From: Actinopolymorpha sp. NPDC004070
Lineage (GTDB): Bacteria; Actinomycetota; Actinomycetes; Propionibacteriales; Actinopolymorphaceae
Reading direction: 5' to 3'
DNA length: 64,000 nucleotides
Assembly: GCF_040610475.1 (NCBI RefSeq)
Contig: NZ_JBEXMJ010000005.1
Location: 328,479 to 392,478, forward strand
The position numbers and the translations under genes were made by a program. Below are positions 1 to 64,000 of this stretch, piece by piece (within the stretch, counting starts at the first letter, position 1; each line of letters begins with the position of its first letter). Under the pieces are notes generated by a model. The model saw nothing but the letters and a program-made list of their open reading frames with translations. It had not been told where the DNA came from and ran no database searches.

Positions 1-58
1 CGTCAGAGAGGCCGAACCGGGGCACAACCAGCGGCCGGTGAGGGCGTACTGAGTGACC

Positions 59-90
59 GCGGGTGGTGTCCGCCCCGAGACACCACCCGC
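59..90 (-). terminator. Hairpin downstream of the hbhA-like gene
   Basis: A perfect 12-bp stem (59-70 pairing with 79-90) encloses an 8-base loop, 37 bases past the stop of the minus-strand hbhA-like gene. There is no clear T-tract, as is common for actinobacterial terminators, so the role is inferred from position and stem strength. Confidence 0.55.
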
Positions 91-126
91 GTCGACCCGC
101 CGGACGGGAGGCGGAGCCGCGTGGGC

Positions 127-888
127 TCAGCTGCTGGTGCTGTTGGTCGTGGGAGCCGACGACGTGCTGGCCGTGGTCGTCCCCGTCGTGGTGTTGCTGC
201 TGGCCGGGCGGGCCGCGCCGGCCGGCGCGGTCTTCGACGCGCTGGTGGTGGACTTGCGGCCGTTGCCGGCAGAGCCCGAGGAGTTGGCGCGGCCCTTGCT
301 CGCCGCGGCCCGCTTGCGGGTCGTCGACTTGCTCGCGGTCCGCGTCGACTTCGACGCCGTCGTGGTCGAACGGCCGGCCGACTTGCTCGCCGACTTCTTC
401 GCCGTCTTCTTCGCGGTCGACGAGGTGCCGGCGGACTTGGTGGCCGAGCGGCCGGCCTTCTTGGCCGCGGTGGTCCGGCCGCCACGCGCGCCGGCGGCCG
501 TGCGCTGGATGGTCCGGCCGTTCTGGCCGCGCAGGTGGCTCACGACGCCCTCACCGCGCTCGATCAGGTCGTCGTAGGCGTCGCCTGCGGACATCCACAT
601 CGCCTGCATGGCCGACTGCGCGCGGCCGGAGATGCCCTTGGCCTGCTCGCGAATGTCGCTGGTGGCGCTGCGAAGCACCACCCCGAGGGTGTCGGCGCCC
701 TCTTCGATCCGCACCTGCATGCGGTCGGACACCTCGGCCGGGTCGGTGGTCTCCAGCGAGGAGATCTTGCTGGAGGCCATCTTGGAGATCTCGCGGATCT
801 TCTCCACTGCCAGGTCGCCGGCACCGGCCAGCACGTAGAGCGGGGTGATGGTCTCGTTGAGGTTCTTGTTGCGAGTGGTGCGGGGCAT
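127..888 (-). CDS. Heparin-binding hemagglutinin (HbhA)-like protein
   Basis: This is a 253-residue protein in two parts. The first ~125 residues are a predicted amphipathic helical region beginning MPRTTRNKN. The tail from about residue 135 is rich in Lys, Ala, Ser, Thr and Arg (AAKKAGRSATKSAG, STAKKTAKKSASKSAG). Mycobacterial HbhA has the same plan: a coiled coil plus a Lys/Ala-rich heparin- and DNA-binding tail. The start at 888 has an excellent Shine-Dalgarno (AGGAGGA) that lies inside the end of the preceding XRE gene, so the two are probably translated together. The XRE/hbhA gene pair matches Rv0474-Rv0475 of Mycobacterium tuberculosis as I recall it. Adhesin, DNA-binding or lipid-body roles are all possible; the sequence does not decide between them. 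Confidence 0.75.
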   Translation of the reverse strand: MPRTTRNKNLNETITPLYVLAGAGDLAVEKIREISKMASSKISSLETTDPAEVSDRMQVRIEEGADTLGVVLRSATSDIREQAKGISGRAQSAMQAMWMSAGDAYDDLIERGEGVVSHLRGQNGRTIQRTAAGARGGRTTAAKKAGRSATKSAGTSSTAKKTAKKSASKSAGRSTTTASKSTRTASKSTTRKRAAASKGRANSSGSAGNGRKSTTSASKTAPAGAARPASSNTTTGTTTASTSSAPTTNSTSS

Positions 889-889
889 G

Positions 890-1318
890 TCAGTCCTCCT
901 GACGGGCGTGACGTACAGCCCGGTTCTGGGTAGTGCTCTCGCGTTCCGGCTCACTGGTCTCTTCCTCGTCGGCCTCACGGCGAAACGACGAGTAGATGTC
1001 GAGCAGGACCCGCTTCTGGCGTACCGAGAGAATTGGGTCGGCGTGAATGGCCATCTCGACCGAAATGTCCTGCTCGCCGTCACCCTCGGTGGGGTCGAGC
1101 AGTCCGGCCCGGACGTAGAGAACCTCCGCGGAAACTCGCAGCGCCTTGGCCAGCTGCTGGAGCACCTCGGCGGACGGCTTGCGCACGCCGCGCTCGATCT
1201 GGCTGAGATAGGGATTGGACACTCCGGCGAGGTCGGCGAGCTGCCGCAGGGAGAGCTCGGCGTTGCGCCGCTGCTCCCGCACGTAGTCACCGAGAGTGCC
1301 GATAGACCGGACCTTCAC
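890..1318 (-). CDS. XRE-family helix-turn-helix regulator
   Basis: A 142-residue DNA-binding protein. A Cro/CI-type HTH occupies about residues 10-65 (ELSLRQLADLAGVSNPYLSQIERG), followed by an acidic and then basic tail of about 70 residues. The start is GTG at 1318. The stop at 890 lies one base before the start of the hbhA-like gene, which indicates a two-gene operon. A large imperfect inverted repeat directly upstream (1322-1359) is a natural candidate for its autoregulatory operator. The family and its pairing with an HbhA-like gene are well supported; the target genes are unknown. Confidence 0.85.
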   Translation of the reverse strand: MKVRSIGTLGDYVREQRRNAELSLRQLADLAGVSNPYLSQIERGVRKPSAEVLQQLAKALRVSAEVLYVRAGLLDPTEGDGEQDISVEMAIHADPILSVRQKRVLLDIYSSFRREADEEETSEPERESTTQNRAVRHARQED

Positions 1319-1321
1319 GTC

Positions 1322-1359
1322 GCCAGTGTGCTTGCAAAAGCTAGCAAGCGCAAACTGGC
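1322..1359. promoter_or_regulatory. Inverted repeat upstream of the XRE/hbhA-like operon
   Basis: GCTTGC (1330-1335) and GCAAGC (1344-1349) form a perfect inverted repeat with an 8-base centre. GCCAGT (1322-1327) and ACTGGC (1354-1359) extend it with a two-base offset. It begins four bases upstream of the XRE start codon, so it would overlap the promoter. It is probably an operator for the XRE protein (inference). Confidence 0.5.
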
Positions 1360-1425
1360 AGCAAATATGAGTCGCGAACTCCGCGATTCACCGAACGCGC
1401 AGACCCCTGGCGGGCGGTCGACTGC

Positions 1426-2406
1426 TCAAAGACCCACGGCGCGGATCTCACCGACCGGGATCCCGCCGCCGGTCAGCACGGCGTGCGCCTGGTCCCCCAC
1501 GGCCGGATTGGTGACGCCCAGCCGGCGCAGCACCGCGGCCATCACCACCGGGCGCGCCCGCTGGCCGCCGTCCTCGATCTTCAGCGCGACCGCCCGGCCG
1601 TCCGGAAGCGCGACCGCGTAGCAGGCCTCGGCCCCACCCTTGGCGAACAGCCCCGGCGTCGCGCCGATCAGCGCCGCCTCGTCCCGGGTGCTGCCGCTGA
1701 CGTACGCCGGGTGGGCGCGGACCGTCGCCACGAGCCGTCCCTCGGGCGAGCCCTCCGGTGCCCGCACCATCGCCTGGAACGCCCGGGCCAGGCCGGTGAG
1801 GCTGAGCGCGAACAGAGGTGCGCCGCAGCCGTCCACCCCGGTGTGCGCGACCTTCTCCGCCGCCAGGCGTTCCACCGACTCCCGGATCGCCTTCTGCAAC
1901 GGGTGACCGGGGTCGAGGTAGGTCTGCGTCGGCCAGCCGGCCGCGACGCAGGTGGCGAGCATCGCGGCGTGCTTGCCGGAGCAGTTCATGGTCACCCGGG
2001 CGGGCCCCCCGCCGGCCCGGACGAGCGTGTCCCGAGCGGCCACGTCGGCCGGCCAGTCGGGCGGACAGCGCAGGTCGTCCTCGGTGAGCCCGGCGCCGGC
2101 CAGGATCCGGCGTACGCCCGCGACGTGGAACTCCTCGCCGGAGTGGCTCGCGGTGGCCAGCGCCAGCAGCTCGCCCTCGAGGTCCAGGCCGCTGTGCAGC
2201 ATGCCGGCCGCCTGCATCGGCTTGTTGGCAGAGCGGGGGTAGATCGGCGACTCCACGTCACCGACGGCGAGCGCGGTCGAACCGTCCGCGTCCAGCACCA
2301 CCACCGAGCCGTGGTGGCGGCACTCCACGAAGCCGGAGCGGACGACCTCGGCGAGGACGGGCAGGTGGGCGGGCTGCGGGGGCTGAGACGACATCAGGGA
2401 CGACAC
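1426..2406 (-). CDS. Asparaginase (L-asparaginase II family)
   Basis: A 326-residue protein predicted to hydrolyse L-asparagine to aspartate and ammonia in the cytoplasm. It covers the whole asparaginase II family (PF06089-like): the early [11 protein letters not shown] segment, the [12 protein letters not shown] motif, the [13 protein letters not shown] motif and the C-terminal [10 protein letters not shown] stretch. I chose GTG 2406 because a TAGGGT box (minus strand, 2415-2420) lies 8 bases upstream, a leaderless arrangement. An ATG at 2394 is the alternative; neither has a good Shine-Dalgarno. It is separated from the XRE operon by ~100 bases holding the inverted repeat. Confidence 0.88.
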
Positions 2407-2471
2407 GAGGCCGCACCCTACCCCCGGCCGATGAGGACGCGCCCTGTCGCGGGCCGCCGCAGCTGCCGTGG

Positions 2472-3296
2472 CTACCGCGGCTTGACGTTGAGCAGGTCGC
2501 GCGCCTCGCCGGGCGACATCGCCGGCCGCTGGGCCAGCTCGGCGAGCCGGGCGGCCCGGGCGACCAGCTCGTCGTTGTGGCGTACAGGGCGGCCCCGGGC
2601 GAAGTTCAGTGTGTCCTCCATGCCGACCCGGAGGTGGCCGCCGCAGCTGAGGGCGGCCAGCGCGACCGGGAGGGTCGTCCGGCCGATACCGGTGGCCGAC
2701 CACGACGTCACTGCCTCCGGCAATGCCCGCACCGCCGCCACCAGAGTGGCCGTGTCCCCGGGCATCCCGCCCGGAACGCCCATCACCAGGTCCGCGTGCA
2801 CCCGGCCGCCGTACGGCAGGCCGTAGGTGTCCAGCAGCCGGTGCAACGCCGCCACGTGGCCGAGGTCGAACAGCTCGAACTCCGGGACGATCTCCCGCTC
2901 CTGGCTGAGCTCGTACAACCGGGTGACGAACGGCCACGGGTTGATGAACACGTCGTCACCGAAATTGACCGTGCCCATCGTGAGCGAGCACGAGTCGGGT
3001 TCGGCGTCCAGCACCCGCAGCCGGTCCTCGAGGGGGTCGGTGACCGCGCCGCCGGTGGACAGCTGGACCACCAGGTCGGTCTCGGCGCGTACGGCGGCCA
3101 CCGCCGCCCGCAGCCGGCCGACGTCGAGGGTGGGCCGGTGCTCGGCGTCGCGGATGTGCAGGTGGATCATCGCCGCCCCGGCGTCCTGGCAGCGCCGGGC
3201 GGTCTCGACCAGCTCCGGCAGCGTGGTCGGCAGGGTCGGACACGCCTCCTTGGTGGTCTCCGCCCCGGTCGGGGCGACGGTGATGAGGGTCGGCAT
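2472..3296 (-). CDS. Beta-keto acid cleavage enzyme (BKACE, DUF849 family)
   Basis: A 274-residue zinc enzyme of the BKACE/Kce family, which condenses a beta-keto acid with acetyl-CoA to give acetoacetate and a CoA ester. Visible marks are the HxH zinc ligands in IHLHIRD, the [10 protein letters not shown] segment, GVPGGMPG and the C-terminal [12 protein letters not shown] with another ligand and an acid. The substrate cannot be read from sequence; carnitine- and lysine-degradation intermediates are known for relatives. The ATG at 3296 is used; ATG 3305 is possible. It is divergent from dtd, with only 36 bases between the two starts. Confidence 0.85.
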
Positions 3297-3332
3297 GCAC
3301 CGCATCCTGACAGAGCCGGAACAATGGGGGCC

Positions 3333-3758
3333 ATGCGTGCGGTCGTCCAGCGTGTCAGCGAGGCCCGGGTGGTCGTCGACGGCGAGACCGTGGGCGCGAT
3401 CGACAAGCCGGGGCTGCTGGTCCTGCTCGGCGCGACCCACACCGACACCCCGGCGCTGGCGGAGAAGCTCGCCGGCAAGATCTGGGGGCTGCGGATCCTT
3501 CCCGAGGAGCGGTCCTGCTCCGACGTGGGCGCGCCGTTGCTGGTGGTCAGCCAGTTCACGCTGTACGCCGACACCCGCAAGGGCCGCCGGCCGTCCTGGT
3601 CGCAGGCCGCGCCCGGCGAGGTCGCCGAACCGCTGGTGGAGCACTTCTGCGCCGCACTTCGTGGCCTGGGGGCACACGTGGAGACCGGCCGGTTCGGCGC
3701 GCACATGGAGGTCTGCATGGTCAACGACGGACCGGTCACGCTGGTCATGGAGGTGTGA
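3333..3758 (+). CDS. dtd: D-aminoacyl-tRNA deacylase
   Basis: A 141-residue proofreading enzyme that removes D-amino acids from mischarged tRNAs. The family's markers are all present: the N-terminal MRAVVQRV, the [17 protein letters not shown] catalytic motif with its Thr, and the C-terminal [11 protein letters not shown], whose GP pair forms the chiral proofreading site. Length matches the usual ~145 residues. The start at 3333 has a G-rich Shine-Dalgarno; an ATG nine bases upstream is less likely. It is followed seven bases later by the adenylylsulfate kinase gene. Confidence 0.95.
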
Positions 3759-3765
3759 GCAGTCG

Positions 3766-5049
3766 ATGAGCGAGCCTGAGCGTGCCGGCGCCGAAGTCCC
3801 GCGGTGGGCGCCGTCGCCGCGGGAGTACGACGACCTGGCGCTGGCCCTGGACGGCATCCTCGCCGAGGTCACCGTGGCGGCGCCGGCGAACGTCGCGTCC
3901 CGCGAGGACGCCACCCCCGAACTCGCCGCCGCCGAGCTCACCGACCTCGAGGGCACCCCGGTGGCCCGGCTGGACGTCACCGTCGCGGCGGAGACCGCGC
4001 CGGGTGCCTGGACGCTGACCGGGACCGTCACGCCGTTGCGCCCGCGCGAGGACGGCGTGTTCCGTCACCTGCACCGCAGTCCGGCGCAGGTGCGTGACAC
4101 GTTCGGCCCGGACACCAGGGTGGCGGCGGTCGTGGTGGACGCTCCGCTGGACCGGGCCGCGCTGGACCGGCTGGCCGGCGCGGTCGCCGGGTACGACGCG
4201 ACGGTGCTGCTCCCGCTGGTCGGCGCCGGCTCACCGCGGGGCGTCTCGGCGCACACGCTGGTCCGCGCCACCCTCGCCGCCGCCGAACTGCTGCCCGGGC
4301 AGCCGCTGGTCGTTCCCGTACCCCTCGCGGCTCGCGCGGACCCGGCGGCCGACCTCGCGCTCCGCGACCTGGTGGCCGGGGCGTACGGCGATCCGGTGCG
4401 GCTCCCGGACGAGGACGGTGGGGACGGCGACCGCGGCGGACACCCGGCGCCCGTCGCCGCGGCCCTCGGGCCCGCGACCCGGAGCGCCCACCAGCGGGGG
4501 CTCGTCGTGTTCTTCACCGGCCTGTCCGGCTCGGGCAAGTCGACACTCGCCCGCCGCCTGCACGACCTGGTGCTCGAACGCGGCGACCGTACGGTCACCC
4601 AGCTCGACGGCGACGTCGTACGCCGGATGCTGTCGGCCGGCCTCGGCTTCTCCCGCGCCGACCGCGAGGCGAACATCGCGCGGATCGGGTTCGTGGCCGC
4701 CGAGGTGGCCCGGCACGGCGGGCTCGCCATCTGCGCACCGATCGCGCCGTACGCCGCGACCCGGGCGGAAGTACGCCGGATGGTGGAGGCCGCCGGCGGT
4801 ACGTTCGTTCTGATCCACGTCTCGACCCCGCTGGCCGAGTGCGAACGCCGCGACCGCAAGGGCCTCTACGCCAAGGCGCGGGCCGGGCTCATTCCCGAGT
4901 TCACCGGGATCTCCGACCCGTACGAGCCGCCGGACGACGCCGATCTGGCCCTCGACACCAGCGACGTGACCGTGGAGGACGCCGTGGCGAAGGTCCTCGG
5001 CCTGCTCGACGAACGCGGCCTGCTCAGCTCTCCTCCGCCGACGCCGTAA
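3766..5049 (+). CDS. cysC: Adenylylsulfate kinase with an extra N-terminal region
   Basis: A 427-residue protein. From about residue 248 it is a full APS kinase, which phosphorylates adenylylsulfate to PAPS. The Walker A is GLSGSGKST (~251-259), then [16 protein letters not shown], the [16 protein letters not shown] helix, [12 protein letters not shown] and [10 protein letters not shown]. The first ~245 residues loosely resemble the ATP-sulfurylase fold of bifunctional PAPS synthases ([14 protein letters not shown]) but lack an HxGH-type nucleotide motif and a QxRN-type motif, so this part is probably non-catalytic. The gene lies 7 bases after dtd. Its last 26 bases overlap the convergent MFS gene. 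The kinase assignment is firm; the N-terminal role is unknown. Confidence 0.88.
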
Positions 5050-6376
5050 CCGGGCGAGCAGGCCGTCCGGACGGCTCCTCCGACGCCTCCGACCGGTCCC
5101 TGGTGAGGAGCGCCCGGGCCAGAATCCCGAGCACCACGCACCCGGCGACGACGGTCGCCATCGGCAAGGCCGAGCGCACCTGGACCGCGGTGACCAGCGG
5201 GCCTGCCAACGCACCCACCACGAACTGCAGCGTGCCGATCAGTGCCGATGCCGTACCCGCCATCTCCGGGTGCTGGGCCAGGCCGAGCGCCATCGCGTTC
5301 GGCCCCACCATGCCGAGGCTCGCCACCGCCACGAACAGCGGCAGCAGGACGCCCACCACTCCCCCGACCGACGTCGCGGCCGCGAGGACCAACAGGATCG
5401 CACCGGCCAGCGACGTGAACTGGCCGATCGCCAGCAGCCGGCGCGGGTCCACCTTGCGGACCAGCCGGCCGTTGGTCTGGGAGAACGCCATGAGCCCGAG
5501 GCCGTTCAGGCCGAACAGCACGCCGTAGAACTGCGGGCTGATCCCGAAGACCTCCTGGTAGACGAACGGCGAACCGGAGATGTAGGCGAACATCCCGGCG
5601 AACCCGAAGCCGCCGGCCAGCGCGTAGCCGAGGAACGACCGGTCGCGGACCAGGCTCAGATAGCTGTTGGCCGCGTCCCGGGCCCCGCCGTGACGGCGGC
5701 GCTCGGCCGGCAGGGTCTCCCGCAGTCCGAACACGACGCCGAGGAGCAGCACCACCCCGAACGCCGTCAGCACCCCGAACAGCATTCGCCACGAGCCCAG
5801 CCGTAGCAGCTGGCCACCCACGACCGGCGCCAGGATCGGGGCCAGACCGGTGACCAGCAACAGCAGCGAGAACAGCCGGGCGATCTCCCGGCCGGACACC
5901 AGGTCACGCACGATCGCGCGGGCGATCACGATCCCCGCCGCGCCGCCGAGCGCCTGCACCACCCGCCCGGCGACCAGCACCTCGATCGTCGGTGCGACGG
6001 CACACACCACCGAGGCGACGGCGTAGGTGCCGAGGCCAACCAGCAGTGGGCGGCGCCGGCCCACCGCGTCCGAGAGCGGGCCGACCACGGCCTGACCGAC
6101 GGCGAGGCCCACCAGCGCGGCGGTGAGCGTGAGCTGCAGCAACGTCTGGCTGCTGTGCAGCTCCCGCGTCATGTGCGGCAGCGCCGGGAGGTAGAGGTCG
6201 ATGGTCATCGGCCCCAGAGCGGTGAGCCCGCCGAGCAGGACGATCAGCATCGGCGCGATCCGGCGCCGGCTCTGGCCGGCCGGCTGATCGGACGGCTGGC
6301 CGGAGGCCCGATCGGCCTGCTGGTCTGCCGATCGATCGGCTGACTGGTCGGGCGGCTGGGTGGAGGCGGAGGACAT
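5024..6376 (-). CDS. Bcr/CflA-family drug-efflux MFS transporter
   Basis: A 450-residue inner-membrane protein with about 12 hydrophobic segments. It carries [13 protein letters not shown] early on and [14 protein letters not shown] between segments 2 and 3, both typical of proton-driven drug exporters of the Bcr/CflA group. The first ~40 residues are a low-complexity Asp/Gln/Ser-rich stretch built from near-repeats. A start at an internal ATG (6250, MLIVLLGG) would give the usual length of ~408 residues, so the annotated start is uncertain. The 3' end overlaps cysC by 26 bases in convergent orientation. The substrate is unknown. Confidence 0.85.
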
Positions 6377-6455
6377 TGTCAGCGCAGCAACCGCGGCCGG
6401 GCGGTTCTTCCGAGTTCCGTAGCAAAGCTCAGTATGCGGACACCCGCAGCGGCGT

Positions 6456-7796
6456 TCACGCTCGGACGAGCTTGGTCAGCAGCAGCGCCTCGGCCGCGCA
6501 GGCCCGGGCGAAGTCGCCGAGGTGCAGGCTCTCGTCCACCCCGTGCGCCCGGCAGTGCGGGTCGGCCACGCCGGTGACCAGGATGGCCGCGTCGGGGAAG
6601 GTCTCGGCGAACTCCGCCACGAACGGGATCGAGCCGCCGATCCCGATGTCCACCGGCTGGCGGTTCCAGACCTGCGCGAACGCCGCCCTGGCCGCGTCGT
6701 AGACCGGGCCGGATGCCTGCGCTGCGTAGGGCTGGCCGGCGTCACCCGGAGTCACGTCGACCTCGACGCCCCACGGCGCGTGCGTACGCAGATGCTCGGT
6801 CAGCGCCTTCATCGCCTGCGTCGCGTCGTCGCCCGGCGCGAGCCGGACGCTGACCTTGGCCCGGGCCACCGGCACCAGGGTGTTGGACGCGTCGGCGACG
6901 CGGGGAGCGTCGATGGCCAGCACGGAGGCGGTCGGCCGGGCCCAGATGCGCTCGGCGATGCTGCCCTCGCCGAGCAGGCGTACGCCGGGACGCATCGCGG
7001 CCTCGGCACGGAACCTCTCCTCGGGGTAGTCCACGGCCGGGGCAGGTGCGGTGCCCAGGCCGTCGACGGCGACGTTCCCCTCCTCGTCGTGCAGGGTCGC
7101 CAGCAGCCGGCACAGGGCGGTGAGCGCGTCCGGTGCGGCACCGCCGTAGAGCCCGGAGTGCACACCGTGGTCGAGGGCGCGCACCTCGACCACGCAGTCG
7201 ACGAGGCCCCGCAGGGTGGTGGTCAGCGCGGGGATACCGACGTCGAAGTTGGCCGAGTCGGCGAGCACGATGACGTCGGCGGCGAGCCGGTCGCGGTACT
7301 TCGCGAGGAACTCCCCGAGGGCCGGGGAACCGATCTCCTCCTCGCCCTCGACGAACACCGTCACCCCGACGGGCGGGCGGCCGCCGAAGGCCCGGACAGC
7401 GGCGAGGTGCAGGGCGATGCCGGCCTTGTCGTCGGCGGAACCGCGCCCGTAGAGGCGGCCCTCGCGTTCGGTGGGCTCGAACGGTGGGCTGGTCCACTGC
7501 GCCACCTCGCCGGTGGGCTGGACGTCGTGGTGCGCGTACAGCAGCACGGTCGGCTGGCCGGTGGGCGCCGGGAACTGAGCCACCACCGCCGGCTGGCCGC
7601 CGTCGACCTCGAGGATCTCCACGCTCTGCGCGCCCTCGGCACGGAACAGCTCGGCGGTGAGGTCGGCGGTGCGGCGTACGTCGGGCCGCGCGGCGGGGTC
7701 GGCGCTCACGGACGGGATCCGGATCAGCCGCTCCAGATCGTCCCGGACTGCGGGAAGCACGGCGCTGACGGCCTCGGCAGGGTCGATGTTGGTCAC
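6456..7796 (-). CDS. M20-family dipeptidase (zinc metallopeptidase)
   Basis: A 446-residue cytoplasmic peptidase. The two-metal site is visible in order: YAHHDVQP, the GRGSADDKAG bridging Asp, the EGEEEIGS catalytic and ligand Glu pair, and a final His near CRAHGVDE. The lid/dimerisation domain sits between. The GTG start at 7796 follows a TACGCT box by 8 bases, suggesting a leaderless transcript; upstream in-frame codons belong to a non-conserved extension. Relatives include succinyl-diaminopimelate desuccinylases, but the motif set fits the dipeptidase branch annotated in most actinobacteria. Confidence 0.88.
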   Translation of the reverse strand: MTNIDPAEAVSAVLPAVRDDLERLIRIPSVSADPAARPDVRRTADLTAELFRAEGAQSVEILEVDGGQPAVVAQFPAPTGQPTVLLYAHHDVQPTGEVAQWTSPPFEPTEREGRLYGRGSADDKAGIALHLAAVRAFGGRPPVGVTVFVEGEEEIGSPALGEFLAKYRDRLAADVIVLADSANFDVGIPALTTTLRGLVDCVVEVRALDHGVHSGLYGGAAPDALTALCRLLATLHDEEGNVAVDGLGTAPAPAVDYPEERFRAEAAMRPGVRLLGEGSIAERIWARPTASVLAIDAPRVADASNTLVPVARAKVSVRLAPGDDATQAMKALTEHLRTHAPWGVEVDVTPGDAGQPYAAQASGPVYDAARAAFAQVWNRQPVDIGIGGSIPFVAEFAETFPDAAILVTGVADPHCRAHGVDESLHLGDFARACAAEALLLTKLVRA

Positions 7797-7878
7797 GGTG
7801 CGCCAGCGTACGCCGCCGCGACGATGTCCGGCGTCTTCCCATCTGGACGAAGTGTGCACACGCCTTCCCCACTTACCT

Positions 7879-7909
7879 TAGGCTATTCCCACCGGGTAGA
7901 TAGGGAATA
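7879..7909 (+). promoter_or_regulatory. Promoter and operator-like palindrome of the TauE/SafE gene
   Basis: A TAGGCT -10-like box (7879-7884) is followed by TATTCCC (7884-7890) and its exact complement GGGAATA (7903-7909), separated by 12 bases. The palindrome would cover the transcription start, a typical repressor position. The regulator is not identifiable. Confidence 0.45.
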
Positions 7910-7929
7910 TCTGAAAGGTGGGCGCGCGC

Positions 7930-8841
7930 GTGCGCAAGCTCGTTCTTCTCGCGATCGTCGGGCTGGCCGCCCAGCTCGTCGACGGCAGCCTGGGCATGGC
8001 CTACGGCGTCACGTCGACCACGCTCCTGCTGGCCACCGGGGTGACGCCGGCGGCCGCGTCGGCGACCGTGCACCTTGCCGAGATCGGTACGACGCTGGCC
8101 TCGGGCGCCTCGCACTGGCGGTTCGGCAACGTCGACTGGAAGGTCGTCGGCCGGATCGCGGTCCCCGGAGCGATCGGCTCCTTCGCCGGCGCGACCTTCC
8201 TCAGCTCGCTGTCCACCGACGCCGCCGCGCCGGTGATGTCCGGCATCCTGCTGGCACTCGGCATCTACATCCTGATCCGCTTCACCGCCTGGGGCACCCC
8301 GCGCGGCCAGCTCGGCAAGCCGATACGGGCGACGTTCCTTGCCCCACTCGGCATCTTCGCGGGCTTCGTCGACTCCACCGGGGGCGGCGGCTGGGGGCCG
8401 GTGGCCACCCCCGCCCTCCTCGCCAGCGGCCGGATGGAGCCGCGCCGGGTGATCGGCTCGGTCGACACCAGCGAGTTCGTGGTCTCGGTCGCGGCGAGCC
8501 TGGGCTTCCTCATCGGCCTCGGCGGCGCGGGCATCCCGCTCGGCGCGGTGGCCGCGCTCCTCGTCGGCGGCCTGGTCGCGGCACCGATCGCCGCCTGGCT
8601 GGTCCGGCTCCTGCCCGGCCGCATCCTCGGCTCGCTGGTCGGCGGCGTCATCGTGCTGACCAACGTCCGCACCATCTTGAAGTCGGACCTGGTGGACGCC
8701 GCCGCCGGCACACGCAGCGTGGCCTACGTGATCATCGCGGTGCTGTGGGCGGGCGCCGTGGCGTGGTCGCTTCGGGCCTACCGTGCGGAGAAGGCCGAGC
8801 TCGACGCGGAGGTCGAGGAGTCGGCGCCGGTCGCGGCCTGA
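7930..8841 (+). CDS. TauE/SafE-family anion exporter (predicted sulfite exporter)
   Basis: A 303-residue membrane protein with about eight hydrophobic segments and two matching halves, as in the TauE/SafE (PF01925) family. Hallmarks are the QLVDGSLGMAYGV motif near the N-terminus and the FVDSTGGGGWGP motif in the second half. Members export sulfite, sulfoacetate or other organosulfur anions. I chose GTG 7930 because AGGTGG lies eight bases upstream; the GTG at 7918 sits inside that ribosome-binding site. It lies ~2.9 kb from cysC, which fits sulfur metabolism but does not prove it. It is convergent with recQ, with a 13-base gap. Confidence 0.85.
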   Translation: MRKLVLLAIVGLAAQLVDGSLGMAYGVTSTTLLLATGVTPAAASATVHLAEIGTTLASGASHWRFGNVDWKVVGRIAVPGAIGSFAGATFLSSLSTDAAAPVMSGILLALGIYILIRFTAWGTPRGQLGKPIRATFLAPLGIFAGFVDSTGGGGWGPVATPALLASGRMEPRRVIGSVDTSEFVVSVAASLGFLIGLGGAGIPLGAVAALLVGGLVAAPIAAWLVRLLPGRILGSLVGGVIVLTNVRTILKSDLVDAAAGTRSVAYVIIAVLWAGAVAWSLRAYRAEKAELDAEVEESAPVAA

Positions 8842-8854
8842 CGCGGACGACAGC

Positions 8855-11209
8855 TCAGCCGGCGACGGCGAGCGCGAACGGCAGCACCTCCCCCGCTCCG
8901 GCGCGCCGCAGCGCCCGGGCCGCCACCGTCATCGTCCACCGCGAGTCCACCACGTCGTCGACGAGCAGCACCGGCGGCGGCTCGCCGAGGTCCCGGCCGA
9001 GCGACGCCAGTCGCTCGCGGACTTCGGCGCCGGCGTCGAGCCGGTCCCACACGCCGGCCAGCCGGAACGCGCTGTTGCCGCCCGGCTCACCGATCGGCCC
9101 GCCGTGGACGAGCTCCATGGAACCCAGCAGCGGCAGCCGGCCGATTCGGGCCAGCCCCTCCGCGACCGAACCGACCAGTCGCGGCCGGGCACGCGAACTC
9201 ATCGCCACCACCGCCACCGGCCTCCGCTCCCAGCCCCAGGTGCGGAGTACGTCGACGCAGGCCTTCATCGCCGCCTCCGGCGCCGGGGCGTCCTCGGCGC
9301 CGGGCGCCAGCAGGGTTCGCAGCCGCTGCCCCCAGCCGAGGTCGGTGAGCCTGGCCACCGCGCGACCGGTCTCCGCGCGCTCGGCGGCGGCGATCCGTCC
9401 ACGCACCGGAACGCCGAGCCGGTCCATCCCGCTCGGCCACATCGCGCGAGGCTCGATCGCGACGCCCACCTGGGCAAGCCGCCCGGCCGCCGCATCCTGA
9501 GCGGACGCCGGCACGTCCGTGGAGTACCACTCCCCGGCGCACCGGTCGCAGCGCCCGCAGTCGGTGGCACTGGGGTCGTCCAGCGCGTGCTGGAGGTAGG
9601 CCATCCGGCAGCCGTCGTGCTTCTCGAACTCGAGCATCGACGCAGCCTCGGCGTCCCGGACGCCGGCCACCCGGGCGTATCGCTCGGCGTCGTAGACCCA
9701 GGGCCGGCCGGTCGCCTCCCACCCGCCGGACACCCGCCGGACCGCCCCCTCGACGTCGAGCACCTTCAGCAGCAGCTCCAGCCGAGTGCGGCGGACGTCG
9801 ACGACGACCTCCAGCGCGGCGGTGGACATCGGCTTGCCGGAGTCGGCGAGGGCGGCGAGCACGGCGTCGGCCTGGTCCTGGCGCGGCATCGACGCAGTGG
9901 CGAAGTAACGCCAGATGTCGGCGTCCTCCACGCCCGGAAGCAGCAGGACGTCGGCGCGCTCGGTGGCCCGCCCGGCCCGGCCGATCTGCTGGTAGTAGGC
10001 GATCGGGGATGACGGGGCGCCGACGTGCACGATGAAGCCGAGGTCGGGCTTGTCGAAGCCCATCCCGAGCGCGGAGGTCGCGACCAGCGCCTTGACCTCG
10101 TTGCCGCGCAGGGCCTCCTCGGCTGACCGGCGTTCGGTGTCGTCGGTGCGGCCGGTGTAGGCGAGCACGGCGTGGCCCGCCTCCCGCAGCAACGCGGCGA
10201 TGTCGTCGGCCGCGGCGACGGTGAGGGTGTAGATGATGCCGCTGCCCGGCAGCTCCTCGAGGTGGGCGAGCAGCCAGGCGAGCCGCTGCTGGGCGGTGGG
10301 CAGGCGGAGCACGCCGAGCCGCAGGCTGTCGCGGGCGAGCGGGCCCCGCAGGGTGAGCACGTCGCCCCCGCCGAGCTGCTCGGCAACGTCGGCGACCACC
10401 CTGGCGTTGGCGGTCGCGGTGGTGCCGAGAACCGGGGTGTCGGCGGGCAGCCGGGCCAGCAGGTCACGGATGCGGCGGTAGTCGGGCCGGAAGTCGTGGC
10501 CCCAGTCGGAGACGCAGTGGGCCTCGTCGACGACCAGCAGACCGGTCCGCTCGGCGAGCTCGGGCAGCTGCTCGGCCCGGAAGCGGGGGTTGTTGAGCCG
10601 CTCCGGGCTGACGAGCAGGACGTCGACCTCGTCTTCGGCCAGCGCCTTCACCACGTCGGCCCACTCGTCGGCGTTGGCGGAGTTGATCGTCACCGCCCGG
10701 ATGCCGGCCCGCTCGGCCGCGGCCACCTGGTCGCGCATCAGGGCGAGCAGCGGCGACACGATGAGCGTGGGGCCCGCGCCCTGGGCGCGGCGCAGTGCGG
10801 TGGCCACGAAGTAGACGGCCGACTTGCCCCAGCCGGTGCGCTGGACGACGAGTGCCCGTCTGCGGCGGGCGACCAGCGCCTCGATCGCCTCCCACTGGCC
10901 CTCCCGGAACGCGGCGTCGTCCCGGCCGACCAGCCGGCGAAGGTGAGCGTCGGCCTCCGCGCGCAACCTGGCCGGGTCGTGGCGCTCGGCGGGGTCGGGG
11001 CGCTCGCCGGGATCCGCGCGTTCGACGGATCGGCGCCGCGCGCTCGGCGGGGTCTGCGACGGGCGGGCCTCGGCGTGGTCCCAGTCGTCGGGCGGTGCCG
11101 GCTCGCCCGGATCCCAGTCGTCGGGCGGGGGCTCGCGCAGGGCCCAGTCGGGCGTCGGCTCACCCGCGCTCCGCGCGGACGGTGGGTCATGGGGCTGGTG
11201 GGCTGTCAC
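8855..11209 (-). CDS. recQ: RecQ-type DNA helicase fused to a phosphoribosyltransferase-like domain
   Basis: A 784-residue protein. An acidic Pro-rich N-terminal stretch (~1-95) precedes the superfamily 2 helicase core: Walker A TGWGKS (~125), DEAHCVSDWGHDFRPDYRRI (~226), GMGFDKPDLGF and QIGRAGR. The RecQ zinc-binding Cys set follows (CRMAYLQHAL then CGRCDRC, ~540-565). The last ~110 residues end in VLLVDDVVDSRWTM, a PRPP-binding loop of the type I phosphoribosyltransferase (ComF-like) family. The helicase unwinds 3'-5' in recombination and repair; the extra domain's role is unknown. GTG 11209 lies 7 bases after a TAGCGT box, a leaderless layout. Confidence 0.88.
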   Translation of the reverse strand: MTAHQPHDPPSARSAGEPTPDWALREPPPDDWDPGEPAPPDDWDHAEARPSQTPPSARRRSVERADPGERPDPAERHDPARLRAEADAHLRRLVGRDDAAFREGQWEAIEALVARRRRALVVQRTGWGKSAVYFVATALRRAQGAGPTLIVSPLLALMRDQVAAAERAGIRAVTINSANADEWADVVKALAEDEVDVLLVSPERLNNPRFRAEQLPELAERTGLLVVDEAHCVSDWGHDFRPDYRRIRDLLARLPADTPVLGTTATANARVVADVAEQLGGGDVLTLRGPLARDSLRLGVLRLPTAQQRLAWLLAHLEELPGSGIIYTLTVAAADDIAALLREAGHAVLAYTGRTDDTERRSAEEALRGNEVKALVATSALGMGFDKPDLGFIVHVGAPSSPIAYYQQIGRAGRATERADVLLLPGVEDADIWRYFATASMPRQDQADAVLAALADSGKPMSTAALEVVVDVRRTRLELLLKVLDVEGAVRRVSGGWEATGRPWVYDAERYARVAGVRDAEAASMLEFEKHDGCRMAYLQHALDDPSATDCGRCDRCAGEWYSTDVPASAQDAAAGRLAQVGVAIEPRAMWPSGMDRLGVPVRGRIAAAERAETGRAVARLTDLGWGQRLRTLLAPGAEDAPAPEAAMKACVDVLRTWGWERRPVAVVAMSSRARPRLVGSVAEGLARIGRLPLLGSMELVHGGPIGEPGGNSAFRLAGVWDRLDAGAEVRERLASLGRDLGEPPPVLLVDDVVDSRWTMTVAARALRRAGAGEVLPFALAVAG

Positions 11210-11216
11210 CTGGCCG

Positions 11217-11222
11217 ACGCTA
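11217..11222 (-). promoter_or_regulatory. -10 box (TAGCGT) of the leaderless recQ transcript
   Basis: TAGCGT on the minus strand lies 7 bases before GTG 11209. This spacing puts the transcription start at or next to the start codon and decides the choice of start. Confidence 0.45.
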
Positions 11223-11324
11223 GTGGACCGCGCCGACAGCCGGTGCCACGCGTTCGCACGGGGTCGGGGGCGAGTCGGGGACATGAATCGTGGCCCTGAC
11301 ACCGTTGGCGAATCCGGGCATGAA

Positions 11325-11359
11325 GAAGCCCCCGCGTCGGGGGGTATCGCGAGGGCTTC
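11325..11359 (-). terminator. Strong hairpin downstream of the sterol-carrier-like gene
   Basis: A 12-bp stem with one G-T pair (11325-11336 with 11348-11359) and an 11-base loop lies in the 285-base gap between the stop of the sterol-carrier-like gene and recQ. It reads as a minus-strand intrinsic terminator followed by TTC. Nothing else is evident in 11223-11494. Confidence 0.65.
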
Positions 11360-11494
11360 TCCAGATGGCTTCGGACCACCGGCACTGAGACGGGGCGGAT
11401 CCCGGTTGGGTTCCGTCGAATCGCAAATTTCCCCGACTTTTTCTCCCCGACCGGGCCTGGCCGCATAACCGCAGGTCAGCGCATTGTGTGGCGG

Positions 11495-11905
11495 TCACTC
11501 GGTCGCATCACCCGGTGCAACCTGGGCCGATGGCAGGAGCGGGAGGTAGACCGACAGGTCGGTCCGCTCCCCGCTCGCGGCCAGCGCGCCCGACTCCCGC
11601 GCGGTCGCCCAGGTCATCCGCTCGGCGGCGAGGAGTACCCAGGTCAGCGGGTCGGTCTCCACGACACCGGGGGGCGTGCCCCGGGTGTGCCGGGGGCCGG
11701 GCACGCACTGGATCGCGGCGTACGGCGGAACGCGCACCTCCACCGACCGGCCGGGCGCCCGCGCCAGCAACAGGGCGAGGGAGTGCCGGACCAGCAGTCG
11801 CAGGTCCTCGGCCGACGGGCGTTCTCCCGCGTCGTGGGCATGCAGGACGCGGGCGAGCGCGGCAGCCGCGTCGGACGGGTCGGCAGGACGCAGTCGTGCG
11901 GGCAC
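11495..11905 (-). CDS. Sterol-carrier-family small protein
   Basis: A 136-residue cytoplasmic protein of a conserved actinobacterial family assigned to the sterol carrier protein superfamily. The central VEVRVPPYAAIQCVPGPRHTRGTPPGVVETDP segment is its usual signature. In many actinobacteria the gene stands beside purF, which fits the purine-rich surroundings, although purF is not in this window. GTG 11905 lies 6 bases after a TAGGCT box (minus strand, 11912-11917), so the message is probably leaderless. No catalytic residues are evident and the function is unknown. Confidence 0.65.
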   Translation of the reverse strand: MPARLRPADPSDAAAALARVLHAHDAGERPSAEDLRLLVRHSLALLLARAPGRSVEVRVPPYAAIQCVPGPRHTRGTPPGVVETDPLTWVLLAAERMTWATARESGALAASGERTDLSVYLPLLPSAQVAPGDATE

Positions 11906-11986
11906 CGGGCGAGCCTATGGCGTGGTGCGCGGCCTCGCGAGGTCACCCGCGTCAGCCGGGCAGGAGTGTCAGCCGGACCGGACGCG

Positions 11987-12760
11987 TCAGCCGGGTCGCC
12001 GGGAGTTGTCGTCCGCACGGTGGGAACCGGCGGAGGTCCTGGACACTGCCCGGGCCGGGCCCCGCACCACCTGGGCACGTGGCCCGGCCGCTCTCGTCGG
12101 ACTCCCGGCCGCCGCCCCGCCGGCGACCAGCAGCACGCCGACCAGGGGAAGCAACCGCAGCCGCTGAACCACCGGCACGAGCGCACCGGCGAACACCAGG
12201 CCGAGGACCAGTGCCACTCCGCCGCCGAGCACCAGTCCGGCGGCCACGTCGTGCGGATAGTGCACGCCGAGGTAGACGCGGGTGGCCCCGAGCAGCAGGG
12301 CGAGCGGGACGACCAGCCACGCCAGCCGTTGCCAGGCCAGCACGAGCCCGACGGCGGCCGCGGCCGCGATCGTCGCGTGGTTGCTCGGGAACGACCAGTC
12401 GCCGCTCACCGGACACGGTGCGAGCGTGACGACTGCGGCGACCGCCCGGCACGGGCGTTCCTCGCGCAGGAAGGACTTGGCGACCTCACTGACGGCGTAC
12501 GCCACGACGGTGGTGACCGGCGCCAGCACGGCGAGGGCGACACCGCGGGCGTCCCCGCGCCGGGACCGCCACCACGCGAACACGAACAGGACCGCGAACA
12601 CCGCGAACCCGGCGTCGGTTGCGGCCTCGGCCAACCGGGCCAGCCAGCCCGGGGTCGACGCGGCGAACTCGGTCACCTCGCGATACCACCCGGCATCCAA
12701 CCCCGGCGTCAGCACCGGCGTCGTCACCGAGGTCGTCACGAGTGTCATCACGGGGCTCAT
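11987..12760 (-). CDS. PAP2-family membrane phosphatase
   Basis: A 257-residue integral membrane protein with about six hydrophobic segments. All three phosphatase motifs of the PAP2 superfamily are present: KSFLREERP (Kx6RP), FPSNHAT (a PSGH-type motif with Asn for Gly) and ATRVYLGVHYPHDV with the catalytic His and Asp. Probable substrates are undecaprenyl pyrophosphate or phosphatidic acid. The start at 12760 has AAGGAG about nine bases upstream. The final ~40 residues are a basic, disordered cytoplasmic tail. The neighbours give no further hint. Confidence 0.87.
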   Translation of the reverse strand: MSPVMTLVTTSVTTPVLTPGLDAGWYREVTEFAASTPGWLARLAEAATDAGFAVFAVLFVFAWWRSRRGDARGVALAVLAPVTTVVAYAVSEVAKSFLREERPCRAVAAVVTLAPCPVSGDWSFPSNHATIAAAAAVGLVLAWQRLAWLVVPLALLLGATRVYLGVHYPHDVAAGLVLGGGVALVLGLVFAGALVPVVQRLRLLPLVGVLLVAGGAAAGSPTRAAGPRAQVVRGPARAVSRTSAGSHRADDNSRRPG

Positions 12761-13050
12761 GCGTGCCCACTCCTTCGCGCTTCGAACGCCGGGCGATCCG
12801 GTCGGCACCTGTCCCGTACCCGGCCGCACCGGCCGGGATCCGCCGGAAATAAGGGGCTTGGCGGACGGAACGGGCCTCCGCGGGACAAACCGACGTCGGC
12901 GTGCGGCCTGCAGGTCAAGGCAGATCCCCGGGGCACGTTGAACGACACTTCCGGGTACGCGCGCCAGTCGGCCGTGATCGTCGGCCGTGATCGCGACCGA
13001 CCGCGCCGGCCGGCCCTTCGACCGTAGGTCGCCGGCACCGGCCCAGGCGT
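12761..13050. other. Intergenic stretch without an evident gene
   Basis: The 290 bases between the PAP2 gene and the VOC gene show no convincing ORF, tRNA or strong hairpin. They contain the PAP2 ribosome-binding site next to 12760. Confidence 0.5.
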
Positions 13051-13452
13051 CTAGCCGTCGCCGGGGCCGAACCTGTCGGCCAGCTCCCGGCCGGCCCAGG
13101 TCGAAAGGCAGAACGGATGCCCTGCCGGATCGGCGTAGACGAAGCAGTGATCGGAGTTGGGCTGGAAGTCCAGCAGCGTGCCCCCGGCGGCGAGGACCCG
13201 CTTTCCGGTCGCCTCGAGGTCGTCGACGTGGAAGTCGAGATGCATCTGCATGGGTACGTCGTTGCCTGGCCACACCGGCGGCCGGAAGTCCTCGACCCGC
13301 TGGAAGGTGAGGAAGGCGTTCGGGCCGGTGACTGCGGCCCAGTGCGAGTTGCCCCTGGCGACGCCGTCGGTGATCGCGGCGTAGAACTGCGCGAGCTCCA
13401 GCGCGTCGGGCGCGTTCAGCGTGGTCCCGTCCAGGCTGATGGTGTCCGACAT
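13051..13452 (-). CDS. VOC-superfamily (glyoxalase-like) protein
   Basis: A 133-residue protein of the glyoxalase-like type with a single VOC fold. Visible marks are QMHLDFHVDDLEATGKRVLAAGGTLL and the C-terminal YADPAGHPFCLSTW. The paired His/Glu ligands are only partly present, so it could be a metal enzyme or a binding protein. Its ATG overlaps the TGA of the SRPBCC gene (ATGA at 13450-13453 region), so it is translationally coupled as the third gene of an ArsR-SRPBCC-VOC operon. Confidence 0.8.
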   Translation of the reverse strand: MSDTISLDGTTLNAPDALELAQFYAAITDGVARGNSHWAAVTGPNAFLTFQRVEDFRPPVWPGNDVPMQMHLDFHVDDLEATGKRVLAAGGTLLDFQPNSDHCFVYADPAGHPFCLSTWAGRELADRFGPGDG

Positions 13453-13976
13453 CAGCCGACCACGGCGTCCTCGTAGGCGGGGGTGAGCTCGGTCCAGCGC
13501 CGGCGCCAGGCCGGGGCCGGAGCCTGCTCCGACCACCCGCCGACGTGAGCGGGGCCGTCGCTCGCGAGCGAGCGGCCGAGGTCCTCCAGATGGACCTGCC
13601 AGCCGGCTCCGAAGAAGTGCAGGCCGCCGACCGGCAGACCGCGTTCCTCGACCACCAGCCGGGTGCCGGCCCCCTCGACCGTGAGCCAGGCCTCGATCTG
13701 GGCCTCCTCGTCCGTCCCCGGCTGGGAGGTCAGCAGCAGGTGGTGCGGCGCGTCGCACACCTCGATCCGCATCGGGCCGGTCCAGGTGCTGGTCATGACG
13801 GCCCGCACGGTCCCGCCCTCACGCAGGTCGCCGGCGACCTCGGCGATCCAACGCGAGAGCCGTTCGGGTGTGGTGCACGCCGTCCACAGATCCTGGATGT
13901 CGGTGTCGTACACGTCCTCCACGCGCACCGCTCCACGGGTCTCGTCGAGTGCCCGCATCGTCCCGGTGATCTTCAC
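13452..13976 (-). CDS. SRPBCC/AHSA1-family protein
   Basis: A 174-residue START-like fold protein of the activator of Hsp90 ATPase homologue 1 (AHSA1) type. The family pattern is VYDTDIQDLWTACTTPERLSRWIAEVAGDLREGGTV followed by an alternating strand region and a long C-terminal helix with GWQVHLEDLGRSL. Such proteins bind small hydrophobic ligands, and the actinobacterial ones commonly sit downstream of an ArsR regulator, as here. The GTG start overlaps the ArsR stop by four bases (GTGA). The ligand is unknown. Confidence 0.82.
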   Translation of the reverse strand: MKITGTMRALDETRGAVRVEDVYDTDIQDLWTACTTPERLSRWIAEVAGDLREGGTVRAVMTSTWTGPMRIEVCDAPHHLLLTSQPGTDEEAQIEAWLTVEGAGTRLVVEERGLPVGGLHFFGAGWQVHLEDLGRSLASDGPAHVGGWSEQAPAPAWRRRWTELTPAYEDAVVG

Positions 13977-14290
13977 TTCCGCGCCCTCTTCCCTCGTGCG
14001 ATCTCCGTGTGCAGCGCATCGAGCCGGTTCTGCCACAGCGCGCGGTATCCCTCGAGCCATTCGTCCACCTCGACGAGCGCCTCGGCCCGCAGGCTGTAGA
14101 TGCGCCGCTGGGCCTCCTGGCGTACGTCGACCAGCCCGGCCTCGCGAAGAACCCGCAGGTGCCGGGACACGCCCGGACGCGCGATGGGCAGCGCCTCGGC
14201 CAGTTCGCCGGCCGTCGCCGGGTGGTCCTTGAGGATCTCGAGCACCGTGCGGCGGCTCTGGTCGGCCAACGCCTGCAACACCGCGTCCAT
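13973..14290 (-). CDS. ArsR-family winged-helix repressor
   Basis: A 105-residue regulator from MDAVLQALADQSRR. The winged helix spans most of the protein: RRTVLEILKDHPATAGELAEALPIARPGVSRHLRVLREAGLVDVRQEAQRRIYSL. It belongs to the metal-independent ArsR group that regulates adjacent SRPBCC genes, since the usual metal-binding Cys motif (ELCVCDL type) is absent. It is first in a three-gene operon with four-base overlaps. Repeats of ACGTAAC just upstream are candidate operator half-sites. Confidence 0.88.
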   Translation of the reverse strand: MDAVLQALADQSRRTVLEILKDHPATAGELAEALPIARPGVSRHLRVLREAGLVDVRQEAQRRIYSLRAEALVEVDEWLEGYRALWQNRLDALHTEIARGKRARK

Positions 14291-14298
14291 GGAGACGA

Positions 14299-14339
14299 AC
14301 GTAACCGATGTGGTACGTAACTGCAAGGGTACGTTCGCG
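14299..14339. promoter_or_regulatory. Repeated half-sites upstream of the ArsR operon
   Basis: ACGTAAC occurs at 14299-14305 and 14315-14321, exactly 16 bases apart, and a related GTACGTTC follows at 14330-14337. They sit 9-47 bases upstream of the ArsR start. The spacing of about 1.5 helical turns suits a dimeric autorepressor (inference). Confidence 0.4.
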
Positions 14340-14613
14340 CGCACGACGGGAACGTCCACGCCCGCGCGAGACCGGCAGAGCGGGCGGCAGAGAACTCAGC
14401 CGGGCCCTGAGTGCCGGAGCGGCGAAGCTGAGTACGCACACTGATCCACTTCGCCCGGCGGTCGAGCATCCTCGAACCAGCGCCGCGAACGCTCCGCGAA
14501 CCCCGTGGAAGTACCAGCGGCGTCACCAGGACACCTCTGGGACCGTCCCAATCCGCCGGTCCCCGTCGACGCCGCTGTTGGTCGCCCATGGCGCGCGGGT
14601 TCACCGGTGGCCG

Positions 14614-14660
14614 GTCCGGGGCGGGCCCGATCTTCGACCACCTCGTGGCCCGCCCCGGAC
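14614..14660 (-). terminator. Terminator hairpin downstream of lon
   Basis: A perfect 14-bp GC-rich stem (14614-14627 with 14647-14660) around a 19-base loop lies 70 bases past the lon stop. It is the only structure I see in the 439-base gap 14291-14729 apart from the ArsR operator repeats. Confidence 0.7.
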
Positions 14661-14729
14661 AACGGCTCTCCGCTTCCGTGCGCTTTCCCCCGGATCTTCC
14701 CTCAGGACCGCCGTCGCCGGCGTCGAAGG

Positions 14730-17126
14730 TCAGGCGGCGCGGACGGCCGCCTGGTCGGCGTCGTTGCCGGCCGCGTCGCTGTCCGCGAGCGCCCAGCGCA
14801 CCACCTCCGACACGTCGTCGGCGAGCCGGACCCGCAGGTCCGACAGCACCGCCTCGGGCACGTCGTCGAGGTCGGGCTCGTTTCGCCGAGGCAGGATCAC
14901 CTCGGTGAGCCCGGCCCGGTGCGCGGCCAGCAGCTTCTGCTTGACCCCGCCGATCGGCAGCACCCGTCCGGTGAGGGAGACCTCGCCGGTCATCCCCACC
15001 TCCGGCCGGACCGGCCGCCCGGACAGCAGCGACGCCAGCGCGGTGGTCATGGTGACCCCCGCCGACGGCCCGTCCTTGGGCACCGCGCCCGCCGGCACGT
15101 GGACGTGCACCCGGCCACTGGTCAGCGCCTCGACCGGAACGCCGAGCTCGCTGCCGTGTGCCCGGAGGTATGACACGGCGATCTGCGCGGACTCCTTCAT
15201 CACCTCGCCCAGCTGCCCGGTGAGGTTGAGCCCGGGCTCGCCGGTCATGGTCGCGGCCTCGACGTACAGCACGTCTCCGCCCGCACCGGTGACCGCGAGA
15301 CCGGTCGCGACGCCCGGCGTCGAGCCGTCCCGCGCCGACTCCGGCTGGAACCTCGCCCGGCCGAGGTAGGTCCGCACGTCGGCGGCACCGACCTCCACCG
15401 GCGCGGTGGCCTTCCCGGTCGCGAGCGCGGTGGCGACCTTGCGCAGCACCTTCGCCAGCGCGCGGTCGAGCGTACGGACGCCCGCCTCACGCGTGTAGTC
15501 GGCCGCGACCGTACGGATCGCGTCCTCGGTCACCCGCACGTCGTCGGCGGACAGCGCGGCCCGGTCCAGCGCCTGGGGCAGCAGGTGGTCGCGGGCGATG
15601 GCGACCTTCTCGTCCTCGGTGTAGCCGTCGAGCGCGACCAGCTCCATCCGGTCCAGCAGGGCCGGTGGGATGGTGTCGGCCACGTTGGCGGTGGCGAGGA
15701 AGAGCACGTCGGACAGGTCGAGCTCGACCTCGAGGTAGTGGTCGCGGAACGTGTGGTTCTGCGCCGGGTCGAGCACCTCGAGCAGGGCCGCCGCCGGGTC
15801 GCCGCGGAAGTCCGAACCCACCTTGTCCACCTCGTCGAGGAGGACCACGGGGTTCATCGAGCCGGCCTCCTTGATGGCCCGGACGATCCGGCCGGCCATC
15901 GCGCCGACGTACGTACGCCGGTGGCCACGGATCTCGGCCTCGTCGCGGACGCCGCCCAGCGCGACCCGGACGAACTTCCGGTCCAGCGCGCGGGCCACGG
16001 ACTCGCCCAGGGACGTCTTGCCGACGCCGGGCGGTCCGACGAGGGCGAGCACCGCACCCGAACCCCGTCCGCCGACGGCCTGCAGACCCCGGCTGGCGCG
16101 CCGGCCGCGGACCGCGAGGTACTCCACGATCCGGTCCTTCACGTCCTCCAGGCCCGCGTGGTCGGCGTCGAGCACCGCCCGGGCGGCGGCGATGTCGGTG
16201 GCGTCGGTCGTCCGGACGTTCCACGGCAGGTCGAGGATGGTGTCGAGCCAGGTACGGATCCACCCGGTCTCCGGCGACTGGTCGGAGGTGCGTTCGAGCT
16301 TGTCGACCTCGCGCAGCGCGGCCTCGCGGACCTTCTCCGGCAGGTCGGCGCGCTCGACCCGGGAGCGGTAGTCGTCTGCTCCCTCGGGGTCGTCGCCCAG
16401 CTCCTTGCGGATGGCGGCGAGCTGCTGGCGCAGGAGGTACTCACGCTGGGTCTTGTCCATGGTGTCGCGGACGTCCTCGCGGATCTTCTCCGCGACCTCC
16501 AGCTCGGCCAGGTGAGCGCGGGCCCACTCCAGCAGCAGGGTCAGCCGCCGGGCGGTGTCCGCGGTCTCCAGCAGCGCGACCTTGCGGTCGCCCTCCAGCC
16601 AGGAGGCGTAGCCGGCCGCGTCGGCCAGTTCGCTCGGGTCGTTCATCCGCTGCACGGTGTCCACGACCTGCCAACTGCCGCGCTCGGTCAGGATGGAGAC
16701 GAGGACGGACTTGTACTCCCGGGCCAGCTCGCGGGTGCGGTCGTCGGCCGGCGGCACGGTCATCGGCTCGGCCTCGACCCACAGGGCCGCACCGGGGCCG
16801 TTGACGCCGACGCCGACCTGGGCGCGCGACACGGCACGGAGTACGACAGCCGGCTCGCCACTGGGGAGCCGGCCGATCTGGGCGATCTCGGCGACCGCAC
16901 CGACGGCGCCGTACCTGCCTTCGATGCGGGGTACGACGAGCACCCGCGGAGACGGGTCGCTCTGGATGCCGGTGCTCTCTTCTGCACCGGATGTGCCGTT
17001 CTGGGCGGCCAGTCGGGCCGCGTCGACGGCGCTGCGGCGTTCACTGTCGAGCTCGACCGGCACGACCATGCCGGGCAGCAGGACCGTGTCGTCGAGGAAC
17101 AGCAACGGAAGGGTGAGCGTGGTCAT
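14730..17126 (-). CDS. lon: ATP-dependent Lon protease
   Basis: A 798-residue serine protease with ATPase, which degrades misfolded and regulatory proteins. The N-terminal substrate-binding domain (TLPLLFLDDTVLLPGMVVPVEL) is followed by a coiled-coil region with the REYLLRQQLAAIRKELGDD motif. The AAA+ domain has Walker A GPPGVGKTS (~residue 363) and Walker B VVLLDEVDK. The protease domain has the Ser-Lys dyad in DGPSAGVTM (~688) and GGVKQKLLAA (~727). ATG 17126 is preferred over GTG 17132. The 527-base upstream gap suggests its own promoter region; no clear HspR or ClgR site was found. Confidence 0.96.
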   Translation of the reverse strand: MTTLTLPLLFLDDTVLLPGMVVPVELDSERRSAVDAARLAAQNGTSGAEESTGIQSDPSPRVLVVPRIEGRYGAVGAVAEIAQIGRLPSGEPAVVLRAVSRAQVGVGVNGPGAALWVEAEPMTVPPADDRTRELAREYKSVLVSILTERGSWQVVDTVQRMNDPSELADAAGYASWLEGDRKVALLETADTARRLTLLLEWARAHLAELEVAEKIREDVRDTMDKTQREYLLRQQLAAIRKELGDDPEGADDYRSRVERADLPEKVREAALREVDKLERTSDQSPETGWIRTWLDTILDLPWNVRTTDATDIAAARAVLDADHAGLEDVKDRIVEYLAVRGRRASRGLQAVGGRGSGAVLALVGPPGVGKTSLGESVARALDRKFVRVALGGVRDEAEIRGHRRTYVGAMAGRIVRAIKEAGSMNPVVLLDEVDKVGSDFRGDPAAALLEVLDPAQNHTFRDHYLEVELDLSDVLFLATANVADTIPPALLDRMELVALDGYTEDEKVAIARDHLLPQALDRAALSADDVRVTEDAIRTVAADYTREAGVRTLDRALAKVLRKVATALATGKATAPVEVGAADVRTYLGRARFQPESARDGSTPGVATGLAVTGAGGDVLYVEAATMTGEPGLNLTGQLGEVMKESAQIAVSYLRAHGSELGVPVEALTSGRVHVHVPAGAVPKDGPSAGVTMTTALASLLSGRPVRPEVGMTGEVSLTGRVLPIGGVKQKLLAAHRAGLTEVILPRRNEPDLDDVPEAVLSDLRVRLADDVSEVVRWALADSDAAGNDADQAAVRAA

Positions 17127-17653
17127 GCCCACTCAACTGATTACACGCTTACAGGCATTCCCGGTTGCTCAAGATTTTCGGGCGAGGCTCGCCCTCGCCG
17201 CCCGCAACGCCGCCAGGCCGGACCGGCATTCCAGCCGGACCCTGGCAGCCGGCCCTCGCGGGTGGACATGACGGCTGGGCATGCCAGTTGGGGCATTCCA
17301 GATCGGCGTTCCGGTCGGGAATTCCGGATGTGACGGGAAAACTTGTCCACAGACTTGCCCGGACCAGGTCCGGGCAGGTCTCGGACCGACTAACGTCGTA
17401 CATATCGGTTACCGGGCGAAACGCTGGGTGACCGGAGCGCGGAGGCCGTATCCCTCCCGTCCCCCCGACGGCCCGCGCTGACCTGCTGCGCCGGCCAGGG
17501 CCCCCACCCGAGCGGCCGCACAGCAAACCCCGCGGGAGGGGCCCCGTCCCGGCCCCTCCCGCCGCGGGGGTCTCCCCGCCTCATCCGAAGCAGACTTCGG
17601 GCCACCCCGGGTGGTTCCTGACGTTCGCGGAATCCACCAGATACTCATGGCGG
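17127..17653. other. Intergenic region with GG(C/A)(A/G)TTCC repeats and a hairpin
   Basis: No convincing gene is present between the divergent lon and membrane-protein genes. GGCATTCC occurs at 17154-17161, 17225-17232 and 17292-17299, with variants GGCGTTCC (17305-17312) and GGAATTCC (17318-17325). A perfect 12-bp hairpin occupies 17532-17562 (7-base loop), followed by a smaller GC hairpin. The hairpin could be a terminator or a 5' leader structure of the rightward gene. Confidence 0.45.
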
Positions 17654-18076
17654 ATGAGTATCCGCGCGGATGCTCCGGCCGCCGTCGGCGCGGAAGCTGA
17701 CCACGTGAAGACCGAACGCCGACCTGCCGCCAGCCGCGGCCTGCAGTGGTGCACGGCGTTCGTGCTCGGTCCCTACCTCGTGGCGATCCTGACCCTGCTG
17801 GCCTGGAGCTGGCCGCACAACAGCCTGCCCGTCGGGCAGTGCGAGGGGATCGGGTTCGGCTGCACCCTCACCCGCCGGGAGGGTGCGGTCCTGCTCACCT
17901 TCATCTCCGCGCCGTTCGCCGCGCTGGCCACCGGCGCCGCCTGGCTGGTGGTGCTGCTGCTGCGCCGGGGACCGACCAGGAGCTGGTCCGGCTCTGCACA
18001 GGGCGCGCTGGCCGCGGCTCTGGTGCTGTTCGCGGTCGCCGTGGTCGCCCTGTACCGCGCGTACCCCCTGATCTGA
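17654..18076 (+). CDS. Small membrane protein of unknown function
   Basis: A 140-residue hypothetical protein with a basic, hydrophilic first ~28 residues and three predicted membrane segments: about 33-52 (FVLGPYLVAILTLLAW), 78-103 (GAVLLTFISAPFAALATGAAWLVVLLL) and 117-135 (AALVLFAVAVVALY). A Cys-containing loop (GQCEGIGFGC) lies between the first two, on the outside if the N-terminus is inside. Codon use matches the neighbours. I do not recognise the family. The ATG at 17654 is used; internal GTG codons are possible. Confidence 0.6.
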   Translation: MSIRADAPAAVGAEADHVKTERRPAASRGLQWCTAFVLGPYLVAILTLLAWSWPHNSLPVGQCEGIGFGCTLTRREGAVLLTFISAPFAALATGAAWLVVLLLRRGPTRSWSGSAQGALAAALVLFAVAVVALYRAYPLI

Positions 18077-18234
18077 ATCTGCCGGCGCGGCGGCCCGATC
18101 CGGACACCCTTCCGTCGGGGCGTTCCTTCCACCCGGCGCGGGCAGGCGCGGGCGGCAGCTGAGGGCGTCAGTCGGGATGACACGTCGGAGAGCGGCGCGG
18201 CTACCATCGACACAGACCTTGAGGGGGAGACCCG

Positions 18235-18627
18235 ATGACGCACCAGGATTCCAGGCTGAGCAGCGGCCATTCGACGCTGCGTCCACTCGGCCCGCCGCTG
18301 CCCGCCAGCAAGAAGGGCTACCACTGGGCCGCGGCCCTGGTCGGGATCGTGCTGCTGGCGGCGCTGGGGATGGTCGCCTTCGGCTTCTACTCCGTGCCGG
18401 GCGTCGACCTGGTACGCGCGGGCGGCTGGACGTTCGCCATCTCGCTGCTGATCGTGATCCCGGCCGCCGTCGTGGTGCTGATGCTCAGCTGGGCCGTGGT
18501 GTGGGTGATCCGGCGGCTGGGTGCGCGCAGGTGGCCCGGGCTGGTGCAGGCACTTCCCGCGGTGCTGCTGATCCTGTTCCTGCTCTACCTGCTGTCGAGC
18601 TGGCTCTTCGCGCCACCGCCGGAGTGA
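18235..18627 (+). CDS. Small membrane protein of unknown function
   Basis: A 130-residue hypothetical protein with three predicted membrane segments: ~30-52 (AAALVGIVLLAALGMVAFGFY), 66-92 (FAISLLIVIPAAVVVLMLSWAVVWVI) and 102-122 (ALPAVLLILFLLYLLSSWLF). The start has an exceptionally strong G-rich ribosome-binding site (GAGGGGGAG). A TACCAT box at 18202-18207 could serve as its -10. It is similar in size and layout to the preceding membrane protein, but I see no clear sequence match between the two. It converges on purL with a hairpin between. Confidence 0.65.
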   Translation: MTHQDSRLSSGHSTLRPLGPPLPASKKGYHWAAALVGIVLLAALGMVAFGFYSVPGVDLVRAGGWTFAISLLIVIPAAVVVLMLSWAVVWVIRRLGARRWPGLVQALPAVLLILFLLYLLSSWLFAPPPE

Positions 18628-18641
18628 GCCGCCGGAGCGGG

Positions 18642-18675
18642 CGAGCGGGCAGCGTGCCGTAAGCCCGCCCGCTCG
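18642..18675. terminator. Bidirectional terminator hairpin between convergent genes
   Basis: CGAGCGGGC (18642-18650) pairs with GCCCGCTCG (18667-18675) around a 16-base loop in the 50-base gap between the membrane protein gene and purL. Placement suggests it serves both strands. Confidence 0.6.
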
Positions 18676-18677
18676 GC

Positions 18678-20969
18678 TCAGGATTCCTCGTACAACCCCG
18701 GCAGGGTCGCCGTCCAGGTGGCGCGCAGCTCGGCCAGCGGCACCTCGAACTCTCCTTCGACCACCAGCGCCGCGTCCTCACCGCCGGCGCCGACCGTGCC
18801 GATCCGGGTGGTGGGTACGCCGGCCCGCTCGCACAGCCGCCCGAACTCCGCCTCGTTGTCCGGCCCCACGCTGACCACGGCGCGCGCACCGGACTCGGCG
18901 AACAACGCGACGAACGGCTCGACGTCGCCCGGCAGGCTCACCCGCGCACCGAACCCGGCCCGCAGGCTGCCCTCGACCAGCGCCTGGGCGAGCCCACCGT
19001 CGGACAGGTCGTGCGCGGCCAGCACCAGGCCCGCGTCGCCGGCCTCGGCCAGCACCTGCGCCAGCCGGCGTTCGGCGGCCAGGTCGACCCGCGGCGGGAG
19101 TCCGCCGAGATGTCCGTGCACCACGTGCGCCCATTCCGAGCCGCCGAACTCCGCCGCGGTGGTGCCGAGGAGGTACAGCGCCGCACCCGCAGTGCGCCAG
19201 CCCTGCGGGATCGCGCGGGTCACGTCGTCGGTGACGCCGAGCACGCCGACCACCGGGGTGGGCAGGATCGGCTGATGCCCGGTCTGGTTGTAGAAGCTCA
19301 CGTTGCCGCCGGTCACCGGCAGGCCGAGCTCGCGGCAGCCGTCGGCCAGACCGTGGGTGGCCTGCTCGAACTGCCACATCACCCCGGGGTCCTCCGGCGA
19401 GCCGAAGTTGAGGCAGTTGGTCACCGCGAGCGGGCGGGCACCGGAGACGGCGACGTTGCGATACGCCTCGGCCAGCGCGAGCTGGGTCCCGGCGTACGGG
19501 TCGAGCTGGACGAACCGTCCGTTGCAGTCGGTCGCCGCGGCCACGCCCAGGGTGGAGTCGTCGGCCACCCGGATCATGCCGGCGTCGTCGGGCTGGGCGG
19601 AGACGGTGTTGCCAAGGACGTAGCGGTCGTACTGGTCGGTGACCCAGGACCGGTCGGCGAGGTTGGCCGAGCCGACCAGGGCGAGCAGCGTCTCCCGCAG
19701 CTCCGCACCGGACGAGGGCCGGGGCAGGTGGTCGGGCAGGTCGGCCTGGAGGGCGTCCTGCCGGTCCGGCCGGGCGTACGGGCGCCGGTAGACCGGGCCC
19801 TCGTGGGCGACCGTACGCGGCGGTACGTCCACCACCGTCTGGCCGTGCCAGTCCACGGTGAGCCGGCCGGAGTCGTCCACCTCACCGACCACGGTCGCCG
19901 GGACGTCCCACTTCGCGCAGATCTGCAGGAACCGCTCCACGTCGGCGGGCGCGACCACCGCCATCATGCGTTCCTGCGACTCGCTCATCAGGATCTCCTC
20001 CGGCGCGAGGGAGGAGTCGCGCAGCGGCACCCGGTCCAGCCAGACGTGCATGCCGCCCTCGCCGGCCGAGGCCAGCTCCGACGTCGCGCAGGACAGGCCC
20101 GCGCCGCCGAGGTCCTGGATGCCGACCACGATGCCCGCCGCGAACAGCTCCAGCGTGCACTCGATCAGCAGCTTCTCCATGAACGGGTCGCCGACCTGGA
20201 CCGCGGGCCGCTTCGCCGGTCCGCCGCCGCCCTCCCCGGTGGACGCGTCGAAGGTCTCGCTGGCCAGCACCGACACCCCGCCGATGCCGTCGCCGCCGGT
20301 CTTGGCGCCGTAGAGGATCACCTGGTTGCCGACGCCGGCCGCCTTGGCCAGGTGCAGGTCCTCGTGCCGCAGGACACCCACGCACAGCGCGTTGACCAGC
20401 GGGTTTCCGGCGTACGTCGGGTCGAAGACGACCTCGCCGCCGATGTTGGGCAGGCCCAGGCAGTTGCCGTAGCCGCCCACCCCGGCCACCACGCCGGGCA
20501 GCACCCGGTGGGTGTCGGGTGCCTCGGCCGGGCCGAACCGCAGCGAGTCCATCACCGCGACCGGGCGGGCACCCATCGCCAGGATGTCCCGGACGATCCC
20601 GCCGACGCCGGTCGCCGCGCCCTGGTACGGCTCGACGTAGCTCGGGTGGTTGTGGGACTCGATCTTGAACGTGACGGCGTACCCCTCGCCGACGTCGACC
20701 ACCCCGGCCTGCTCGCCGATGCCCGCGAGCAGTTTGCCCCGGTGTGTCTCCGCGGGCAGGTCACCGAACTTGCGCAGGTGCACCTTGGAGGACTTGTAGG
20801 AGCAGTGCTCGCTCCACATCACGGAGTACATCGCCAGCTCGCAGCTGGTGGGCCGGCGGCCGAGGATGTCCCGTATCCGGGCGTACTCGTCGTCCTTCAG
20901 GCCGAGCTCGGCGTAGGGCTGGGGGGCGTCCGGGTTGTCCCCGGCCTGCTTCACGGTGTCGACGCTCAC
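18678..20969 (-). CDS. purL: Phosphoribosylformylglycinamidine synthase subunit PurL
   Basis: A 763-residue small-type PurL, the synthetase subunit of FGAM synthase. It acts with PurS and PurQ in the fourth step of de novo purine synthesis. Visible motifs are [72 protein letters not shown] and the C-terminal half with [16 protein letters not shown] and [15 protein letters not shown] 20969 has AGGAG about ten bases upstream; a longer reading frame exists but lacks conservation. The gene is 3.6 kb from purQ/purS, separated by a sugar transporter on the other strand. Confidence 0.96.
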
Positions 20970-21269
20970 CGGGGCGCTCTCCTGTCCGCTGTGTCCTCGT
21001 CCGCGTCCTCGCCGCACCCTTGGCGGCTGGGCACCGGCGGCGAGGCGGGCACGACAGGCCCAACGGTACCGATCGCGGCCACCCGGCCTGTCCGGCAGCC
21101 CCGTCCCGCCGCTCTCCGCCGCTCTCCGCCGCTCTGCAGCGCCCTCGGGCGAGTGACCGACGAGATCAGTAGGCTTTCCCGGTTGCCGCGTCGACGACGC
21201 GCCACCGACCGCACCTCACGACCAGTGCGGACCGACGGGGAGTACGGGAACACGGGGAGCATCAGGCAC
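20970..21269. other. Divergent promoter region between purL and the ABC transporter
   Basis: This 300-base gap holds the purL ribosome-binding site, a 10-bp tandem repeat (GCCGCTCTCC at 21108-21117 and 21118-21127, plus a 9-base partial copy to 21136) and a TAGGCT -10-like box at 21170-21175 pointing toward the transporter. I see no LacI-type palindrome and no gene. Confidence 0.45.
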
Positions 21270-22142
21270 GTGAACACACTGGGCCGACGGGACGCCCGTA
21301 CCGGCTATGCGCTGCTCGCACCGAGCCTGTTCGGCGTCGGCATCTTCCTGATCCTTCCGGTGTTCGTCGTTCTCGCGCTCAGCCTGTCGCAGTGGAATCT
21401 CATCAGCCCGGCGAAGTGGGTCGGCCTGGCCAACTTCCGCGACATCCTCACCGACCCGAAGGTCGGCAACTCCGTGCTCGTCACGGCGTTCTTCGTCCTC
21501 ATCGTCATCCCGGTGCAGACCGTGCTGGGCCTGGTGGCCGCGCTGCTGCTCAACCGCCGGCTGCCCGGGTCGAGCATCTTCCGGGTCGTCTACGTCATCC
21601 CGTGGATCTGCGCGCCGCTGGCGCTCGGCGTGGTGTGGCGGTGGATCTTCGACCCGTCCGACGGCGCCCTGAACGCGCTCACCGGGCACCGGGTGGAGTG
21701 GCTGTCCAGCCCGGTCCTGGCGCTGCCCGCGGTGGCCTCGGTGACGGTGTGGTCGCAGGTCGGGTACGTCACGTTGTTCTTCCTGGCCGGGCTGAACGCC
21801 ATCCCCGAACAGATCTACGAGGCCGCCCGGATCGACGGCGCCGGGCCGCGGCAGGTGTTCTGGCGGATCACCCTCCCGCTGCTGCGGCCGACGACGTTCT
21901 TCATCCTCGTCACCGGCGTGATCTCCAGCTTCCAGGTCTTCGACACCGTGTACGCGATGACGAAGGGCGGGCCGGCCGGGCACACCGACGTGATCGCTTC
22001 CCGCATCTACTACGAGGCGTTCGAGGCGTTCCGGCTGGGCCGGGCCGCCGCGCTCGCCGTGTTGCTGTTCGTCCTGCTGGTCGCGGTCACCGTCGGCCAG
22101 CAGCTCTACTTCCGCCGGCGGATCACCTATGACCTCTCCTGA
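21270..22142 (+). CDS. Sugar ABC transporter permease (MalF/UgpA type)
   Basis: A 290-residue permease with six predicted membrane segments. The EAA loop that contacts the ATPase is EAARIDGAGPRQVFWRITLPLLRPT. The family is carbohydrate uptake transporter-1. It starts at GTG 21270 and overlaps the second permease by 14 bases, so the two are co-translated. No ATPase gene is in the operon. In actinobacteria a shared MsiK-type ATPase often serves such systems (known for the family, inferred here). The substrate cannot be told from sequence. Confidence 0.93.
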   Translation: MNTLGRRDARTGYALLAPSLFGVGIFLILPVFVVLALSLSQWNLISPAKWVGLANFRDILTDPKVGNSVLVTAFFVLIVIPVQTVLGLVAALLLNRRLPGSSIFRVVYVIPWICAPLALGVVWRWIFDPSDGALNALTGHRVEWLSSPVLALPAVASVTVWSQVGYVTLFFLAGLNAIPEQIYEAARIDGAGPRQVFWRITLPLLRPTTFFILVTGVISSFQVFDTVYAMTKGGPAGHTDVIASRIYYEAFEAFRLGRAAALAVLLFVLLVAVTVGQQLYFRRRITYDLS

Positions 22143-23082
22143 CGCCTCGACCGGTACGCCCGTCAGGCCGGGCACGGGACGCCCGACCGGACCGGGGCCG
22201 ACCAGGGCCGGCGAGGGCCGGACCCACAGGCCCGCCGGTCGCCGAGAGCGCTGGGGCGCACGCGCACTGGCCGCCAACGTGATGACGTACGTCCTGCTGC
22301 TGGGGGGCGCCGTGGTGACGCTCGCACCGTTCCTGTTGAGCGTGCTCACCTCGCTCCGGTCGGCCAGGCAGTTCGCCACCGGCGGGCCGCTCGCGCTGCC
22401 AGACCCCGTGACGTTCGCCAACTACGCCGAGCTGTTCGGCGGGCGCTACGACTTCATCCCGCCGCTGGTGATCACCGTGCAGGTCGTGCTGGTGGTGCTG
22501 GTGGGCCAACTGGTGTTCTCGGTGCTGGCGGCGTACGCGTTCGCGAGGGTGCGCTTCCCGGGCCGGGACGGGTTGTTCTGGGTCTACCTCGCGACATTGA
22601 TGGTGCCGCAGGTGGTGACGCTGATCCCGCTCTACACGATGCTGTCAACCGCGGGTTTGCGGGACACGTTCTGGGGAATCGTGCTGCCGTTCGTGTTCGG
22701 TTCGCCGTACGCCATCTTCCTGCTCCGGGAGTACTTCCGCGGCATCCCCGAGGACATCCTGAGTGCGGCGAAGATCGACGGCGCGGGCACGCTGCGCACG
22801 ATCTGGTACGTCGTCGTCCCGATGAGCCGGCCGATCCTCGCCACCCTGGCGATCATCACGGTCGTCTCCCACTGGAACAACTTCCTGTGGCCGCTGATCA
22901 TCACCAGCAGCACCAAGTGGCAGGTGCTCACGGTGGCGACCGCCAGCCTGCAAAGCCAGTACTCCGGAAACTGGACGCTGGTGACCGCCGCGACGACGGT
23001 GGCGATGGCGCCGCTGCTCGTCGTGTACCTCGTCTTCCAGCGTCACGTCGTCCGGTCGATCTCGCTCACCGGACTGAGATAG
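22129..23082 (+). CDS. Sugar ABC transporter permease (MalG/UgpE type)
   Basis: A 317-residue second permease of the same transporter. An N-terminal ~45-residue Pro/Gly/Thr/Arg-rich cytoplasmic extension precedes six membrane segments. The EAA-type loop is LSAAKIDGAGTLRTIWYVVVPMSRP. The LIPLYTMLSTAGLRDTFWGIVLP and WNNFLWPLI segments are typical of the MalG family. It lies 51 bases before the solute-binding protein gene. It overlaps the first permease by 14 bases. Confidence 0.93.
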   Translation: MTSPDASTGTPVRPGTGRPTGPGPTRAGEGRTHRPAGRRERWGARALAANVMTYVLLLGGAVVTLAPFLLSVLTSLRSARQFATGGPLALPDPVTFANYAELFGGRYDFIPPLVITVQVVLVVLVGQLVFSVLAAYAFARVRFPGRDGLFWVYLATLMVPQVVTLIPLYTMLSTAGLRDTFWGIVLPFVFGSPYAIFLLREYFRGIPEDILSAAKIDGAGTLRTIWYVVVPMSRPILATLAIITVVSHWNNFLWPLIITSSTKWQVLTVATASLQSQYSGNWTLVTAATTVAMAPLLVVYLVFQRHVVRSISLTGLR

Positions 23083-23133
23083 TCCGGGCCGCCGGTCGGC
23101 CGACCAGCAAGAAGAAACCCGAAAGGAAAGCCT

Positions 23134-24480
23134 GTGCGAAAGGCTCGACGGCTCCTCATCGCCGCCACCGCGGCGCTGGCCTTCGCGGCCGGCGGCTGCG
23201 CTGTCGGCGGCGGTGACACCGACGGCACCAGCGACAGCGGTGCCGGTGATGGCAGCAAGTCCGGCAGGACGGTGGTCACCTTCCGCCTCTGGGACGACCA
23301 GGTGGCGAAGGCGTACGAGAAGTCCTTCCGGCAGTTCGAGAAGAAGAACAAGAACATCGACGTCCAGGTCCAGTTGGTGCCGTGGAACGACTACTGGAAC
23401 AAGCTCACCGCCGACGTGTCCGCCGGCAACGCCTCGGACATCTTCTGGACCAACACCTCCAACTTCGGGATCTACGCCGACAACGGCAACCTGCTCGACG
23501 TCGGTTCGAAACTCAAGGCGGAGAAGAAGAACTGGAAGCCCTCGGTCGTCGACCTCTACACCCGTGACGGGAAGCTGTGGGGCGTTCCCCAGCTGTGGGA
23601 CTCGATCGGCCTGTACTACAACAAGAGACTGCTCAAGCAGGCCAACGTCGACCCGGCGACCCTGCGCTGGAGCCCGAACGGCGACGGCGACACGTTCCTG
23701 CCCGCGGCGCGGAAGCTCACCGTCGACGCCGCCGGAAAGCACCCCGGCCAGTCGGGCTTCGCCCCGGACAGCATCAAGCAGTACGGCTACAACGCGAGCC
23801 TGGACGCCCAGGGCGTCTACTGGAACTTCGTCGGCTCCAACGGCGCCACGTGGCAGAAGGGCGACCAGTTCGCCACCGACAACCCGAAGACCAGGGCGTC
23901 GATCCAGTACGTCGTCGACCTGATCAACAAGCACCACGTCGCCCCGTCTGCAGCAGACACCAACGACAACGGCGACAAGACGCGGGACCTGTTCGTGCAG
24001 GGCAAGCTGGCGATGTTCGAGTCCGGTCCGTACAACCTGAAGACCATCGAGGAGAACGCCGACTTCGACTGGGGCGTCGCTCCCCTTCCGGAGGGCCCGG
24101 CCGGCCGGGTGGGCGTCGTCCACGGTGTCGCCGCGGTCGCCTCGGCCAGGACCACGCACGCGGACGCGACGGCGAAGGTGCTGTCCTGGATGGGTTCCGC
24201 GCAGGGCCAGCGGCCGATCGCCGAGGGCGGGTACGCGTTCCCGGGCGTGACAGCCGACGAAGGGGCGTTCGTCGCCTACTGGAAGAAGCAGGGCGTGGAC
24301 ATCGCGGCGTTCCGGAAGGCGGCCTCCGGTAAGACGTTCCCCGCGCCGGTGGGCCCGCGGGTCAACGCCGGTGCCACCGCGATGGACCCGATCATGAAGG
24401 AGATCTTCCTCGGTCGTACGCCGGTCGGGAAGGGGCTGGCCGACGCGCAGCGCGCCGGCAACGAGGCCCTCAAGGAATAG
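23134..24480 (+). CDS. Extracellular solute-binding lipoprotein of the sugar ABC transporter
   Basis: A 448-residue family 1 solute-binding protein. A lipoprotein signal (basic RKARR, hydrophobic core, lipobox AAGGC) places Cys22 as the lipid-anchored residue. A Gly/Ser/Asp-rich linker follows, then the two-lobed binding fold beginning TVVTFRLWDDQVAKAYEKSF and including the SWMGSAQGQRPIAEGG C-terminal region. GTG 23134 has AAAGGAAAG upstream. It captures the sugar outside the membrane and hands it to the two permeases. It is the last gene of the operon and is followed by a strong hairpin. Confidence 0.93.
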   Translation: MRKARRLLIAATAALAFAAGGCAVGGGDTDGTSDSGAGDGSKSGRTVVTFRLWDDQVAKAYEKSFRQFEKKNKNIDVQVQLVPWNDYWNKLTADVSAGNASDIFWTNTSNFGIYADNGNLLDVGSKLKAEKKNWKPSVVDLYTRDGKLWGVPQLWDSIGLYYNKRLLKQANVDPATLRWSPNGDGDTFLPAARKLTVDAAGKHPGQSGFAPDSIKQYGYNASLDAQGVYWNFVGSNGATWQKGDQFATDNPKTRASIQYVVDLINKHHVAPSAADTNDNGDKTRDLFVQGKLAMFESGPYNLKTIEENADFDWGVAPLPEGPAGRVGVVHGVAAVASARTTHADATAKVLSWMGSAQGQRPIAEGGYAFPGVTADEGAFVAYWKKQGVDIAAFRKAASGKTFPAPVGPRVNAGATAMDPIMKEIFLGRTPVGKGLADAQRAGNEALKE

Positions 24481-24519
24481 GTGTGCCGCCCTGACAAGGC
24501 GGCCTTGACAGCAGACGGA

Positions 24520-24553
24520 ACGCTCCCGCCGGCCAGCAGGTCGGCGGGAGCGT
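24520..24553 (+). terminator. Terminator of the sugar ABC transporter operon
   Basis: A perfect 12-bp stem (24520-24531 with 24542-24553) with a 10-base loop lies 40 bases past the binding-protein stop. A smaller 6-bp hairpin (24485-24503) precedes it. It may also serve purQ from the other side. Confidence 0.75.
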
Positions 24554-24564
24554 GCCGGTGTTCC

Positions 24565-24601
24565 GCGTACGAAGTTCTGCGTACGAAGTTCTGCGTACGA
24601 A
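24565..24601. repeat. 14-bp tandem repeat near the purQ 3' end
   Basis: The unit GCGTACGAAGTTCT is present twice without change (24565-24578, 24579-24592), followed by nine bases of a third copy. It lies between the transporter terminator and the purQ stop. Confidence 0.8.
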
Positions 24602-24609
24602 CCGGAGGG

Positions 24610-25284
24610 TCAGCGAGCGGCGGCCAGCCGGCCCAGGACGGAGGCGAAGAAGCCGAGCCCGTCACTGGTCGGCCCGCACAGCGTCTCCACCGCGTGCTCG
24701 GGGTGCGGCATCAGGCCGACGACGTTGCCGGCGGCGTTGGTGATGCCCGCGATGTCGCGGTAGGAGCCGTTCGGGTTGTCGCCGAGGTAGCGGACGACCA
24801 CCCGCCCCTCGCCCTCCAGCCGGTCGAGGGTGTCCTCGTCGGCGACGTACCCGCCCTCGCCGTTCTTCAGCGGAACGACGATCTCCTGACCGGCGGTGTA
24901 GGCGGAGGTCCAGGCGGTCTCGGCGTTCTCGACGCGCAGCCCCTGGTCGCGGCAGACGAACTTGCGCCGGTCGTTGCGAACCAGCGCGCCCGGCAGCAGG
25001 TGCGACTCGCACAGGATCTGGAAACCGTTGCAGATGCCGAGCACCGGCAGGCCGTTCTCGGCCGCCTCGATGATCGGGCCCATGATCGGCGCGAACCGCG
25101 CGATCGCTCCACACCGCAGGTAGTCGCCGTAGGAGAAACCGCCGGGCAGCACCACTGCGTCGACCCCGGCCAGGTCGGCGTCGCCGTGCCACAGCGCCAC
25201 CGCCTCACCGCCGGCGATCCGCACCGCGCGGGCGGCGTCCCGGTCGTCCAGGGAGCCGGGGAAGGTCACCACTCCGATGCGCAT
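24610..25284 (-). CDS. purQ: Phosphoribosylformylglycinamidine synthase subunit PurQ
   Basis: A 224-residue class I glutamine amidotransferase subunit that supplies ammonia to PurL. The nucleophile is Cys85 in [10 protein letters not shown], and the His/Glu of the triad lie in [11 protein letters not shown] near residue 200. [13 protein letters not shown] near the N-terminus and [17 protein letters not shown] are family signatures. It starts one base after the purS stop, so the two form a tight operon. Transcription would continue toward the transporter terminator. Confidence 0.97.
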
Positions 25285-25285
25285 G

Positions 25286-25546
25286 TCAGGCCTGCGTGGT
25301 GACGTGCTCGACCCGGACGGTGAAGTCCTCGATCACGGTGTTGGCGAGCAGCGTCTCCGCGGCCCGGCGCAACTCCGCGAGGCGCTCCTCGGTGAGCTCG
25401 CCGTCGACCTCGAGCTCGAACCGCTTGCCCTGGCGGACGTCCGCGATGCCGCCGAACCCCAGCCGCTCCAGCGCACCGGCGACCGCACGGCCCTGCGGGT
25501 CGAGAATGGCCCGTTTCGGCATGACATCGACCACGACCCTGGCCAC
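25286..25546 (-). CDS. purS: Phosphoribosylformylglycinamidine synthase subunit PurS
   Basis: An 86-residue subunit that bridges PurL and PurQ in the FGAM synthase complex. The family pattern is [40 protein letters not shown], with the C-terminal [18 protein letters not shown] 25546 has AGGGG six bases upstream. It heads the purSQ operon. A TAGGCT box (25593-25598) lies about 47 bases upstream of the start. Confidence 0.95.
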
Positions 25547-25560
25547 GGGTGCCCCTCTCC

Positions 25561-25598
25561 TGGACGCGACTTGGACGCGACAACTTCGGCCAAGCCTA
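25561..25598 (-). promoter_or_regulatory. Promoter region of purSQ with a direct repeat
   Basis: A TAGGCT -10-like box on the minus strand (25593-25598) lies upstream of purS. TGGACGCGAC occurs twice in tandem (25561-25570 and 25572-25581) in what would be the 5' leader. Confidence 0.4.
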
Positions 25599-25698
25599 GC
25601 GAGCGGGGCCACCCGGGCCGCTTCCGCCTCGTGGCGAGTGTGCCGATCAGGCAATAGGCTGCCCACTCCGGTAGGGGATCGTACGAGGGGGCGCGTAC

Positions 25699-27483
25699 AT
25701 GTCGGAGGGACCGCACGACCCGAGGTCAGCCGAACCGGAACCACAGCATCGCCTCGACGCGCAGAGTCACCCGTTGCTCCCGGGTCGCTGGGAGACCCAG
25801 ACGGGCCCGGCCGGGCGGCACGTCGGCCACGACCGGCTGCGGACCCTGCTGGCGGAGCTGGCTCCCGACCCGGCCGCACCCCGCCCGGACGCCGTACTGA
25901 TCACGGCCACGCGTTCGGGGGACTCCGACGCCTACGCCGAACTTCTCCGGCGGCACGAACCCGCGGGCCGGCTCCTGCTCGCCTCCCTGCCCGCCGGCGC
26001 CCTGGCCGGGGACTCCCCGCACGGCGACTCCCCGACTGGTGACGCGGCCTCCCCGACGGTCGAGGACCGGCTGCGGGCGGCCGGCGACCATGTGCTCGCC
26101 ACCGTCCACGCCGGCGCCGGTCCGCGGGCGGCGTTCCGTCCGTTCTTCCTCCGTGCGGTCCTGCGAGTGTCCACGTCCACGTCGCTGGACGCGGGGAACG
26201 GCCTGCACCGTTCCGGCCCGGAGCAGGATCCGGCAGACCCGGCAGGCCCGCTGGCAGCGGCTCACACCCGGGACCTCGCGGACCCCGCCGACAGGGCAGT
26301 GGCACACCTGCCGGAGTCCGTGCTCACCGCCCTGTGGCACGCCGCGGTCGAGCACGACTCCCCCGAGCGCCTCGCCGTCGTGCTCGGCGCCGAAGCCTCG
26401 GACGCGGCCGTCGCGGGATACCGCGCGCAGGCGGCGTTCCGGCGCGTCTACCTACGCCACCAGCTCGACGAGCGCGCGGACCTCCCGGCACCGTGCCGGG
26501 AGATCCTGGAGACGCTGGGCCGGCACACCTTCGACGGCCTGTACGACGAGGAGGCCGAGGAGGTCAGCGAGCACCTGCGGACCTGCACGAGCTGCACCGA
26601 CCTGCACCGGCGGCTGGTCGCGGCCGGCGCCGCCCTGCCGGAGCGGCTGGCCGGACTCGTCCTCGGGCCGTACGCCACGGGCTACCTCGCCGCGCTGCGG
26701 CGAACCGGCCCGCCCGCGTTCGCGCTCGTCGACCCGAGCAGCCATCCGGTGGCCCCGCAGCCGGTAGCTCCCTCCTGGACCGAACGCCTCACCAGGTCCG
26801 GCCGGCAGCTGTGGACCGACTCGTGGACCGGCGCGAACGCAATGCGCGGCCGGACCGCCGGCGTCGCCGCGCTCGGCACCCTGGCCGCCGCCTCGGTGGC
26901 CACGCTGGCCTGGGGAACCGTGGCCGTTCTCGGCGGTACCGCGGCGCCCGTCACCGACGCCGACCAGGTCCGGGTGCCCGGCAGGGCGGTCGGGGACACC
27001 ACGGCGGACGGGCCGGAGGACGACTGGATGGGCTTCGTGCAGGACTCACCCACCGCGCCGGTGGCGGGGGTCCTACGTCCGACGGCGCCGCCGACCGCCG
27101 CCGTGACCCCCGAGGCGATCGAGGCCGCGCGACCGGCGGCACGCTCGGACGTCGTCATCGACCGCCGCTCGCCGCAGGGGGTGAAGCCGACCGTGACGGA
27201 CGGGCCGCCGACCGCGGCGCCCACCCCCACGCCGAGCCGAACGGCGACGTCGGCTCCTGTCCCTCCGCCGGCACCCGCCCCGCAACCCACCCGGACCCGT
27301 ACGAGCACGCCGGCGCCTCCGCCGCCCAGCCACTCCTCGCCACCGCCGACCTCGGAGCCCTCGCCGCCCGCTCCCCCGCCGGACCCGGAGCCGACGCCCA
27401 CACCGACGCCGACGACCGACCCGCCGCCGCCGGAGCCTCAGCCCACGCCGACGACCACCACGCCGCCAGACGCGCCGGCCTGA
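25699..27483 (+). CDS. ECF-sigma-like protein fused to a zinc-finger and membrane anchor
   Basis: A 594-residue protein of composite build. Residues ~64-100 (VLITATRSGDSDAYAELLRRHEP) resemble sigma region 2. Residues ~205-255 (LPESVLTALWHAAVEHDSPERLAVVLG, then AYRAQAAFRRVYLRHQL) resemble region 4 of ECF sigma factors. Next is an anti-sigma-type zinc finger (EHLRTCTSCTDLHRRL, ~290-305). One membrane segment follows (~386-413), then a Pro/Thr-rich tail (~500-594), probably outside. ECF proteins with fused zinc-finger and membrane domains are known in actinobacteria. The sigma motifs are weakened, so DNA-directed activity is uncertain. The gene runs convergently into purC, 26 bases away. Confidence 0.7.
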   Translation: MSEGPHDPRSAEPEPQHRLDAQSHPLLPGRWETQTGPAGRHVGHDRLRTLLAELAPDPAAPRPDAVLITATRSGDSDAYAELLRRHEPAGRLLLASLPAGALAGDSPHGDSPTGDAASPTVEDRLRAAGDHVLATVHAGAGPRAAFRPFFLRAVLRVSTSTSLDAGNGLHRSGPEQDPADPAGPLAAAHTRDLADPADRAVAHLPESVLTALWHAAVEHDSPERLAVVLGAEASDAAVAGYRAQAAFRRVYLRHQLDERADLPAPCREILETLGRHTFDGLYDEEAEEVSEHLRTCTSCTDLHRRLVAAGAALPERLAGLVLGPYATGYLAALRRTGPPAFALVDPSSHPVAPQPVAPSWTERLTRSGRQLWTDSWTGANAMRGRTAGVAALGTLAAASVATLAWGTVAVLGGTAAPVTDADQVRVPGRAVGDTTADGPEDDWMGFVQDSPTAPVAGVLRPTAPPTAAVTPEAIEAARPAARSDVVIDRRSPQGVKPTVTDGPPTAAPTPTPSRTATSAPVPPPAPAPQPTRTRTSTPAPPPPSHSSPPPTSEPSPPAPPPDPEPTPTPTPTTDPPPPEPQPTPTTTTPPDAPA

Positions 27484-27509
27484 CGCTCAGGCCTGACGCG
27501 CGGGCGGGT

Positions 27510-28370
27510 TCAGGACCAGGTGTCGCCGGTCAGGCGTTCGTACGCCTCGACGTAGCGCTGCCGGGTGGCGGCCACCACGTCCGCCGGCACCTCGGGCGCG
27601 GGCGGCTGCTTGTTCCAGCCGGTGGAGGTCGCCCAGTCGCGGACGAACTGCTTGTCGTAGGCGAACTGCGGGTGGCCCGGCTCCCAGGAATCGGCCGGCC
27701 AGAACCTCGACGAGTCCGGCGTCAGCAACTCGTCGGCGATCGTCATCGTCCCGTCCGGCGCGAAACCGAACTCCACCTTCGTGTCGGCGATGACGATGCC
27801 CTGCTCGGCCGCGATCTCCGCACCCCGGCGGTAGATCGCCACGGTGAGATCGCGCAGGTCGCCCGCGGTGTCCGCGCCGACCTTGCCGGCGACCTCGTCG
27901 TAGGTCATCGGCTGGTCGTGGGCGCCCACCGCCTCCTTGGTGGTGGGGGTGAAGATCGGCTCGGGGAGCTTCGATCCGTCCACCAGCCCGGGCGGGAGCG
28001 GTACGCCGCACACGGTGCCGCTGTCGGCGTACTCCACCAGGCCGGAGCCGGTGAGGTAGCCGCGCGCGATGCACTCGACCGGCACCATGGAAAGCCGCCG
28101 GCAGCGGATCGCCCGGCCGGAGAACTCCGCCGGGACGTCGGTGCTGGAGAGCACGTGATTGGGGGCGAGGTCGGCCAGCCGCTCGAACCACCACAGCGAC
28201 AGGGCGGTGAGGATCCGCCCCTTGTCCGGGATCGGCGTGGGGAGAACGACGTCGTAGACCGAGATGCGGTCCGAGGCGACCAGGATCAGGTCGTCGCCGT
28301 CGGTGTAGATGTCACGGACCTTGCCCGAGTAGACGTGGGTGAGGCCGGGCGGCGGTGCGGGCTCGCTCAT
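27510..28370 (-). CDS. purC: Phosphoribosylaminoimidazole-succinocarboxamide synthase
   Basis: A 286-residue SAICAR synthetase, which joins CAIR and aspartate using ATP. Typical segments are YSGKVRDIY, ILVASDRISVYDVVLPTPIPDKG, VPVECIARGYLTGSG, the IADTKVEFGF metal-binding region and ELLTPDSSRFWPAD. The ATG overlaps the stop of the upstream metallophosphoesterase gene (ATGA), so the two are translationally coupled. Confidence 0.96.
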   Translation of the reverse strand: MSEPAPPPGLTHVYSGKVRDIYTDGDDLILVASDRISVYDVVLPTPIPDKGRILTALSLWWFERLADLAPNHVLSSTDVPAEFSGRAIRCRRLSMVPVECIARGYLTGSGLVEYADSGTVCGVPLPPGLVDGSKLPEPIFTPTTKEAVGAHDQPMTYDEVAGKVGADTAGDLRDLTVAIYRRGAEIAAEQGIVIADTKVEFGFAPDGTMTIADELLTPDSSRFWPADSWEPGHPQFAYDKQFVRDWATSTGWNKQPPAPEVPADVVAATRQRYVEAYERLTGDTWS

Positions 28371-29149
28371 GGCTCCGATCCTTCCAGACCGGAGGTGCGC
28401 CGGCCGTCTCGCGGTGCCATCACCTCGAGTGCGTCCGCGTCGGAGGCCCGGGAGCGCAGGTAGTAGTCCGCCCACTCGGCCGCGTCGGGATACCCGGACT
28501 CGCGGGCGACGCGCTCGCACGCCGCGTCCGCGTCGAAGTCGGTCACCCGCAGGCTCACCCCCGGCCCGAGCAACGCCCAGTGCGCGCCGGCCCCGCCGTA
28601 GGGCATCCCGACGCTACCGGGGTTGACCACGAGGCGGCCGTTCGCCAGCCGGGCGTACGGCATGTGGGTGTGCCCGCAGACCACCGTGCGTACGGCGGGG
28701 TCGAGGCCGGCCAGCACCTCGCTCCACCGGTCCAGCCGCGAGTCGACCACGACGACCTCCTCGTCGTCGCGCGGGGTGGCGTGGCAGAACACGGTGGGCC
28801 CGAGCCCGTCGACGTCCAGCGTCACCGAGGTGGGCAGCTCCGCGAGCAGTGTCAACTGCTCCTTGCGCAGCTGCCCGGCCGCCCACCGCGCCACGGGATC
28901 GTCGGTGGCCATCGTTCCGGTGGCGGCGTACTCCACCAGCTCCCGGTCGGCGTTGCCGCGTACCCACACCGCGCGGTCGCCGAGCGCCGCCAGCGCGTCC
29001 AGCGTCTCCACCGGCTGCGGACCGGCGGCGAGGTCGCCGGTGAGCACGACTTGGTCGGCGGCGACGACGTCCGGCTCGGCCAGCACCGCCTCCAGCGCGG
29101 GCAGCACGCCGTGGATGTCGGACAGGACGGCGACGGTTCGCGACGACAT
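28367..29149 (-). CDS. Metallophosphoesterase (YfcE/MJ0936-like)
   Basis: A 260-residue calcineurin-like phosphoesterase. The two-metal site is read from LSDIHGVLPALEAVL, VVLTGDLAAGPQP, VRGNADRELVE, CHATPRDDEE and VVCGHTHMPYARL followed by NPGSVGMPYGG. The start MSSRTVAVLSDIHG (29149) gives the standard N-terminus. It is coupled to purC by a four-base overlap, which hints at a role in nucleotide metabolism such as cyclic nucleotide or phosphodiester hydrolysis. The substrate is not known. Confidence 0.87.
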   Translation of the reverse strand: MSSRTVAVLSDIHGVLPALEAVLAEPDVVAADQVVLTGDLAAGPQPVETLDALAALGDRAVWVRGNADRELVEYAATGTMATDDPVARWAAGQLRKEQLTLLAELPTSVTLDVDGLGPTVFCHATPRDDEEVVVVDSRLDRWSEVLAGLDPAVRTVVCGHTHMPYARLANGRLVVNPGSVGMPYGGAGAHWALLGPGVSLRVTDFDADAACERVARESGYPDAAEWADYYLRSRASDADALEVMAPRDGRRTSGLEGSEP

Positions 29150-29236
29150 GCGCCGAAGTCTGGCCCCGAACGCCGGGGTGGGCCAGGGCACTTCGCTGTC
29201 GGCGGAACCCGGCGCCCCCAGAACCCAACGCCCCGG

Positions 29237-30772
29237 CTACGTGATGTCCGCTGACCTACGCGATGCCACGTCCGCCTGCCAGGCCCGGTGCCGCGCGGTG
29301 AGCTCGGCGACCAGTTCTGGGTGTTCGGCGGCGAGGTCGCGTTCCTCACCGATGTCATCGCCGAGGTGGGTGAGCCGGTCGCCCACGCCGACCTCGGCGT
29401 GCTCGGTCCGCAGCAGCGCCTGAGCGTGCGGGCCGTCATCGGCGTGCCGGAGCTTCCAGTCACCGTGGCGGACCGCCCACTGGAATCCGCAGTCCCAGTG
29501 CAGCGTGTCGTGGCCCGGCGCGTCCGGTTCGCCCCGCAGCGCGGGCAACTGGTCGACGCCGTCGCTGTGCTCCCACGCCGTCTGGTCGGCGCCCGCTGCG
29601 GACAGCAACGTGGGATAGAGGTCCAGCGTGCTCACCAGCCGGTAGGTCGAGCGCGCACCCTGCGCCCCGGCGGTCCCGGCAGCACCACCGTCACTGCGGA
29701 CGCCACCGGTACTGCCGACGCCACCGTCACTGCGGACGCCAGCGTCACTGCCGACGCCGCCACCCGGCCAGCGGACCAGGAACGGCACCCGGATCCCGCC
29801 TTCCCACAGCGTGTACTTCGTCCCGCGCAAGGGCGCGTTGACACCGAAGTTGCAGGTGGAGCCGCCGTTGTCGGTGGTGTAGACGACGATCGTGTCCTCG
29901 GCCAGGCCCCGGGTCTCCAGTTCGTCCAGCAGCCGGCCGATCTGGGCGTCCATGAGTTCCAGCTGGGCGAGGTAATAGTCCCGCCCGTCGGGCAGATCGG
30001 GCCAGATCGCGCCGTCGTACCAGTCGACGTACGCAGACACCGACGGGTCCCAGTCGTCGACCTTCGCCAACCCGCGCTTGACAAGCTCCTCCTCCGGCAG
30101 CTGGAAGCAGAAGTTGTGCACCGCGTTGAACGCCACCATCAAGAAGAACGGCTCGTCCTCGTGCCGCGCCACGAAGTCACGCGCCCGGGCGCCGATCTCG
30201 TCGGTCAGGAAGCCTTCCAGCTCCGACTCCTCGTCGCCGTCGAGCATCGGCTGCACGGCCATCCGCCACGACGCCTCCGGCCCGTACCGCTCCACCGCCG
30301 ACCGGGAGTGGTGCAGGTAGTTGAGCCGGCCCATCTGCTGCCCGGCCAGGCCGTACCAGCTCTCGGCGAACCCGTGGTGCGGCGGACAGGCCCGGTCGCC
30401 ACGTCCCTCACCGCCGTAGTGCACCTTGCCCAGGTACCCGGTGGCGAAGCCGAGGTCGGCGAAGCGTTCGGCCAGGGAGGGAAGGTGGTCGGGGAACGCG
30501 CTGGTGTCGAACCACCGGGCGCCCCACCGCTGCTGGTACTGGCCGCCGATCAGCCCGGCTCGCGAGGGGCTGCAGATCGGCGCGGTGACGTACGCCTGTT
30601 CGCAGGTGACACCGGTGGCCGCCAGTCGGTCGAGGGCGGGCGTACGCACCCGCGGGTCGATGCCGAGGGCGCCGCGGTCGGCGTACCCGTGGTCGTCGGA
30701 GACGACGAGCACGACGTTCGGCCGCCGGGAGTTCGTCGGTGGCGAAGGTGGAGACGCTGAGGCTGAGGCCAT
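29237..30772 (-). CDS. Type I sulfatase (formylglycine-dependent)
   Basis: A 511-residue arylsulfatase-family enzyme. The metal ligands Asp26-Asp27 lie in VLVVSDDHGYADRG. The formylglycine signature is CSPSR with Cys67, and GYLGKVHY and YTTDNGGSTCNFGVNAPLRGTK complete the active site. No signal peptide is evident, so it is probably cytoplasmic. An unusual Gly/Ser/Asp-rich insert near residue 340-362 is encoded by four 18-bp tandem repeats. ATG 30772 has GGAGG nine bases upstream. No formylglycine-generating enzyme is in the window. It is divergent from a VOC gene. Confidence 0.88.
   Translation of the reverse strand: MASASASPPSPPTNSRRPNVVLVVSDDHGYADRGALGIDPRVRTPALDRLAATGVTCEQAYVTAPICSPSRAGLIGGQYQQRWGARWFDTSAFPDHLPSLAERFADLGFATGYLGKVHYGGEGRGDRACPPHHGFAESWYGLAGQQMGRLNYLHHSRSAVERYGPEASWRMAVQPMLDGDEESELEGFLTDEIGARARDFVARHEDEPFFLMVAFNAVHNFCFQLPEEELVKRGLAKVDDWDPSVSAYVDWYDGAIWPDLPDGRDYYLAQLELMDAQIGRLLDELETRGLAEDTIVVYTTDNGGSTCNFGVNAPLRGTKYTLWEGGIRVPFLVRWPGGGVGSDAGVRSDGGVGSTGGVRSDGGAAGTAGAQGARSTYRLVSTLDLYPTLLSAAGADQTAWEHSDGVDQLPALRGEPDAPGHDTLHWDCGFQWAVRHGDWKLRHADDGPHAQALLRTEHAEVGVGDRLTHLGDDIGEERDLAAEHPELVAELTARHRAWQADVASRRSADIT
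29684..29755. repeat. 18-bp tandem repeat inside the sulfatase gene
   Basis: Four consecutive copies of an 18-bp unit (29684-29701, 29702-29719, 29720-29737, 29738-29755) differ at a few bases. They encode a Val-(Gly/Arg)-Ser-(Asp/Thr)-(Gly/Ala)-Gly hexapeptide repeated four times. The block is in frame and falls in a surface loop, so copy number could vary without breaking the gene. Confidence 0.8.
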
Positions 30773-30834
30773 GGCGGCCATCCTCCCGCCGACGTGGCTG
30801 CTCACCCAGCCAGAACGGCGATAACGTCGGTCGG

Positions 30835-31233
30835 GTGACCACACCTGGACAGCTTCACCACGTCGAACTCTGGGTCGCCGACCTGGCCGCCACCAAGGAG
30901 AGCCTGGGCTGGTTGCTGGGCGAGCTCGGCTGGACCGTCTTCCAGGACTGGGCTGCCGGGATCAGCTGGCGGCTCGGCCCGACGTACCTCGTCGCCGAGC
31001 AGTCACCCGCGCTACGGCCCGGCCCGCACGACCGGTGCCGCGCCGGCCTGAACCACCTGGCGTTCCACATCGCCGGACGAGGCGAGGTCGACCGACTGGT
31101 AGCCGCCGCACCCGGCCACGGGTGGGAGCTGATGTTCGCCGACAGGCATCCGCACGCGGGCGGACCTGACCACTACGCCGGCTACCTCGAGGACGGCCAG
31201 GGCTTCGAGGTGGAACTCGTCGCATCCGGCTAG
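30835..31233 (+). CDS. VOC-superfamily (glyoxalase/bleomycin-resistance-like) protein
   Basis: A 132-residue VOC protein with the metal-ligand pattern of the family: LHHVELWVADLAATKESLGWLLGELGW, then GLNHLAFHIAGRGEVDRL and a C-terminal GFEVELVASG Glu. It could be a small lyase, an isomerase or a resistance protein; context does not decide. The GTG start lies 7 bases after a TAACGT box (30822-30827), a leaderless arrangement. It is transcribed away from the sulfatase. Confidence 0.85.
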   Translation: MTTPGQLHHVELWVADLAATKESLGWLLGELGWTVFQDWAAGISWRLGPTYLVAEQSPALRPGPHDRCRAGLNHLAFHIAGRGEVDRLVAAAPGHGWELMFADRHPHAGGPDHYAGYLEDGQGFEVELVASG

Positions 31234-31269
31234 AAGACGTCGACGCTTCGGCAGAGGGGAGTCCAGCTC

Positions 31270-31476
31270 ATGAGGAAGGTTCTCGTCGTCGGCGGAGGGG
31301 TCGCCGGCTGCGCCACCGCGCTCGCTCTTCACCAGCACGGCATCCCCGCTGTGGTCTACGAAGCGCGGTATGGCGCACGGCTTCCCCCGCGGCAGCCGCC
31401 AGAATCGCCCGGATTCTTGCGCGGAGGAATCCGAATCAGCGTTCATCCGCGCAGCATGCTTGACGGGCTCACATGA
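31270..31476 (+). pseudogene. Remnant of an FAD-dependent monooxygenase (N-terminus only)
   Basis: A 68-codon ORF with a good ribosome-binding site (GAGGGGAG). Its first ~34 residues are a perfect FAD/NAD-binding Rossmann start (MRKVLVVGGGVAGCATALAL, then HQHGIPAVVYEA). After that the sequence no longer resembles the ~380-residue family and soon stops. No other frame up to 31476 continues the homology. It is best read as a truncated gene whose body was lost, with the end now overlapping the convergent dehydrogenase gene by 8 bases. Confidence 0.65.
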
Positions 31477-32350
31477 GGCCGGCCATCACGACGGCGAGCG
31501 CCCGGGCGTCGTCGGAGGCGTGCCCCGCGGCCATCGCCCGCTGGCAGGCCTCCCGGGCCGCGCCGGTCAGGGCGAGGTCGTCGACCTCGGCCAGGCACAG
31601 GTCGAGGTCCTTGCGCAGCAGGCCGAGCTCGAAGTTCGCCGGCTGGGCCTGCCCACTTTCCATGATCGCCCGGATCGGCGGGAACGCCGCGCCGAGCGGG
31701 CTGGCCTCGATCAGGGAGTTGATGAGGGACTGTTCCAGGTCCAGCTCGCGGCCGAGCCGCAGCGCCTCCCCGATGGCGGCGATCGAGGTGCCCAGGGTGA
31801 GGTTGACGACAAGTTTCGCGGCACTGCCGGTGCCGACCGGGCCCACCAGATCCACCTTGTCCGGGTCGCCCCACAGTTCCAGCAGCGGCCGGGCCCGCTC
31901 GAAGTCCTCGGCGTCGCCGCCGGCGAAGACCCGCAGCGTCCCCTCGGTGGCCGGGGCGACCGAACCGTAGACCGGCGCGTCGACGTAGCGCAGATCGCGC
32001 TCGGCCAGCCGGGCCGCGACCTCGCGGGACGCGGTGGGCCCGATGGTGCTGGAGTCGATTACCAGCGTGCCCGGCTCGGCGGCGTTCACCACGCCGTCGT
32101 CGGGGTCGAACAGCACGTCGCGGACGGCCTCGGGGGTGGCGAGCATGAGGACGACCACCTGCCGGCCGGCCACCGCCCGTGCCGGTGTGTCGGCGACCTG
32201 CGCGCCGTCGCGTCCGAACGGCTCGGCCTTGTCGCGGGTGCGGTTCCACACCGCCAGGTCGTACCCGGCGGTCAGCACGTGCCGGGCCATCGGCGCGCCC
32301 ATCCGGCCCAGTCCGAGGAAGGCCACCTTCGGGAGATTCGTGTCGGGCAT
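31469..32350 (-). CDS. NAD(P)-dependent beta-hydroxyacid dehydrogenase
   Basis: A 293-residue member of the 3-hydroxyisobutyrate/tartronate semialdehyde reductase family. The N-terminal Rossmann fold begins VAFLGLGRMGAPMARHVL, and the substrate-binding signature DSSTIGPTASREVA and the GPVGTGSAAKLVVNLTLG segment with the catalytic Lys are present. The C-terminal helical domain ends with DLALTGAARE. GGAG lies eight bases before ATG 32350. The real substrate could be a hydroxyacid or, as in imine reductases, an imine; the catalytic Lys favours the former. Confidence 0.88.
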   Translation of the reverse strand: MPDTNLPKVAFLGLGRMGAPMARHVLTAGYDLAVWNRTRDKAEPFGRDGAQVADTPARAVAGRQVVVLMLATPEAVRDVLFDPDDGVVNAAEPGTLVIDSSTIGPTASREVAARLAERDLRYVDAPVYGSVAPATEGTLRVFAGGDAEDFERARPLLELWGDPDKVDLVGPVGTGSAAKLVVNLTLGTSIAAIGEALRLGRELDLEQSLINSLIEASPLGAAFPPIRAIMESGQAQPANFELGLLRKDLDLCLAEVDDLALTGAAREACQRAMAAGHASDDARALAVVMAGLM

Positions 32351-32435
32351 TGCCTGCTCCAAGCTGTCGGGGTCGCTGATCCTGGGTTCTACCCCGAGGC
32401 GGCCGCCCCGACCGTGGATCGACCCGTGAGCGGGA

Positions 32436-33167
32436 TCATCGCCGCCGCCACGTCCTGTGCCACCTGTGGGGCCCGTACGCCCGGTAGCACCACTCCTCGT
32501 TCCAGACGTGCGGATACACCCCGTGCTGGAGGTACGCCGCGACCGAGCGGATCGGATACGACGCGTGGTCGTGCCAGAACCACCAGAACGGCAGGACCAC
32601 CGCGACCGCGTAGTTGGCCAGCACCAACGGGACGTACGCCGGTCCGAACAGCCGGGCCTGCAGGACGTGGCCGCGCTCGTGGGCGAGCAGGGCCAGTGCG
32701 CCCGGTGAGTCGGTCGGTACGGCCGAAATCCCGGCGACGACGGTGCCGACCGTGGTGACGTACCGCACCCCACCCATCGCCGGCAGCGTTCCCCGCGCCA
32801 GGTGCAGTGTGCCGCCGTGCCGGCTCAGGTCCGCGACCAGGCGGTTCCCGGCGAGCAGGTTGCCGGTGAGCAGGACCCCGCCCAGCCAGGTGTTCGGCAG
32901 GCTCCAGGTGAGGTCGACGACGTACCGCGCGATCCCGCGAACGGAGGCGAGGTCGTACGGCACGAACGACGCGACCGCCCACCCGAACGCCGCGCCCGAT
33001 ACGCCACCGATCGCGAGCCCGGCGACCAGGCCGGAACGCCCGCCCGCCACAGCACCGAGCGCGCCGCCGACGCCGGCCGGCACCAGTCCCGCGACCACGC
33101 CGGCGCAGATCTCGGTCCACCGCCTCACCGCCGACGCCTCCCTCCCGCAGAAGTACGCCTTCAGCAT
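32436..33167 (-). CDS. Membrane protein with an HExxH motif
   Basis: A 243-residue hypothetical protein. Gly/Ala-rich hydrophobic segments lie at about residues 20-70 (GVVAGLVPAGVGGALGAVAGG). The HERGH motif lies in SPGALALLAHERGHVLQARLFG (~155-175), directly before another hydrophobic stretch (YVPLVLANYAVAVVLPFWWFW). The HExxH matches the zinc-peptidase signature, but the third ligand is not obvious. Related actinobacterial proteins are usually called hypothetical. The C-terminus is rich in Tyr, Trp, His and Arg. No strong ribosome-binding site is seen, so the start is uncertain. Confidence 0.65.
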   Translation of the reverse strand: MLKAYFCGREASAVRRWTEICAGVVAGLVPAGVGGALGAVAGGRSGLVAGLAIGGVSGAAFGWAVASFVPYDLASVRGIARYVVDLTWSLPNTWLGGVLLTGNLLAGNRLVADLSRHGGTLHLARGTLPAMGGVRYVTTVGTVVAGISAVPTDSPGALALLAHERGHVLQARLFGPAYVPLVLANYAVAVVLPFWWFWHDHASYPIRSVAAYLQHGVYPHVWNEEWCYRAYGPHRWHRTWRRR

Positions 33168-33216
33168 CGGCCGGGCGGCCGCGCGGATCCAGGCCTACCC
33201 CAGGAACACGGCGTCC

Positions 33217-34656
33217 CTAGAGGATCGACTCGGGCGCGTACGCCGCCGCCTCCGGATAGCGCTCGGCCACCTCCTGTGCCCGGCGTACGACCTCGGCCAC
33301 CTGCGCCGCCGCCGCGCCGGTGAAGGTCAGAGGGTCGTCGACCAGCGCGTCCAGCTCACCGCGGGACAGACCGAGCCGGCCGTCATCGGCGAGCCGGTCG
33401 AACAGGTCGTTGCGGTCCACGCCCTTCTCCCGCATCTCCAGCGCGACCCCGACGGCGTGCTCCTTGATCACTTCGTGCGCGGTCTCCCGGCCGACGCCCC
33501 GGCGTACCGCCGCCATCAGGATCTTCGTGGTGGCGAGGAACGGCAGGTAGCGGTCGAGCTCGCGCTGCACGACGGCGGGGAACGCACCGAAGTCGGCGAC
33601 TACGGTGAGGAACGTCTGGAACAACCCGTCGGCGGCGAAGAACGCGTCCGGCAGGGCGACCCGGCGGACGACCGAACAGGACACGTCGCCCTCGTTCCAC
33701 TGGTCTCCGGCGAGTTCGCCGACCATCGACAGGTAGCCGCGCAGCACCACGGCCAGGCCGTTCACGCGTTCACACGAGCGGGTGTTCATCTTGTGCGGCA
33801 TCGCCGAGGAGCCGACCTGGCCGGGCTGGAAGCCCTCGGTGACCAGCTCGTTCCCGGCCATCAGGCGCACCGTGGTGGCGAAGCTGGACGGCGCGGCGGA
33901 GGCCTGGACGAGCGCGGACAGCACGTCGAAGTCCAGCGACCTCGGATAGACCTGCCCCACGCTGGTGAGCACCCGCTCGAACCCGAGGTGCTCGCTGACC
34001 CGGCGCTCGAGTTCGGCCAGCCGCGAGGCGTCCCCGTCGAGCAGGTCGAGCTGGTCCTGCGCGGTGCCGACCGGACCCTTGATCCCCCGCAGCGGGTAGC
34101 GGGTGAGCAGGTCCTCCAGGCGTTCCAGCGCGACCAGCAGCTCGTCGGCCGCGGAGGCGAACCGCTTGCCGAGCGTGGTGGCCTGCGCCGCGACGTTGTG
34201 GCTGCGCCCGGCCATCACCAGCGTGGAGTACTCCGCGGCCCGGTCGGCGAGGCGGACGACGGTGGCGACCACCCGGTCGCGGACCAGTTCCAGCGACGCC
34301 CGCACCTGCAGCTGCTCGACGTTCTCGGTGAGGTCGCGGCTGGTCATGCCCTTGTGGATGTGCTCCTGGCCGGCGAGGGCGCAGAACTCCTCGATCCGGG
34401 CCTTCACGTCGTGGCGGGTCACCTTCTCCCGCTCCCGGATGGAGTCGAGGTCCACCTGGTCGACGACGCGTTCGTACGCCTCGACGACTCCGTCGGGCAC
34501 CTGGACACCGAGCTCCTGCTGGGCACGGAGCACGGCCAGCCACAGACGGCGTTCGAGAACGATCTTGTGCGCCGGTGACCACAGGTGGGCCAGCGGGGCG
34601 GAGGCGTAGCGGGCGGCGAGGACGTCGGGGATCACAGGCTGCGGCACGCCACCCAT
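33217..34656 (-). CDS. purB: Adenylosuccinate lyase
   Basis: A 479-residue member of the fumarase/aspartase superfamily that releases fumarate from SAICAR and from adenylosuccinate, so it acts twice in purine synthesis. Signatures: HLWSPAHKIVLERRLWLAVLRAQQELG, KGMTSRDLTENVEQLQ, AGRSHNVAAQATTLGKRFA and the superfamily motif GSSAMPHKMNTRSCE. ATG 34656 is chosen; GTG 34647 is possible. The longer reading frame upstream is not conserved. It is divergent from an F420-type oxidoreductase gene. Confidence 0.96.
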   Translation of the reverse strand: MGGVPQPVIPDVLAARYASAPLAHLWSPAHKIVLERRLWLAVLRAQQELGVQVPDGVVEAYERVVDQVDLDSIREREKVTRHDVKARIEEFCALAGQEHIHKGMTSRDLTENVEQLQVRASLELVRDRVVATVVRLADRAAEYSTLVMAGRSHNVAAQATTLGKRFASAADELLVALERLEDLLTRYPLRGIKGPVGTAQDQLDLLDGDASRLAELERRVSEHLGFERVLTSVGQVYPRSLDFDVLSALVQASAAPSSFATTVRLMAGNELVTEGFQPGQVGSSAMPHKMNTRSCERVNGLAVVLRGYLSMVGELAGDQWNEGDVSCSVVRRVALPDAFFAADGLFQTFLTVVADFGAFPAVVQRELDRYLPFLATTKILMAAVRRGVGRETAHEVIKEHAVGVALEMREKGVDRNDLFDRLADDGRLGLSRGELDALVDDPLTFTGAAAAQVAEVVRRAQEVAERYPEAAAYAPESIL

Positions 34657-34804
34657 TGTCTCCCGGCTCACCTGCCGGCGATCTGCAGGTGCCAGCGCGC
34701 GGGCCGCCGGGCACGAAACCCGGTCGAACCGGGGCGTACTGGACGGCCGCTCCCCCGGTGGAGGCCGTCCGGTGTGTACCAGCCGGCGGAATACGCTGGC
34801 CGCC

Positions 34805-35596
34805 ATGACAACACCCGCACGTGTCGCCGTTCAGATCCAACCGCAGCACGCCGACTACGCCCAGATCCGGCGAGCGGTCGCGGCCGCCGAGGAGGCCGGG
34901 GTCGACGTCGTTTACAACTGGGACCACTTCTTCCCGCTGTCCGGTGAGCCGGACGGCCTGCACTTCGAATGCTGGACCATGCTCGGTGCGTGGGCCGAGG
35001 CGACCTCCCGGGTCGAGATCGGCGCCCTCGTCACCTGCAACAGCTACCGCAACCCCGAGTTGCTCGCCGACATGGCCCGCACCGTGGACCACATCAGCGA
35101 CGGCCGGCTGATCCTCGGCATCGGGGCCGGCTGGTTCGAGCGTGACTACACCGAGTACGGCTACGAGTTCGGCACCGCCGGCAGCCGGCTGAACGAGCTG
35201 TCCGCCGCCCTCCCCCGCATCACCGCACGGTGGGCGAAGCTCAACCCGAAGCCGACCCGCGACATCCCGATCCTGATCGGTGGCGGCGGGGAGAAGAAGA
35301 CGCTCCGCTACACCGCCGAGTACGCCTCGATCTGGCACGGCTTCGGCGACGCCGAGACGCTCAGCCACAAGCGCGAGGTCCTGGACCGCTGGTGCGGCGA
35401 GGTCGGCCGCGACCCGGCGCAGATCGAGCGCTCCGCCGGGGTCAGCGGCTCCCCCGACGAGGTGGCCGAGGGCATGGTGGCCGCGGGGATCACGCAGTTC
35501 ACGGTCGGGGTGTCCGGCCCGGACTACGACCTCGCCGAGGTCCGCGACTGGATCGACTGGCGCGACGACCACAACAAGCAACTCACCGCGAGCTGA
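34805..35596 (+). CDS. LLM-class F420-dependent oxidoreductase
   Basis: A 263-residue luciferase-like fold enzyme. It matches the F420-dependent group: AAAEEAGVDVVYNWDHFFPL, the LVTCNSYRNPELLADMARTVDHISDGRLILGIGAGW core and PILIGGGGEKKTLRY. F420 and not FMN is inferred from the family; the substrate is unknown. The start ATG at 34805 follows a purB-divergent gap of ~148 bases that includes an 8-bp hairpin (34741-34770). A terminator follows the gene. Confidence 0.87.
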   Translation: MTTPARVAVQIQPQHADYAQIRRAVAAAEEAGVDVVYNWDHFFPLSGEPDGLHFECWTMLGAWAEATSRVEIGALVTCNSYRNPELLADMARTVDHISDGRLILGIGAGWFERDYTEYGYEFGTAGSRLNELSAALPRITARWAKLNPKPTRDIPILIGGGGEKKTLRYTAEYASIWHGFGDAETLSHKREVLDRWCGEVGRDPAQIERSAGVSGSPDEVAEGMVAAGITQFTVGVSGPDYDLAEVRDWIDWRDDHNKQLTAS

Positions 35597-35617
35597 CCAC
35601 AGCACGTCCTACGTGAG

Positions 35618-35650
35618 GCGGTCCCGGCGCCGGCCAGGCGTCGGGACCGC
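35618..35650 (+). terminator. Hairpin downstream of the F420 oxidoreductase gene
   Basis: GCGGTCCCG (35618-35626) and CGGGACCGC (35642-35650) form a 9-bp stem with a 15-base loop, 22 bases after the stop. There is no T-tract. Confidence 0.6.
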
Positions 35651-35859
35651 TGTGCGTCCGGCCTCCCGCTGTCCGGCCTCCCGCCGTCCGCGCCTGTGTC
35701 ATGGGCAATTCCGCGAACACGCCAATCTCCGCTGCGGTGGGTGGTGCACCCGTAGCGTGGTGCGGGTACGCCGGAAGCGAACGCCGAACGACGCGGACCC
35801 ACCGCGCCGACCAGACCTCGACCGGAACAGACCGGACGAGACCGGAACCGGGGGCCACC

Positions 35860-36144
35860 ATGGACATGCCCGTCGTACGCAACTGCGCGGCCGACGCCTG
35901 CGCCTACAACCGCGACCAGGCCTGCCACGCGCTGGCCATCACGATCGGCGACTCGCAGATGGCCGCCTGCGACACCTTCTTCGGGATCCCCCGCAAGGGC
36001 GGGTCGCCGATGCCGGCGGGCCAGGTCGGCGCCTGCAAGATGGACGACTGCACGCACAACGTCGACCTGGAGTGCCAGGCGCCGGACATCAGCATCGGCC
36101 GGATGCGCGACTCCGCGGAGTGCATGACATACCAGCGCTCCTGA
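35860..36144 (+). CDS. DUF1540-type cysteine-rich small protein
   Basis: A 94-residue protein with two related Cys motifs: CAADACAYNRDQACHALAI and later CKMDDCTHNVDLECQAPDI. Each follows a Cx4CxxNx5C pattern, as in DUF1540 proteins, which probably bind a metal such as zinc. A further Cys lies in MAACDTF and another near the C-terminus (AECMTY). ATG 35860 gives the conserved MPVVRNC start; the longer reading frame to 35701 is not conserved. The ~200 bases before it contain only short ACCGGA repeats. The function is unknown. Confidence 0.75.
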   Translation: MDMPVVRNCAADACAYNRDQACHALAITIGDSQMAACDTFFGIPRKGGSPMPAGQVGACKMDDCTHNVDLECQAPDISIGRMRDSAECMTYQRS

Positions 36145-36190
36145 GTCACACCGGGAGCCACGGGCGCCCCGGCCGCGTCGAGCGCGCCGT

Positions 36191-37459
36191 TCACGACGTG
36201 GGTACGACGATCTCGCCCAGCGCTGCCTTCGCGGCGATGTCACTGCGGTGGTGCCCGCCCTCGACCGAGATCCGGGCCACCGCGTCGTAGACCCTGTCCC
36301 GCGCGAGCCGCAGGTCCGATCCGTACGCCGTCACCGCGAGCACCCGGCCGCCGGCGGTCACCAGCCGGCCGTCGGCGTCGCGTGCCGTGCCGGCGTGGAT
36401 GACGTCGACACCCTCCAGCCGGTCGGCCTCCTCCGCGCCCTCGATCGGGTCGCCGCGCCGGGCGCTCTCGGGGTACCCGGCGGAGGAGATCACCACGGTG
36501 ACCGCCGCGCCGTCCAGCCAGCGCGGCGGCTCGGCGCTGGCGAGATCCCCGGTTGCCGCGGCGTACAGCAGCCGCCCGAGCGGTGACTTCAGCAGCGCCA
36601 GCACGACCTGGGTCTCCGGGTCACCGAACCGGCAGTTGAACTCGATCACCCGGATACCGCGTGCGGTGAGCGCGAGCCCGGCGTAGAGAACGCCGACGAA
36701 CGGCGTTCCCCGGTGCCGCAGCTCGTCGACCGTGGGCTGCAGCACGCGCGCCACCACGTCGTCGACGAACCCAGGCGGCGTCCAGTCCAGCGGTGCATAC
36801 GCACCCATGCCGCCGGTGTTGGGCCCGGCGTCGCCCTCCCAGGCGCGCTTGAAGTCCTGCGCGGGAAGCAGGGGTAGGACCGTCGTTCCGTCACAGATGC
36901 CGAACAGCGACACCTCCGGGCCCGCGAGGTACTCCTCGACCACCACGCGTTCGCACCCGGCCGCGTGCGCGAGCGCCGCGTCCCGGTCCTCGGTGACCAC
37001 GACGCCCTTGCCGGCCGCGAGCCCGTCGTCCTTCACGACGTACGGCGGACCGAACGCGTCCAGCGCGGCGGCCACCTCCTCGGGCTTCTCGCACACGTGC
37101 GCCATCGCGGTGGGCACACCGGCGGCGGCCATGACCTCCTTGGCGAACGCCTTCGACCCCTCGATCCGGGCGGCCGCGGCGGACGGCCCGAAGCAGGCGA
37201 TCCCGCGGGCGCGTACCGCGTCGGCGGCACCGGCGACCAGCGGCGCCTCCGGCCCGATCACCACCAGGTCGACCCCCAGCCGGGCCGCGAGGTCGGCGAT
37301 GGCGGCGTTGTCGGCGAGGTCGAGCGGGTGCAGGTGCGCGAGCGGCTCCATGCCGACGTTCCCGGGCGCCGCGTGCAGGGCGGAGACCTCCGGATCGCGC
37401 GACAGGGCGAGAGCGAGCGCGTGCTCACGGCCACCGGACCCGACGAGGAGTACGTCCAT
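36191..37459 (-). CDS. purD: Phosphoribosylamine-glycine ligase (GAR synthetase)
   Basis: A 422-residue ATP-grasp enzyme for the second step of purine synthesis. Motifs: VLLVGSGGREHALALAL, APGNVGM, GPEAPLVAGAAD, FGPSAAAARIEGSKAFAKEVM, VVKDDGLAAGKGVVV and the metal-binding EFNCRFGDPETQVVL. AGGG lies eight bases before ATG 37459, so that start is preferred over GTG 37465. It is the last gene of a purA-NYN-purD run on the minus strand, 66 bases after the NYN gene. Confidence 0.96.
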   Translation of the reverse strand: MDVLLVGSGGREHALALALSRDPEVSALHAAPGNVGMEPLAHLHPLDLADNAAIADLAARLGVDLVVIGPEAPLVAGAADAVRARGIACFGPSAAAARIEGSKAFAKEVMAAAGVPTAMAHVCEKPEEVAAALDAFGPPYVVKDDGLAAGKGVVVTEDRDAALAHAAGCERVVVEEYLAGPEVSLFGICDGTTVLPLLPAQDFKRAWEGDAGPNTGGMGAYAPLDWTPPGFVDDVVARVLQPTVDELRHRGTPFVGVLYAGLALTARGIRVIEFNCRFGDPETQVVLALLKSPLGRLLYAAATGDLASAEPPRWLDGAAVTVVISSAGYPESARRGDPIEGAEEADRLEGVDVIHAGTARDADGRLVTAGGRVLAVTAYGSDLRLARDRVYDAVARISVEGGHHRSDIAAKAALGEIVVPTS

Positions 37460-37496
37460 GGCCACGACCCTAGCGAGCCCGCGAGGCGGTCAAACC

Positions 37497-37530
37497 TGAG
37501 GTCGGCACCGAGGTCGGCACTGAGGTCAGC
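37497..37530. repeat. 12-bp tandem repeat between the NYN gene and purD
   Basis: (T/C)GAGGTCGGCAC occurs at 37497-37508 and 37509-37520, and a partial third copy continues into the NYN stop codon region. Confidence 0.7.
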
Positions 37531-37918
37531 GCGGGTAGACGGTGCGCGGCCCGACCACCTCGGCGCCGAGCGCCTGGACGCGGTTTCGCAGTCCCCGGTC
37601 GGCGGTGACCACCACGACCCGCCGTCGGTCGGGTCCGGCCGAACGCACCAGGTCCACGATTGCGTCGTCGCCGGAGCCGCGCGCCGGAACGACGCGGACG
37701 GACGGCGTATCCGGCACGTCCCGCGCGGCGCCCTCGGTGACCAGCACCACCTCCGCCGGCGGGTCGACCACGCCGGGCAGCCCGGCAGCGGCGACGTCAG
37801 CGAGCGCGTCCCGGACCCGGGCGGCCGCACCGGAGCGGTCCCGCCACCAGCCGTCCGGCACCGAACCCATCACGTTGGCGGCGTCCACCACCACCAGCGT
37901 CGGCAGGTCAGCACTCAT
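37526..37918 (-). CDS. NYN-domain (PIN-like) predicted ribonuclease
   Basis: A 130-residue protein with the NYN/PIN-like core: LVVVDAANVMGSVPDGWW at the N-terminus, a central GSGDDAIVDLV and VVVVTADRGLRNRVQALGAEVVGP near the end. The Asp residues in these three blocks are the expected metal-binding acids of the fold. The start has a very strong ribosome-binding site (AAAGGAGGA). It lies 27 bases after purA and 66 before purD, so it is probably cotranscribed with purine genes. RNA cleavage is a family-based inference. Confidence 0.75.
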   Translation of the reverse strand: MSADLPTLVVVDAANVMGSVPDGWWRDRSGAAARVRDALADVAAAGLPGVVDPPAEVVLVTEGAARDVPDTPSVRVVPARGSGDDAIVDLVRSAGPDRRRVVVVTADRGLRNRVQALGAEVVGPRTVYPR

Positions 37919-37945
37919 CGGCCGGGTCCTCCTTTGGGCGCGTGC

Positions 37946-39229
<1,284 letters not shown>

Positions 39230-39320
39230 CAGAGTGGTCCTTCCGGTGGCGGTACTTGGGGCTGCGGTCACCGCGGGGCTTGAACATCGCCGTGCGGGCA
39301 CGCAGAATCGCAGATCACGG

Positions 39321-39340
39321 CCCTTGCGCGGGCAAGGGTA
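39321..39340 (-). promoter_or_regulatory. Palindrome over the purA -10 box
   Basis: CCCTTGC (39321-39327) and GCAAGGG (39332-39338) form a 7-bp palindrome with a 4-base centre. On the minus strand, TACCCT (39335-39340) reads as a -10 box for purA, so the palindrome would cover the start site. It could be an operator or a small 5' hairpin. Confidence 0.4.
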
Positions 39341-39468
39341 GTCGACGCTCGGACGAGGCTCCGGCAGTAGGGCCGCCGGGCGTCACCGGTGGCCTGGGTC
39401 GCATGCCGTGATCCGGGCCACGATCCGCAGGACAGCCTCTTCGAGGCAGTGACGGTAGGGTGCCGGAC

Positions 39469-40482
39469 GTGGAGTCCCTGCTCGTGGTGACCAACCCAGA
39501 CGGTGACGGTTCGGGCGACCAGGGGATCCCGGACTCGATCAGCGAGGCCATCGGCATCCTGCGCACACAGGCGGACGTCCATGTCTGCAAGGTGTCCATG
39601 CCGGGTGACCTGGACGGCGCCCTGCACCGCCGGGGCGGTCGCAAGATCGTGGTGGCCGGCGGCGACAGCGACCTGCACACCGTGGTCGGCGCGCTGCACA
39701 AGCGCAACGAACTCGACGACGCTGTCCTCGCGATCCTCCCGGACGGGCCGGAATCGGACTTCGCTCGGTCGGCGGGCATTCCCGACGACCCGGCACGAGC
39801 CGCCGAGGTCGTGCTTCACGGTGTGGAACGCCGGTTCGACCTGCTGGAGGACTGCCGCGGCGACATCGTGGTGAGCACCGTCCACCTCGGCGTCAGCGGA
39901 CGCCCGCACCGGCCGCGGATCTGGCCGATGCGGTCCGGGGAGGCCGACGTCGGCAGCTCCGGCGGCACAGTCGGCTCAGGCGGCGCCGACGGCGCGGGCC
40001 TGGCCGGGATCCCCGTGCTGGCCGCGCTGCACGCCCTGCACGACGCGGACCACCCACGCGCCCGGCCGTTCCACGTCCGGATCGAGGCCGACGACCAGGT
40101 GGTCACCGACTTCGACCGGCCCGTACTCCAGGTGGCCGTCACCAACTCCACGTCACCGTCACCGAACGCGGCGGCCGAGGGCACCGCGGGCTCCGACGAC
40201 GGGCCGGACCCGGACCGCTCGGCTGCGGATGCCGAACTCGCCGACGGGTACGTGGACGTCGTGGTCAACTTCGCGGTGGATCCGATCGCCCGGGCCCGCC
40301 GCGCACTGAAGCTCGGCCACGACAACGACGACGACACGGTGACGGTGCGGGCGCGCCGGGTGAGCGTGGCGGGACAGCGCTTCCGGCTCAACTCCGACGG
40401 ACAGGACAGCGGCACCGAACGCCGGTGCACCTGGAACGTCGTACCCCAGCGCCTGCGGGTGATCGTCCCGGCGGACAGCTGA
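39469..40482 (+). CDS. Diacylglycerol kinase-like (DAGK catalytic fold) protein
   Basis: A 337-residue protein with the lipid/diacylglycerol kinase fold. The N-terminal strand is LLVVTNPDGDGSG, and the nucleotide motif reads VVAGGDSDLHTVV (~60-72) where the family has GGDGT. LAILPDGPESDFARSAGIP replaces the usual LPLGTANDFAR. An acidic, Ser/Gly-rich stretch interrupts the C-terminal sandwich domain. The changed Gly-Thr suggests altered or lost catalysis. GTG 39469 lies 7 bases after TAGGGT (39456-39461), a leaderless start. It is divergent from purA. Confidence 0.75.
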   Translation: MESLLVVTNPDGDGSGDQGIPDSISEAIGILRTQADVHVCKVSMPGDLDGALHRRGGRKIVVAGGDSDLHTVVGALHKRNELDDAVLAILPDGPESDFARSAGIPDDPARAAEVVLHGVERRFDLLEDCRGDIVVSTVHLGVSGRPHRPRIWPMRSGEADVGSSGGTVGSGGADGAGLAGIPVLAALHALHDADHPRARPFHVRIEADDQVVTDFDRPVLQVAVTNSTSPSPNAAAEGTAGSDDGPDPDRSAADAELADGYVDVVVNFAVDPIARARRALKLGHDNDDDTVTVRARRVSVAGQRFRLNSDGQDSGTERRCTWNVVPQRLRVIVPADS

Positions 40483-40484
40483 CG

Positions 40485-40600
40485 GTCAGCGCCGTCGGGC
40501 TCGGCGGGATGCCGATGTCCGCGAGTCCGTCGGCGCGCTCCGCGACCTGCTGGACGCCGGCAAGATCGCGATGGCCGGGCGGCCGGAGGTAAGCCAGTGA
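40485..40600 (+). pseudogene. Fragments of an aldo/keto reductase
   Basis: Directly after the DAGK-like gene, one frame (40485-40520) reads VSAVGLGGMPMS, like the N-terminus of aldo/keto reductases. The frame shifted by two (from 40523) reads ESVGALRDLLDAGKIAMAG, like the family's central ETVGAL..L...GKI segment, and ends at 40600. Both are short, so this is a tentative call of a decayed gene with a large internal deletion. Confidence 0.4.
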
Positions 40601-40602
40601 GG

Positions 40603-41019
40603 TCAGCCGGCGAGGCCGAGTTCCTTGGCGGCGGTGGCGCTGGACTCGGCCAGGAACGCCGAGCAGCGTTCGGCCTCGTCCGCCTCGCCGATCGAACCGG
40701 CGGCCTTGGCCAGTGCGGCGAGCGCGCGAAGGAAGCCGCGGTTCGGTGTGTGCTCCCACGGCACCGGGCCGTGGCCGCGCCATCCGCTTCGCCGCAGCGA
40801 GTCCAGGCCGCGGTGGTAGCCGACCCGGGCGTACGCGTAGGCGTCCAGGTCGCGCCCCTCGTCGAGCGCGCGCTCGGCCAGCAGCGCCCAGGCGAGGGAG
40901 TACGTCGGGTGGGCGCGGGCGACGTCGGCGGCGTCCGTGCCCTCGTCCAGGGCGGCGCGCGCGGCGGTGTCCTCCGGGAGTTCGGTGGCGGGCGGCTCGC
41001 CCAGCAGGTTCGTGCTCAT
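40603..41019 (-). CDS. DUF3151-family protein
   Basis: A 138-residue cytoplasmic protein of a family conserved across actinobacteria. It begins MSTNLLGEPPATELPED and contains VARAHPTYSLAWALLAERAL, AYAYARVGYHRGLDSLRRSGWRGHGPVPWEHTPNRGFLRAL and a C-terminal helix. The pattern of helices resembles a degenerate TPR. Its place near fba and purA matches mycobacteria (Rv0360c, as I recall). AGGA lies about eight bases before the ATG. The function is unknown. Confidence 0.85.
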   Translation of the reverse strand: MSTNLLGEPPATELPEDTAARAALDEGTDAADVARAHPTYSLAWALLAERALDEGRDLDAYAYARVGYHRGLDSLRRSGWRGHGPVPWEHTPNRGFLRALAALAKAAGSIGEADEAERCSAFLAESSATAAKELGLAG

Positions 41020-41258
41020 GCGCCCATCCTGCCGCCTACGCGACTGCCTCCCCGCGCCGCCCGGTCTGCACACCTCCAGGCGGGTGCGATGCGCCGGACA
41101 TGGTCGCGGCGACGCCCCTCGTAGGCCCAGGGTTACCGGGTCGTCCGAAGCGTCGCCGCTGTCCATTAAGTTTCACGGACCTGGCGAAACGCGCGCAATA
41201 CTTCAAGCCGGGAGAGTTCCCGGTAATCCTGGCCGGATACGGCCGTCGTACCACGACG

Positions 41259-41294
41259 CGGGTAAACGTTGATCAAACTGCCGGGTAAACGTTG
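41259..41294. repeat. Direct repeat CGGGTAAACGTTG
   Basis: CGGGTAAACGTTG occurs at 41259-41271 and 41282-41294, 23 bases apart, in the 442-base gap between fba and the DUF3151 gene. The core AAACGTT resembles a half of LacI-type operators. Apart from this repeat and the fba terminator, the gap 41020-41461 shows nothing I can support. Confidence 0.5.
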
Positions 41295-41329
41295 CACATC
41301 GTCAGCCAATGCCCCGCTGAGAGAACGCA

Positions 41330-41363
41330 AGGAGCCAGGACGGTGAACACCGTCCTGGCTCCT
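41330..41363 (-). terminator. Terminator of fba
   Basis: A perfect 15-bp stem (41330-41344 with 41349-41363) with a 4-base loop lies ~100 bases past the fba stop. It is the strongest hairpin in the window; on the minus strand it is followed by TTGCG. Confidence 0.85.
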
Positions 41364-41461
41364 GCATGTTCGAACGAAGCGCTCAATCCAGCTGTCGCCG
41401 ACCCGAGCCGGCACCGGGCACCGGGGCACGGCCGGCCCTCGAGGAGGCCGGCCCGGAGGCG

Positions 41462-42487
41462 TCACTTCCCGAGCGTCGTACCGGTCGAGCGGAGGTTCTC
41501 GCAGGCCTCGACGACCCGCTTGGCCATCGTCGCCTCGGCGGCCTTGCCGTACGCCCGCGGGTCGTACGCCTTCTTGTCGCCGACCTCGCCGTCGACCTTC
41601 AGCACGCCGTCGTAGTTGCGGAACATGTGGTCGACCACGCCGCGGGTGAAGGCGTACTGCGTGTCGGTGTCGATGTTCATCTTCACCACGCCGTAGTCGA
41701 GCGCGGAGCGGATCTCCTCCAGCAGCGAGCCGGAGCCGCCGTGGAAGACCAGGTCGAACGGCTTCTCCTTGCCGTACTTCGCGCCGACCGCCTCCTGGAT
41801 CTCCTTCAGGATCTCCGGGCGCAGCTTGACGTTGCCCGGCTTGTAGACGCCGTGCACGTTGCCGAACGTCAGTGCGGTGATGTAGCGGCCGTGCTCGCCC
41901 AGGCCGAGCTCCTCGACCGTGCGCAGGCCGTCGCCGACGGTCGTGTAGAGCTTGTCGTCGATCGCGCCGACGATGCCGTCCTCCTCGCCACCGACCACGC
42001 CGACCTCGATCTCGAGGATGACCCGGGCCGCGGCCGCCTTGGCCAGCAGGTCCTTGGCGATCTGGAGGTTCTCCTCCAGCGGCACCGCCGAGCCGTCCCA
42101 CATGTGCGACTGGAACAGCGGCTCCTCACCGCGCTTCACCCGCTCCGCCGACAGCTCCAGCAGCGGCCGGACGAACTTGTCCAGCTTGTCCTTCGGGCAG
42201 TGGTCGGTGTGCAGGGCGACGTTGACGGGGTAGCCCTTGGCGACCTCGCGGGCGTACGCCGCGAACGCGGCCGCACCGGTGACCATGTTCTTCACCGTGG
42301 AGCCGGACAGGAACTCCGCGCCTCCGGTGGAGACCTGGACGATGCCGTCGCTCTCCGCCTCGGCGAACCCCCGGAGCGCAGCGTTCAGCGTCTGCGACGA
42401 GGTGACGTTGATGGCCGGGTAGGCGAACGCGCCCTCCTTGGCGCGGTCGAGCATCTCGGCGTAGGCCTCAGGCGTGGCAACAGGCAT
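41462..42487 (-). CDS. fba: Class II fructose-bisphosphate aldolase
   Basis: A 341-residue zinc-dependent aldolase of glycolysis and gluconeogenesis. Zinc ligands and substrate residues lie in NVALHTDHCPKDKLDKF, LEIEVGVVGGEEDGIVG, LTFGNVHGVYKPGNVKL, LVFHGGSGS and KMNIDTDTQYAFT. Length and sequence fit the long class IIa form found in actinobacteria. ATG 42487 has GAGGAG five to six bases upstream. A strong terminator follows. The gene stands alone between DUF3151 and a GntR regulator. Confidence 0.97.
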   Translation of the reverse strand: MPVATPEAYAEMLDRAKEGAFAYPAINVTSSQTLNAALRGFAEAESDGIVQVSTGGAEFLSGSTVKNMVTGAAAFAAYAREVAKGYPVNVALHTDHCPKDKLDKFVRPLLELSAERVKRGEEPLFQSHMWDGSAVPLEENLQIAKDLLAKAAAARVILEIEVGVVGGEEDGIVGAIDDKLYTTVGDGLRTVEELGLGEHGRYITALTFGNVHGVYKPGNVKLRPEILKEIQEAVGAKYGKEKPFDLVFHGGSGSLLEEIRSALDYGVVKMNIDTDTQYAFTRGVVDHMFRNYDGVLKVDGEVGDKKAYDPRAYGKAAEATMAKRVVEACENLRSTGTTLGK

Positions 42488-42614
42488 GGGCGCTCCTCGA
42501 ACTGGTCTGTCGGTCCTGCTCACGCCAAGTATCGCCGAGGCGACCGGGCCGGGGCAGGCCACCCTCCGGCTCAGCGCGTCGCGGGCACCCGGCGGACCTC
42601 CCCGCACTCCGCGG

Positions 42615-43382
42615 TCAGCGGCCCGGCTGCCAGGGGACCCGGCCGGCGTCGCTGGCCCGGGCGAGGTCGATGTGCACCTGGTAACGGTCGCCGCGGTACC
42701 AGGAGGTGATCTGTTCGACCGGCCGGCCGCGGGCGGTGGAGGTGCGGTCCAGCACCAGCAGCGGGGCGCCCACGGTGACACCGAGGATCCGGGCGGTCTG
42801 CGCGTCGGCCACCTCCGAGCGGAGGGCCTGCTTGGCCGCGTCGATCACCACGCCGTACGACCGGGAGAGCACGGCGTACAGCGACTGGGACAGGTCGCGG
42901 TCGAGCAGGCCGGGCGCCCGGTCGGCGGCGTACCAACCGTCCTCCAGCGCCATCGGCACGCCGTCGGCGATCCGCAGGCGTTCGACGCGGTAGGCGGTCC
43001 GGGCGGCGGTGAGTCCCAGCGCACGGCGGACCGGCGCCGGCGGAACGGCCTCGATCGAGCGCAGCACCACGGTCGCCGGCTCGTGGCCGCGGCGGCGCAT
43101 GTCCTCGGTGAACGACGTGAGCTCCAGCATCGAGTCGACCCGGGGTGCCGCGACGAACGTGCCCTTGCCCCGCACGCGGTAGAGGCGGCCCTCGGAGACC
43201 AGCTGGCCGATCGCCTCCCGCACCGTCATCCGGGACACCCGGTGCGCGGCCATCAGGTCGCGCTCGGACGGGATCGCCGCGTCCGGGGAGAGCTCGGTCT
43301 CGATCAGCGACTCCAGGATCCGCCGCAGCTGCGCGTGTTTGGGCACCGGACCGTCGGTGACCACCCGGTGACGTTCGTCCAC
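42615..43382 (-). CDS. GntR-family regulator (HutC subfamily, UTRA domain)
   Basis: A 255-residue transcription factor. The winged HTH (~15-80) reads AAIPSERDLMAAHRVSRMTVREAIGQLVSEGRLYRVRGKGTFVA. A UTRA ligand-binding domain follows (~95-250), ending LLVLDRTSTARGRPVEQITSWYRGDRYQVHI. Members that sit beside SIS-domain isomerases, such as DasR/NagR, respond to amino-sugar phosphates; that is inferred here from the divergent SIS gene. GTG 43382 has GGAGG eight bases upstream. Confidence 0.87.
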   Translation of the reverse strand: MDERHRVVTDGPVPKHAQLRRILESLIETELSPDAAIPSERDLMAAHRVSRMTVREAIGQLVSEGRLYRVRGKGTFVAAPRVDSMLELTSFTEDMRRRGHEPATVVLRSIEAVPPAPVRRALGLTAARTAYRVERLRIADGVPMALEDGWYAADRAPGLLDRDLSQSLYAVLSRSYGVVIDAAKQALRSEVADAQTARILGVTVGAPLLVLDRTSTARGRPVEQITSWYRGDRYQVHIDLARASDAGRVPWQPGR

Positions 43383-43519
43383 CGTCGGCACCTCCCGTCC
43401 GGGCCGCCCGCCAGGCGTTCTAGGGTCGCTCCGACACCGTGAGCAGCCTCGTCGCGAGCATCGTGCCACGACGGGGTGTGCCCACACACGAGCCTCGCTG
43501 ATGATTTCGGAGTCGCCGC

Positions 43520-44563
43520 ATGACCACCCAGATGGCCCGGGAGATCGCTGAGCAGCCGGAGGCGGTTGCCCGGACCCTGGACGGTCTCCGTCCGCTGCGC
43601 GGCGAGCTGCACCGCCTCGCCGAGGGCACCCGTCACATCCTGTTCGTCGCCCGCGGCTCCTCCGACAACGCCTGCGTCTACGGCCGCTACCTGGTCGAGA
43701 CCCACGCCCACCGGATGGCGGGACTCGCCGCGCCGAGCGTGGCCACCCACTACCACGCCGAGGTCGACCTCACCGACGCGCTGGTCGTGTGCGTCTCGCA
43801 GTCCGGTGAGACCCGCGAGATCGTGGAGACCCAGGAGTGGGCCGCCGGTCGCGGCGCCCGGACGGTCGCGGTGACCAACGACGGGACGAGTGCGCTGGCC
43901 CGGGGTGCCGACCTGACTCTCGCCACCGACGCCGGCCGCGAGTACGCCGTACCCGCCACCAAGACCTACACCACCCAGCTCACCGCGATGGCCGTCCTGG
44001 CCACCGCCCTCGCACCCGACCCGACGTCCCTGGACGCCGACCTGGCCCGGGTTCCCGCGCAGATGTCGGAGCTGGTCGAGCGGCGGGAGGGCGTGGACGC
44101 GGCGGCCGCCCAGCTGGCGAAGTCGGCGGAGACTCTCGTGTCCGGGCGCGGGCTGCTGTTCGGTACCGCGCTGGAGGTGGCGCTGAAGCTGGAGGAGACC
44201 TGCCTGCGGCCGGTCCGCGGCCTGTCGTACGCCGACCTGCGGCACGGCCCGATCGCGGTCGTCGACGCCGACGTGGCGGCCATCGTGGTCGCGGCGAAGG
44301 ACGGCCCGGTGGTGGGCGGACTCACCGAGGTCGCCACCGACCTCGCCCGCCGGGGCGCCACCACCATCGGGATCGGCGGCGACGCGGCGTTCGGCGCCGC
44401 GTGCGCGCTGTCGGTGCCGGGACCGGACCTGCCGGAGATGGTGGCGCCGCTGGCCGCCGTCGTGCCCGGGCAGCTCATGGTGGAGAGCCTGGCCCGCCGG
44501 CTCGGCCTGGACCCCGACGCACCGCGTGGGCTTTCCAAGGTCACCCAGACCGACGCGGGCTGA
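43520..44563 (+). CDS. SIS-domain sugar-phosphate isomerase/deaminase
   Basis: A 347-residue protein with two SIS domains (~25-170 and ~195-335), equal to the isomerase half of glucosamine-6-phosphate synthase without the glutaminase half. Markers are FVARGSSDNACVYGRYLVE, VVCVSQSGETREIVE, PATKTYTTQLTAMAVL and the C-terminal GPIAVVDADVAAIVV region. It probably interconverts an amino-sugar phosphate and a ketose phosphate. It is divergent from the GntR/UTRA regulator, with a 137-base shared promoter region that shows no clear dre-type palindrome. A hairpin follows the gene. Confidence 0.87.
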   Translation: MTTQMAREIAEQPEAVARTLDGLRPLRGELHRLAEGTRHILFVARGSSDNACVYGRYLVETHAHRMAGLAAPSVATHYHAEVDLTDALVVCVSQSGETREIVETQEWAAGRGARTVAVTNDGTSALARGADLTLATDAGREYAVPATKTYTTQLTAMAVLATALAPDPTSLDADLARVPAQMSELVERREGVDAAAAQLAKSAETLVSGRGLLFGTALEVALKLEETCLRPVRGLSYADLRHGPIAVVDADVAAIVVAAKDGPVVGGLTEVATDLARRGATTIGIGGDAAFGAACALSVPGPDLPEMVAPLAAVVPGQLMVESLARRLGLDPDAPRGLSKVTQTDAG

Positions 44564-44639
44564 GCCGCCGTCGCGCTCGTACTCCTCGTCCCTCTCGTAC
44601 GTCTGTCGTACGTCCAGCATCCGCGTGGGAATCCGCCTC

Positions 44640-44668
44640 GGCCCGCGATCGAAATTCGGTCGCGGGCC
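44640..44668 (+). terminator. Hairpin between the SIS gene and the erm leader
   Basis: A 9-bp stem (44640-44648 with 44660-44668) with an 11-base AT-rich loop lies ~75 bases after the SIS stop and just upstream of the leader promoter. It would insulate the erm unit from read-through. Confidence 0.65.
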
Positions 44669-44683
44669 GTCGCGTACCCGCAC

Positions 44684-44689
44684 TAGGGT
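44684..44689 (+). promoter_or_regulatory. -10 box (TAGGGT) of the erm leader transcript
   Basis: TAGGGT ends 7 bases before the leader ATG at 44697, so the transcript is probably leaderless. The AT-rich GAAATTC at 44651-44657 lies just upstream of where a -35 would fall, a layout seen at WhiB7-dependent promoters; that link is speculative. Confidence 0.5.
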
Positions 44690-44696
44690 CGCGGCC

Positions 44697-44771
44697 ATGT
44701 GCATGTGTGCGTGCGCGTTCTTCATCCGCCTGCGGTTGGACCGCCCCACCGATCTCTCGGTGACGGTCTGA
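44697..44771 (+). CDS. erm leader peptide with Cys-rich start and RLR motif
   Basis: A 24-codon ORF beginning MCMCACAFFIRLRLDR and ending before a TGA at 44769-44771, 204 bases upstream of the erm start. Arg11-Leu12-Arg13 (44727-44735) is the Arg-X-Arg type motif at which macrolide-bound ribosomes stall on RLR-class erm leaders. Codons 20-22 (44754-44762) read CTCTCGGTG, an exact copy of part of the downstream terminator arm. The ATG lies 7 bases after a TAGGGT box, so translation should be leaderless. The three Cys in the first six residues are unusual. The role as an attenuation sensor is inferred from layout and known erm systems. Confidence 0.72.
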   Translation: MCMCACAFFIRLRLDRPTDLSVTV

Positions 44772-44937
44772 CCCAGGCGTCTTCGCGCCGGCCGGGACTT
44801 TCCTCGCCGGTCTGGTGCCTTCCGGCTGACCCCTCGCGGCACACCTCCGCCCGGTTGCCTCTCTTCGGCTGCTGTCCGGTCGTCGTTCCTCCCCGCGTGC
44901 CGGCGTGACCTCCCGAGTGCTCTCGGTGGGGCCTTTT
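44754..44937 (+). promoter_or_regulatory. Predicted transcription attenuator of erm
   Basis: A terminator-like hairpin (44909-44917 with 44922-44930, 4-base loop, one mismatch, one G-T pair) is followed by CCTTTTC (44932-44938). Its right arm contains CTCTCGGTG (44920-44928), identical to the end of the leader ORF (44754-44762). The left arm could therefore pair with the leader instead, forming an antiterminator when a ribosome stalls at the RLR codons. When translation runs to the leader stop, the ribosome would cover 44754-44762 and the terminator would form. Confidence 0.6.
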
Positions 44938-44975
44938 CACGGCTCCCATCCGCAGCGCACCCCTCGAGGATCGTC

Positions 44976-45830
44976 ATGCCTGCCCGTACGCCCCGCTCGT
45001 CCGCTCCTGCCCGCTCGTCCACGCCTGCTCGCTCGTCCGCTCGTCGGTCCGCCAACCACCACGGGATCCACCTGCTGCGGTCCGCCGCCGCGGTGCGCGG
45101 GCTGGTCGAGTCCGCCGGCCTCGGGCCGGACTCCCTGGTGCTGGACCTCGGCGCCGGGCCGGGAACGCTCACCGCTCCCCTCGCCCGCACCGGCGCCCGC
45201 GTCCTCGCCATCGAACGCGACCCCGGATTCCTCACCCGGCTGGAGCGCCGGTTCGGCGACCACCCGAACGTCCGGGTGGTCGCCGGTGACCTGGTGAAGG
45301 TGCCGCTGCCACGCCGGCCGTTCCAGGTGGTCGCGTCCATCCCGTACGACCTGTCCACCCTGCTGCTGCGCCGGCTGCTGCCGGACGCGAACGGCGACGC
45401 GAGCAGCCTGGCCGCCGCCGACCTGGTGGTCGAGTGGGGCTTCGCCCAGCGCGTCAGCCGCGCGCTCCCCCGCGACCTGGAGACCGCCCGGTGGGGCGCG
45501 ACGTACGAGCTGGGGGTGATCCGCCGGGTCCGGGCGGCGGCGTTCGCACCCGCGCCGTCGGTGGACTCCGCGCATCTGCGGGTCCGGCCCCGTCCCGGAC
45601 TGGCCGGCAGGCGCGTCCGGCTGGTGCTGTACGCGATGCTGGCCGAGGCGTACCGGTGGCCGGACCAGCCGGCGCGCACCGTGGTCGCCGGCGTGGCCGG
45701 CCGGTCGGCGGCCCGCCGGATCCTCGGCGACGCGGGCCTGGAGCGGGGAGTTCGCGCGGGCGCGGTCCCGGTCGACGGGTGGGCCGGGCTCGCGCGGTCG
45801 GCGCTCGACCTGTCCCGGCAGGGGCGATGA
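44976..45830 (+). CDS. erm: Erm-type 23S rRNA adenine-N6 methyltransferase
   Basis: A 284-residue S-adenosylmethionine-dependent enzyme of the Erm/KsgA family, which methylates 23S rRNA (A2058 in the family) and gives macrolide-lincosamide-streptogramin resistance. A Ser/Arg/Pro-rich N-terminal tail (~1-26) is followed by NHHGIHLLRS, motif I LDLGAGPGT (56-64), the acidic IERD (~79-82), AGD (103-105) and SIPYDLST (121-128). The last is the catalytic (N)IPY motif with Ser for the usual Asn. FAPAPSVDSAHLRVRPR closes the core. GAGGA lies seven to eight bases upstream. An attenuator precedes it. Confidence 0.82.
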   Translation: MPARTPRSSAPARSSTPARSSARRSANHHGIHLLRSAAAVRGLVESAGLGPDSLVLDLGAGPGTLTAPLARTGARVLAIERDPGFLTRLERRFGDHPNVRVVAGDLVKVPLPRRPFQVVASIPYDLSTLLLRRLLPDANGDASSLAAADLVVEWGFAQRVSRALPRDLETARWGATYELGVIRRVRAAAFAPAPSVDSAHLRVRPRPGLAGRRVRLVLYAMLAEAYRWPDQPARTVVAGVAGRSAARRILGDAGLERGVRAGAVPVDGWAGLARSALDLSRQGR

Positions 45831-45865
45831 ACGCCAGTGGAACGGCACCAGTGAGCCGCCGGCGC

Positions 45866-46660
45866 CTACCTGCGTCCGCGCACCTCCGCCGCCGGACGGC
45901 CCAGCACCGGGCGGGTGTCGACCGTGCCGTCGACGATCCCGTCGGCGAGGTCTGCCAGCCGGATGCGGTTGCGCCGGGCGTACCCGCGCAGCTGGGTGAA
46001 CGCCTCGTCCACCCCGAACCCGCCGCGTTCGGCGAGGATGCCCTTGGCCTGCTCGATCACCACCCGGCTGTCCAGCGCCGACCGCAACTGGTGGGCCAGC
46101 ACGCCGGACTGCCGCAGCGCCCGCCGGCGTACGACCGTGGCGGCGGCGACGTCGGCCAGTCCCTGGGCGAGGGTCAGCGCGTCGTCGCCGGGCCAGATCT
46201 CGGCCGCAGCCTCGCATGCGGTGCCGGTCGCGGGCGCCGCACGGTGGAGGGTGATCGCGCCGATCACCGCGCCCCCCACCCGCAGCGGCAGGGCGTACGC
46301 ACCGGTGTAACCGGCACCGAGCGCCAGCGCCGCGAACCGCGGCCATCGGTCCAGCGCCGTGCCCAGGTCGGGCGTTCCGACCGCGGCGAAGGTGCGGAAG
46401 CAGTCCACGCCCGGGCCGTCCGGCCCGGCCAGCGCGGCGGCCTCGACCTGCGCCACCACGTCGTCGGAGGAGGCGGCGACACCGAGCGCCCCGTCGTCGC
46501 CGGCGAGCAGGACCCCGGCGGCACCGATGTCCAGCAGCGAGATGGCGCCGCGGACGAGGGAGCCGAGATGATCGCCGGCGTCCCGGTCGTCCTGGTCGTC
46601 CGGCGAACCCGCGAGCGCCACGAACGCCGCTATGAGTTCCCGCTCGGTCACTGTCCGCAT
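45866..46660 (-). CDS. GAF and ANTAR domain regulator
   Basis: A 264-residue signalling protein. A GAF sensor domain (~residues 35-165) is followed by an ANTAR RNA-binding domain (~195-245: LDSRVVIEQAKGILAERGGFGVDEAFTQLRGYARRNRIRLADLADGIV). ANTAR proteins bind paired hexaloop hairpins in nascent RNA and stop termination. The GAF ligand is unknown. ATG 46660 lies 7 bases after a minus-strand TACCCT box, suggesting leaderless expression. It converges on erm with a 35-base gap; no functional link is evident. Confidence 0.87.
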   Translation of the reverse strand: MRTVTERELIAAFVALAGSPDDQDDRDAGDHLGSLVRGAISLLDIGAAGVLLAGDDGALGVAASSDDVVAQVEAAALAGPDGPGVDCFRTFAAVGTPDLGTALDRWPRFAALALGAGYTGAYALPLRVGGAVIGAITLHRAAPATGTACEAAAEIWPGDDALTLAQGLADVAAATVVRRRALRQSGVLAHQLRSALDSRVVIEQAKGILAERGGFGVDEAFTQLRGYARRNRIRLADLADGIVDGTVDTRPVLGRPAAEVRGRR

Positions 46661-46667
46661 CGCGCAC

Positions 46668-46673
46668 AGGGTA
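46668..46673 (-). promoter_or_regulatory. -10 box (TACCCT) of the GAF-ANTAR gene
   Basis: Minus-strand TACCCT lies 7 bases before the start codon at 46660 and supports this start over upstream in-frame ones. Confidence 0.4.
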
Positions 46674-47300
46674 GACCCGCGCGTCGCGGCTGTCGTCACC
46701 GGACCGGCCGTGCGACCGGGGAGGACTGCGGGATGGGAGACGGTGACGTTCCGAAACGAGAAGGTCACCTTTTGTCCGACAATCCGGTAACCCCGGGTTC
46801 CTGCACCGCTACCGGACCGCTATGGTCATCTCGCGATGTCCGCAGGTGGCCATCGCGGCAGCCGCCCAGGCCCCTGGCAGCGGCCTGCGCCGACCACGCG
46901 CCACCGCGCATCGCCGGCGAGCAGCGTCCCCAGCCGTCGCGGGCCCGTTTCGAAACGCCGGTTCGAAACACCGCCCCGCGTCGGCCTGACTGACATTCCA
47001 CCGAGCACCATGCCGTACGCCCGATGCGCCGGGCGGTCGCTGGAGGGGGCGACCGCAGGCCCACCGAGGTGTCCGAACGGGTGCTCCGGCCGGGGGCGAG
47101 GGGACCCACCGGCCCGGCGCCGGAGCGGATTTCGGAGGCGGATCCGCTCCGGTGCCGACGATCTCCCCCGGGCCTGCCCGGGGGTCACCCACCGCCCGCG
47201 CCCCGACTACGGCATTCGGCGTACGCCGGACCGTCGGTGAGCTCGCGCGGTCGGCCGTTCGGCAGAGGTGCCGGCCCGTCCGCGTGACGAGGCTGGACGC
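46674..47300. other. Intergenic region with GTTTCGAAAC palindromes and hairpins
   Basis: This 627-base gap has no convincing gene. CGTTTCGAAACG (46947-46958) is a perfect 12-bp palindrome, and GTTCGAAAC (46962-46970) follows. An 11-bp hairpin lies at 47120-47152 and an 8-bp hairpin at 47165-47184; both are upstream of the rightward membrane-protein gene. GGTGAC/GTCACC (46742-46769) followed by four T is a weaker hairpin. Confidence 0.45.
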
Positions 47301-48473
47301 ATGAGCAGACGAACGCCCGCACAGCCATCCGCGCCGGCTCCGGCAGGCGCTTCCACCTCGGGCACGCCGGCACCAGCACAGACCACGACGGCAACGCCGG
47401 ACCGCGCGTCCACGCCCTGGCCGGTCCGGCTGGGGTACGCCGCCACCGCGTGGTCCGCCCTCTACGCCGTCCTCGGTCTCTTCTGGACCGCGGGCGGCCC
47501 CGGATTCCCGTTCGGGCCCGGCCACGACCCGACGCGGTTCGAGTCGGTCCTCGGCTCGGTGCCGGCCGACGTCGCCGCACCCGCCCTCGCCGCGTTCGGC
47601 ATCCTCGGCGCGGCGCTCGGCCTGGCGGCCACCCGCGCGCTGGCCGCCGGGCGCACCCTCGGCCGGGCGGCGCCGGTGTTCGCCGGGTACGCCGCGGTCA
47701 GCGCGCTGGCCCTGCTGGTCGTCGTGCCCGACCGGCGGGTGCTGATGCTGGTGGCGTACGCACCGATCCTTGCCGGGATCGGCCTCTACGTTCTGGTCAC
47801 CGGCTCCTCGATGCCGCACATCGTCGACCCGGGCCTGTGGACGGTCACCCACCAGGCGGTGTTCGTGCTCGGCGGCCTGGCGTGGGCCGGGCTCGCGGTG
47901 GCGACCGCCCGCCGCTACCGCGCCGCCTGCCTGGCCTGCGGCCGTACGCCCGGACGGGTCTCGCGCTGGACGACGCCCGCCGCGGCGGCGAGGTGGGGGC
48001 GCTGGGCGGTCGGCCTGGCCGTGGTGGTTCCCCTCGTCTACGCCGCGACCCGATGGGCCTGGGCGCTCGGAGTGCCGCTCGGCATCGACGAGGAGTTCTA
48101 CCGGCAGGGCAAGCAGGACGGCATGTGGATGGCGGGCGCGGCGCTGGCGTCGCTCGGCATCCTCGGCGCGATCCTCACCCTGGGACTCGTCCAGCGGTGG
48201 GGCGAGGTCTACCCGCGCTGGGTGTGGTTCCGGGCCGGCCGTACCGTGCCGCCGAAGGTCGCCGTCGTACCCGCGGCGCTGGTGTCGGTCATCGTCACCT
48301 CGGCCGGGCTGGAGTACTGGCGGCTGATCCAGCGACCCGAGTTCGCCGAGCAGTGGTGGGCCACCATGGGACCGGAACTGTTGTGGCCGCTGTGGGGCGC
48401 CGGACTCGCCGCCGCCACGCTGGCGTACCACCTGCGCCGGCGCGGCAGTTGCCGGACGTGCGGACAGGCCTGA
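47301..48473 (+). CDS. Polytopic membrane protein of unknown function
   Basis: A 390-residue hypothetical protein. A low-complexity Ala/Pro/Thr N-terminus (~1-38) is followed by about eight hydrophobic segments. Two CxxC pairs are on hydrophilic parts: AACLACGRTP in the middle and SCRTCGQA at the very end. They could bind a metal together or take part in redox reactions (speculative). Conserved-looking loops include GFPFGPGHDPTRFES and WATMGPELLWPLW. GAGG lies ten bases before the ATG. I do not recognise the family beyond actinobacterial hypothetical proteins. Confidence 0.7.
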   Translation: MSRRTPAQPSAPAPAGASTSGTPAPAQTTTATPDRASTPWPVRLGYAATAWSALYAVLGLFWTAGGPGFPFGPGHDPTRFESVLGSVPADVAAPALAAFGILGAALGLAATRALAAGRTLGRAAPVFAGYAAVSALALLVVVPDRRVLMLVAYAPILAGIGLYVLVTGSSMPHIVDPGLWTVTHQAVFVLGGLAWAGLAVATARRYRAACLACGRTPGRVSRWTTPAAAARWGRWAVGLAVVVPLVYAATRWAWALGVPLGIDEEFYRQGKQDGMWMAGAALASLGILGAILTLGLVQRWGEVYPRWVWFRAGRTVPPKVAVVPAALVSVIVTSAGLEYWRLIQRPEFAEQWWATMGPELLWPLWGAGLAAATLAYHLRRRGSCRTCGQA

Positions 48474-48553
48474 CCGGGACACCTCGGCGCGCGCCGGGCC
48501 GGTCCACTCCGGCTACGGTAGGCGCGCGGGGTTCCCGATCCGGAGGTGGCGAG

Positions 48554-49333
48554 GTGTCCGAACGCAGGCCGGTCGAGAGCTGGCTCGCCGACATGGACGG
48601 CGTGCTCGTCTACGAGGGCCAGCCCGTCCCGGGCGCTCCGGAGTTCGTCGCCCGGCTGCGCGAGTCGGGCAAACGGTTCCTGGTTCTCACGAACAACTCG
48701 ATCTACACCGCGCGCGACCTGAGCGCCCGGCTGCGGTCCGTCGGACTGGACGTCAGCGAGGACCTGATCTGGACTTCCGCGCTGGCGACCGCGGCGTTCC
48801 TCGCCGACCAGGCACCCGGCGGTAGCGCCTTCGTGATCGGCGAGGCGGGACTGATCACCGCCCTGCACGGCATGGGGTACGTCCTCACCGATCGCAACCC
48901 CGACTACGTCATACTCGGCGAGACGCGCACCTACAGCTTCTCCACCATCACCACCGCCATCCGGCTGGTCGAGCGCGGCGCGCGGTTCCTGGCCACCAAC
49001 CCCGACACGGTCGGCCCCTCGCCGGAGGGGCCGCTCCCGGCGACCGGGGCGGTGGCCGCGCTCATCACCAAGGCGACCGGCGTCGAGCCCTACTTCGTCG
49101 GCAAGCCGAACCCGCTGATGATGCGCAGCGCGCTCAACCGCATCGAGGCGCACTCGGAGAGCACCGCGATGGTGGGCGACCGGATGGACACCGACGTCAT
49201 CTCCGGCATCGAGGCCGGCCTGCGCACCGTGCTGGTGCTGTCCGGGGTCACCCGGCGCCAGGACATCGAGCGCTATCCCTACCGCCCCTCGCTGGTGGTC
49301 GACTCCGTCGCCGACCTGGTGGACGAGGTCTGA
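48554..49333 (+). CDS. HAD-IIA family phosphatase (NagD-like)
   Basis: A 259-residue HAD phosphatase. The nucleophile motif is LADMDGVLVY (Asp13, Asp15), motif II is FLVLTNNS, the class IIA cap lies between, and motifs III/IV are GKPNPLMMRSAL and MVGDRMDTDVISGIEAG. Relatives act on nucleotide or sugar phosphates (UMP, 4-nitrophenylphosphate). GGAGG lies seven bases before GTG 48554. The 3' end overlaps the convergent SpoU gene by 55 bases. Confidence 0.88.
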   Translation: MSERRPVESWLADMDGVLVYEGQPVPGAPEFVARLRESGKRFLVLTNNSIYTARDLSARLRSVGLDVSEDLIWTSALATAAFLADQAPGGSAFVIGEAGLITALHGMGYVLTDRNPDYVILGETRTYSFSTITTAIRLVERGARFLATNPDTVGPSPEGPLPATGAVAALITKATGVEPYFVGKPNPLMMRSALNRIEAHSESTAMVGDRMDTDVISGIEAGLRTVLVLSGVTRRQDIERYPYRPSLVVDSVADLVDEV

Positions 49334-50085
49334 GCCGAGGTCCGAGCCGAGGTCCGAGGCGACGGTGGCTGGTCCGGAGTCTGCCCGGCCGGTTCCGCGC
49401 CGGGCCGCTGGTCGTAACGGTGCCGGCGTACCCACGCGTGCATCGCCACCGCCGCGGCCGCGCCTGCGTTGACCGAACGGGTCGAGCCGTACTGCGCGAT
49501 GGAGAGTACGTCCGTGCACGCCTGGCGGGCGGCCTCGGACAGGCCCGGGCCCTCCTGCCCGAACAGCAGCACGCATGCCCGGGGCAGTTCGTACGTCTCC
49601 AGCGCGACGGCACCGGGCAGGTTGTCCACGCCGAGCAGCGGCAGGTCGTGCTCGGCGGCCCACGCGGCCAGCGCGCCGACATCGGGATGGTGGCGTACGT
49701 GCTGGTACCGGTCGGTCACCATGGCGCCGCGGCGGTTCCAGCGCCGCCGGCCGACCACGTGCACCTCCCGGGCGAGGAAGGCGTTCGCCGTGCGTACGAC
49801 CGAGCCGATGTTCAGGTCGTGCTGCCAGTTCTCCACCGCGACGTGGAAGTCGTGCCGGTGCGTGTCCAGGTCGGCCACCACCGCCTCCCGGCGCCAGTAG
49901 CGGTAGCGGTCGACGACGTTTCGCCGGTCGCCCTGCTCGAGCAGTTCGGGGTCGTAACGCGGGTCGTCAGGCCACGGCCCCACCCACGGACCCACGCCGA
50001 CCTGCGGGTCGGACAGGTCGGGCTCGTGGCGGTGGCCGGGCTCGTCGCGGTGGCCGGGCTGCGCTGGATCGTCACGGAGTCGCAC
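49279..50085 (-). CDS. SpoU/TrmH-family RNA 2'-O-methyltransferase
   Basis: A ~268-residue SPOUT-fold enzyme. The three family motifs are NIGSVVRTANAF, LLFGQEGPGLSEAA and YGSTRSVNAGAAAAVAMHAW. It has an N-terminal extension with PWPDDPRYDPELLEQGDRRNVVDRYRYW, typical of the actinobacterial group near fba and pyrE. The C-terminal ~30 residues are Ser/Thr/Arg-rich and come from the 55-base overlap with the HAD gene. The start is uncertain: GTG 50085 is used; GTG 50163 is possible. Substrate (tRNA or 23S rRNA) is unknown. Confidence 0.85.
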   Translation of the reverse strand: MRLRDDPAQPGHRDEPGHRHEPDLSDPQVGVGPWVGPWPDDPRYDPELLEQGDRRNVVDRYRYWRREAVVADLDTHRHDFHVAVENWQHDLNIGSVVRTANAFLAREVHVVGRRRWNRRGAMVTDRYQHVRHHPDVGALAAWAAEHDLPLLGVDNLPGAVALETYELPRACVLLFGQEGPGLSEAARQACTDVLSIAQYGSTRSVNAGAAAAVAMHAWVRRHRYDQRPGAEPAGQTPDQPPSPRTSARTSAQTSSTRSATESTTSEGR

Positions 50086-50266
50086 CGCACCATCTTCGAC
50101 GGATGCCCTGCATACAGGTCCGCGGGCCCCGCCCCGGGCAAGGTTCCGGGCCGCGTCCACCACACCGGCCTCGCGTACCCGGACGGGACGGGCATTCCGG
50201 ACAGGACCGCCCGAACATTCCGCAGCAGGAGGCCGGACGGCCCGGAGAGTTCCGGGGTTGGCCAGC

Positions 50267-50272
50267 TAGGCT
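50267..50272 (+). promoter_or_regulatory. -10 box (TAGGCT) of the leaderless dedA-like gene
   Basis: TAGGCT lies 6 bases before GTG 50279, which supports a leaderless message beginning at the start codon. Confidence 0.45.
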
Positions 50273-50278
50273 CTCTGA

Positions 50279-50986
50279 GTGCCACCCACGACGACACTCG
50301 CGCTCCTTCCCTCCTGGCTCGACGCCCAGAAGATCCTGGACACGCTCGGCCCCTACGCGCTGGTCGGGGTGTTGCTCATCATCTTCGCCGAGTGCGGGCT
50401 GCTGATCGGCTTCTTCCTGCCAGGCGACTCGCTGCTGTTCACCGCCGGGCTGCTGGTGGCGACGGGCTCGATCGGCACGCCGCTGTGGCTGGTGTGCGTC
50501 CTGGTCGCGGTCGCCGCGGCCGTGGGCAACTTCGTCGGCTACGCCATCGGCTTCCGTGCGGGGCCACGGGTGTTCGGGCGGGAGGACTCCCGGCTGTTCA
50601 AACGGGAGTACGTCGACAAGACGCAGGACTTCTTCGACAAGTACGGCGCCCGCGCCATCGTGCTGGCCCGCTTCGTCCCCATCGTGCGGACGTTCATCAC
50701 CGTGACCGCGGGTGTGGCGAGGATGAACTTCCGCCGCTACGCCACCTACACCTCGATCGGCGCGGTCATCTGGGGCGCCGGGGTCACCGTCCTCGGCTTC
50801 TTCCTGGGCCGGATCGAGGTGATCCGCACCAACATCGAGCTGATGCTGGTCGTGGTCGTTCTGGTGTCCGTGGTCCCGATCGGTCTGGAGTACCTCCGGA
50901 TGCGGGCGACCCACCGAAACGGTCACCAGGCCGTCCCTGCGCCGGAGGCGGAGACCGAAACGCCCCAGGCCGACCGGTACAGCTGA
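50279..50986 (+). CDS. DedA-family membrane protein
   Basis: A 235-residue membrane protein of the DedA (SNARE-associated, PF09335) family, now linked to lipid-carrier flipping such as undecaprenyl phosphate recycling. Hallmarks are FAECGLLIGFFLPGDSLLF with the conserved Glu, the re-entrant GNFVGYAIGFRAGPRVF and FVPIVRTFITVTAGVARMNFRRY with essential Arg residues. The C-terminal ~40 residues are hydrophilic. GTG 50279 follows TAGGCT by six bases. It converges on the lemA-like gene. Confidence 0.92.
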   Translation: MPPTTTLALLPSWLDAQKILDTLGPYALVGVLLIIFAECGLLIGFFLPGDSLLFTAGLLVATGSIGTPLWLVCVLVAVAAAVGNFVGYAIGFRAGPRVFGREDSRLFKREYVDKTQDFFDKYGARAIVLARFVPIVRTFITVTAGVARMNFRRYATYTSIGAVIWGAGVTVLGFFLGRIEVIRTNIELMLVVVVLVSVVPIGLEYLRMRATHRNGHQAVPAPEAETETPQADRYS

Positions 50987-51038
50987 ACGACACGACTGCC
51001 CGGCACAACCCACCGGAACGACTGACCGGCGGCTTCCG

Positions 51039-51635
51039 CTACTGGTCGCCGGGCGGTGTCTGGGACGGGGTGCCCAGCGCGCCGAAGTCGATCGCCGGTG
51101 CGGCGCGCACCTGCGCCTCCTCGACCTCGAAGTACTCCGCCTTCTCGAAGCCGCAGCGGGCGGCCAGCAGGCTGGAGGGGAACGCCCCGACGCGGGTGTT
51201 GTACGCCCGTACGTTCGCGTTGTAGAAGCGCCGACCGGCCGCGATCCGGTCCTCGGTCTCGGCGACCTGCCGCTGCAGGTCCGCGAACTCCTCGTCCTTC
51301 CCGAGCGCCGGGTGCCGGTCGGCCACCGCGAACAGCCGCCGCAGCGCCTCCGCGAGCGCTGCTTCGCGGCCGGCCCGTAGGGACAGGTCGCCGCCACGCG
51401 CCGCCACGTCGGCCCGCCGGACGACCTCGTCGAACACCTCGGTCTCGCCGTGCTCGTGCGTACGCACCGAGGTGAGCAGGCCGGGCACCAGGTCGTACCG
51501 ACGGTGGAGTTCGACGTCCACCTGCCGCCAGGAGTCCTGGACGAGGTTGCGCTGGCTGACGAACCGGTTGTACGACACCACCCCGCCCGCGACAGCCAGC
51601 ACGACGAGGACGACGGCTGCGGCGATCCAGATCAC
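51039..51635 (-). CDS. LemA-family protein
   Basis: A 198-residue membrane-anchored protein. One N-terminal membrane helix (IAAAVVLVVLAVAGGVVSY, ~4-22) is followed by the LemA helical domain: YNRFVSQRNLVQDSWRQVDVELHRRYDLVPGLL, EDRIAAGRRFYNANVRAYNTRVGAFPSSLLA. The tail is variable. The function of LemA is unknown; it often accompanies TPM-domain proteins, not seen here. GAGG lies five bases before GTG 51635. Confidence 0.92.
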   Translation of the reverse strand: MIWIAAAVVLVVLAVAGGVVSYNRFVSQRNLVQDSWRQVDVELHRRYDLVPGLLTSVRTHEHGETEVFDEVVRRADVAARGGDLSLRAGREAALAEALRRLFAVADRHPALGKDEEFADLQRQVAETEDRIAAGRRFYNANVRAYNTRVGAFPSSLLAARCGFEKAEYFEVEEAQVRAAPAIDFGALGTPSQTPPGDQ

Positions 51636-51704
51636 GCGGACCTCGTTTCTGCGGCACGGCCGGACTCGTCCGGGACTGTGGGGCCGGGGCGAGACATGCC
51701 CTGA

Positions 51705-52250
51705 CTACCCCAGGCCGAGGTCGGTGAGTCCGTAGACGTACCGGTAGGGCAGCCCGGCCGCCTCGACCTTCGCCTGCGCACCGGTGCTCCGGTCGGCGAG
51801 GACGGCCACCGCGACGACCTCCGCGCCCGCCTCGCGCAGTGCCTCCACCGCGGTGAGCACCGACGAGCCGGTGGTCGAGGTGTCCTCCACCGCGAGCACC
51901 CGCCGGCCGGCCACGTCGGGTCCCTCGATCCGGCGCTGCAGGCCGTGCCGCTTCTCCTCCTTGCGGACGACGAACGCGTCCAGCCGCCGTCCCTGCGCCG
52001 CCGCCGCGTGCAGCATCGCGGTGGCCAACGGGTCGGCGCCGAGTGTCAGGCCGCCCACGGCGTCGAAGTCGAGGTCGCCGGTGAGCTCCAGCATCTGCCG
52101 TCCCACCAGCGGCGCGGCCGCACCGTCGAGAGTGATCCGGCGCAGGTCGATGTAGTAGTCGGCGGTCTTTCCCGACGACAACGTGACGGTCTCGCGCACG
52201 ATCGCCTTGGACGTGATCTGGTCGAGGAGTTGCGAACGCTCACTGGGCAC
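51705..52250 (-). CDS. pyrE: Orotate phosphoribosyltransferase
   Basis: A 181-residue enzyme that makes orotidine 5'-monophosphate from orotate and PRPP in pyrimidine synthesis. The short form begins with the SGKTADYYIDLRRITLDG region, followed by VGGLTLGADPLATAM, FVVRKEEKRHGLQRRIEGP and the PRPP loop VLAVEDTSTTGSSVL. GTG 52250 lies 7 bases after a minus-strand TAAGCT box (52258-52263), so the message is probably leaderless. Confidence 0.95.
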   Translation of the reverse strand: MPSERSQLLDQITSKAIVRETVTLSSGKTADYYIDLRRITLDGAAAPLVGRQMLELTGDLDFDAVGGLTLGADPLATAMLHAAAAQGRRLDAFVVRKEEKRHGLQRRIEGPDVAGRRVLAVEDTSTTGSSVLTAVEALREAGAEVVAVAVLADRSTGAQAKVEAAGLPYRYVYGLTDLGLG

Positions 52251-52257
52251 GGCGGCA

Positions 52258-52263
52258 AGCTTA
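52258..52263 (-). promoter_or_regulatory. -10 box (TAAGCT) of the leaderless pyrE gene
   Basis: Minus-strand TAAGCT lies 7 bases before GTG 52250. It fixes the choice of start and implies no attenuator leader upstream of pyrE. Confidence 0.45.
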
Positions 52264-52338
52264 GGACACGCGCCGCGCCTGTCCTTGTGGAGACGGGTCA
52301 ATGGAAGTGCCCAGTGGAGGGGCTCTCGGCGGAGTGGC

Positions 52339-53112
52339 TCAGCGCCGGCGCATCCGCACACCGCGGGCGGCGACCCGCACCAACGGCCGCGGCGCGTACC
52401 TCGCCGCACCGGCGACCACCTGGTAGCGGGTCGTCGGCACCACCACCGGGCCGGGCCGGCCGGAGTCCAGGTGACGCAGGCTGGCGTCGACCACCTCGGA
52501 GGCGGTCAGCCACATGAAGTTCGGCAGCCCCCGAACCCGCAGGCCGGACCGCTGGTGGAACTCCGTCCGCACATAGCCCGGGCACACCGCGAACGCGCGG
52601 ACGCCGGTGCCCACCAGGTCGTTCGCGACGCCCTCGGTGAAGGTCGTGACCCACGCCTTCGCCGCGCCGTAGGTGCCGTAGGGCACGAACCCGGCGACGC
52701 TGGAGACGTTGATCACCGCGCCGGTACGACGGGCCAGCATGCCGGGCAGGGCGGCCTTGGTGAGCCGCAGCACCGCGACGACGAGGACGTCGAGGAGGCG
52801 TTCCTCGTCGTCGGAGCTGCTGTCGAGGAATCCTTCCCCCATGCCGTAGCCGGCGTTGTTGACCAGCAGGTCGACGTGGGGTTCGCCGGTGCGCAGGCGT
52901 TCCTCGACCGTACGAAGCTCGGCCTTGTCGGCGAGGTCCGCGGGCAGGACCTCGCACTTCACCCCGAACCGGCCGGAGAGCTCGGTGGCGAGGGATCCCA
53001 GCCTGGACCGGTCGCGGGCGACGAGCACGAGGTCGAAACCGCGGCCGGCGAGCGCCTCGGCGTAGGCACGGCCGAGACCGGCGGTGGGTCCGGTGACGAG
53101 AGCGGTGGGCAT
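52339..53112 (-). CDS. Short-chain dehydrogenase/reductase
   Basis: A 257-residue classical-type SDR. The cofactor motif is TGPTAGLGRAYAEAL, then ADLADK, LLVNNAGYGMGEGF, the catalytic Ser in INVSSVAGF, and YGTYGAAKAW with the Tyr-Lys pair. PGYVRTEF follows. An Arg in VARDRSRL suggests NADP preference. The tail resembles mycobacterial lipid-associated SDRs. It lies 12 bases after the upstream membrane-protein gene, so the two are likely cotranscribed. The substrate is unknown. Confidence 0.9.
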   Translation of the reverse strand: MPTALVTGPTAGLGRAYAEALAGRGFDLVLVARDRSRLGSLATELSGRFGVKCEVLPADLADKAELRTVEERLRTGEPHVDLLVNNAGYGMGEGFLDSSSDDEERLLDVLVVAVLRLTKAALPGMLARRTGAVINVSSVAGFVPYGTYGAAKAWVTTFTEGVANDLVGTGVRAFAVCPGYVRTEFHQRSGLRVRGLPNFMWLTASEVVDASLRHLDSGRPGPVVVPTTRYQVVAGAARYAPRPLVRVAARGVRMRRR

Positions 53113-53123
53113 GATCTCCGTAC

Positions 53124-53711
53124 TCAGACGCGCAGGCGCCGGGCCGTGGCGAACCATGGACGGGCGGCCGGCAGCCACAGCAGCACGGCGGCGACCGTGC
53201 CGGTGGCGAGCAGGGCGAGCCCCACGATGGACAGGCCGGTCAGGACGGTGTTGAAGACGTTCGCGACCGCGAGGACCGTCGCGGCGGTGCGGGCCCAGGA
53301 CTTGCCCTTGCCGTTCATCACCGCCATCAGGATCCACAGCGCCACGGCCACCGCGCCGAGCACGACGAACAGCGTCAGGCTGGTGTTGACAGTGGCGTCG
53401 ATCTTCTCGGGGGTGAGCGGCTGCTTCTGCCCGCGCAGCATGTCGCGGGCGTCGTTGGCGAGCCGGTCGCGGGAGCCGAACACGGCGATGGCGGACACCG
53501 CGGACAGCGCCGCGCCGACATACATGAGGTAGACCGCGATCTGGACGACCCGGGGACGCTCCGTCGGCCGCGCGGACGCGTCCTCCTCGGCGCGTGGCCA
53601 GCTGGGCATCGGAGGGATCCCGGACATGCCCGAGGTCCCGGACGTGCCCGAGGTCCCGGACGTGCCAGAGGTCCCGGACGTGCCGGGCCCGGGTGAGTGC
53701 GTCTCGCTCAT
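53124..53711 (-). CDS. Membrane protein with a Thr-Ser-Gly repeat N-terminus
   Basis: A 195-residue protein. The first ~28 residues are a run of Gly-Thr-Ser repeats. Four hydrophobic segments follow at about 59-77, 115-133, 144-160 and 165-185 (VVQIAVYLMYVGAALSAVSAI, LTLFVVLGAVAVALWILMAVM, ATVLAVANVFNTVL, GLALLATGTVAAVLLWL). Similar four-segment proteins are common in actinobacteria without known function. The start has CAGGAGG upstream. The repeat is encoded by an 18-bp tandem array. Confidence 0.75.
   Translation of the reverse strand: MSETHSPGPGTSGTSGTSGTSGTSGTSGMSGIPPMPSWPRAEEDASARPTERPRVVQIAVYLMYVGAALSAVSAIAVFGSRDRLANDARDMLRGQKQPLTPEKIDATVNTSLTLFVVLGAVAVALWILMAVMNGKGKSWARTAATVLAVANVFNTVLTGLSIVGLALLATGTVAAVLLWLPAARPWFATARRLRV
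53621..53687. repeat. 18-bp tandem repeat at the start of the membrane-protein gene
   Basis: The unit CGGAC(A/G)TGCC(C/A)GAGGTCC is repeated at 53621-53638, 53639-53656 and 53657-53674, with a partial fourth copy to 53687. It encodes the Thr-Ser-Gly repeats in frame, so copy number could change by slippage. Confidence 0.8.
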
Positions 53712-53921
53712 GCGGACCTCCTGGTCGTGTGTCCCCATCCTCGCCGACACCTGTTCGCGTACCGACTGCCACCTTGCCATCGGCAAGGGTCGCGGCGCGC
53801 GACCGACCCCGGACGGCATCCCGCTCACACCGGCCGGGGTAGGCGGCCGGGGCCGCCGGCGGCGGTCGCCGGTGCGTTCCGGCGGTGTTCTCGCAGTGTT
53901 CCGGCAGTAAGGTCGGTGACC

Positions 53922-55100
53922 GTGACGCACCCACGGATGGCCGCTCGCCTGCAGGGGCTCGGGACGACGATCTTCGCAGAGATGTCGGCGCTCGCGCTGC
54001 GAACCTCCTCGATCAACCTCGGCCAGGGTTTCCCCGACACCGACGGCCCGACCCCGATGCTGGACGCCGCGGTCGACGCGATCCGGTCCGGCGAGCACAA
54101 CCAGTACCCACCGGGCATCGGCATCGCCGCCCTGCGCGAGGCGGTGTCCGCGCACCAGCGCCGCTTCTACGGCCTGGAGTACGACCCCGACACCGAGGTG
54201 CTCGTCACCGCGGGCGCGACCGAGGCGATCGCGGCCGCGTTGCTGGCCCTGGTCGAGCCGGGCGACGAGGTGGTCGCACTGGAGCCGTACTACGACTCCT
54301 ACGCGGCCGGGATCGCGATGGCCGGCGGCCGGCGCGTGCCGGTCACGTTGCGGGCGCCGGACTTCCGGCTGGACGTCGACGCGCTGCGCGCCGCGGTCAC
54401 CTCGCGCACCAAGCTGCTGCTCGTCAACTCACCACACAACCCGACCGGCACCGTGCTCACCGCGGACGAGCTGGCCGCGATCGCCGAGCTGGCCGTCGAG
54501 CGCGACCTGCTGGTGGTGACCGACGAGGTGTACGAGCACCTGTCCTACGACGGCGCGCCGCACATCCCACTCGCCACGTACCCCGGTATGCGCGAGCGCA
54601 CCGTGACCATCTCCAGCGCCGGGAAGACGTTCGCCGTCACCGGCTGGAAGATCGGCTGGGTCTGTGCCACATCGCCGCTGGTGGCCGCGGTGCGCACCGC
54701 CAAGCAGTTCCTCACCTACGTCTCCGGCGGGCCGTTCCAGCCGGCGGTCGCGCAGGCGCTGGCGTTCGGCGACGACTACTACGACGGCCTGCGGTCGTCC
54801 CTGCAGGGCAAGCGGGACCTGCTCAGCGAAGGTCTGTCCTCGCTCGGGCTGGACGTGTTCGTCCCGGGTGGGACGTACTTCGTCACCACCGACGTACGCC
54901 CCCTCGGCTACGACGACGGCGTGGAGTTCTGCCGGATGCTGCCCGAACGCTGCGGCGTGGTCGCCATCCCGCACGAGGTGTTCTACGACGACAAGCAGGC
55001 CGGGCGCCCTCTGGTGCGCTGGGCGTTCTGCAAGCGGGACGAGGTGTTGTCCGAAGCGGTCGAACGCCTGCGGTCCGGGCTGAGCGGCAGGCGGCGGTAG
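53922..55100 (+). CDS. Class I/II PLP-dependent aminotransferase
   Basis: A 392-residue fold-type I aminotransferase. INLGQGFPDTDGP near the N-terminus, AGATEAIAAAL, LLLVNSPHNPTGTVL, VVTDEVYEHLSYDG and the PLP-Lys motif SSAGKTFAVTGWKIGW are clear. It matches the group annotated as DapC (N-succinyldiaminopimelate aminotransferase) or kynurenine/methionine aminotransferase in actinobacteria (Rv0858c-like); sequence alone does not choose. TAAGGT at 53908-53913 lies 8 bases before GTG 53922, suggesting a leaderless start. Confidence 0.87.
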   Translation: MTHPRMAARLQGLGTTIFAEMSALALRTSSINLGQGFPDTDGPTPMLDAAVDAIRSGEHNQYPPGIGIAALREAVSAHQRRFYGLEYDPDTEVLVTAGATEAIAAALLALVEPGDEVVALEPYYDSYAAGIAMAGGRRVPVTLRAPDFRLDVDALRAAVTSRTKLLLVNSPHNPTGTVLTADELAAIAELAVERDLLVVTDEVYEHLSYDGAPHIPLATYPGMRERTVTISSAGKTFAVTGWKIGWVCATSPLVAAVRTAKQFLTYVSGGPFQPAVAQALAFGDDYYDGLRSSLQGKRDLLSEGLSSLGLDVFVPGGTYFVTTDVRPLGYDDGVEFCRMLPERCGVVAIPHEVFYDDKQAGRPLVRWAFCKRDEVLSEAVERLRSGLSGRRR

Positions 55101-55121
55101 CGGGCTGGCCCAGCACGTGCC

Positions 55122-56105
55122 CTATCCGGCCGGGCCGTCGGCGTACAGGCGGGTGACCTCGGCGGCGCTGCGCACCATCAGGTCGCGCAGCTCCGGCGGC
55201 TCCAGCACCTCCAGGTCCGGCCCGAACCGGAAGAACTCCATCCGCGCATGGGTGGGCGTCTCGATCGGCAGCGTCGCCCGCACCCAGCCGTGCTCGTCCG
55301 GCGGCCCGGCGGTCTCCCGCAGCGCCCGGGCCGCGTGCGGGCCGAGGTAATAGGGCACGAGGTCGCGGGCCAGCGGCGACAACCGCACCACCGCCTCGGC
55401 GTGGAACAGCCGGGCGCGGTAGTCCTCGGCCCAGGACGCCCAGTAGGTGGCGAGGTCGAAGTCGCCGGCGCGTTCGAAGCGGTCCGGCCGCTGGGTGAGT
55501 GAGCGGATCCGGCCGACGCGGTAACTGCGGAAGTCCCCGTCGACGCGGGCCGCGACGTACCAGACCCCCGTCTTGAGAACCAGGCCGTACGGCTCGAGCA
55601 CGCGGGTGACCTCCTCCCGTCCCCACGGCTCGTAGCGCACCTCCACCAGGTGCTGGTTCCAGACCGCCTCGGCCAGCGCGGCCAGGTGCTCGGGGCTTTC
55701 CACCTCGCGGAACCAGTTCGGCGCGTCCAGGTGGAACCGCTCCCGGATCCGGCCGGCGCGTGAGCGCAGCTCCGGCGGCAGCGCGGCCAGCAGCTTCACC
55801 TGCGCGGCCGCGAGCACCGAGCCGAGGCCGAGCTCGGCCGCCGCGTCGTCGGGAATGCCGGCGAACAGCGACTCCGCCTCGTCGCCGGTCAGCCCGGTGA
55901 GGCGGGTCCGGAATCCGCCCAGCAGCTGGTAGCCGCCGGCCGGGCCGCGGTCGGCGTAGACGGGGACGCCCGCCGCCGACAGCGACTCGACGTCGCGGTA
56001 GACGGTGCGGACCGAGACCTCCAGCTCCCTGGCCAGATCGGGGGCGGTCATCCGGCCACGGGTCTGGAGCAGGAGCAGGAGGGACAGCAGTCGGCTGGCG
56101 CGCAC
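55122..56105 (-). CDS. WYL-domain transcriptional regulator (YafY type)
   Basis: A 327-residue regulator. An N-terminal HTH (RLLSLLLLLQTRGRMTAPDLARELEVSVRTVYRDVESL, ~4-45) with its wing (GVPVYADRGPAGGYQLLGG) is followed by a helical linker. The WYL domain lies at ~140-235 (VEVRYEPWG, GLVLKTGVWYVAARVDGDFRSYRVGRI), then a WCX extension. WYL proteins sense nucleic acid or nucleotide ligands in several systems. AAGGGAG lies five to eight bases before GTG 56105. It is divergent from DUF3224, and a palindrome-like site lies between. Confidence 0.88.
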   Translation of the reverse strand: MRASRLLSLLLLLQTRGRMTAPDLARELEVSVRTVYRDVESLSAAGVPVYADRGPAGGYQLLGGFRTRLTGLTGDEAESLFAGIPDDAAAELGLGSVLAAAQVKLLAALPPELRSRAGRIRERFHLDAPNWFREVESPEHLAALAEAVWNQHLVEVRYEPWGREEVTRVLEPYGLVLKTGVWYVAARVDGDFRSYRVGRIRSLTQRPDRFERAGDFDLATYWASWAEDYRARLFHAEAVVRLSPLARDLVPYYLGPHAARALRETAGPPDEHGWVRATLPIETPTHARMEFFRFGPDLEVLEPPELRDLMVRSAAEVTRLYADGPAG

Positions 56106-56204
56106 CTTCGCTCCCTTCCGGCGCCTGCCCACTGAGCCTGCGCCGTTCGCTGGTCCCCGCGGTCTCGCGTTCTCCCCGCGGTGCGTTGGAATCTTCTCGT
56201 ACTT

Positions 56205-56225
56205 ACCTGACAGTAGTTGACAGGT
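56205..56225. promoter_or_regulatory. Imperfect palindrome between the WYL and DUF3224 genes
   Basis: ACCTG (56205-56209) and CAGGT (56221-56225) flank an 11-base centre, with inner symmetry at two more positions. The site lies in the divergent promoter region, ~100 bases from the WYL start and ~73 from the DUF3224 start, and is a likely binding site for the WYL protein. Confidence 0.4.
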
Positions 56226-56297
56226 ATACCGGCGAGGGTTGGCCGCGTGCCCGACCGTGGGCATGAGCATCCCGACGAACCAGGGAGAAACCCACCC

Positions 56298-56792
56298 ATG
56301 TCGAACGCCTCGACGCCCGCCACTGCGAGCTCGGCCGCCACTCCGAGCTCCCCCACCGACCCGAACGCGAGCACGGAAGCAGACGGCACGTTCGCCTACA
56401 CCTCGTGGGAGGAGACCCAGCCGGAGCCGGGCGAGGAGCTTCCGCGGGTGGCACACGCGTACACGGCCAACACGTTCACCGGCGCGATCGACGGGACCGG
56501 CAGGGCCCACCACGTGATGTTCTACGGGCCGGGCGAGGGCCAGTGGGGAGCCGGCCGCTACCACGGCTACGAGAAGGTGGCCGGCACGGTCGCCGGCCGG
56601 ACAGGCACCTTCGTCCTCGCCCACGACGGCGGGTTCGCCGACACCACGGTGCGCGCGGACTGGACTGTGGTGCCCGGGTCGGCCACCGGGGAGCTCGCCG
56701 GACTGTGCGGACGAGGAAGCTTCGTCGCCGAGCAGGGTGTCGGCGCGGTGGAGTACACCTTCGACTACGCCTTCGACGACCAGCAGCAGTGA
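56298..56792 (+). CDS. DUF3224-family protein
   Basis: A 164-residue protein. A ~35-residue Ala/Ser/Thr/Pro-rich start precedes the conserved domain: GTFAYTSWEETQP, AYTANTFTGAIDGTGRAHHVMFYG, TGTFVLAHDGGFADTTVRADWTVVPGSATGELAGLCGRGSFVAE and the final YTFDYAFD. The all-beta pattern fits the allene-oxide-cyclase-like fold predicted for DUF3224. Such genes are often next to WYL or other small regulators. GGGAG lies upstream of the ATG. It is first of three rightward genes with short gaps. Confidence 0.83.
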   Translation: MSNASTPATASSAATPSSPTDPNASTEADGTFAYTSWEETQPEPGEELPRVAHAYTANTFTGAIDGTGRAHHVMFYGPGEGQWGAGRYHGYEKVAGTVAGRTGTFVLAHDGGFADTTVRADWTVVPGSATGELAGLCGRGSFVAEQGVGAVEYTFDYAFDDQQQ

Positions 56793-56818
56793 CCCCGACG
56801 GAGCAAAGGAGCCCCGTG

Positions 56819-57526
56819 ATGAACGACACCGTCCGGCCCGAGTCGGCCGCCGGCACCGAATCCGCCACCCAGTTGTACGACGCCAGCACGGCCCGGATCG
56901 CAGCCCTCGTTCGCGACGCGGACCCGAGCACGCCCGTCGACGCCTGCCCGGGCTGGACCGTGGAGCAACTGGTCGCGCACCTGGCGGGCGGTCTCGGCGA
57001 CTTCCTGGCCCGCCGGTTCGACCTGGCCCCCGGCGACGACTTCGGGGAGCGGACCGTGCGCGAACGTCGCGGGCAGGCCGTGGCCGAGTCGCTCGCGGAG
57101 TGGGAACGCCACCGAGCCGAAGCCGGCGACCTGCTCGCCTCGCCGATGGGCGGTGTGCTCGTCGCCGAGGTCGTCTCCCACGAACAGGACCTGCGAACCG
57201 CGCTGGGGCGACCCGGCGCGCGCACCGACCCCGGCGTCCGGGTCGGGCTGACCAGGCCGCTGGAGCAGATCGACCAGCGCCTGCGGGAGTCCGGCGGTCC
57301 GGCCGTCCGGCTGATGATCGACGACGAGAAGGAGCACCGGACCATCGGAGAAGGCGAGCCGGTCGCCACGCTGCGCGTCTCGGCGTACGACCTGCTGCGC
57401 ACCATCGGTGGTCGACGTACGCACGACCAGGCGCGCGCTCTGGACTGGGACGGCGACGCCGAGGCGGCGCTGGACTCGCTGACCCTGTTCGGGAGCTTCC
57501 GCGACACTCCCTTGCGGGGCGAGTAG
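56819..57526 (+). CDS. MDMPI/DinB-like family protein (TIGR03083 type)
   Basis: A 235-residue actinobacterial protein with the four-helix DinB-like metal-binding fold. The signature CPGWTVEQLVAHLAGGLGDF holds the first His, and VSHEQDLRTALGRPG holds the second His site. These proteins are related to mycothiol-dependent maleylpyruvate isomerase and may use mycothiol, but the substrate is unknown. AAGGAG is five to eight bases upstream; ATG 56819 is preferred over GTG 56816. It lies 26 bases after the DUF3224 gene. Confidence 0.82.
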   Translation: MNDTVRPESAAGTESATQLYDASTARIAALVRDADPSTPVDACPGWTVEQLVAHLAGGLGDFLARRFDLAPGDDFGERTVRERRGQAVAESLAEWERHRAEAGDLLASPMGGVLVAEVVSHEQDLRTALGRPGARTDPGVRVGLTRPLEQIDQRLRESGGPAVRLMIDDEKEHRTIGEGEPVATLRVSAYDLLRTIGGRRTHDQARALDWDGDAEAALDSLTLFGSFRDTPLRGE

Positions 57527-57580
57527 TCCGGCCAGGGCCGGGCGAGTCGAAGTCCGGGACACCGGAGAAGGAGTGGAGTC

Positions 57581-58699
57581 ATGGCACTCGAGTTCGGGCG
57601 GGAGCAGGTGCTGGCGTACCGCGCCGCCGCGCAGGGCCTGGACCGGTCCACCGACGACCCGGACAAGCTGGCTGTGTTCGACCTCGGTGTGCAGCACAGC
57701 GCCGCGCACACCGCCCGGCTGGCCCTGTCGGCCCGGTTGCCCGACGGCGACGAGGACCCGTTCGCCGACGGGAGCGCGTACGCGGTGTTGTGGTCGGTAC
57801 GCGGCGCTCCTCACCTGCACCGGCGCGCCGACCTCACCCACCTGGCCCGGGCACTGTGGCCCCGCGGCGAGGCGGACGCACACTCCCGGCTGGCCGCCGA
57901 ACGCAAGCCGCTCAAGGAGGCGGGCATCGGCTCGCTGGAGGCGTTCGCCACGGCGGCGAAGGTGCTGCGGTCGGTGGTGACCAGGCCGATGCCGAAGGGC
58001 GAGGTGAGCTCGGCCGTCACCGAGAAGCTGCCGGACGCGTACTCCTACGACTGCCGGAGCTGCAAGGCCCGCCACGTCTACGGCGGGCTGCTGCAGCACG
58101 TCGGCCTGCCCGCCGGCGTACGCCAGGAGTTCGACACGTCCCCTCCGGTGCTGGCGCCGCTGGAGAAGCGGCCCGCGGTGCCCACCAAGCCGGCCGGCAC
58201 CGCCGATGTCGTCCGTGCGTACCTCCGGTTGCACGGTCCGGCGACGGCCGCCGACGCGGCGAGCTACTTCGGCACCTCCCAGGCGGAGCTCCGGCACAGC
58301 TGGCCGGACGGACTGGTCGAGGTTCGCGCCGACGGGCGGAAGTGCTGGCTGCCCGAGGAGGACCTCGCCGCGTTGCGCGGTGCGTCCGCGCCGGACCACG
58401 TACGGCTGCTGCCGCCGCTGGACCCGTTCCTGCAGTCGCGCGACCGCGACCTGCTCGTCCCCGACCCGGCGCGGCAGAAGGAGGTCTGGAAGATCCTCGG
58501 CAACCCCGGTGCCGTCCTGGTCCGCGGTGACGTCGCCGGAGTGTGGCGGGCGAGGACGGCGGGCCGGAAGCGGCTGGCGGTGACGGTGCGGGGATTCGGC
58601 CGGATCAGCAGGACCGAGCGGGCACTGCTCGCGGAGGAGGCCGAGCGGATGGCCGGCGTCCGCGGACTCACGGAGGCTGCCGTGACGTACGAGACCTGA
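57581..58699 (+). CDS. Winged-helix DNA-binding protein (HTH_42, AlkZ-like)
   Basis: A 372-residue protein of the HTH_42 superfamily that includes the DNA glycosylases AlkZ and YcaQ. The tandem winged-helix layout can be followed from ADLTHLARALWPRGEADAH through VVRAYLRLHGPATAADAASYFGTSQAEL and LLPPLDPFLQSRDRDLLVPDPARQKEVWKILGNPGAVLVRGDVAGVWRAR. The catalytic Q-x-Q/D motif of characterised members is not clearly present near GVQHSAAHTARL, so glycosylase activity is uncertain. A CRSCKARH pair of Cys is a further oddity. It is 54 bases after the MDMPI gene. Confidence 0.8.
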   Translation: MALEFGREQVLAYRAAAQGLDRSTDDPDKLAVFDLGVQHSAAHTARLALSARLPDGDEDPFADGSAYAVLWSVRGAPHLHRRADLTHLARALWPRGEADAHSRLAAERKPLKEAGIGSLEAFATAAKVLRSVVTRPMPKGEVSSAVTEKLPDAYSYDCRSCKARHVYGGLLQHVGLPAGVRQEFDTSPPVLAPLEKRPAVPTKPAGTADVVRAYLRLHGPATAADAASYFGTSQAELRHSWPDGLVEVRADGRKCWLPEEDLAALRGASAPDHVRLLPPLDPFLQSRDRDLLVPDPARQKEVWKILGNPGAVLVRGDVAGVWRARTAGRKRLAVTVRGFGRISRTERALLAEEAERMAGVRGLTEAAVTYET

Positions 58700-58813
58700 C
58701 ATACCCGATGGATCCCGCGAAAGCCGGGCACCCGGTGGACCGGGAATAGACCCGCGGCACACATCGCTGAAGCAGATCAGTTGAAGGTTGAACGATCTAG
58801 GGAGGCGGCAGCC

Positions 58814-59941
58814 GTGCAGTTCGGCATCTTCACCGTCGGCGACGTGACCGTGGACCCCGCCACCGGCCGGGCGCCGACCGAGCACGAGCGCATCAAGGCG
58901 ATGACCGCCATCGCGCTCAAGGCCGAGGAGGTCGGGCTCGACGTCTTCGCCACCGGCGAGCACCACAACCCGCCGTTCGTGCCGTCCTCCCCCACCACGA
59001 TGCTGGGCTGGATCGCAGCCCGTACGACCAAGCTCGTCCTGTCCACGTCGACCACGCTGATCACCACGAACGACCCGGTGAAGATCGCCGAGGACTTCGC
59101 GATGCTGCAGCACCTGGCCGACGGCCGGGTGGACCTCATGCTCGGCCGCGGCAACACCGGGCCGGTCTACCCGTGGTTCGGGCAGGACATCCGGCAGGGC
59201 ATCCCGCTGGCGGTGGAGAACTACGCGCTGCTGCACCGGCTGTGGCGGGAGGACGTCGTCGACTGGGAGGGACGGTTCCGTACGCCGCTGCAGGGCTTCA
59301 CCTCCACGCCGCGACCGCTGGACGGCGTGCCGCCGTTCGTCTGGCACGGGTCGATCCGCAGCCCGGAGATCGCCGAGCAGGCCGCCTACTACGGAGACGG
59401 CTTCTTCGCCAACAACATCTTCTGGCCCAAGGACCACTTCCGCCGGCTCATCAACCTGTACCGCACGCGCTACGCCCACTACGGGCACGGCACACCGGAG
59501 CAGGCGATCGTCGGCCTGGGCGGGCAGGTGTTCATGCGGGCCAACTCCCAGGACGCGGTCCGTGAGTTCCGGCCGTACTTCGACAACGCGCCGGTCTACG
59601 GGCACGGGCCGTCACTGGAGGAGTTCACCCGTGAGACGCCGCTGACCGTCGGCAGCCCGCAGCAGGTCATCGAGAAGACGCTGACCTTCCGCGAGACGTT
59701 CGGCGACTACCAGCGCCAGTTGTTCCTGATGGACCACGCGGGCCTTCCGCTGAAGACGGTCCTGGAACAGCTCGACCTGCTCGGCGAACAGGTCGTGCCG
59801 GTACTGCGGGAGGAGTTCGCCAAGGGCCGTCCGGCCGGCGTGCCGGAGGCTCCCACGCACGCCTCCCTGCTCGCTCGCCGCGCCGCCGGTAGTGAGTCCG
59901 CCGAGAACACCGAGAACACCGCCGAGGAGTTGATCCCGTGA
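58814..59941 (+). CDS. FMN-dependent luciferase-like monooxygenase (CE1758 family)
   Basis: A 375-residue monooxygenase that needs reduced FMN from a partner. It begins QFGIFTVGDVTVDPATGRAPTEHERIKAM, with FATGEHHNPPFVPSSPTTMLGWIAARTTKLVLSTSTTLITTNDPVKIAEDFAMLQHLADGR and MLGRGNTGPVYPWFGQD; these match the CE1758 group that pairs with a CE1759 FMN reductase. GTG 58814 has GGAGG eight bases upstream. It overlaps the reductase gene by four bases (GTGA). The substrate is unknown. A TTGAAGGTTGAAC stretch ~24 bases upstream may be a regulator site. Confidence 0.9.
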   Translation: MQFGIFTVGDVTVDPATGRAPTEHERIKAMTAIALKAEEVGLDVFATGEHHNPPFVPSSPTTMLGWIAARTTKLVLSTSTTLITTNDPVKIAEDFAMLQHLADGRVDLMLGRGNTGPVYPWFGQDIRQGIPLAVENYALLHRLWREDVVDWEGRFRTPLQGFTSTPRPLDGVPPFVWHGSIRSPEIAEQAAYYGDGFFANNIFWPKDHFRRLINLYRTRYAHYGHGTPEQAIVGLGGQVFMRANSQDAVREFRPYFDNAPVYGHGPSLEEFTRETPLTVGSPQQVIEKTLTFRETFGDYQRQLFLMDHAGLPLKTVLEQLDLLGEQVVPVLREEFAKGRPAGVPEAPTHASLLARRAAGSESAENTENTAEELIP

Positions 59942-60666
59942 CCACACGTACGCGTACGCCCCTTCGGCTCACGGTCGTCTCGGCCGGGCTGAGCGTCCCG
60001 TCGTCCACCCGGCTGCTGGCCGACCGCCTCACCGAAGCGACCCGGAGAGCACTGGCGGCCCGGGGACGGGAGGTCGAGGTCACGGTGGTCGAACTCCGCG
60101 ACCTGGCCGGTGACGTCGCCAACAACCTGGTAACCGGCTTCCCCTCGCGCCGGCTGACCGACGCCCTCGCGGCGGTCTCCGAGGCGGACGGCCTGATCGC
60201 CGTCACCCCGGTGTTCTCCGCGTCCTACAGCGGGTTGTTCAAGTCGTTCTTCGACGTGCTCGACAACGACGCGTTGACAGGTACGCCGGTGCTCGCCGCG
60301 GCGACCGGCGGGACGGCACGCCACTCGCTCGCCCTGGAGTACGCGCTCCGGCCGCTGTTCTCGTTCCTGCGGGCGGTCGTCGTACCCACCGCGGTTTACG
60401 CGGCCAGCGAGGACTGGGGTGGGCGCGGCGACTCCATGACCGAAGGACTGCCCACCCGGATCGATCGTGCCGCGGGCGAGCTGGCCGACCTGCTGGCAGG
60501 CCGCGGGCGCGGCGACGTGCGTGCGACGGACGGTGCACGGGCGAGCGGCGTGCAGATAGGTGGCACCGCGGCGGACGGTGAGGTCCGCGTCGCGGACCAC
60601 CGGCCCACCGGCGAGGAGACGTTCGTTCCGTTCGAGCAGTACCTCGCCGCGCTGAGGCCCGACTAG
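59938..60666 (+). CDS. NAD(P)H FMN reductase (CE1759 family)
   Basis: A 242-residue flavodoxin-like FMN reductase that feeds reduced flavin to the adjacent monooxygenase. It begins LRLTVVSAGLSVPSSTRLLADRL with the flavin phosphate loop, then VTPVFSASYSGLFKSFFDVL, AATGGTARHSLALEYALRPLFSFLRAVVVPTAVYA and the ending EETFVPFEQYL typical of the group. The GTG start overlaps the monooxygenase stop. The TAG stop (60664-60666) is part of the CTAG at which the insertion sequences begin, so the protein is intact but its downstream region has been displaced. Confidence 0.9.
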   Translation: MTTRTRTPLRLTVVSAGLSVPSSTRLLADRLTEATRRALAARGREVEVTVVELRDLAGDVANNLVTGFPSRRLTDALAAVSEADGLIAVTPVFSASYSGLFKSFFDVLDNDALTGTPVLAAATGGTARHSLALEYALRPLFSFLRAVVVPTAVYAASEDWGGRGDSMTEGLPTRIDRAAGELADLLAGRGRGDVRATDGARASGVQIGGTAADGEVRVADHRPTGEETFVPFEQYLAALRPD

Positions 60667-61594
60667 GGCGTGTCCTGCGGATCTTCATCGCAGGAGCAGG
60701 ATGAGGCAGGCGATGAGTACTTCGGAGCGGTAGTAGGCGGCTCGTTTGGCGTAGCGGGTGGCCAGGCCGCGGAACTGTTTGAGGCGGTTGAAGCAGCGTT
60801 CGACCACGTTGCGGTTCCGGTACAGCTCGGCGTCGAAGGCTGGTGGGCGCCCGCCGGCCCGGCCGCGTTGTTTGCGGCGTTGGATCTGGTCGGAACGTTC
60901 GGGGATGGTGACCTTGATTCGCCTGTGCCGTAAGGCCTTGCGCGTAGAGGGATGGGAGTAGGCCTTGTCCGCCAGCACCCGCCCGACCTGCACCCGCACC
61001 CCGTCGATCCGCAGGTCTGCGATCCCATCCAGCAGCGGCAGCAGTTGAGGGTTGTCACCGGCCGGGCCGGGGGTCAGGATCACGCTGACCGGCAGGCCGG
61101 TGCCGTCGACGGCCAGGTGCAGTTTGCTGGTCAGCCCGCCCCGGGATCTGCCCAGGGCTTCTCCGGGCACGGCGAGGGCTTCGATCCAGTCCGCGCAGCC
61201 CCCTTTTTCCGGGCCCCAGCAGCATGCTGGTGTGCCCGGATGTGGGTGGAGTCCACGCTGATCACCCACTCGACCTCGCCGATCGAGTCGTCCTTGGTGA
61301 CGACCTCGGCCATCAGCGTGTCCCAGGTGCCGTCCGCGGTCCACTTCCGTAACCGTTCATGGGCGGTCTTCCATGGCCCGTAGCGTTCTGGCAGGTCACG
61401 CCAGGGCGCCCCGGTGCGCAACTTCCACAAGATGGCATTGACCACCTGCCGATGCTCACGCCACCTGCCACCTGGTGTTCCCGCACCCGGCAGCAACGGC
61501 TCTATCCGCGCCCACGCCCGGTCAGTAACCTCACCCCGTCCAACCATCCACACATCGTGACCGAACAATCACACCAAGATCCGCAGGACACGCC
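60667..61594 (-). mobile_element. IS5-family insertion sequence
   Basis: A 928-bp element. Its inverted repeats are perfect over 19 bp: GGCGTGTCCTGCGGATCTT (60667-60685) and its complement (61576-61594). Both ends are flanked by CTAG, although a TA duplication with a 20-bp repeat is equally consistent because the ends are symmetric. Two overlapping minus-strand frames encode the transposase with an A5G5 slippery site. The terminal repeats and both frames look intact, so it may be active. Confidence 0.88.
60685..61547 (-). CDS. IS5-family DDE transposase made by frameshift
   Basis: Frame A (61131-61547) holds the DUF4096-like N-terminal domain (WARIEPLLPG, NAILWKLRTGAPWRDLPERYGPW) and the first catalytic Asp in SVDSTHIRAHQHAAG. 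Frame B (60685 to ~61210) carries GLTSKLHLAVDGTG, LADKAY with the second Asp and NVVERCFNRLKQFRGLATRY with the Glu. The frames join by a -1 shift at a run of five A and five G (61199-61208 on the plus strand as C5T5), the usual IS5 mechanism. The ATG at 61547 is used for frame A. Confidence 0.87.
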
Positions 61595-61598
61595 CTAG

Positions 61599-63283
61599 CC
61601 TCGGGATTTCACGTCGTGGGTGGTGTGTGCGGCGTGTAACGCACGAAGTGCCTTCGCTGCTCGGGAAACTTGTGATTGCGACGTCGCAAGTAGTACCGAG
61701 TGGAAGGCACTTCGTAGGTGAAGCGTATCCCGGCTGTGGGTGTGGTGTTGGACTCGGCTCGTGAGTCGTTGGTGTCGAGTTCGGGTGGGTTGTTGTTGGC
61801 GCGGACGGTGCGGGTGTCGGGGCTGGCGCGGGCGTTGTCGGTGGCGTTGGCGCCGTGGCGTGGCCGGCGGGCGGTTCATGATCCGGGCAAGGTGATCTGT
61901 GATCTGGTGACCGCGGTGGCGTTGGGTGGGGACTGTCTTGCCGATCTGGGTGTGGTGCGGGCCCAGCCGGGGCTGTTCGGGGCGGTGGCTTCGGATCCGA
62001 CCGTGTCGCGGTTGATCGCGACCCTGGCCGGTGACGTCGAGGTGTCGCTTGCGGCGATCCGGGCCGCGCACGCCGCTGCCCGTTCCGCGGCCTGGGCGGC
62101 CCGGCGGCCGCTGCCCGCACGTGCGGGCTCTGGTGAGGGCGGGCAGGTGACCGTGGACATCGACTCCACTTTGGTGACCGCGCATTCGGACAAGGAACAC
62201 GCCGGGCCGACCTACAAGCGCGGGTTCGGGTTCGCGCCGATGTGCGCGTTCGTCGACCACGGCGAACACGGCACCGGTGAGACCCTGAGCCTGCAGCTGC
62301 GGCCGGGCCCGGCGTCCCCGTTCAACGTCGCCGATCACATCGACGCCCTGGATCTGGCGCTGGCCCAGCTCCCCGAGCACGAGCGGGCCCAGGTACTGGT
62401 CCGCGCGGATTCTGGGGCGTGTTCGAAGAAGTTCCTCCACCACGTGACCGACGCCGGTCTGGAGTACTCGATCGGGTACTCCGCCACGGCGACGGTCAAA
62501 GCCGCCGTGGAGGCGATACCGGCGCAGGCGTGGCGGTCAGCCCTCGACGGTGACGGTCAGGCGCGTGAGGGCGCCCAGGTCGCCGAACTGACCGCCTGGA
62601 TGCCCACCCCCACCATCAAACCCAGCCGGCCCGGCCCACAGAACTGGCCGGCCGGTATGCGGGTGATCGCCCGCCGAGAACGCCCCCACCCCGGCGCCCA
62701 GCTCCGGCTGACCGACGCAGACGGATGGCGCGTCACCTGCTTTGCCACCAACACCAAAGGCCCCGGCTGGACCCTGCCGGTACTGGAAATCCGCCACCGC
62801 CAACGCGCCCGCGCCGAAGACCGCATCCGCTGCCTCAAAGACACCGGCATGGCCAACCTGCCCTTCGCAGGCTACGACCGCAACCAGATCTGGCTGGCCA
62901 TCGTCGCCCTGGCAGCCGACCTGCTCACCTGGACCCAGACCCTGGCCTGGCCCGACCAGCCACCCAACCAGCCGCAAGTGCGCCGCTGGGAACCCAAACG
63001 ATTCCGGCTACGCCTGCTGTCCGTGGCCGGGGCGCATCATCGCCACCGGCCGGCGACAACTCCTGCGACTGCTTCCCGCGACTGGCCCTGGAACCCACTC
63101 ATCGACACCGGCTGGGCCACCCTCAACACCACCTGACAACAAACCCCCACCCAACGACCAAGGACCAGGAGAACCGGCGACCACAGCGCCGGGAACCACC
63201 CCTGCCACCACCGGGCGAGAGCCAGCACCCCACCAGAAACCACGGCCACACGACACGAAGACCAGCCAGATGAAAGATCGAGG
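61599..63283 (+). mobile_element. IS1380-family insertion sequence
   Basis: A 1685-bp element beginning CCTCGGGATTTCA and ending TGAAAGATCGAGG, which form an imperfect terminal inverted repeat of about 13 bp. CTAG flanks both ends. Size, single long ORF and end sequence fit IS1380. It adjoins the IS5 element with only CTAG between. Confidence 0.82.
61718..63136 (+). CDS. IS1380-family transposase
   Basis: A 472-residue DDE transposase. The GGDCLADLGVVR and SDPTVSRLIATLA segments are followed by TVDIDSTLVTAHSDKEHAG with the first Asp, VLVRADSGACSKKFLHHV with the second and RAEDRIRCLKDTGMANLPFAGYDRNQIWLAIVALA with the Glu. The frame is intact from ATG 61718 to a TGA, so the enzyme may be functional. 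Base use is somewhat less extreme at third positions in the first part than in neighbouring genes, as expected for a mobile gene. Confidence 0.93.
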   Translation: MKRIPAVGVVLDSARESLVSSSGGLLLARTVRVSGLARALSVALAPWRGRRAVHDPGKVICDLVTAVALGGDCLADLGVVRAQPGLFGAVASDPTVSRLIATLAGDVEVSLAAIRAAHAAARSAAWAARRPLPARAGSGEGGQVTVDIDSTLVTAHSDKEHAGPTYKRGFGFAPMCAFVDHGEHGTGETLSLQLRPGPASPFNVADHIDALDLALAQLPEHERAQVLVRADSGACSKKFLHHVTDAGLEYSIGYSATATVKAAVEAIPAQAWRSALDGDGQAREGAQVAELTAWMPTPTIKPSRPGPQNWPAGMRVIARRERPHPGAQLRLTDADGWRVTCFATNTKGPGWTLPVLEIRHRQRARAEDRIRCLKDTGMANLPFAGYDRNQIWLAIVALAADLLTWTQTLAWPDQPPNQPQVRRWEPKRFRLRLLSVAGAHHRHRPATTPATASRDWPWNPLIDTGWATLNTT

Positions 63284-63332
63284 CTAGGGCAAGACCCGAC
63301 CGACCCACCGACGAGCCCACCGGAGGATCGCG

Positions 63333-63785
63333 ATGACCGACAGGTTCAACACCTTCCGCCCCGACGGCGAGGCCACCGAGGACCGCTGGGCCGGGGCTCT
63401 CCACCTCTTCGACCAGGCCGGGCCCACCGGTTTGGCCGACCGGGCCGATCTGGCCGGCAGTGCCGACGAGGAGTCGGCCGCGGACCGGTGGGAACGCGCC
63501 GGCCTGATGTTCGGTGAACGCCGCTACATCGAGGCCGCGCGCCTCCTGGCCGGGCTCGTCGAGGAGTTCCCCCGGAACACCTCGGCGCGGCTGCTGCTCG
63601 CCCGCGCCTACTACCACTCCGCCCAGTTGAACCGTGCCGAGGAGCAGTTGCGCGCGGTGATCGACCAGGACCCGGTCGAGCCCTACGCACACCTGTTGCT
63701 GGGCAGGGTTCTGGAGCGCCAGAGCCGTGGTCACGAGGCCGCGACCTGGCTACGTAGAGCGGACGCCTTCACCGCCGACGTGTGA
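63333..63785 (+). CDS. TPR-repeat protein
   Basis: A 150-residue cytoplasmic protein. About 50 polar residues precede roughly two and a half tetratricopeptide repeats: RWERAGLMFGERRYIEAARLLAGLVEEFPRN, ARLLLARAYYHSAQLNRAEEQLRAVIDQDPVEP and AHLLLGRVLERQSRGHEAATWLRRADAF. TPRs mediate protein contacts; the partner is unknown. GGAGG lies eight bases before the ATG. It starts only 45 bases after the IS1380 end, so its promoter may have been changed by the insertion. Confidence 0.85.
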   Translation: MTDRFNTFRPDGEATEDRWAGALHLFDQAGPTGLADRADLAGSADEESAADRWERAGLMFGERRYIEAARLLAGLVEEFPRNTSARLLLARAYYHSAQLNRAEEQLRAVIDQDPVEPYAHLLLGRVLERQSRGHEAATWLRRADAFTADV

Positions 63786-63795
63786 CACCTGGACA

Positions 63796-63842
63796 GTCCG
63801 TCCTGTGGATCCGGGACGCGTTGCCCGAACCACGGGACGGAC
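63796..63842 (+). terminator. Terminator hairpin of the TPR gene
   Basis: A 13-bp stem with one imperfect pair (63796-63808 with 63830-63842) and a 21-base loop lies ~10 bases after the stop codon. Confidence 0.65.
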
Positions 63843-63922
63843 CACAGAATCCCCTGTGCATGAAGGCGAATCGGCCCAACGACAGCGAATCTCTTGTCGG
63901 TGGTCGCCGGTAGCATTCGATC

Positions 63923-64000
63923 ATGTCTTCGAGTGAGTGGGGTGCCTGGACCGGTGGCGGTGCCGCCGACCGGATCCTGGCTGCGCTCGACTCGGTGGAC
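63923..64000 (+). CDS. Partial CDS running off the window end
   Basis: Twenty-six codons beginning MSSSEWGAWTGGGAADRIL are open to the last base. TAGCAT (63911-63916) lies six bases before the ATG, fitting the leaderless pattern of the window. The fragment is too short to assign; a Gly-rich start before a helix is all that can be said. Confidence 0.5.
   Translation, partial: MSSSEWGAWTGGGAADRILAALDSVD

Follow-up and report, generated by a model that had tools for sequence, protein, structure and literature searches.

A predicted leaderless Arg-X-Arg leader ahead of actinobacterial erm genes and its likely role in a macrolide-sensing RNA switch

Introduction

Soil actinobacteria are a likely source of erm genes, and some actinobacterial erm genes, such as Streptomyces ermSF/ermSV and pikR, have leader peptides. 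How such a leader could sense a drug is best asked with the ErmDL leader in mind, for which macrolide arrest at a +X+ motif is established, namely at Arg-Leu-Arg (RLR), where Leu occupies the P site and Arg the A site (PMC8298421, available text). When 35 known erm genes and homologues of them were surveyed in 2024, no uORF pattern common to all emerged, and independent origins were postulated (PMC11264731, available text). A preliminary description of a 64,000-nt stretch of DNA from Actinopolymorpha sp. NPDC004070 (hereafter the window) proposed a complete macrolide-type attenuator with a Cys-rich, leaderless leader peptide upstream of an erm gene. Does this short reading frame sense macrolides, and by what route would it control the gene behind it? 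Here we compare the locus across eight Actinopolymorphaceae genomes (the family, G000-G007, G000 being the genome of the window), fold its RNA and survey actinobacterial erm loci. The models make it likely that this is a conserved macrolide-sensing leader, in which a stall at the RLR codons of a leaderless ORF would steer the RNA into an erm-permitting fold.

Results

The elements of the locus are as follows.

44651-44656, + strand: candidate WblC/WhiB7 box GAAATT, 3 nt 5' of a weak -35 position (44660-44665); spacer 18 nt
44684-44689, + strand: -10 box TAGGGT, 7 nt 5' of the leader ATG (sequence)
44697-44771, + strand: leader ORF MCMCACAFFIRLRLDRPTDLSVTV and stop, 24 codons, predicted leaderless (sequence; eight of eight family genomes)
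44727-44735, + strand: Arg-Leu-Arg, leader codons 11-13, +X+ macrolide arrest motif (sequence; conservation)
44743-44752, + strand: segment S1, GCCCCACCGA, predicted to pair with S2 (off) or S4 (on)
44756-44768, + strand: segment S2, CTCGGTGACGGTC, inside leader codons 20-24, predicted to pair with S1 (off) or S3 (on)
44907-44917, + strand: segment S3, GACCTCCCGAG, predicted, with 44902-44906, to be able to pair also with the erm Shine-Dalgarno sequence (SD) and AUG
44922-44933, + strand: segment S4, CTCGGTGGGGCC, predicted partners S3 (terminator-like hairpin), S1 (on) or S5
44934-44937, + strand: TTTT 3' of S4 (sequence)
44941-44952, + strand: segment S5, GGCTCCCATCCG, predicted to be able to pair with S4 within the S3:RBS helix
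44966-44969 and 44976-44978, + strand: GAGG SD of erm and erm ATG (sequence)
44976-45830, + strand: erm-type 23S rRNA adenine N6-methyltransferase, 284 aa (PF00398, NF000499, nearest solved chains)

The product of the downstream gene passes the cut-off of 24 bits for PF00398 (RrnaAD) with 82.9 bits. With NF000499, the NCBIfam Erm equivalog, it scores 148.6 bits, under the cut-off of 212 (ksgA TIGR00755, 90.1 bits), and hence we call the gene erm-type and give it no numbered Erm class. Its nearest solved chain is Erm(38) (7f8a, E 8.6e-21), the next being another rRNA adenine N6-methyltransferase, and it scores 419.0 bits with our Erm profile, of which the query itself is a member, versus 41.1 bits with our KsgA profile. 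A separate ksgA-type gene, itself a member of the KsgA profile, lies elsewhere in the same genome (G000:C17). Judged by these matches, the gene at 44976-45830 encodes a putative 23S rRNA A2058 methyltransferase and likely confers macrolide resistance. Convergent with it, on the minus strand, 45866-46768 encodes a GAF/ANTAR-domain protein, and seemingly the same protein is seen by eye past the erm end in G003 and G004 (L004 and L002).

Upstream of the gene, the 24-codon ORF, the TAGGGT box followed by 7 bases, RLR at codons 11-13, the hairpin (44909-44931, followed by CCTTTTC) and a 9-base copy of part of it are all present as first described. Given a -10 box 7 nt before the ATG, transcription would begin at the A of the ATG or at the adjacent base, and the leader mRNA is predicted, from the -10 spacing alone, to be leaderless. 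The copied bases, CTCTCGGTG, are found at 44754-44762 (leader codons 20-22) and at 44920-44928. The exact copy is real, but first-order shuffling of the spacer yields a repeat of equal or greater length in 3 of 60 cases (p 0.05), so that alone it is near chance and was ruled out as stand-alone evidence. As a whole, the leader RNA (44697-44990) is more stable than shuffled sequence (z -4.64, with 0 of 200 shuffles as good), and the window is without an Rfam match at gathering scores. Directly 5' of the leader region, 43520-44563 encodes a SIS-domain protein of the GlmS/NagB-II type, the end of which (..LSKVTQTD..) is also seen by eye 5' of the leader in G001, G003, G004 and G006.

The family conserves this layout. 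All eight genomes have an erm orthologue, the other seven being 54-85% identical to that of the window, and in each the layout recurs 5' of it, with RLR in seven leaders and RPR in G006; all eight likewise have an S2 segment with the capacity, proposed from the window, to pair with the left hairpin arm. The leaders start with MCMCACAFFIRLR.., MCAFAFFVRLR.., MCACAFFVRLR.., MCAFNALFVRLR.., MFGFTACFFCRLR.., MCAFYFIRLR.., MVAGSFAACFFIRPR.. and MCMQFSCAFFVRLR.., each of them beginning 7-8 nt 3' of a TANNNT box. From ATG to RLR the distances are 30, 24, 24, 27, 30, 21, 36 and 33 nt, and because these six lengths are all divisible by 3, the frame looks selected as far as RLR. Past the motif the leader ends diverge (..LSVTV, ..PSVTV, ..TDSR, ..PTSR and ..TESR, each before the stop), with the SVTV end in G000 and G003, an earlier TGA stop in G002, G004, G005, G006 and G007, and a 29-aa ORF in G001. 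The RNA past RLR, CTCGGTGACGGTCTGAYC, is nearly constant across the family, with a single T-to-C difference in G006. A frame kept to R-X-R and lost beyond it, where the RNA is nearly constant, suggests that conservation concerns the peptide as far as the arrest motif and the RNA from there on. Of the 16-base S2 core, CGGTGACGGTCTGAYC, each family genome has exactly one copy, always at the leader. Outside the family, 22 of 237 further genomes of the order contain the core pattern too, at 23 places in total (for example L079-L090), and the reversed pattern is found in 0 of 245. Twelve of the 23 outside places were read and none has S4 or RLR codons nearby, which argues that those are not copies of the switch.

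To see how far the design extends, we surveyed 101 actinobacterial loci scoring higher on the Erm than on the KsgA profile; 15 of these loci went into the former and 8 of 13 ksgA controls into the latter. The set consists of 23 + 2 loci, 69 top-ranked rows of a longer list (29 and the next 40) and 7 hand-picked lower rows. Dropped rows were L025, L026 and L028-L030 (28-32% identity, unscored), L024 and L027 (the places of L119 and L068) and L041 (identical with L001). A leader was defined as TANNNT followed after 5-9 nt by an ATG or GTG, with 8-40 codons and a start between 430 nt before and 70 nt after the match start. A leaderless-type ORF with R-X-R is found at 87 of the 101 erm loci, and no locus has such an ORF lacking R-X-R. 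The other 14 are without a leader by this fixed criterion, although under relaxed conditions L067 seems to have one, and possibly also L113 and L147. In L006 the ORF taken first by the scan differs from the family leader, although the locus has the family leader too; the 87 are counted per locus and are unaffected. Antisense controls gave an ORF at 6 of 101 loci and one with R-X-R at 1 of 101, first-order random sequence 4.8 and 2.2 per 101, respectively, and the regions upstream of ksgA 0 of 13. At least one R-X-R leader occurs under 31 of 41 genus labels, where the label of L040 may duplicate another. Between -10 box and start lie 7 nt in 59 of the 87 leaders and 6 nt in another 22, and the X of R-X-R is Leu (23), Pro (19), Ile (18), Ala (15), Val (8), Met (3) or Gly (1). 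Leader types include ..FFIRLR.., ..AYWRPR.. ending in VTA and stop, ..FIRIRRS and stop, and, in family f3, MITYFVMVRRARLRAGEGCLGMASAR and stop with its kin, overlapping the erm start. The leaderless design, suspected to be undescribed, is present as a leaderless-type R-X-R leader and is not peculiar to this organism. The duplicated arm does not generalize to other actinobacterial erm leaders, and as a common rule it was rejected because the longest repeat in 66 non-overlapping leaders averages 7.18 versus 6.97 in shuffled sequence, with 9% of leaders at p <= 0.05.

These comparisons bear on two other explanations. If the ORF had arisen by chance and the conserved segments served another role, for example mRNA stability, one could understand why the leader C-terminus is not kept in frame and why the 9-base repeat by itself is near chance. 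Neither the ATG-to-RLR distances, multiples of 3 at six different lengths, nor the frequency of leaderless-type R-X-R ORFs (87 of 101 erm loci versus 1 of 101 antisense, 2.2 per 101 in Markov sequence and 0 of 13 at ksgA) fit with this, and we regard it as very unlikely. By sequence comparison, the whole layout of leader, R-X-R and erm exceeds chance. The second explanation, a cysteine-responsive attenuator in which a leaderless Cys-rich ORF senses cysteine supply, draws on the opening of the leader, MCMCACA, and on mycobacterial Cys-rich uORFs with proposed attenuation (PMC4633059, available text). Like the present leader, these are short Cys-containing ORFs upstream of a gene in an actinobacterium; unlike it, they precede cysteine-metabolic or hypothetical genes, and the available text of PMC4633059 mentions no role of R-X-R. 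The gene downstream is here erm and no sulfur gene. The Cys-rich character stressed in the preliminary description is not conserved either, the family leaders having 3, 1, 2, 1, 2, 1, 1 and 2 Cys (G000, G001, G003, G004, G002, G005, G006 and G007) at varying places while R-X-R is kept in all eight. Since Cys varies in the family and is missing before R-X-R in 44 of the 87 actinobacterial erm leaders, cysteine sensing was dropped, and we give it almost no probability. A macrolide-sensing leader remains the reading that we follow below.

The promoter may add another level of control. WblC-dependent promoters have a GAAAWY box 3 nt before the -35 element, a TANNNT -10 element, a spacer of 16-19 nt and a start 7-8 nt after the -10, and in S. 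coelicolor an Erm(O)-type gene is upregulated by WblC (PMC7157823, available text). The putative promoter in the window agrees with this consensus in GAAATT, the 3-nt distance, the 18-nt spacer, TAGGGT and 7 nt to the ATG, but its -35 (TCGCGG) is poor. In the survey, 67 of the 87 leader promoters carry an AT block (WWWW) at a constant position upstream of the -10 box, versus 5.6 expected, and 47 of 87 have AAAWY there, versus 0.55 expected. By group, the block is found in 6 of 8 (f1), 13 of 15 (f3), 9 of 20 (f23, the weakest) and 39 of the remaining 44 promoters. A WhiB7 orthologue (EPWGVWGG, RGRP) is encoded in the four family genomes that were read for it (G000, G005, G006 and G007). The AT block of erm leader promoters thus appears to match the WblC/WhiB7 box, and WhiB7 control is putative. 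A 29-nt palindrome, GGCCCGCGATCGAAATTCGGTCGCGGGCC, spans the WhiB7-type box and -35 region (44640-44668); a similar repeat is present in G001, G003 and G004, and by eye in none of the remaining four family genomes. Candidate readings are an operator or a terminator for the upstream SIS-domain gene.

How could a stalled ribosome open the gene? The segments S1-S4 allow two sets of pairings that exclude each other, S1:S2 with S3:S4 (off-fold) and S2:S3 with S1:S4 (on-fold). We used equilibrium folding and masked a stalled ribosome with Leu12 in the P site, up to an assumed edge counted past the first base of the P-site codon. With the edge at +12 or +15 and the RNA ending at S4+6, S2:S3 reaches 0.98 or more and S1:S4 0.88 or more in all eight genomes, and the predicted on-fold has S2:S3 nested inside a 10-bp S1:S4 helix. 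The pairing of S2 with the left hairpin arm, suggested earlier for a stalled ribosome, is predicted at these edges, but not as an on-fold made of S2:S3 alone. Nor does S2:S3 form in the fold first suggested as a check, with 44697-44752 masked and RNA to 44990; it appears only on shorter RNA ending near S4. With a ribosome at the leader stop, S3:S4 is 1.00 (G000), 0.26 (G001), 0.92 (G003), 0.80 (G004), 0.97 (G002), 0.31 (G005), 0.13 (G006) and 1.00 (G007), that is, at least 0.80 in five of eight and low in G001, G005 and G006.

The predictions are sensitive to the assumed edge and to the length of the RNA. At +18, G000 reverts to S1:S2 and S3:S4 (1.00) and the on-fold is weak in G001, G002 and G003; from +21 to +27, S3:S4 is 1.00 in G000 and S2:S3 is held throughout in G007 only. 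Without a ribosome, RNA to S4+6 is at equilibrium already in the on-fold in five of eight genomes (G001, G002, G003, G004 and G007), and hence the model requires that S1:S2 forms first on the growing RNA, which makes the order of folding matter. On a growing transcript with the edge at +15, S2:S3 remains above 0.8 until the RNA is 19 nt short of the erm ATG in G000, 14 nt in G004 and G005, 11 nt in G003 and 9 nt in G001 and G002; in G006 it never falls below 0.90 and in G007 it recovers after one dip to 0.48. At full length with the stalled ribosome, the minimum free energy (MFE) fold lies 2-12 kcal/mol below the on-fold in G000, G001, G004 and G005, and at +15 in G003, and in these five genomes it places S3 and its 5' neighbour over the erm SD and AUG. 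The on state must therefore be kinetically held.

The S2:S3 duplex is better than shuffles in seven of eight genomes (z -3.0 to -4.3; -1.2 in G002) and the S3:S4 duplex weakly so (z -0.4 to -3.0). In an eight-row alignment (A2), standard pairs fill 92.8% of on-fold and 95.5% of off-fold cells versus 38-55% and 27-48% in slid versions, the on-fold count being lowered by MAFFT, which in four rows misaligned the two outer pairs of S2:S3. Two-sided changes amount to one in the on-fold (S2:S3, U-A to C-G in G006), a number matched by 167 of 500 shuffles, and to zero in the off-fold; other pairs change on one side or not at all, and many never vary. These pair counts support conservation, and as covariation they are weak. 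Energy swaps between genomes gave no signal for S1:S2 (p 0.15), S3:S4 (p 0.95), S2:S3 (p 0.09) or S1:S4 (p 0.34), so that species-specific co-variation is unsupported for these four helices. In the model, a stall at RLR is predicted to favour a nested fold that removes the terminator-like and the start-occluding pairings, a prediction that hinges on the assumed edge and on folding order.

What, then, would the off state do to erm? In five genomes (G000, G001, G003, G004 and G005) the erm AUG and three of the four SD bases pair with the S3 region at a probability near 1, which only 1-3% of upstream shuffles reach. In G002, G006 and G007 the start-site pairing is equalled by 17%, 10% and 53% of shuffles, respectively, and is not clearly above them. 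The S3:RBS pairing is stronger in native than in swapped combinations (permutation p 0.0014, uncorrected for the relatedness of the sequences). The distance from S4 to the SD is 28-36 nt in all eight genomes, that from S2 to S3 42-144 nt.

A different output, put forward in the preliminary description, is transcription attenuation only, in which S3:S4 acts as an intrinsic terminator that the stalled ribosome prevents; the start-site pairing would then be incidental. S3:S4 followed by CCTTTTC in the window would fit this, as would 3-4 U soon past the hairpin in G005 and G007, and the same logic is described for actinobacterial whiB7 (PMC10727445, PMC4128351, available text). However, the U-run is short in G001 (CCTTC), G003 (CCTTCTC) and G004 (CCTCTTC) and absent in G002 (CCACGTG) and G006 (GTGTCC), the S3:S4 duplex is only weakly above shuffles, and a terminator has no need of a near-fixed S4-to-SD spacing. 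We therefore hold attenuation on its own to be rather unlikely. The terminator-like hairpin has its U-run in the window, but this is not conserved and the left arm can cover the erm start in five of eight genomes, which makes termination one possible output and start-site occlusion at least as likely. On the basis of the start-site helix, the S3:RBS swaps, the near-fixed S4-to-SD spacing and the missing or short U-runs, we infer that the main output would be occlusion of the erm start, with pausing or termination at S4 as a possible second layer.

The proposed switch would work as follows. Under ribosome stress, WhiB7 would raise transcription. Without drug, S1:S2 is predicted to form, or else a ribosome at the leader stop to cover S2; S3, left free, would pair with S4 in the hairpin during transcription and, after synthesis of the erm start, form the helix over SD and AUG that would keep erm off. 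With drug, and if the leader behaves like ErmDL, the ribosome would halt while Leu12 occupies the P site and Arg13 the A site. The halted ribosome would disrupt the outer S1:S2 helix and let S2:S3 nest in S1:S4, and with S3 and S4 both occupied neither the hairpin nor the start-site helix could form, so that erm would be made.

Discussion

The ErmDL leader has a Shine-Dalgarno sequence of its own, and the ermC/ermB leader motif differs from that of RLR leaders. The Actinopolymorpha leader differs from ErmDL in being predicted leaderless, in having 10 residues before RLR and in its WhiB7-type promoter in a GC-rich actinobacterium; it shares with ErmDL, the leader of ermD in Bacillus, an RLR arrest motif in a short leader before erm (PMC8298421, available text). 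As in the ermC/ermB translational attenuators, stall-dependent refolding would free the erm start (PMC11264731, available text). Unlike in these, S3 has three possible partners, the predicted on-fold is S2:S3 nested in S1:S4 and the spacer is 144 nt. The whiB7/wblC uORF attenuator is similar in that an actinobacterial uORF senses ribosome drugs through a terminator/antiterminator (PMC10727445, PMC4128351, available text). It regulates a transcription factor gene, whereas the leader described here precedes erm, and the mycobacterial whiB7 uORF has a Shine-Dalgarno sequence about 10 nt upstream (PMC4128351, available text). The same source names erm(37) of mycobacteria as an exception among erm genes and places it in the whiB7 regulon (PMC4128351, available text). 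Judging by sequence features, the system described here would differ from the known ones in its predicted leaderless start, in a WhiB7-type promoter on the same transcript and in its breadth in actinobacteria. In the open-access literature searched, the available text gives no account of leaderless R-X-R leaders for actinobacterial erm genes.

Across clades the leader sequence, the folds and even the overlap with erm differ, and promoter geometry and R-X-R appear to be what is kept. On balance, we lean towards the view that most actinobacterial erm genes share one two-key switch, in which a WhiB7-type promoter starts transcription exactly at a leaderless ORF and an Arg-X-Arg arrest motif within this ORF restricts opening of the gene to drugs that block the tunnel. 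The transcript would be supplied in response to general ribosome stress, and erm would be released by the drug. Against the lack of a universal pattern in the published survey, one geometry of leaderless-type start and R-X-R recurs across 31 of the 41 genus labels, mostly behind a WhiB7-type box (67 of 87). If this holds true, soil actinobacteria use leaderless translation itself as a drug sensor, and two questions become testable: how leaderless initiation proceeds in the presence of macrolides, and how a single gene integrates WhiB7 as a general alarm with a sensor specific for the drug.

The survey also holds leaders of other shapes. In family f3 (L009-L023, for example L011:1470-1550) the leaderless R-X-R leader overlaps the erm match start in 15 of 15 loci, so that control there must use a geometry, such as overlap or coupling, other than the four-segment switch. 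The erm gene of Actinosynnema sp. ALI-1.44 (L039:1401-1439) has a 12-residue, GTG-start leaderless-type leader, MACFCASRLRRR and stop, with two Cys and RLR. At L130, an extremely Cys-rich leaderless-type leader, MSACSCACAACCCAACCAITRIRRS and stop, lies about 195-117 nt 5' of the start of the erm-type match.
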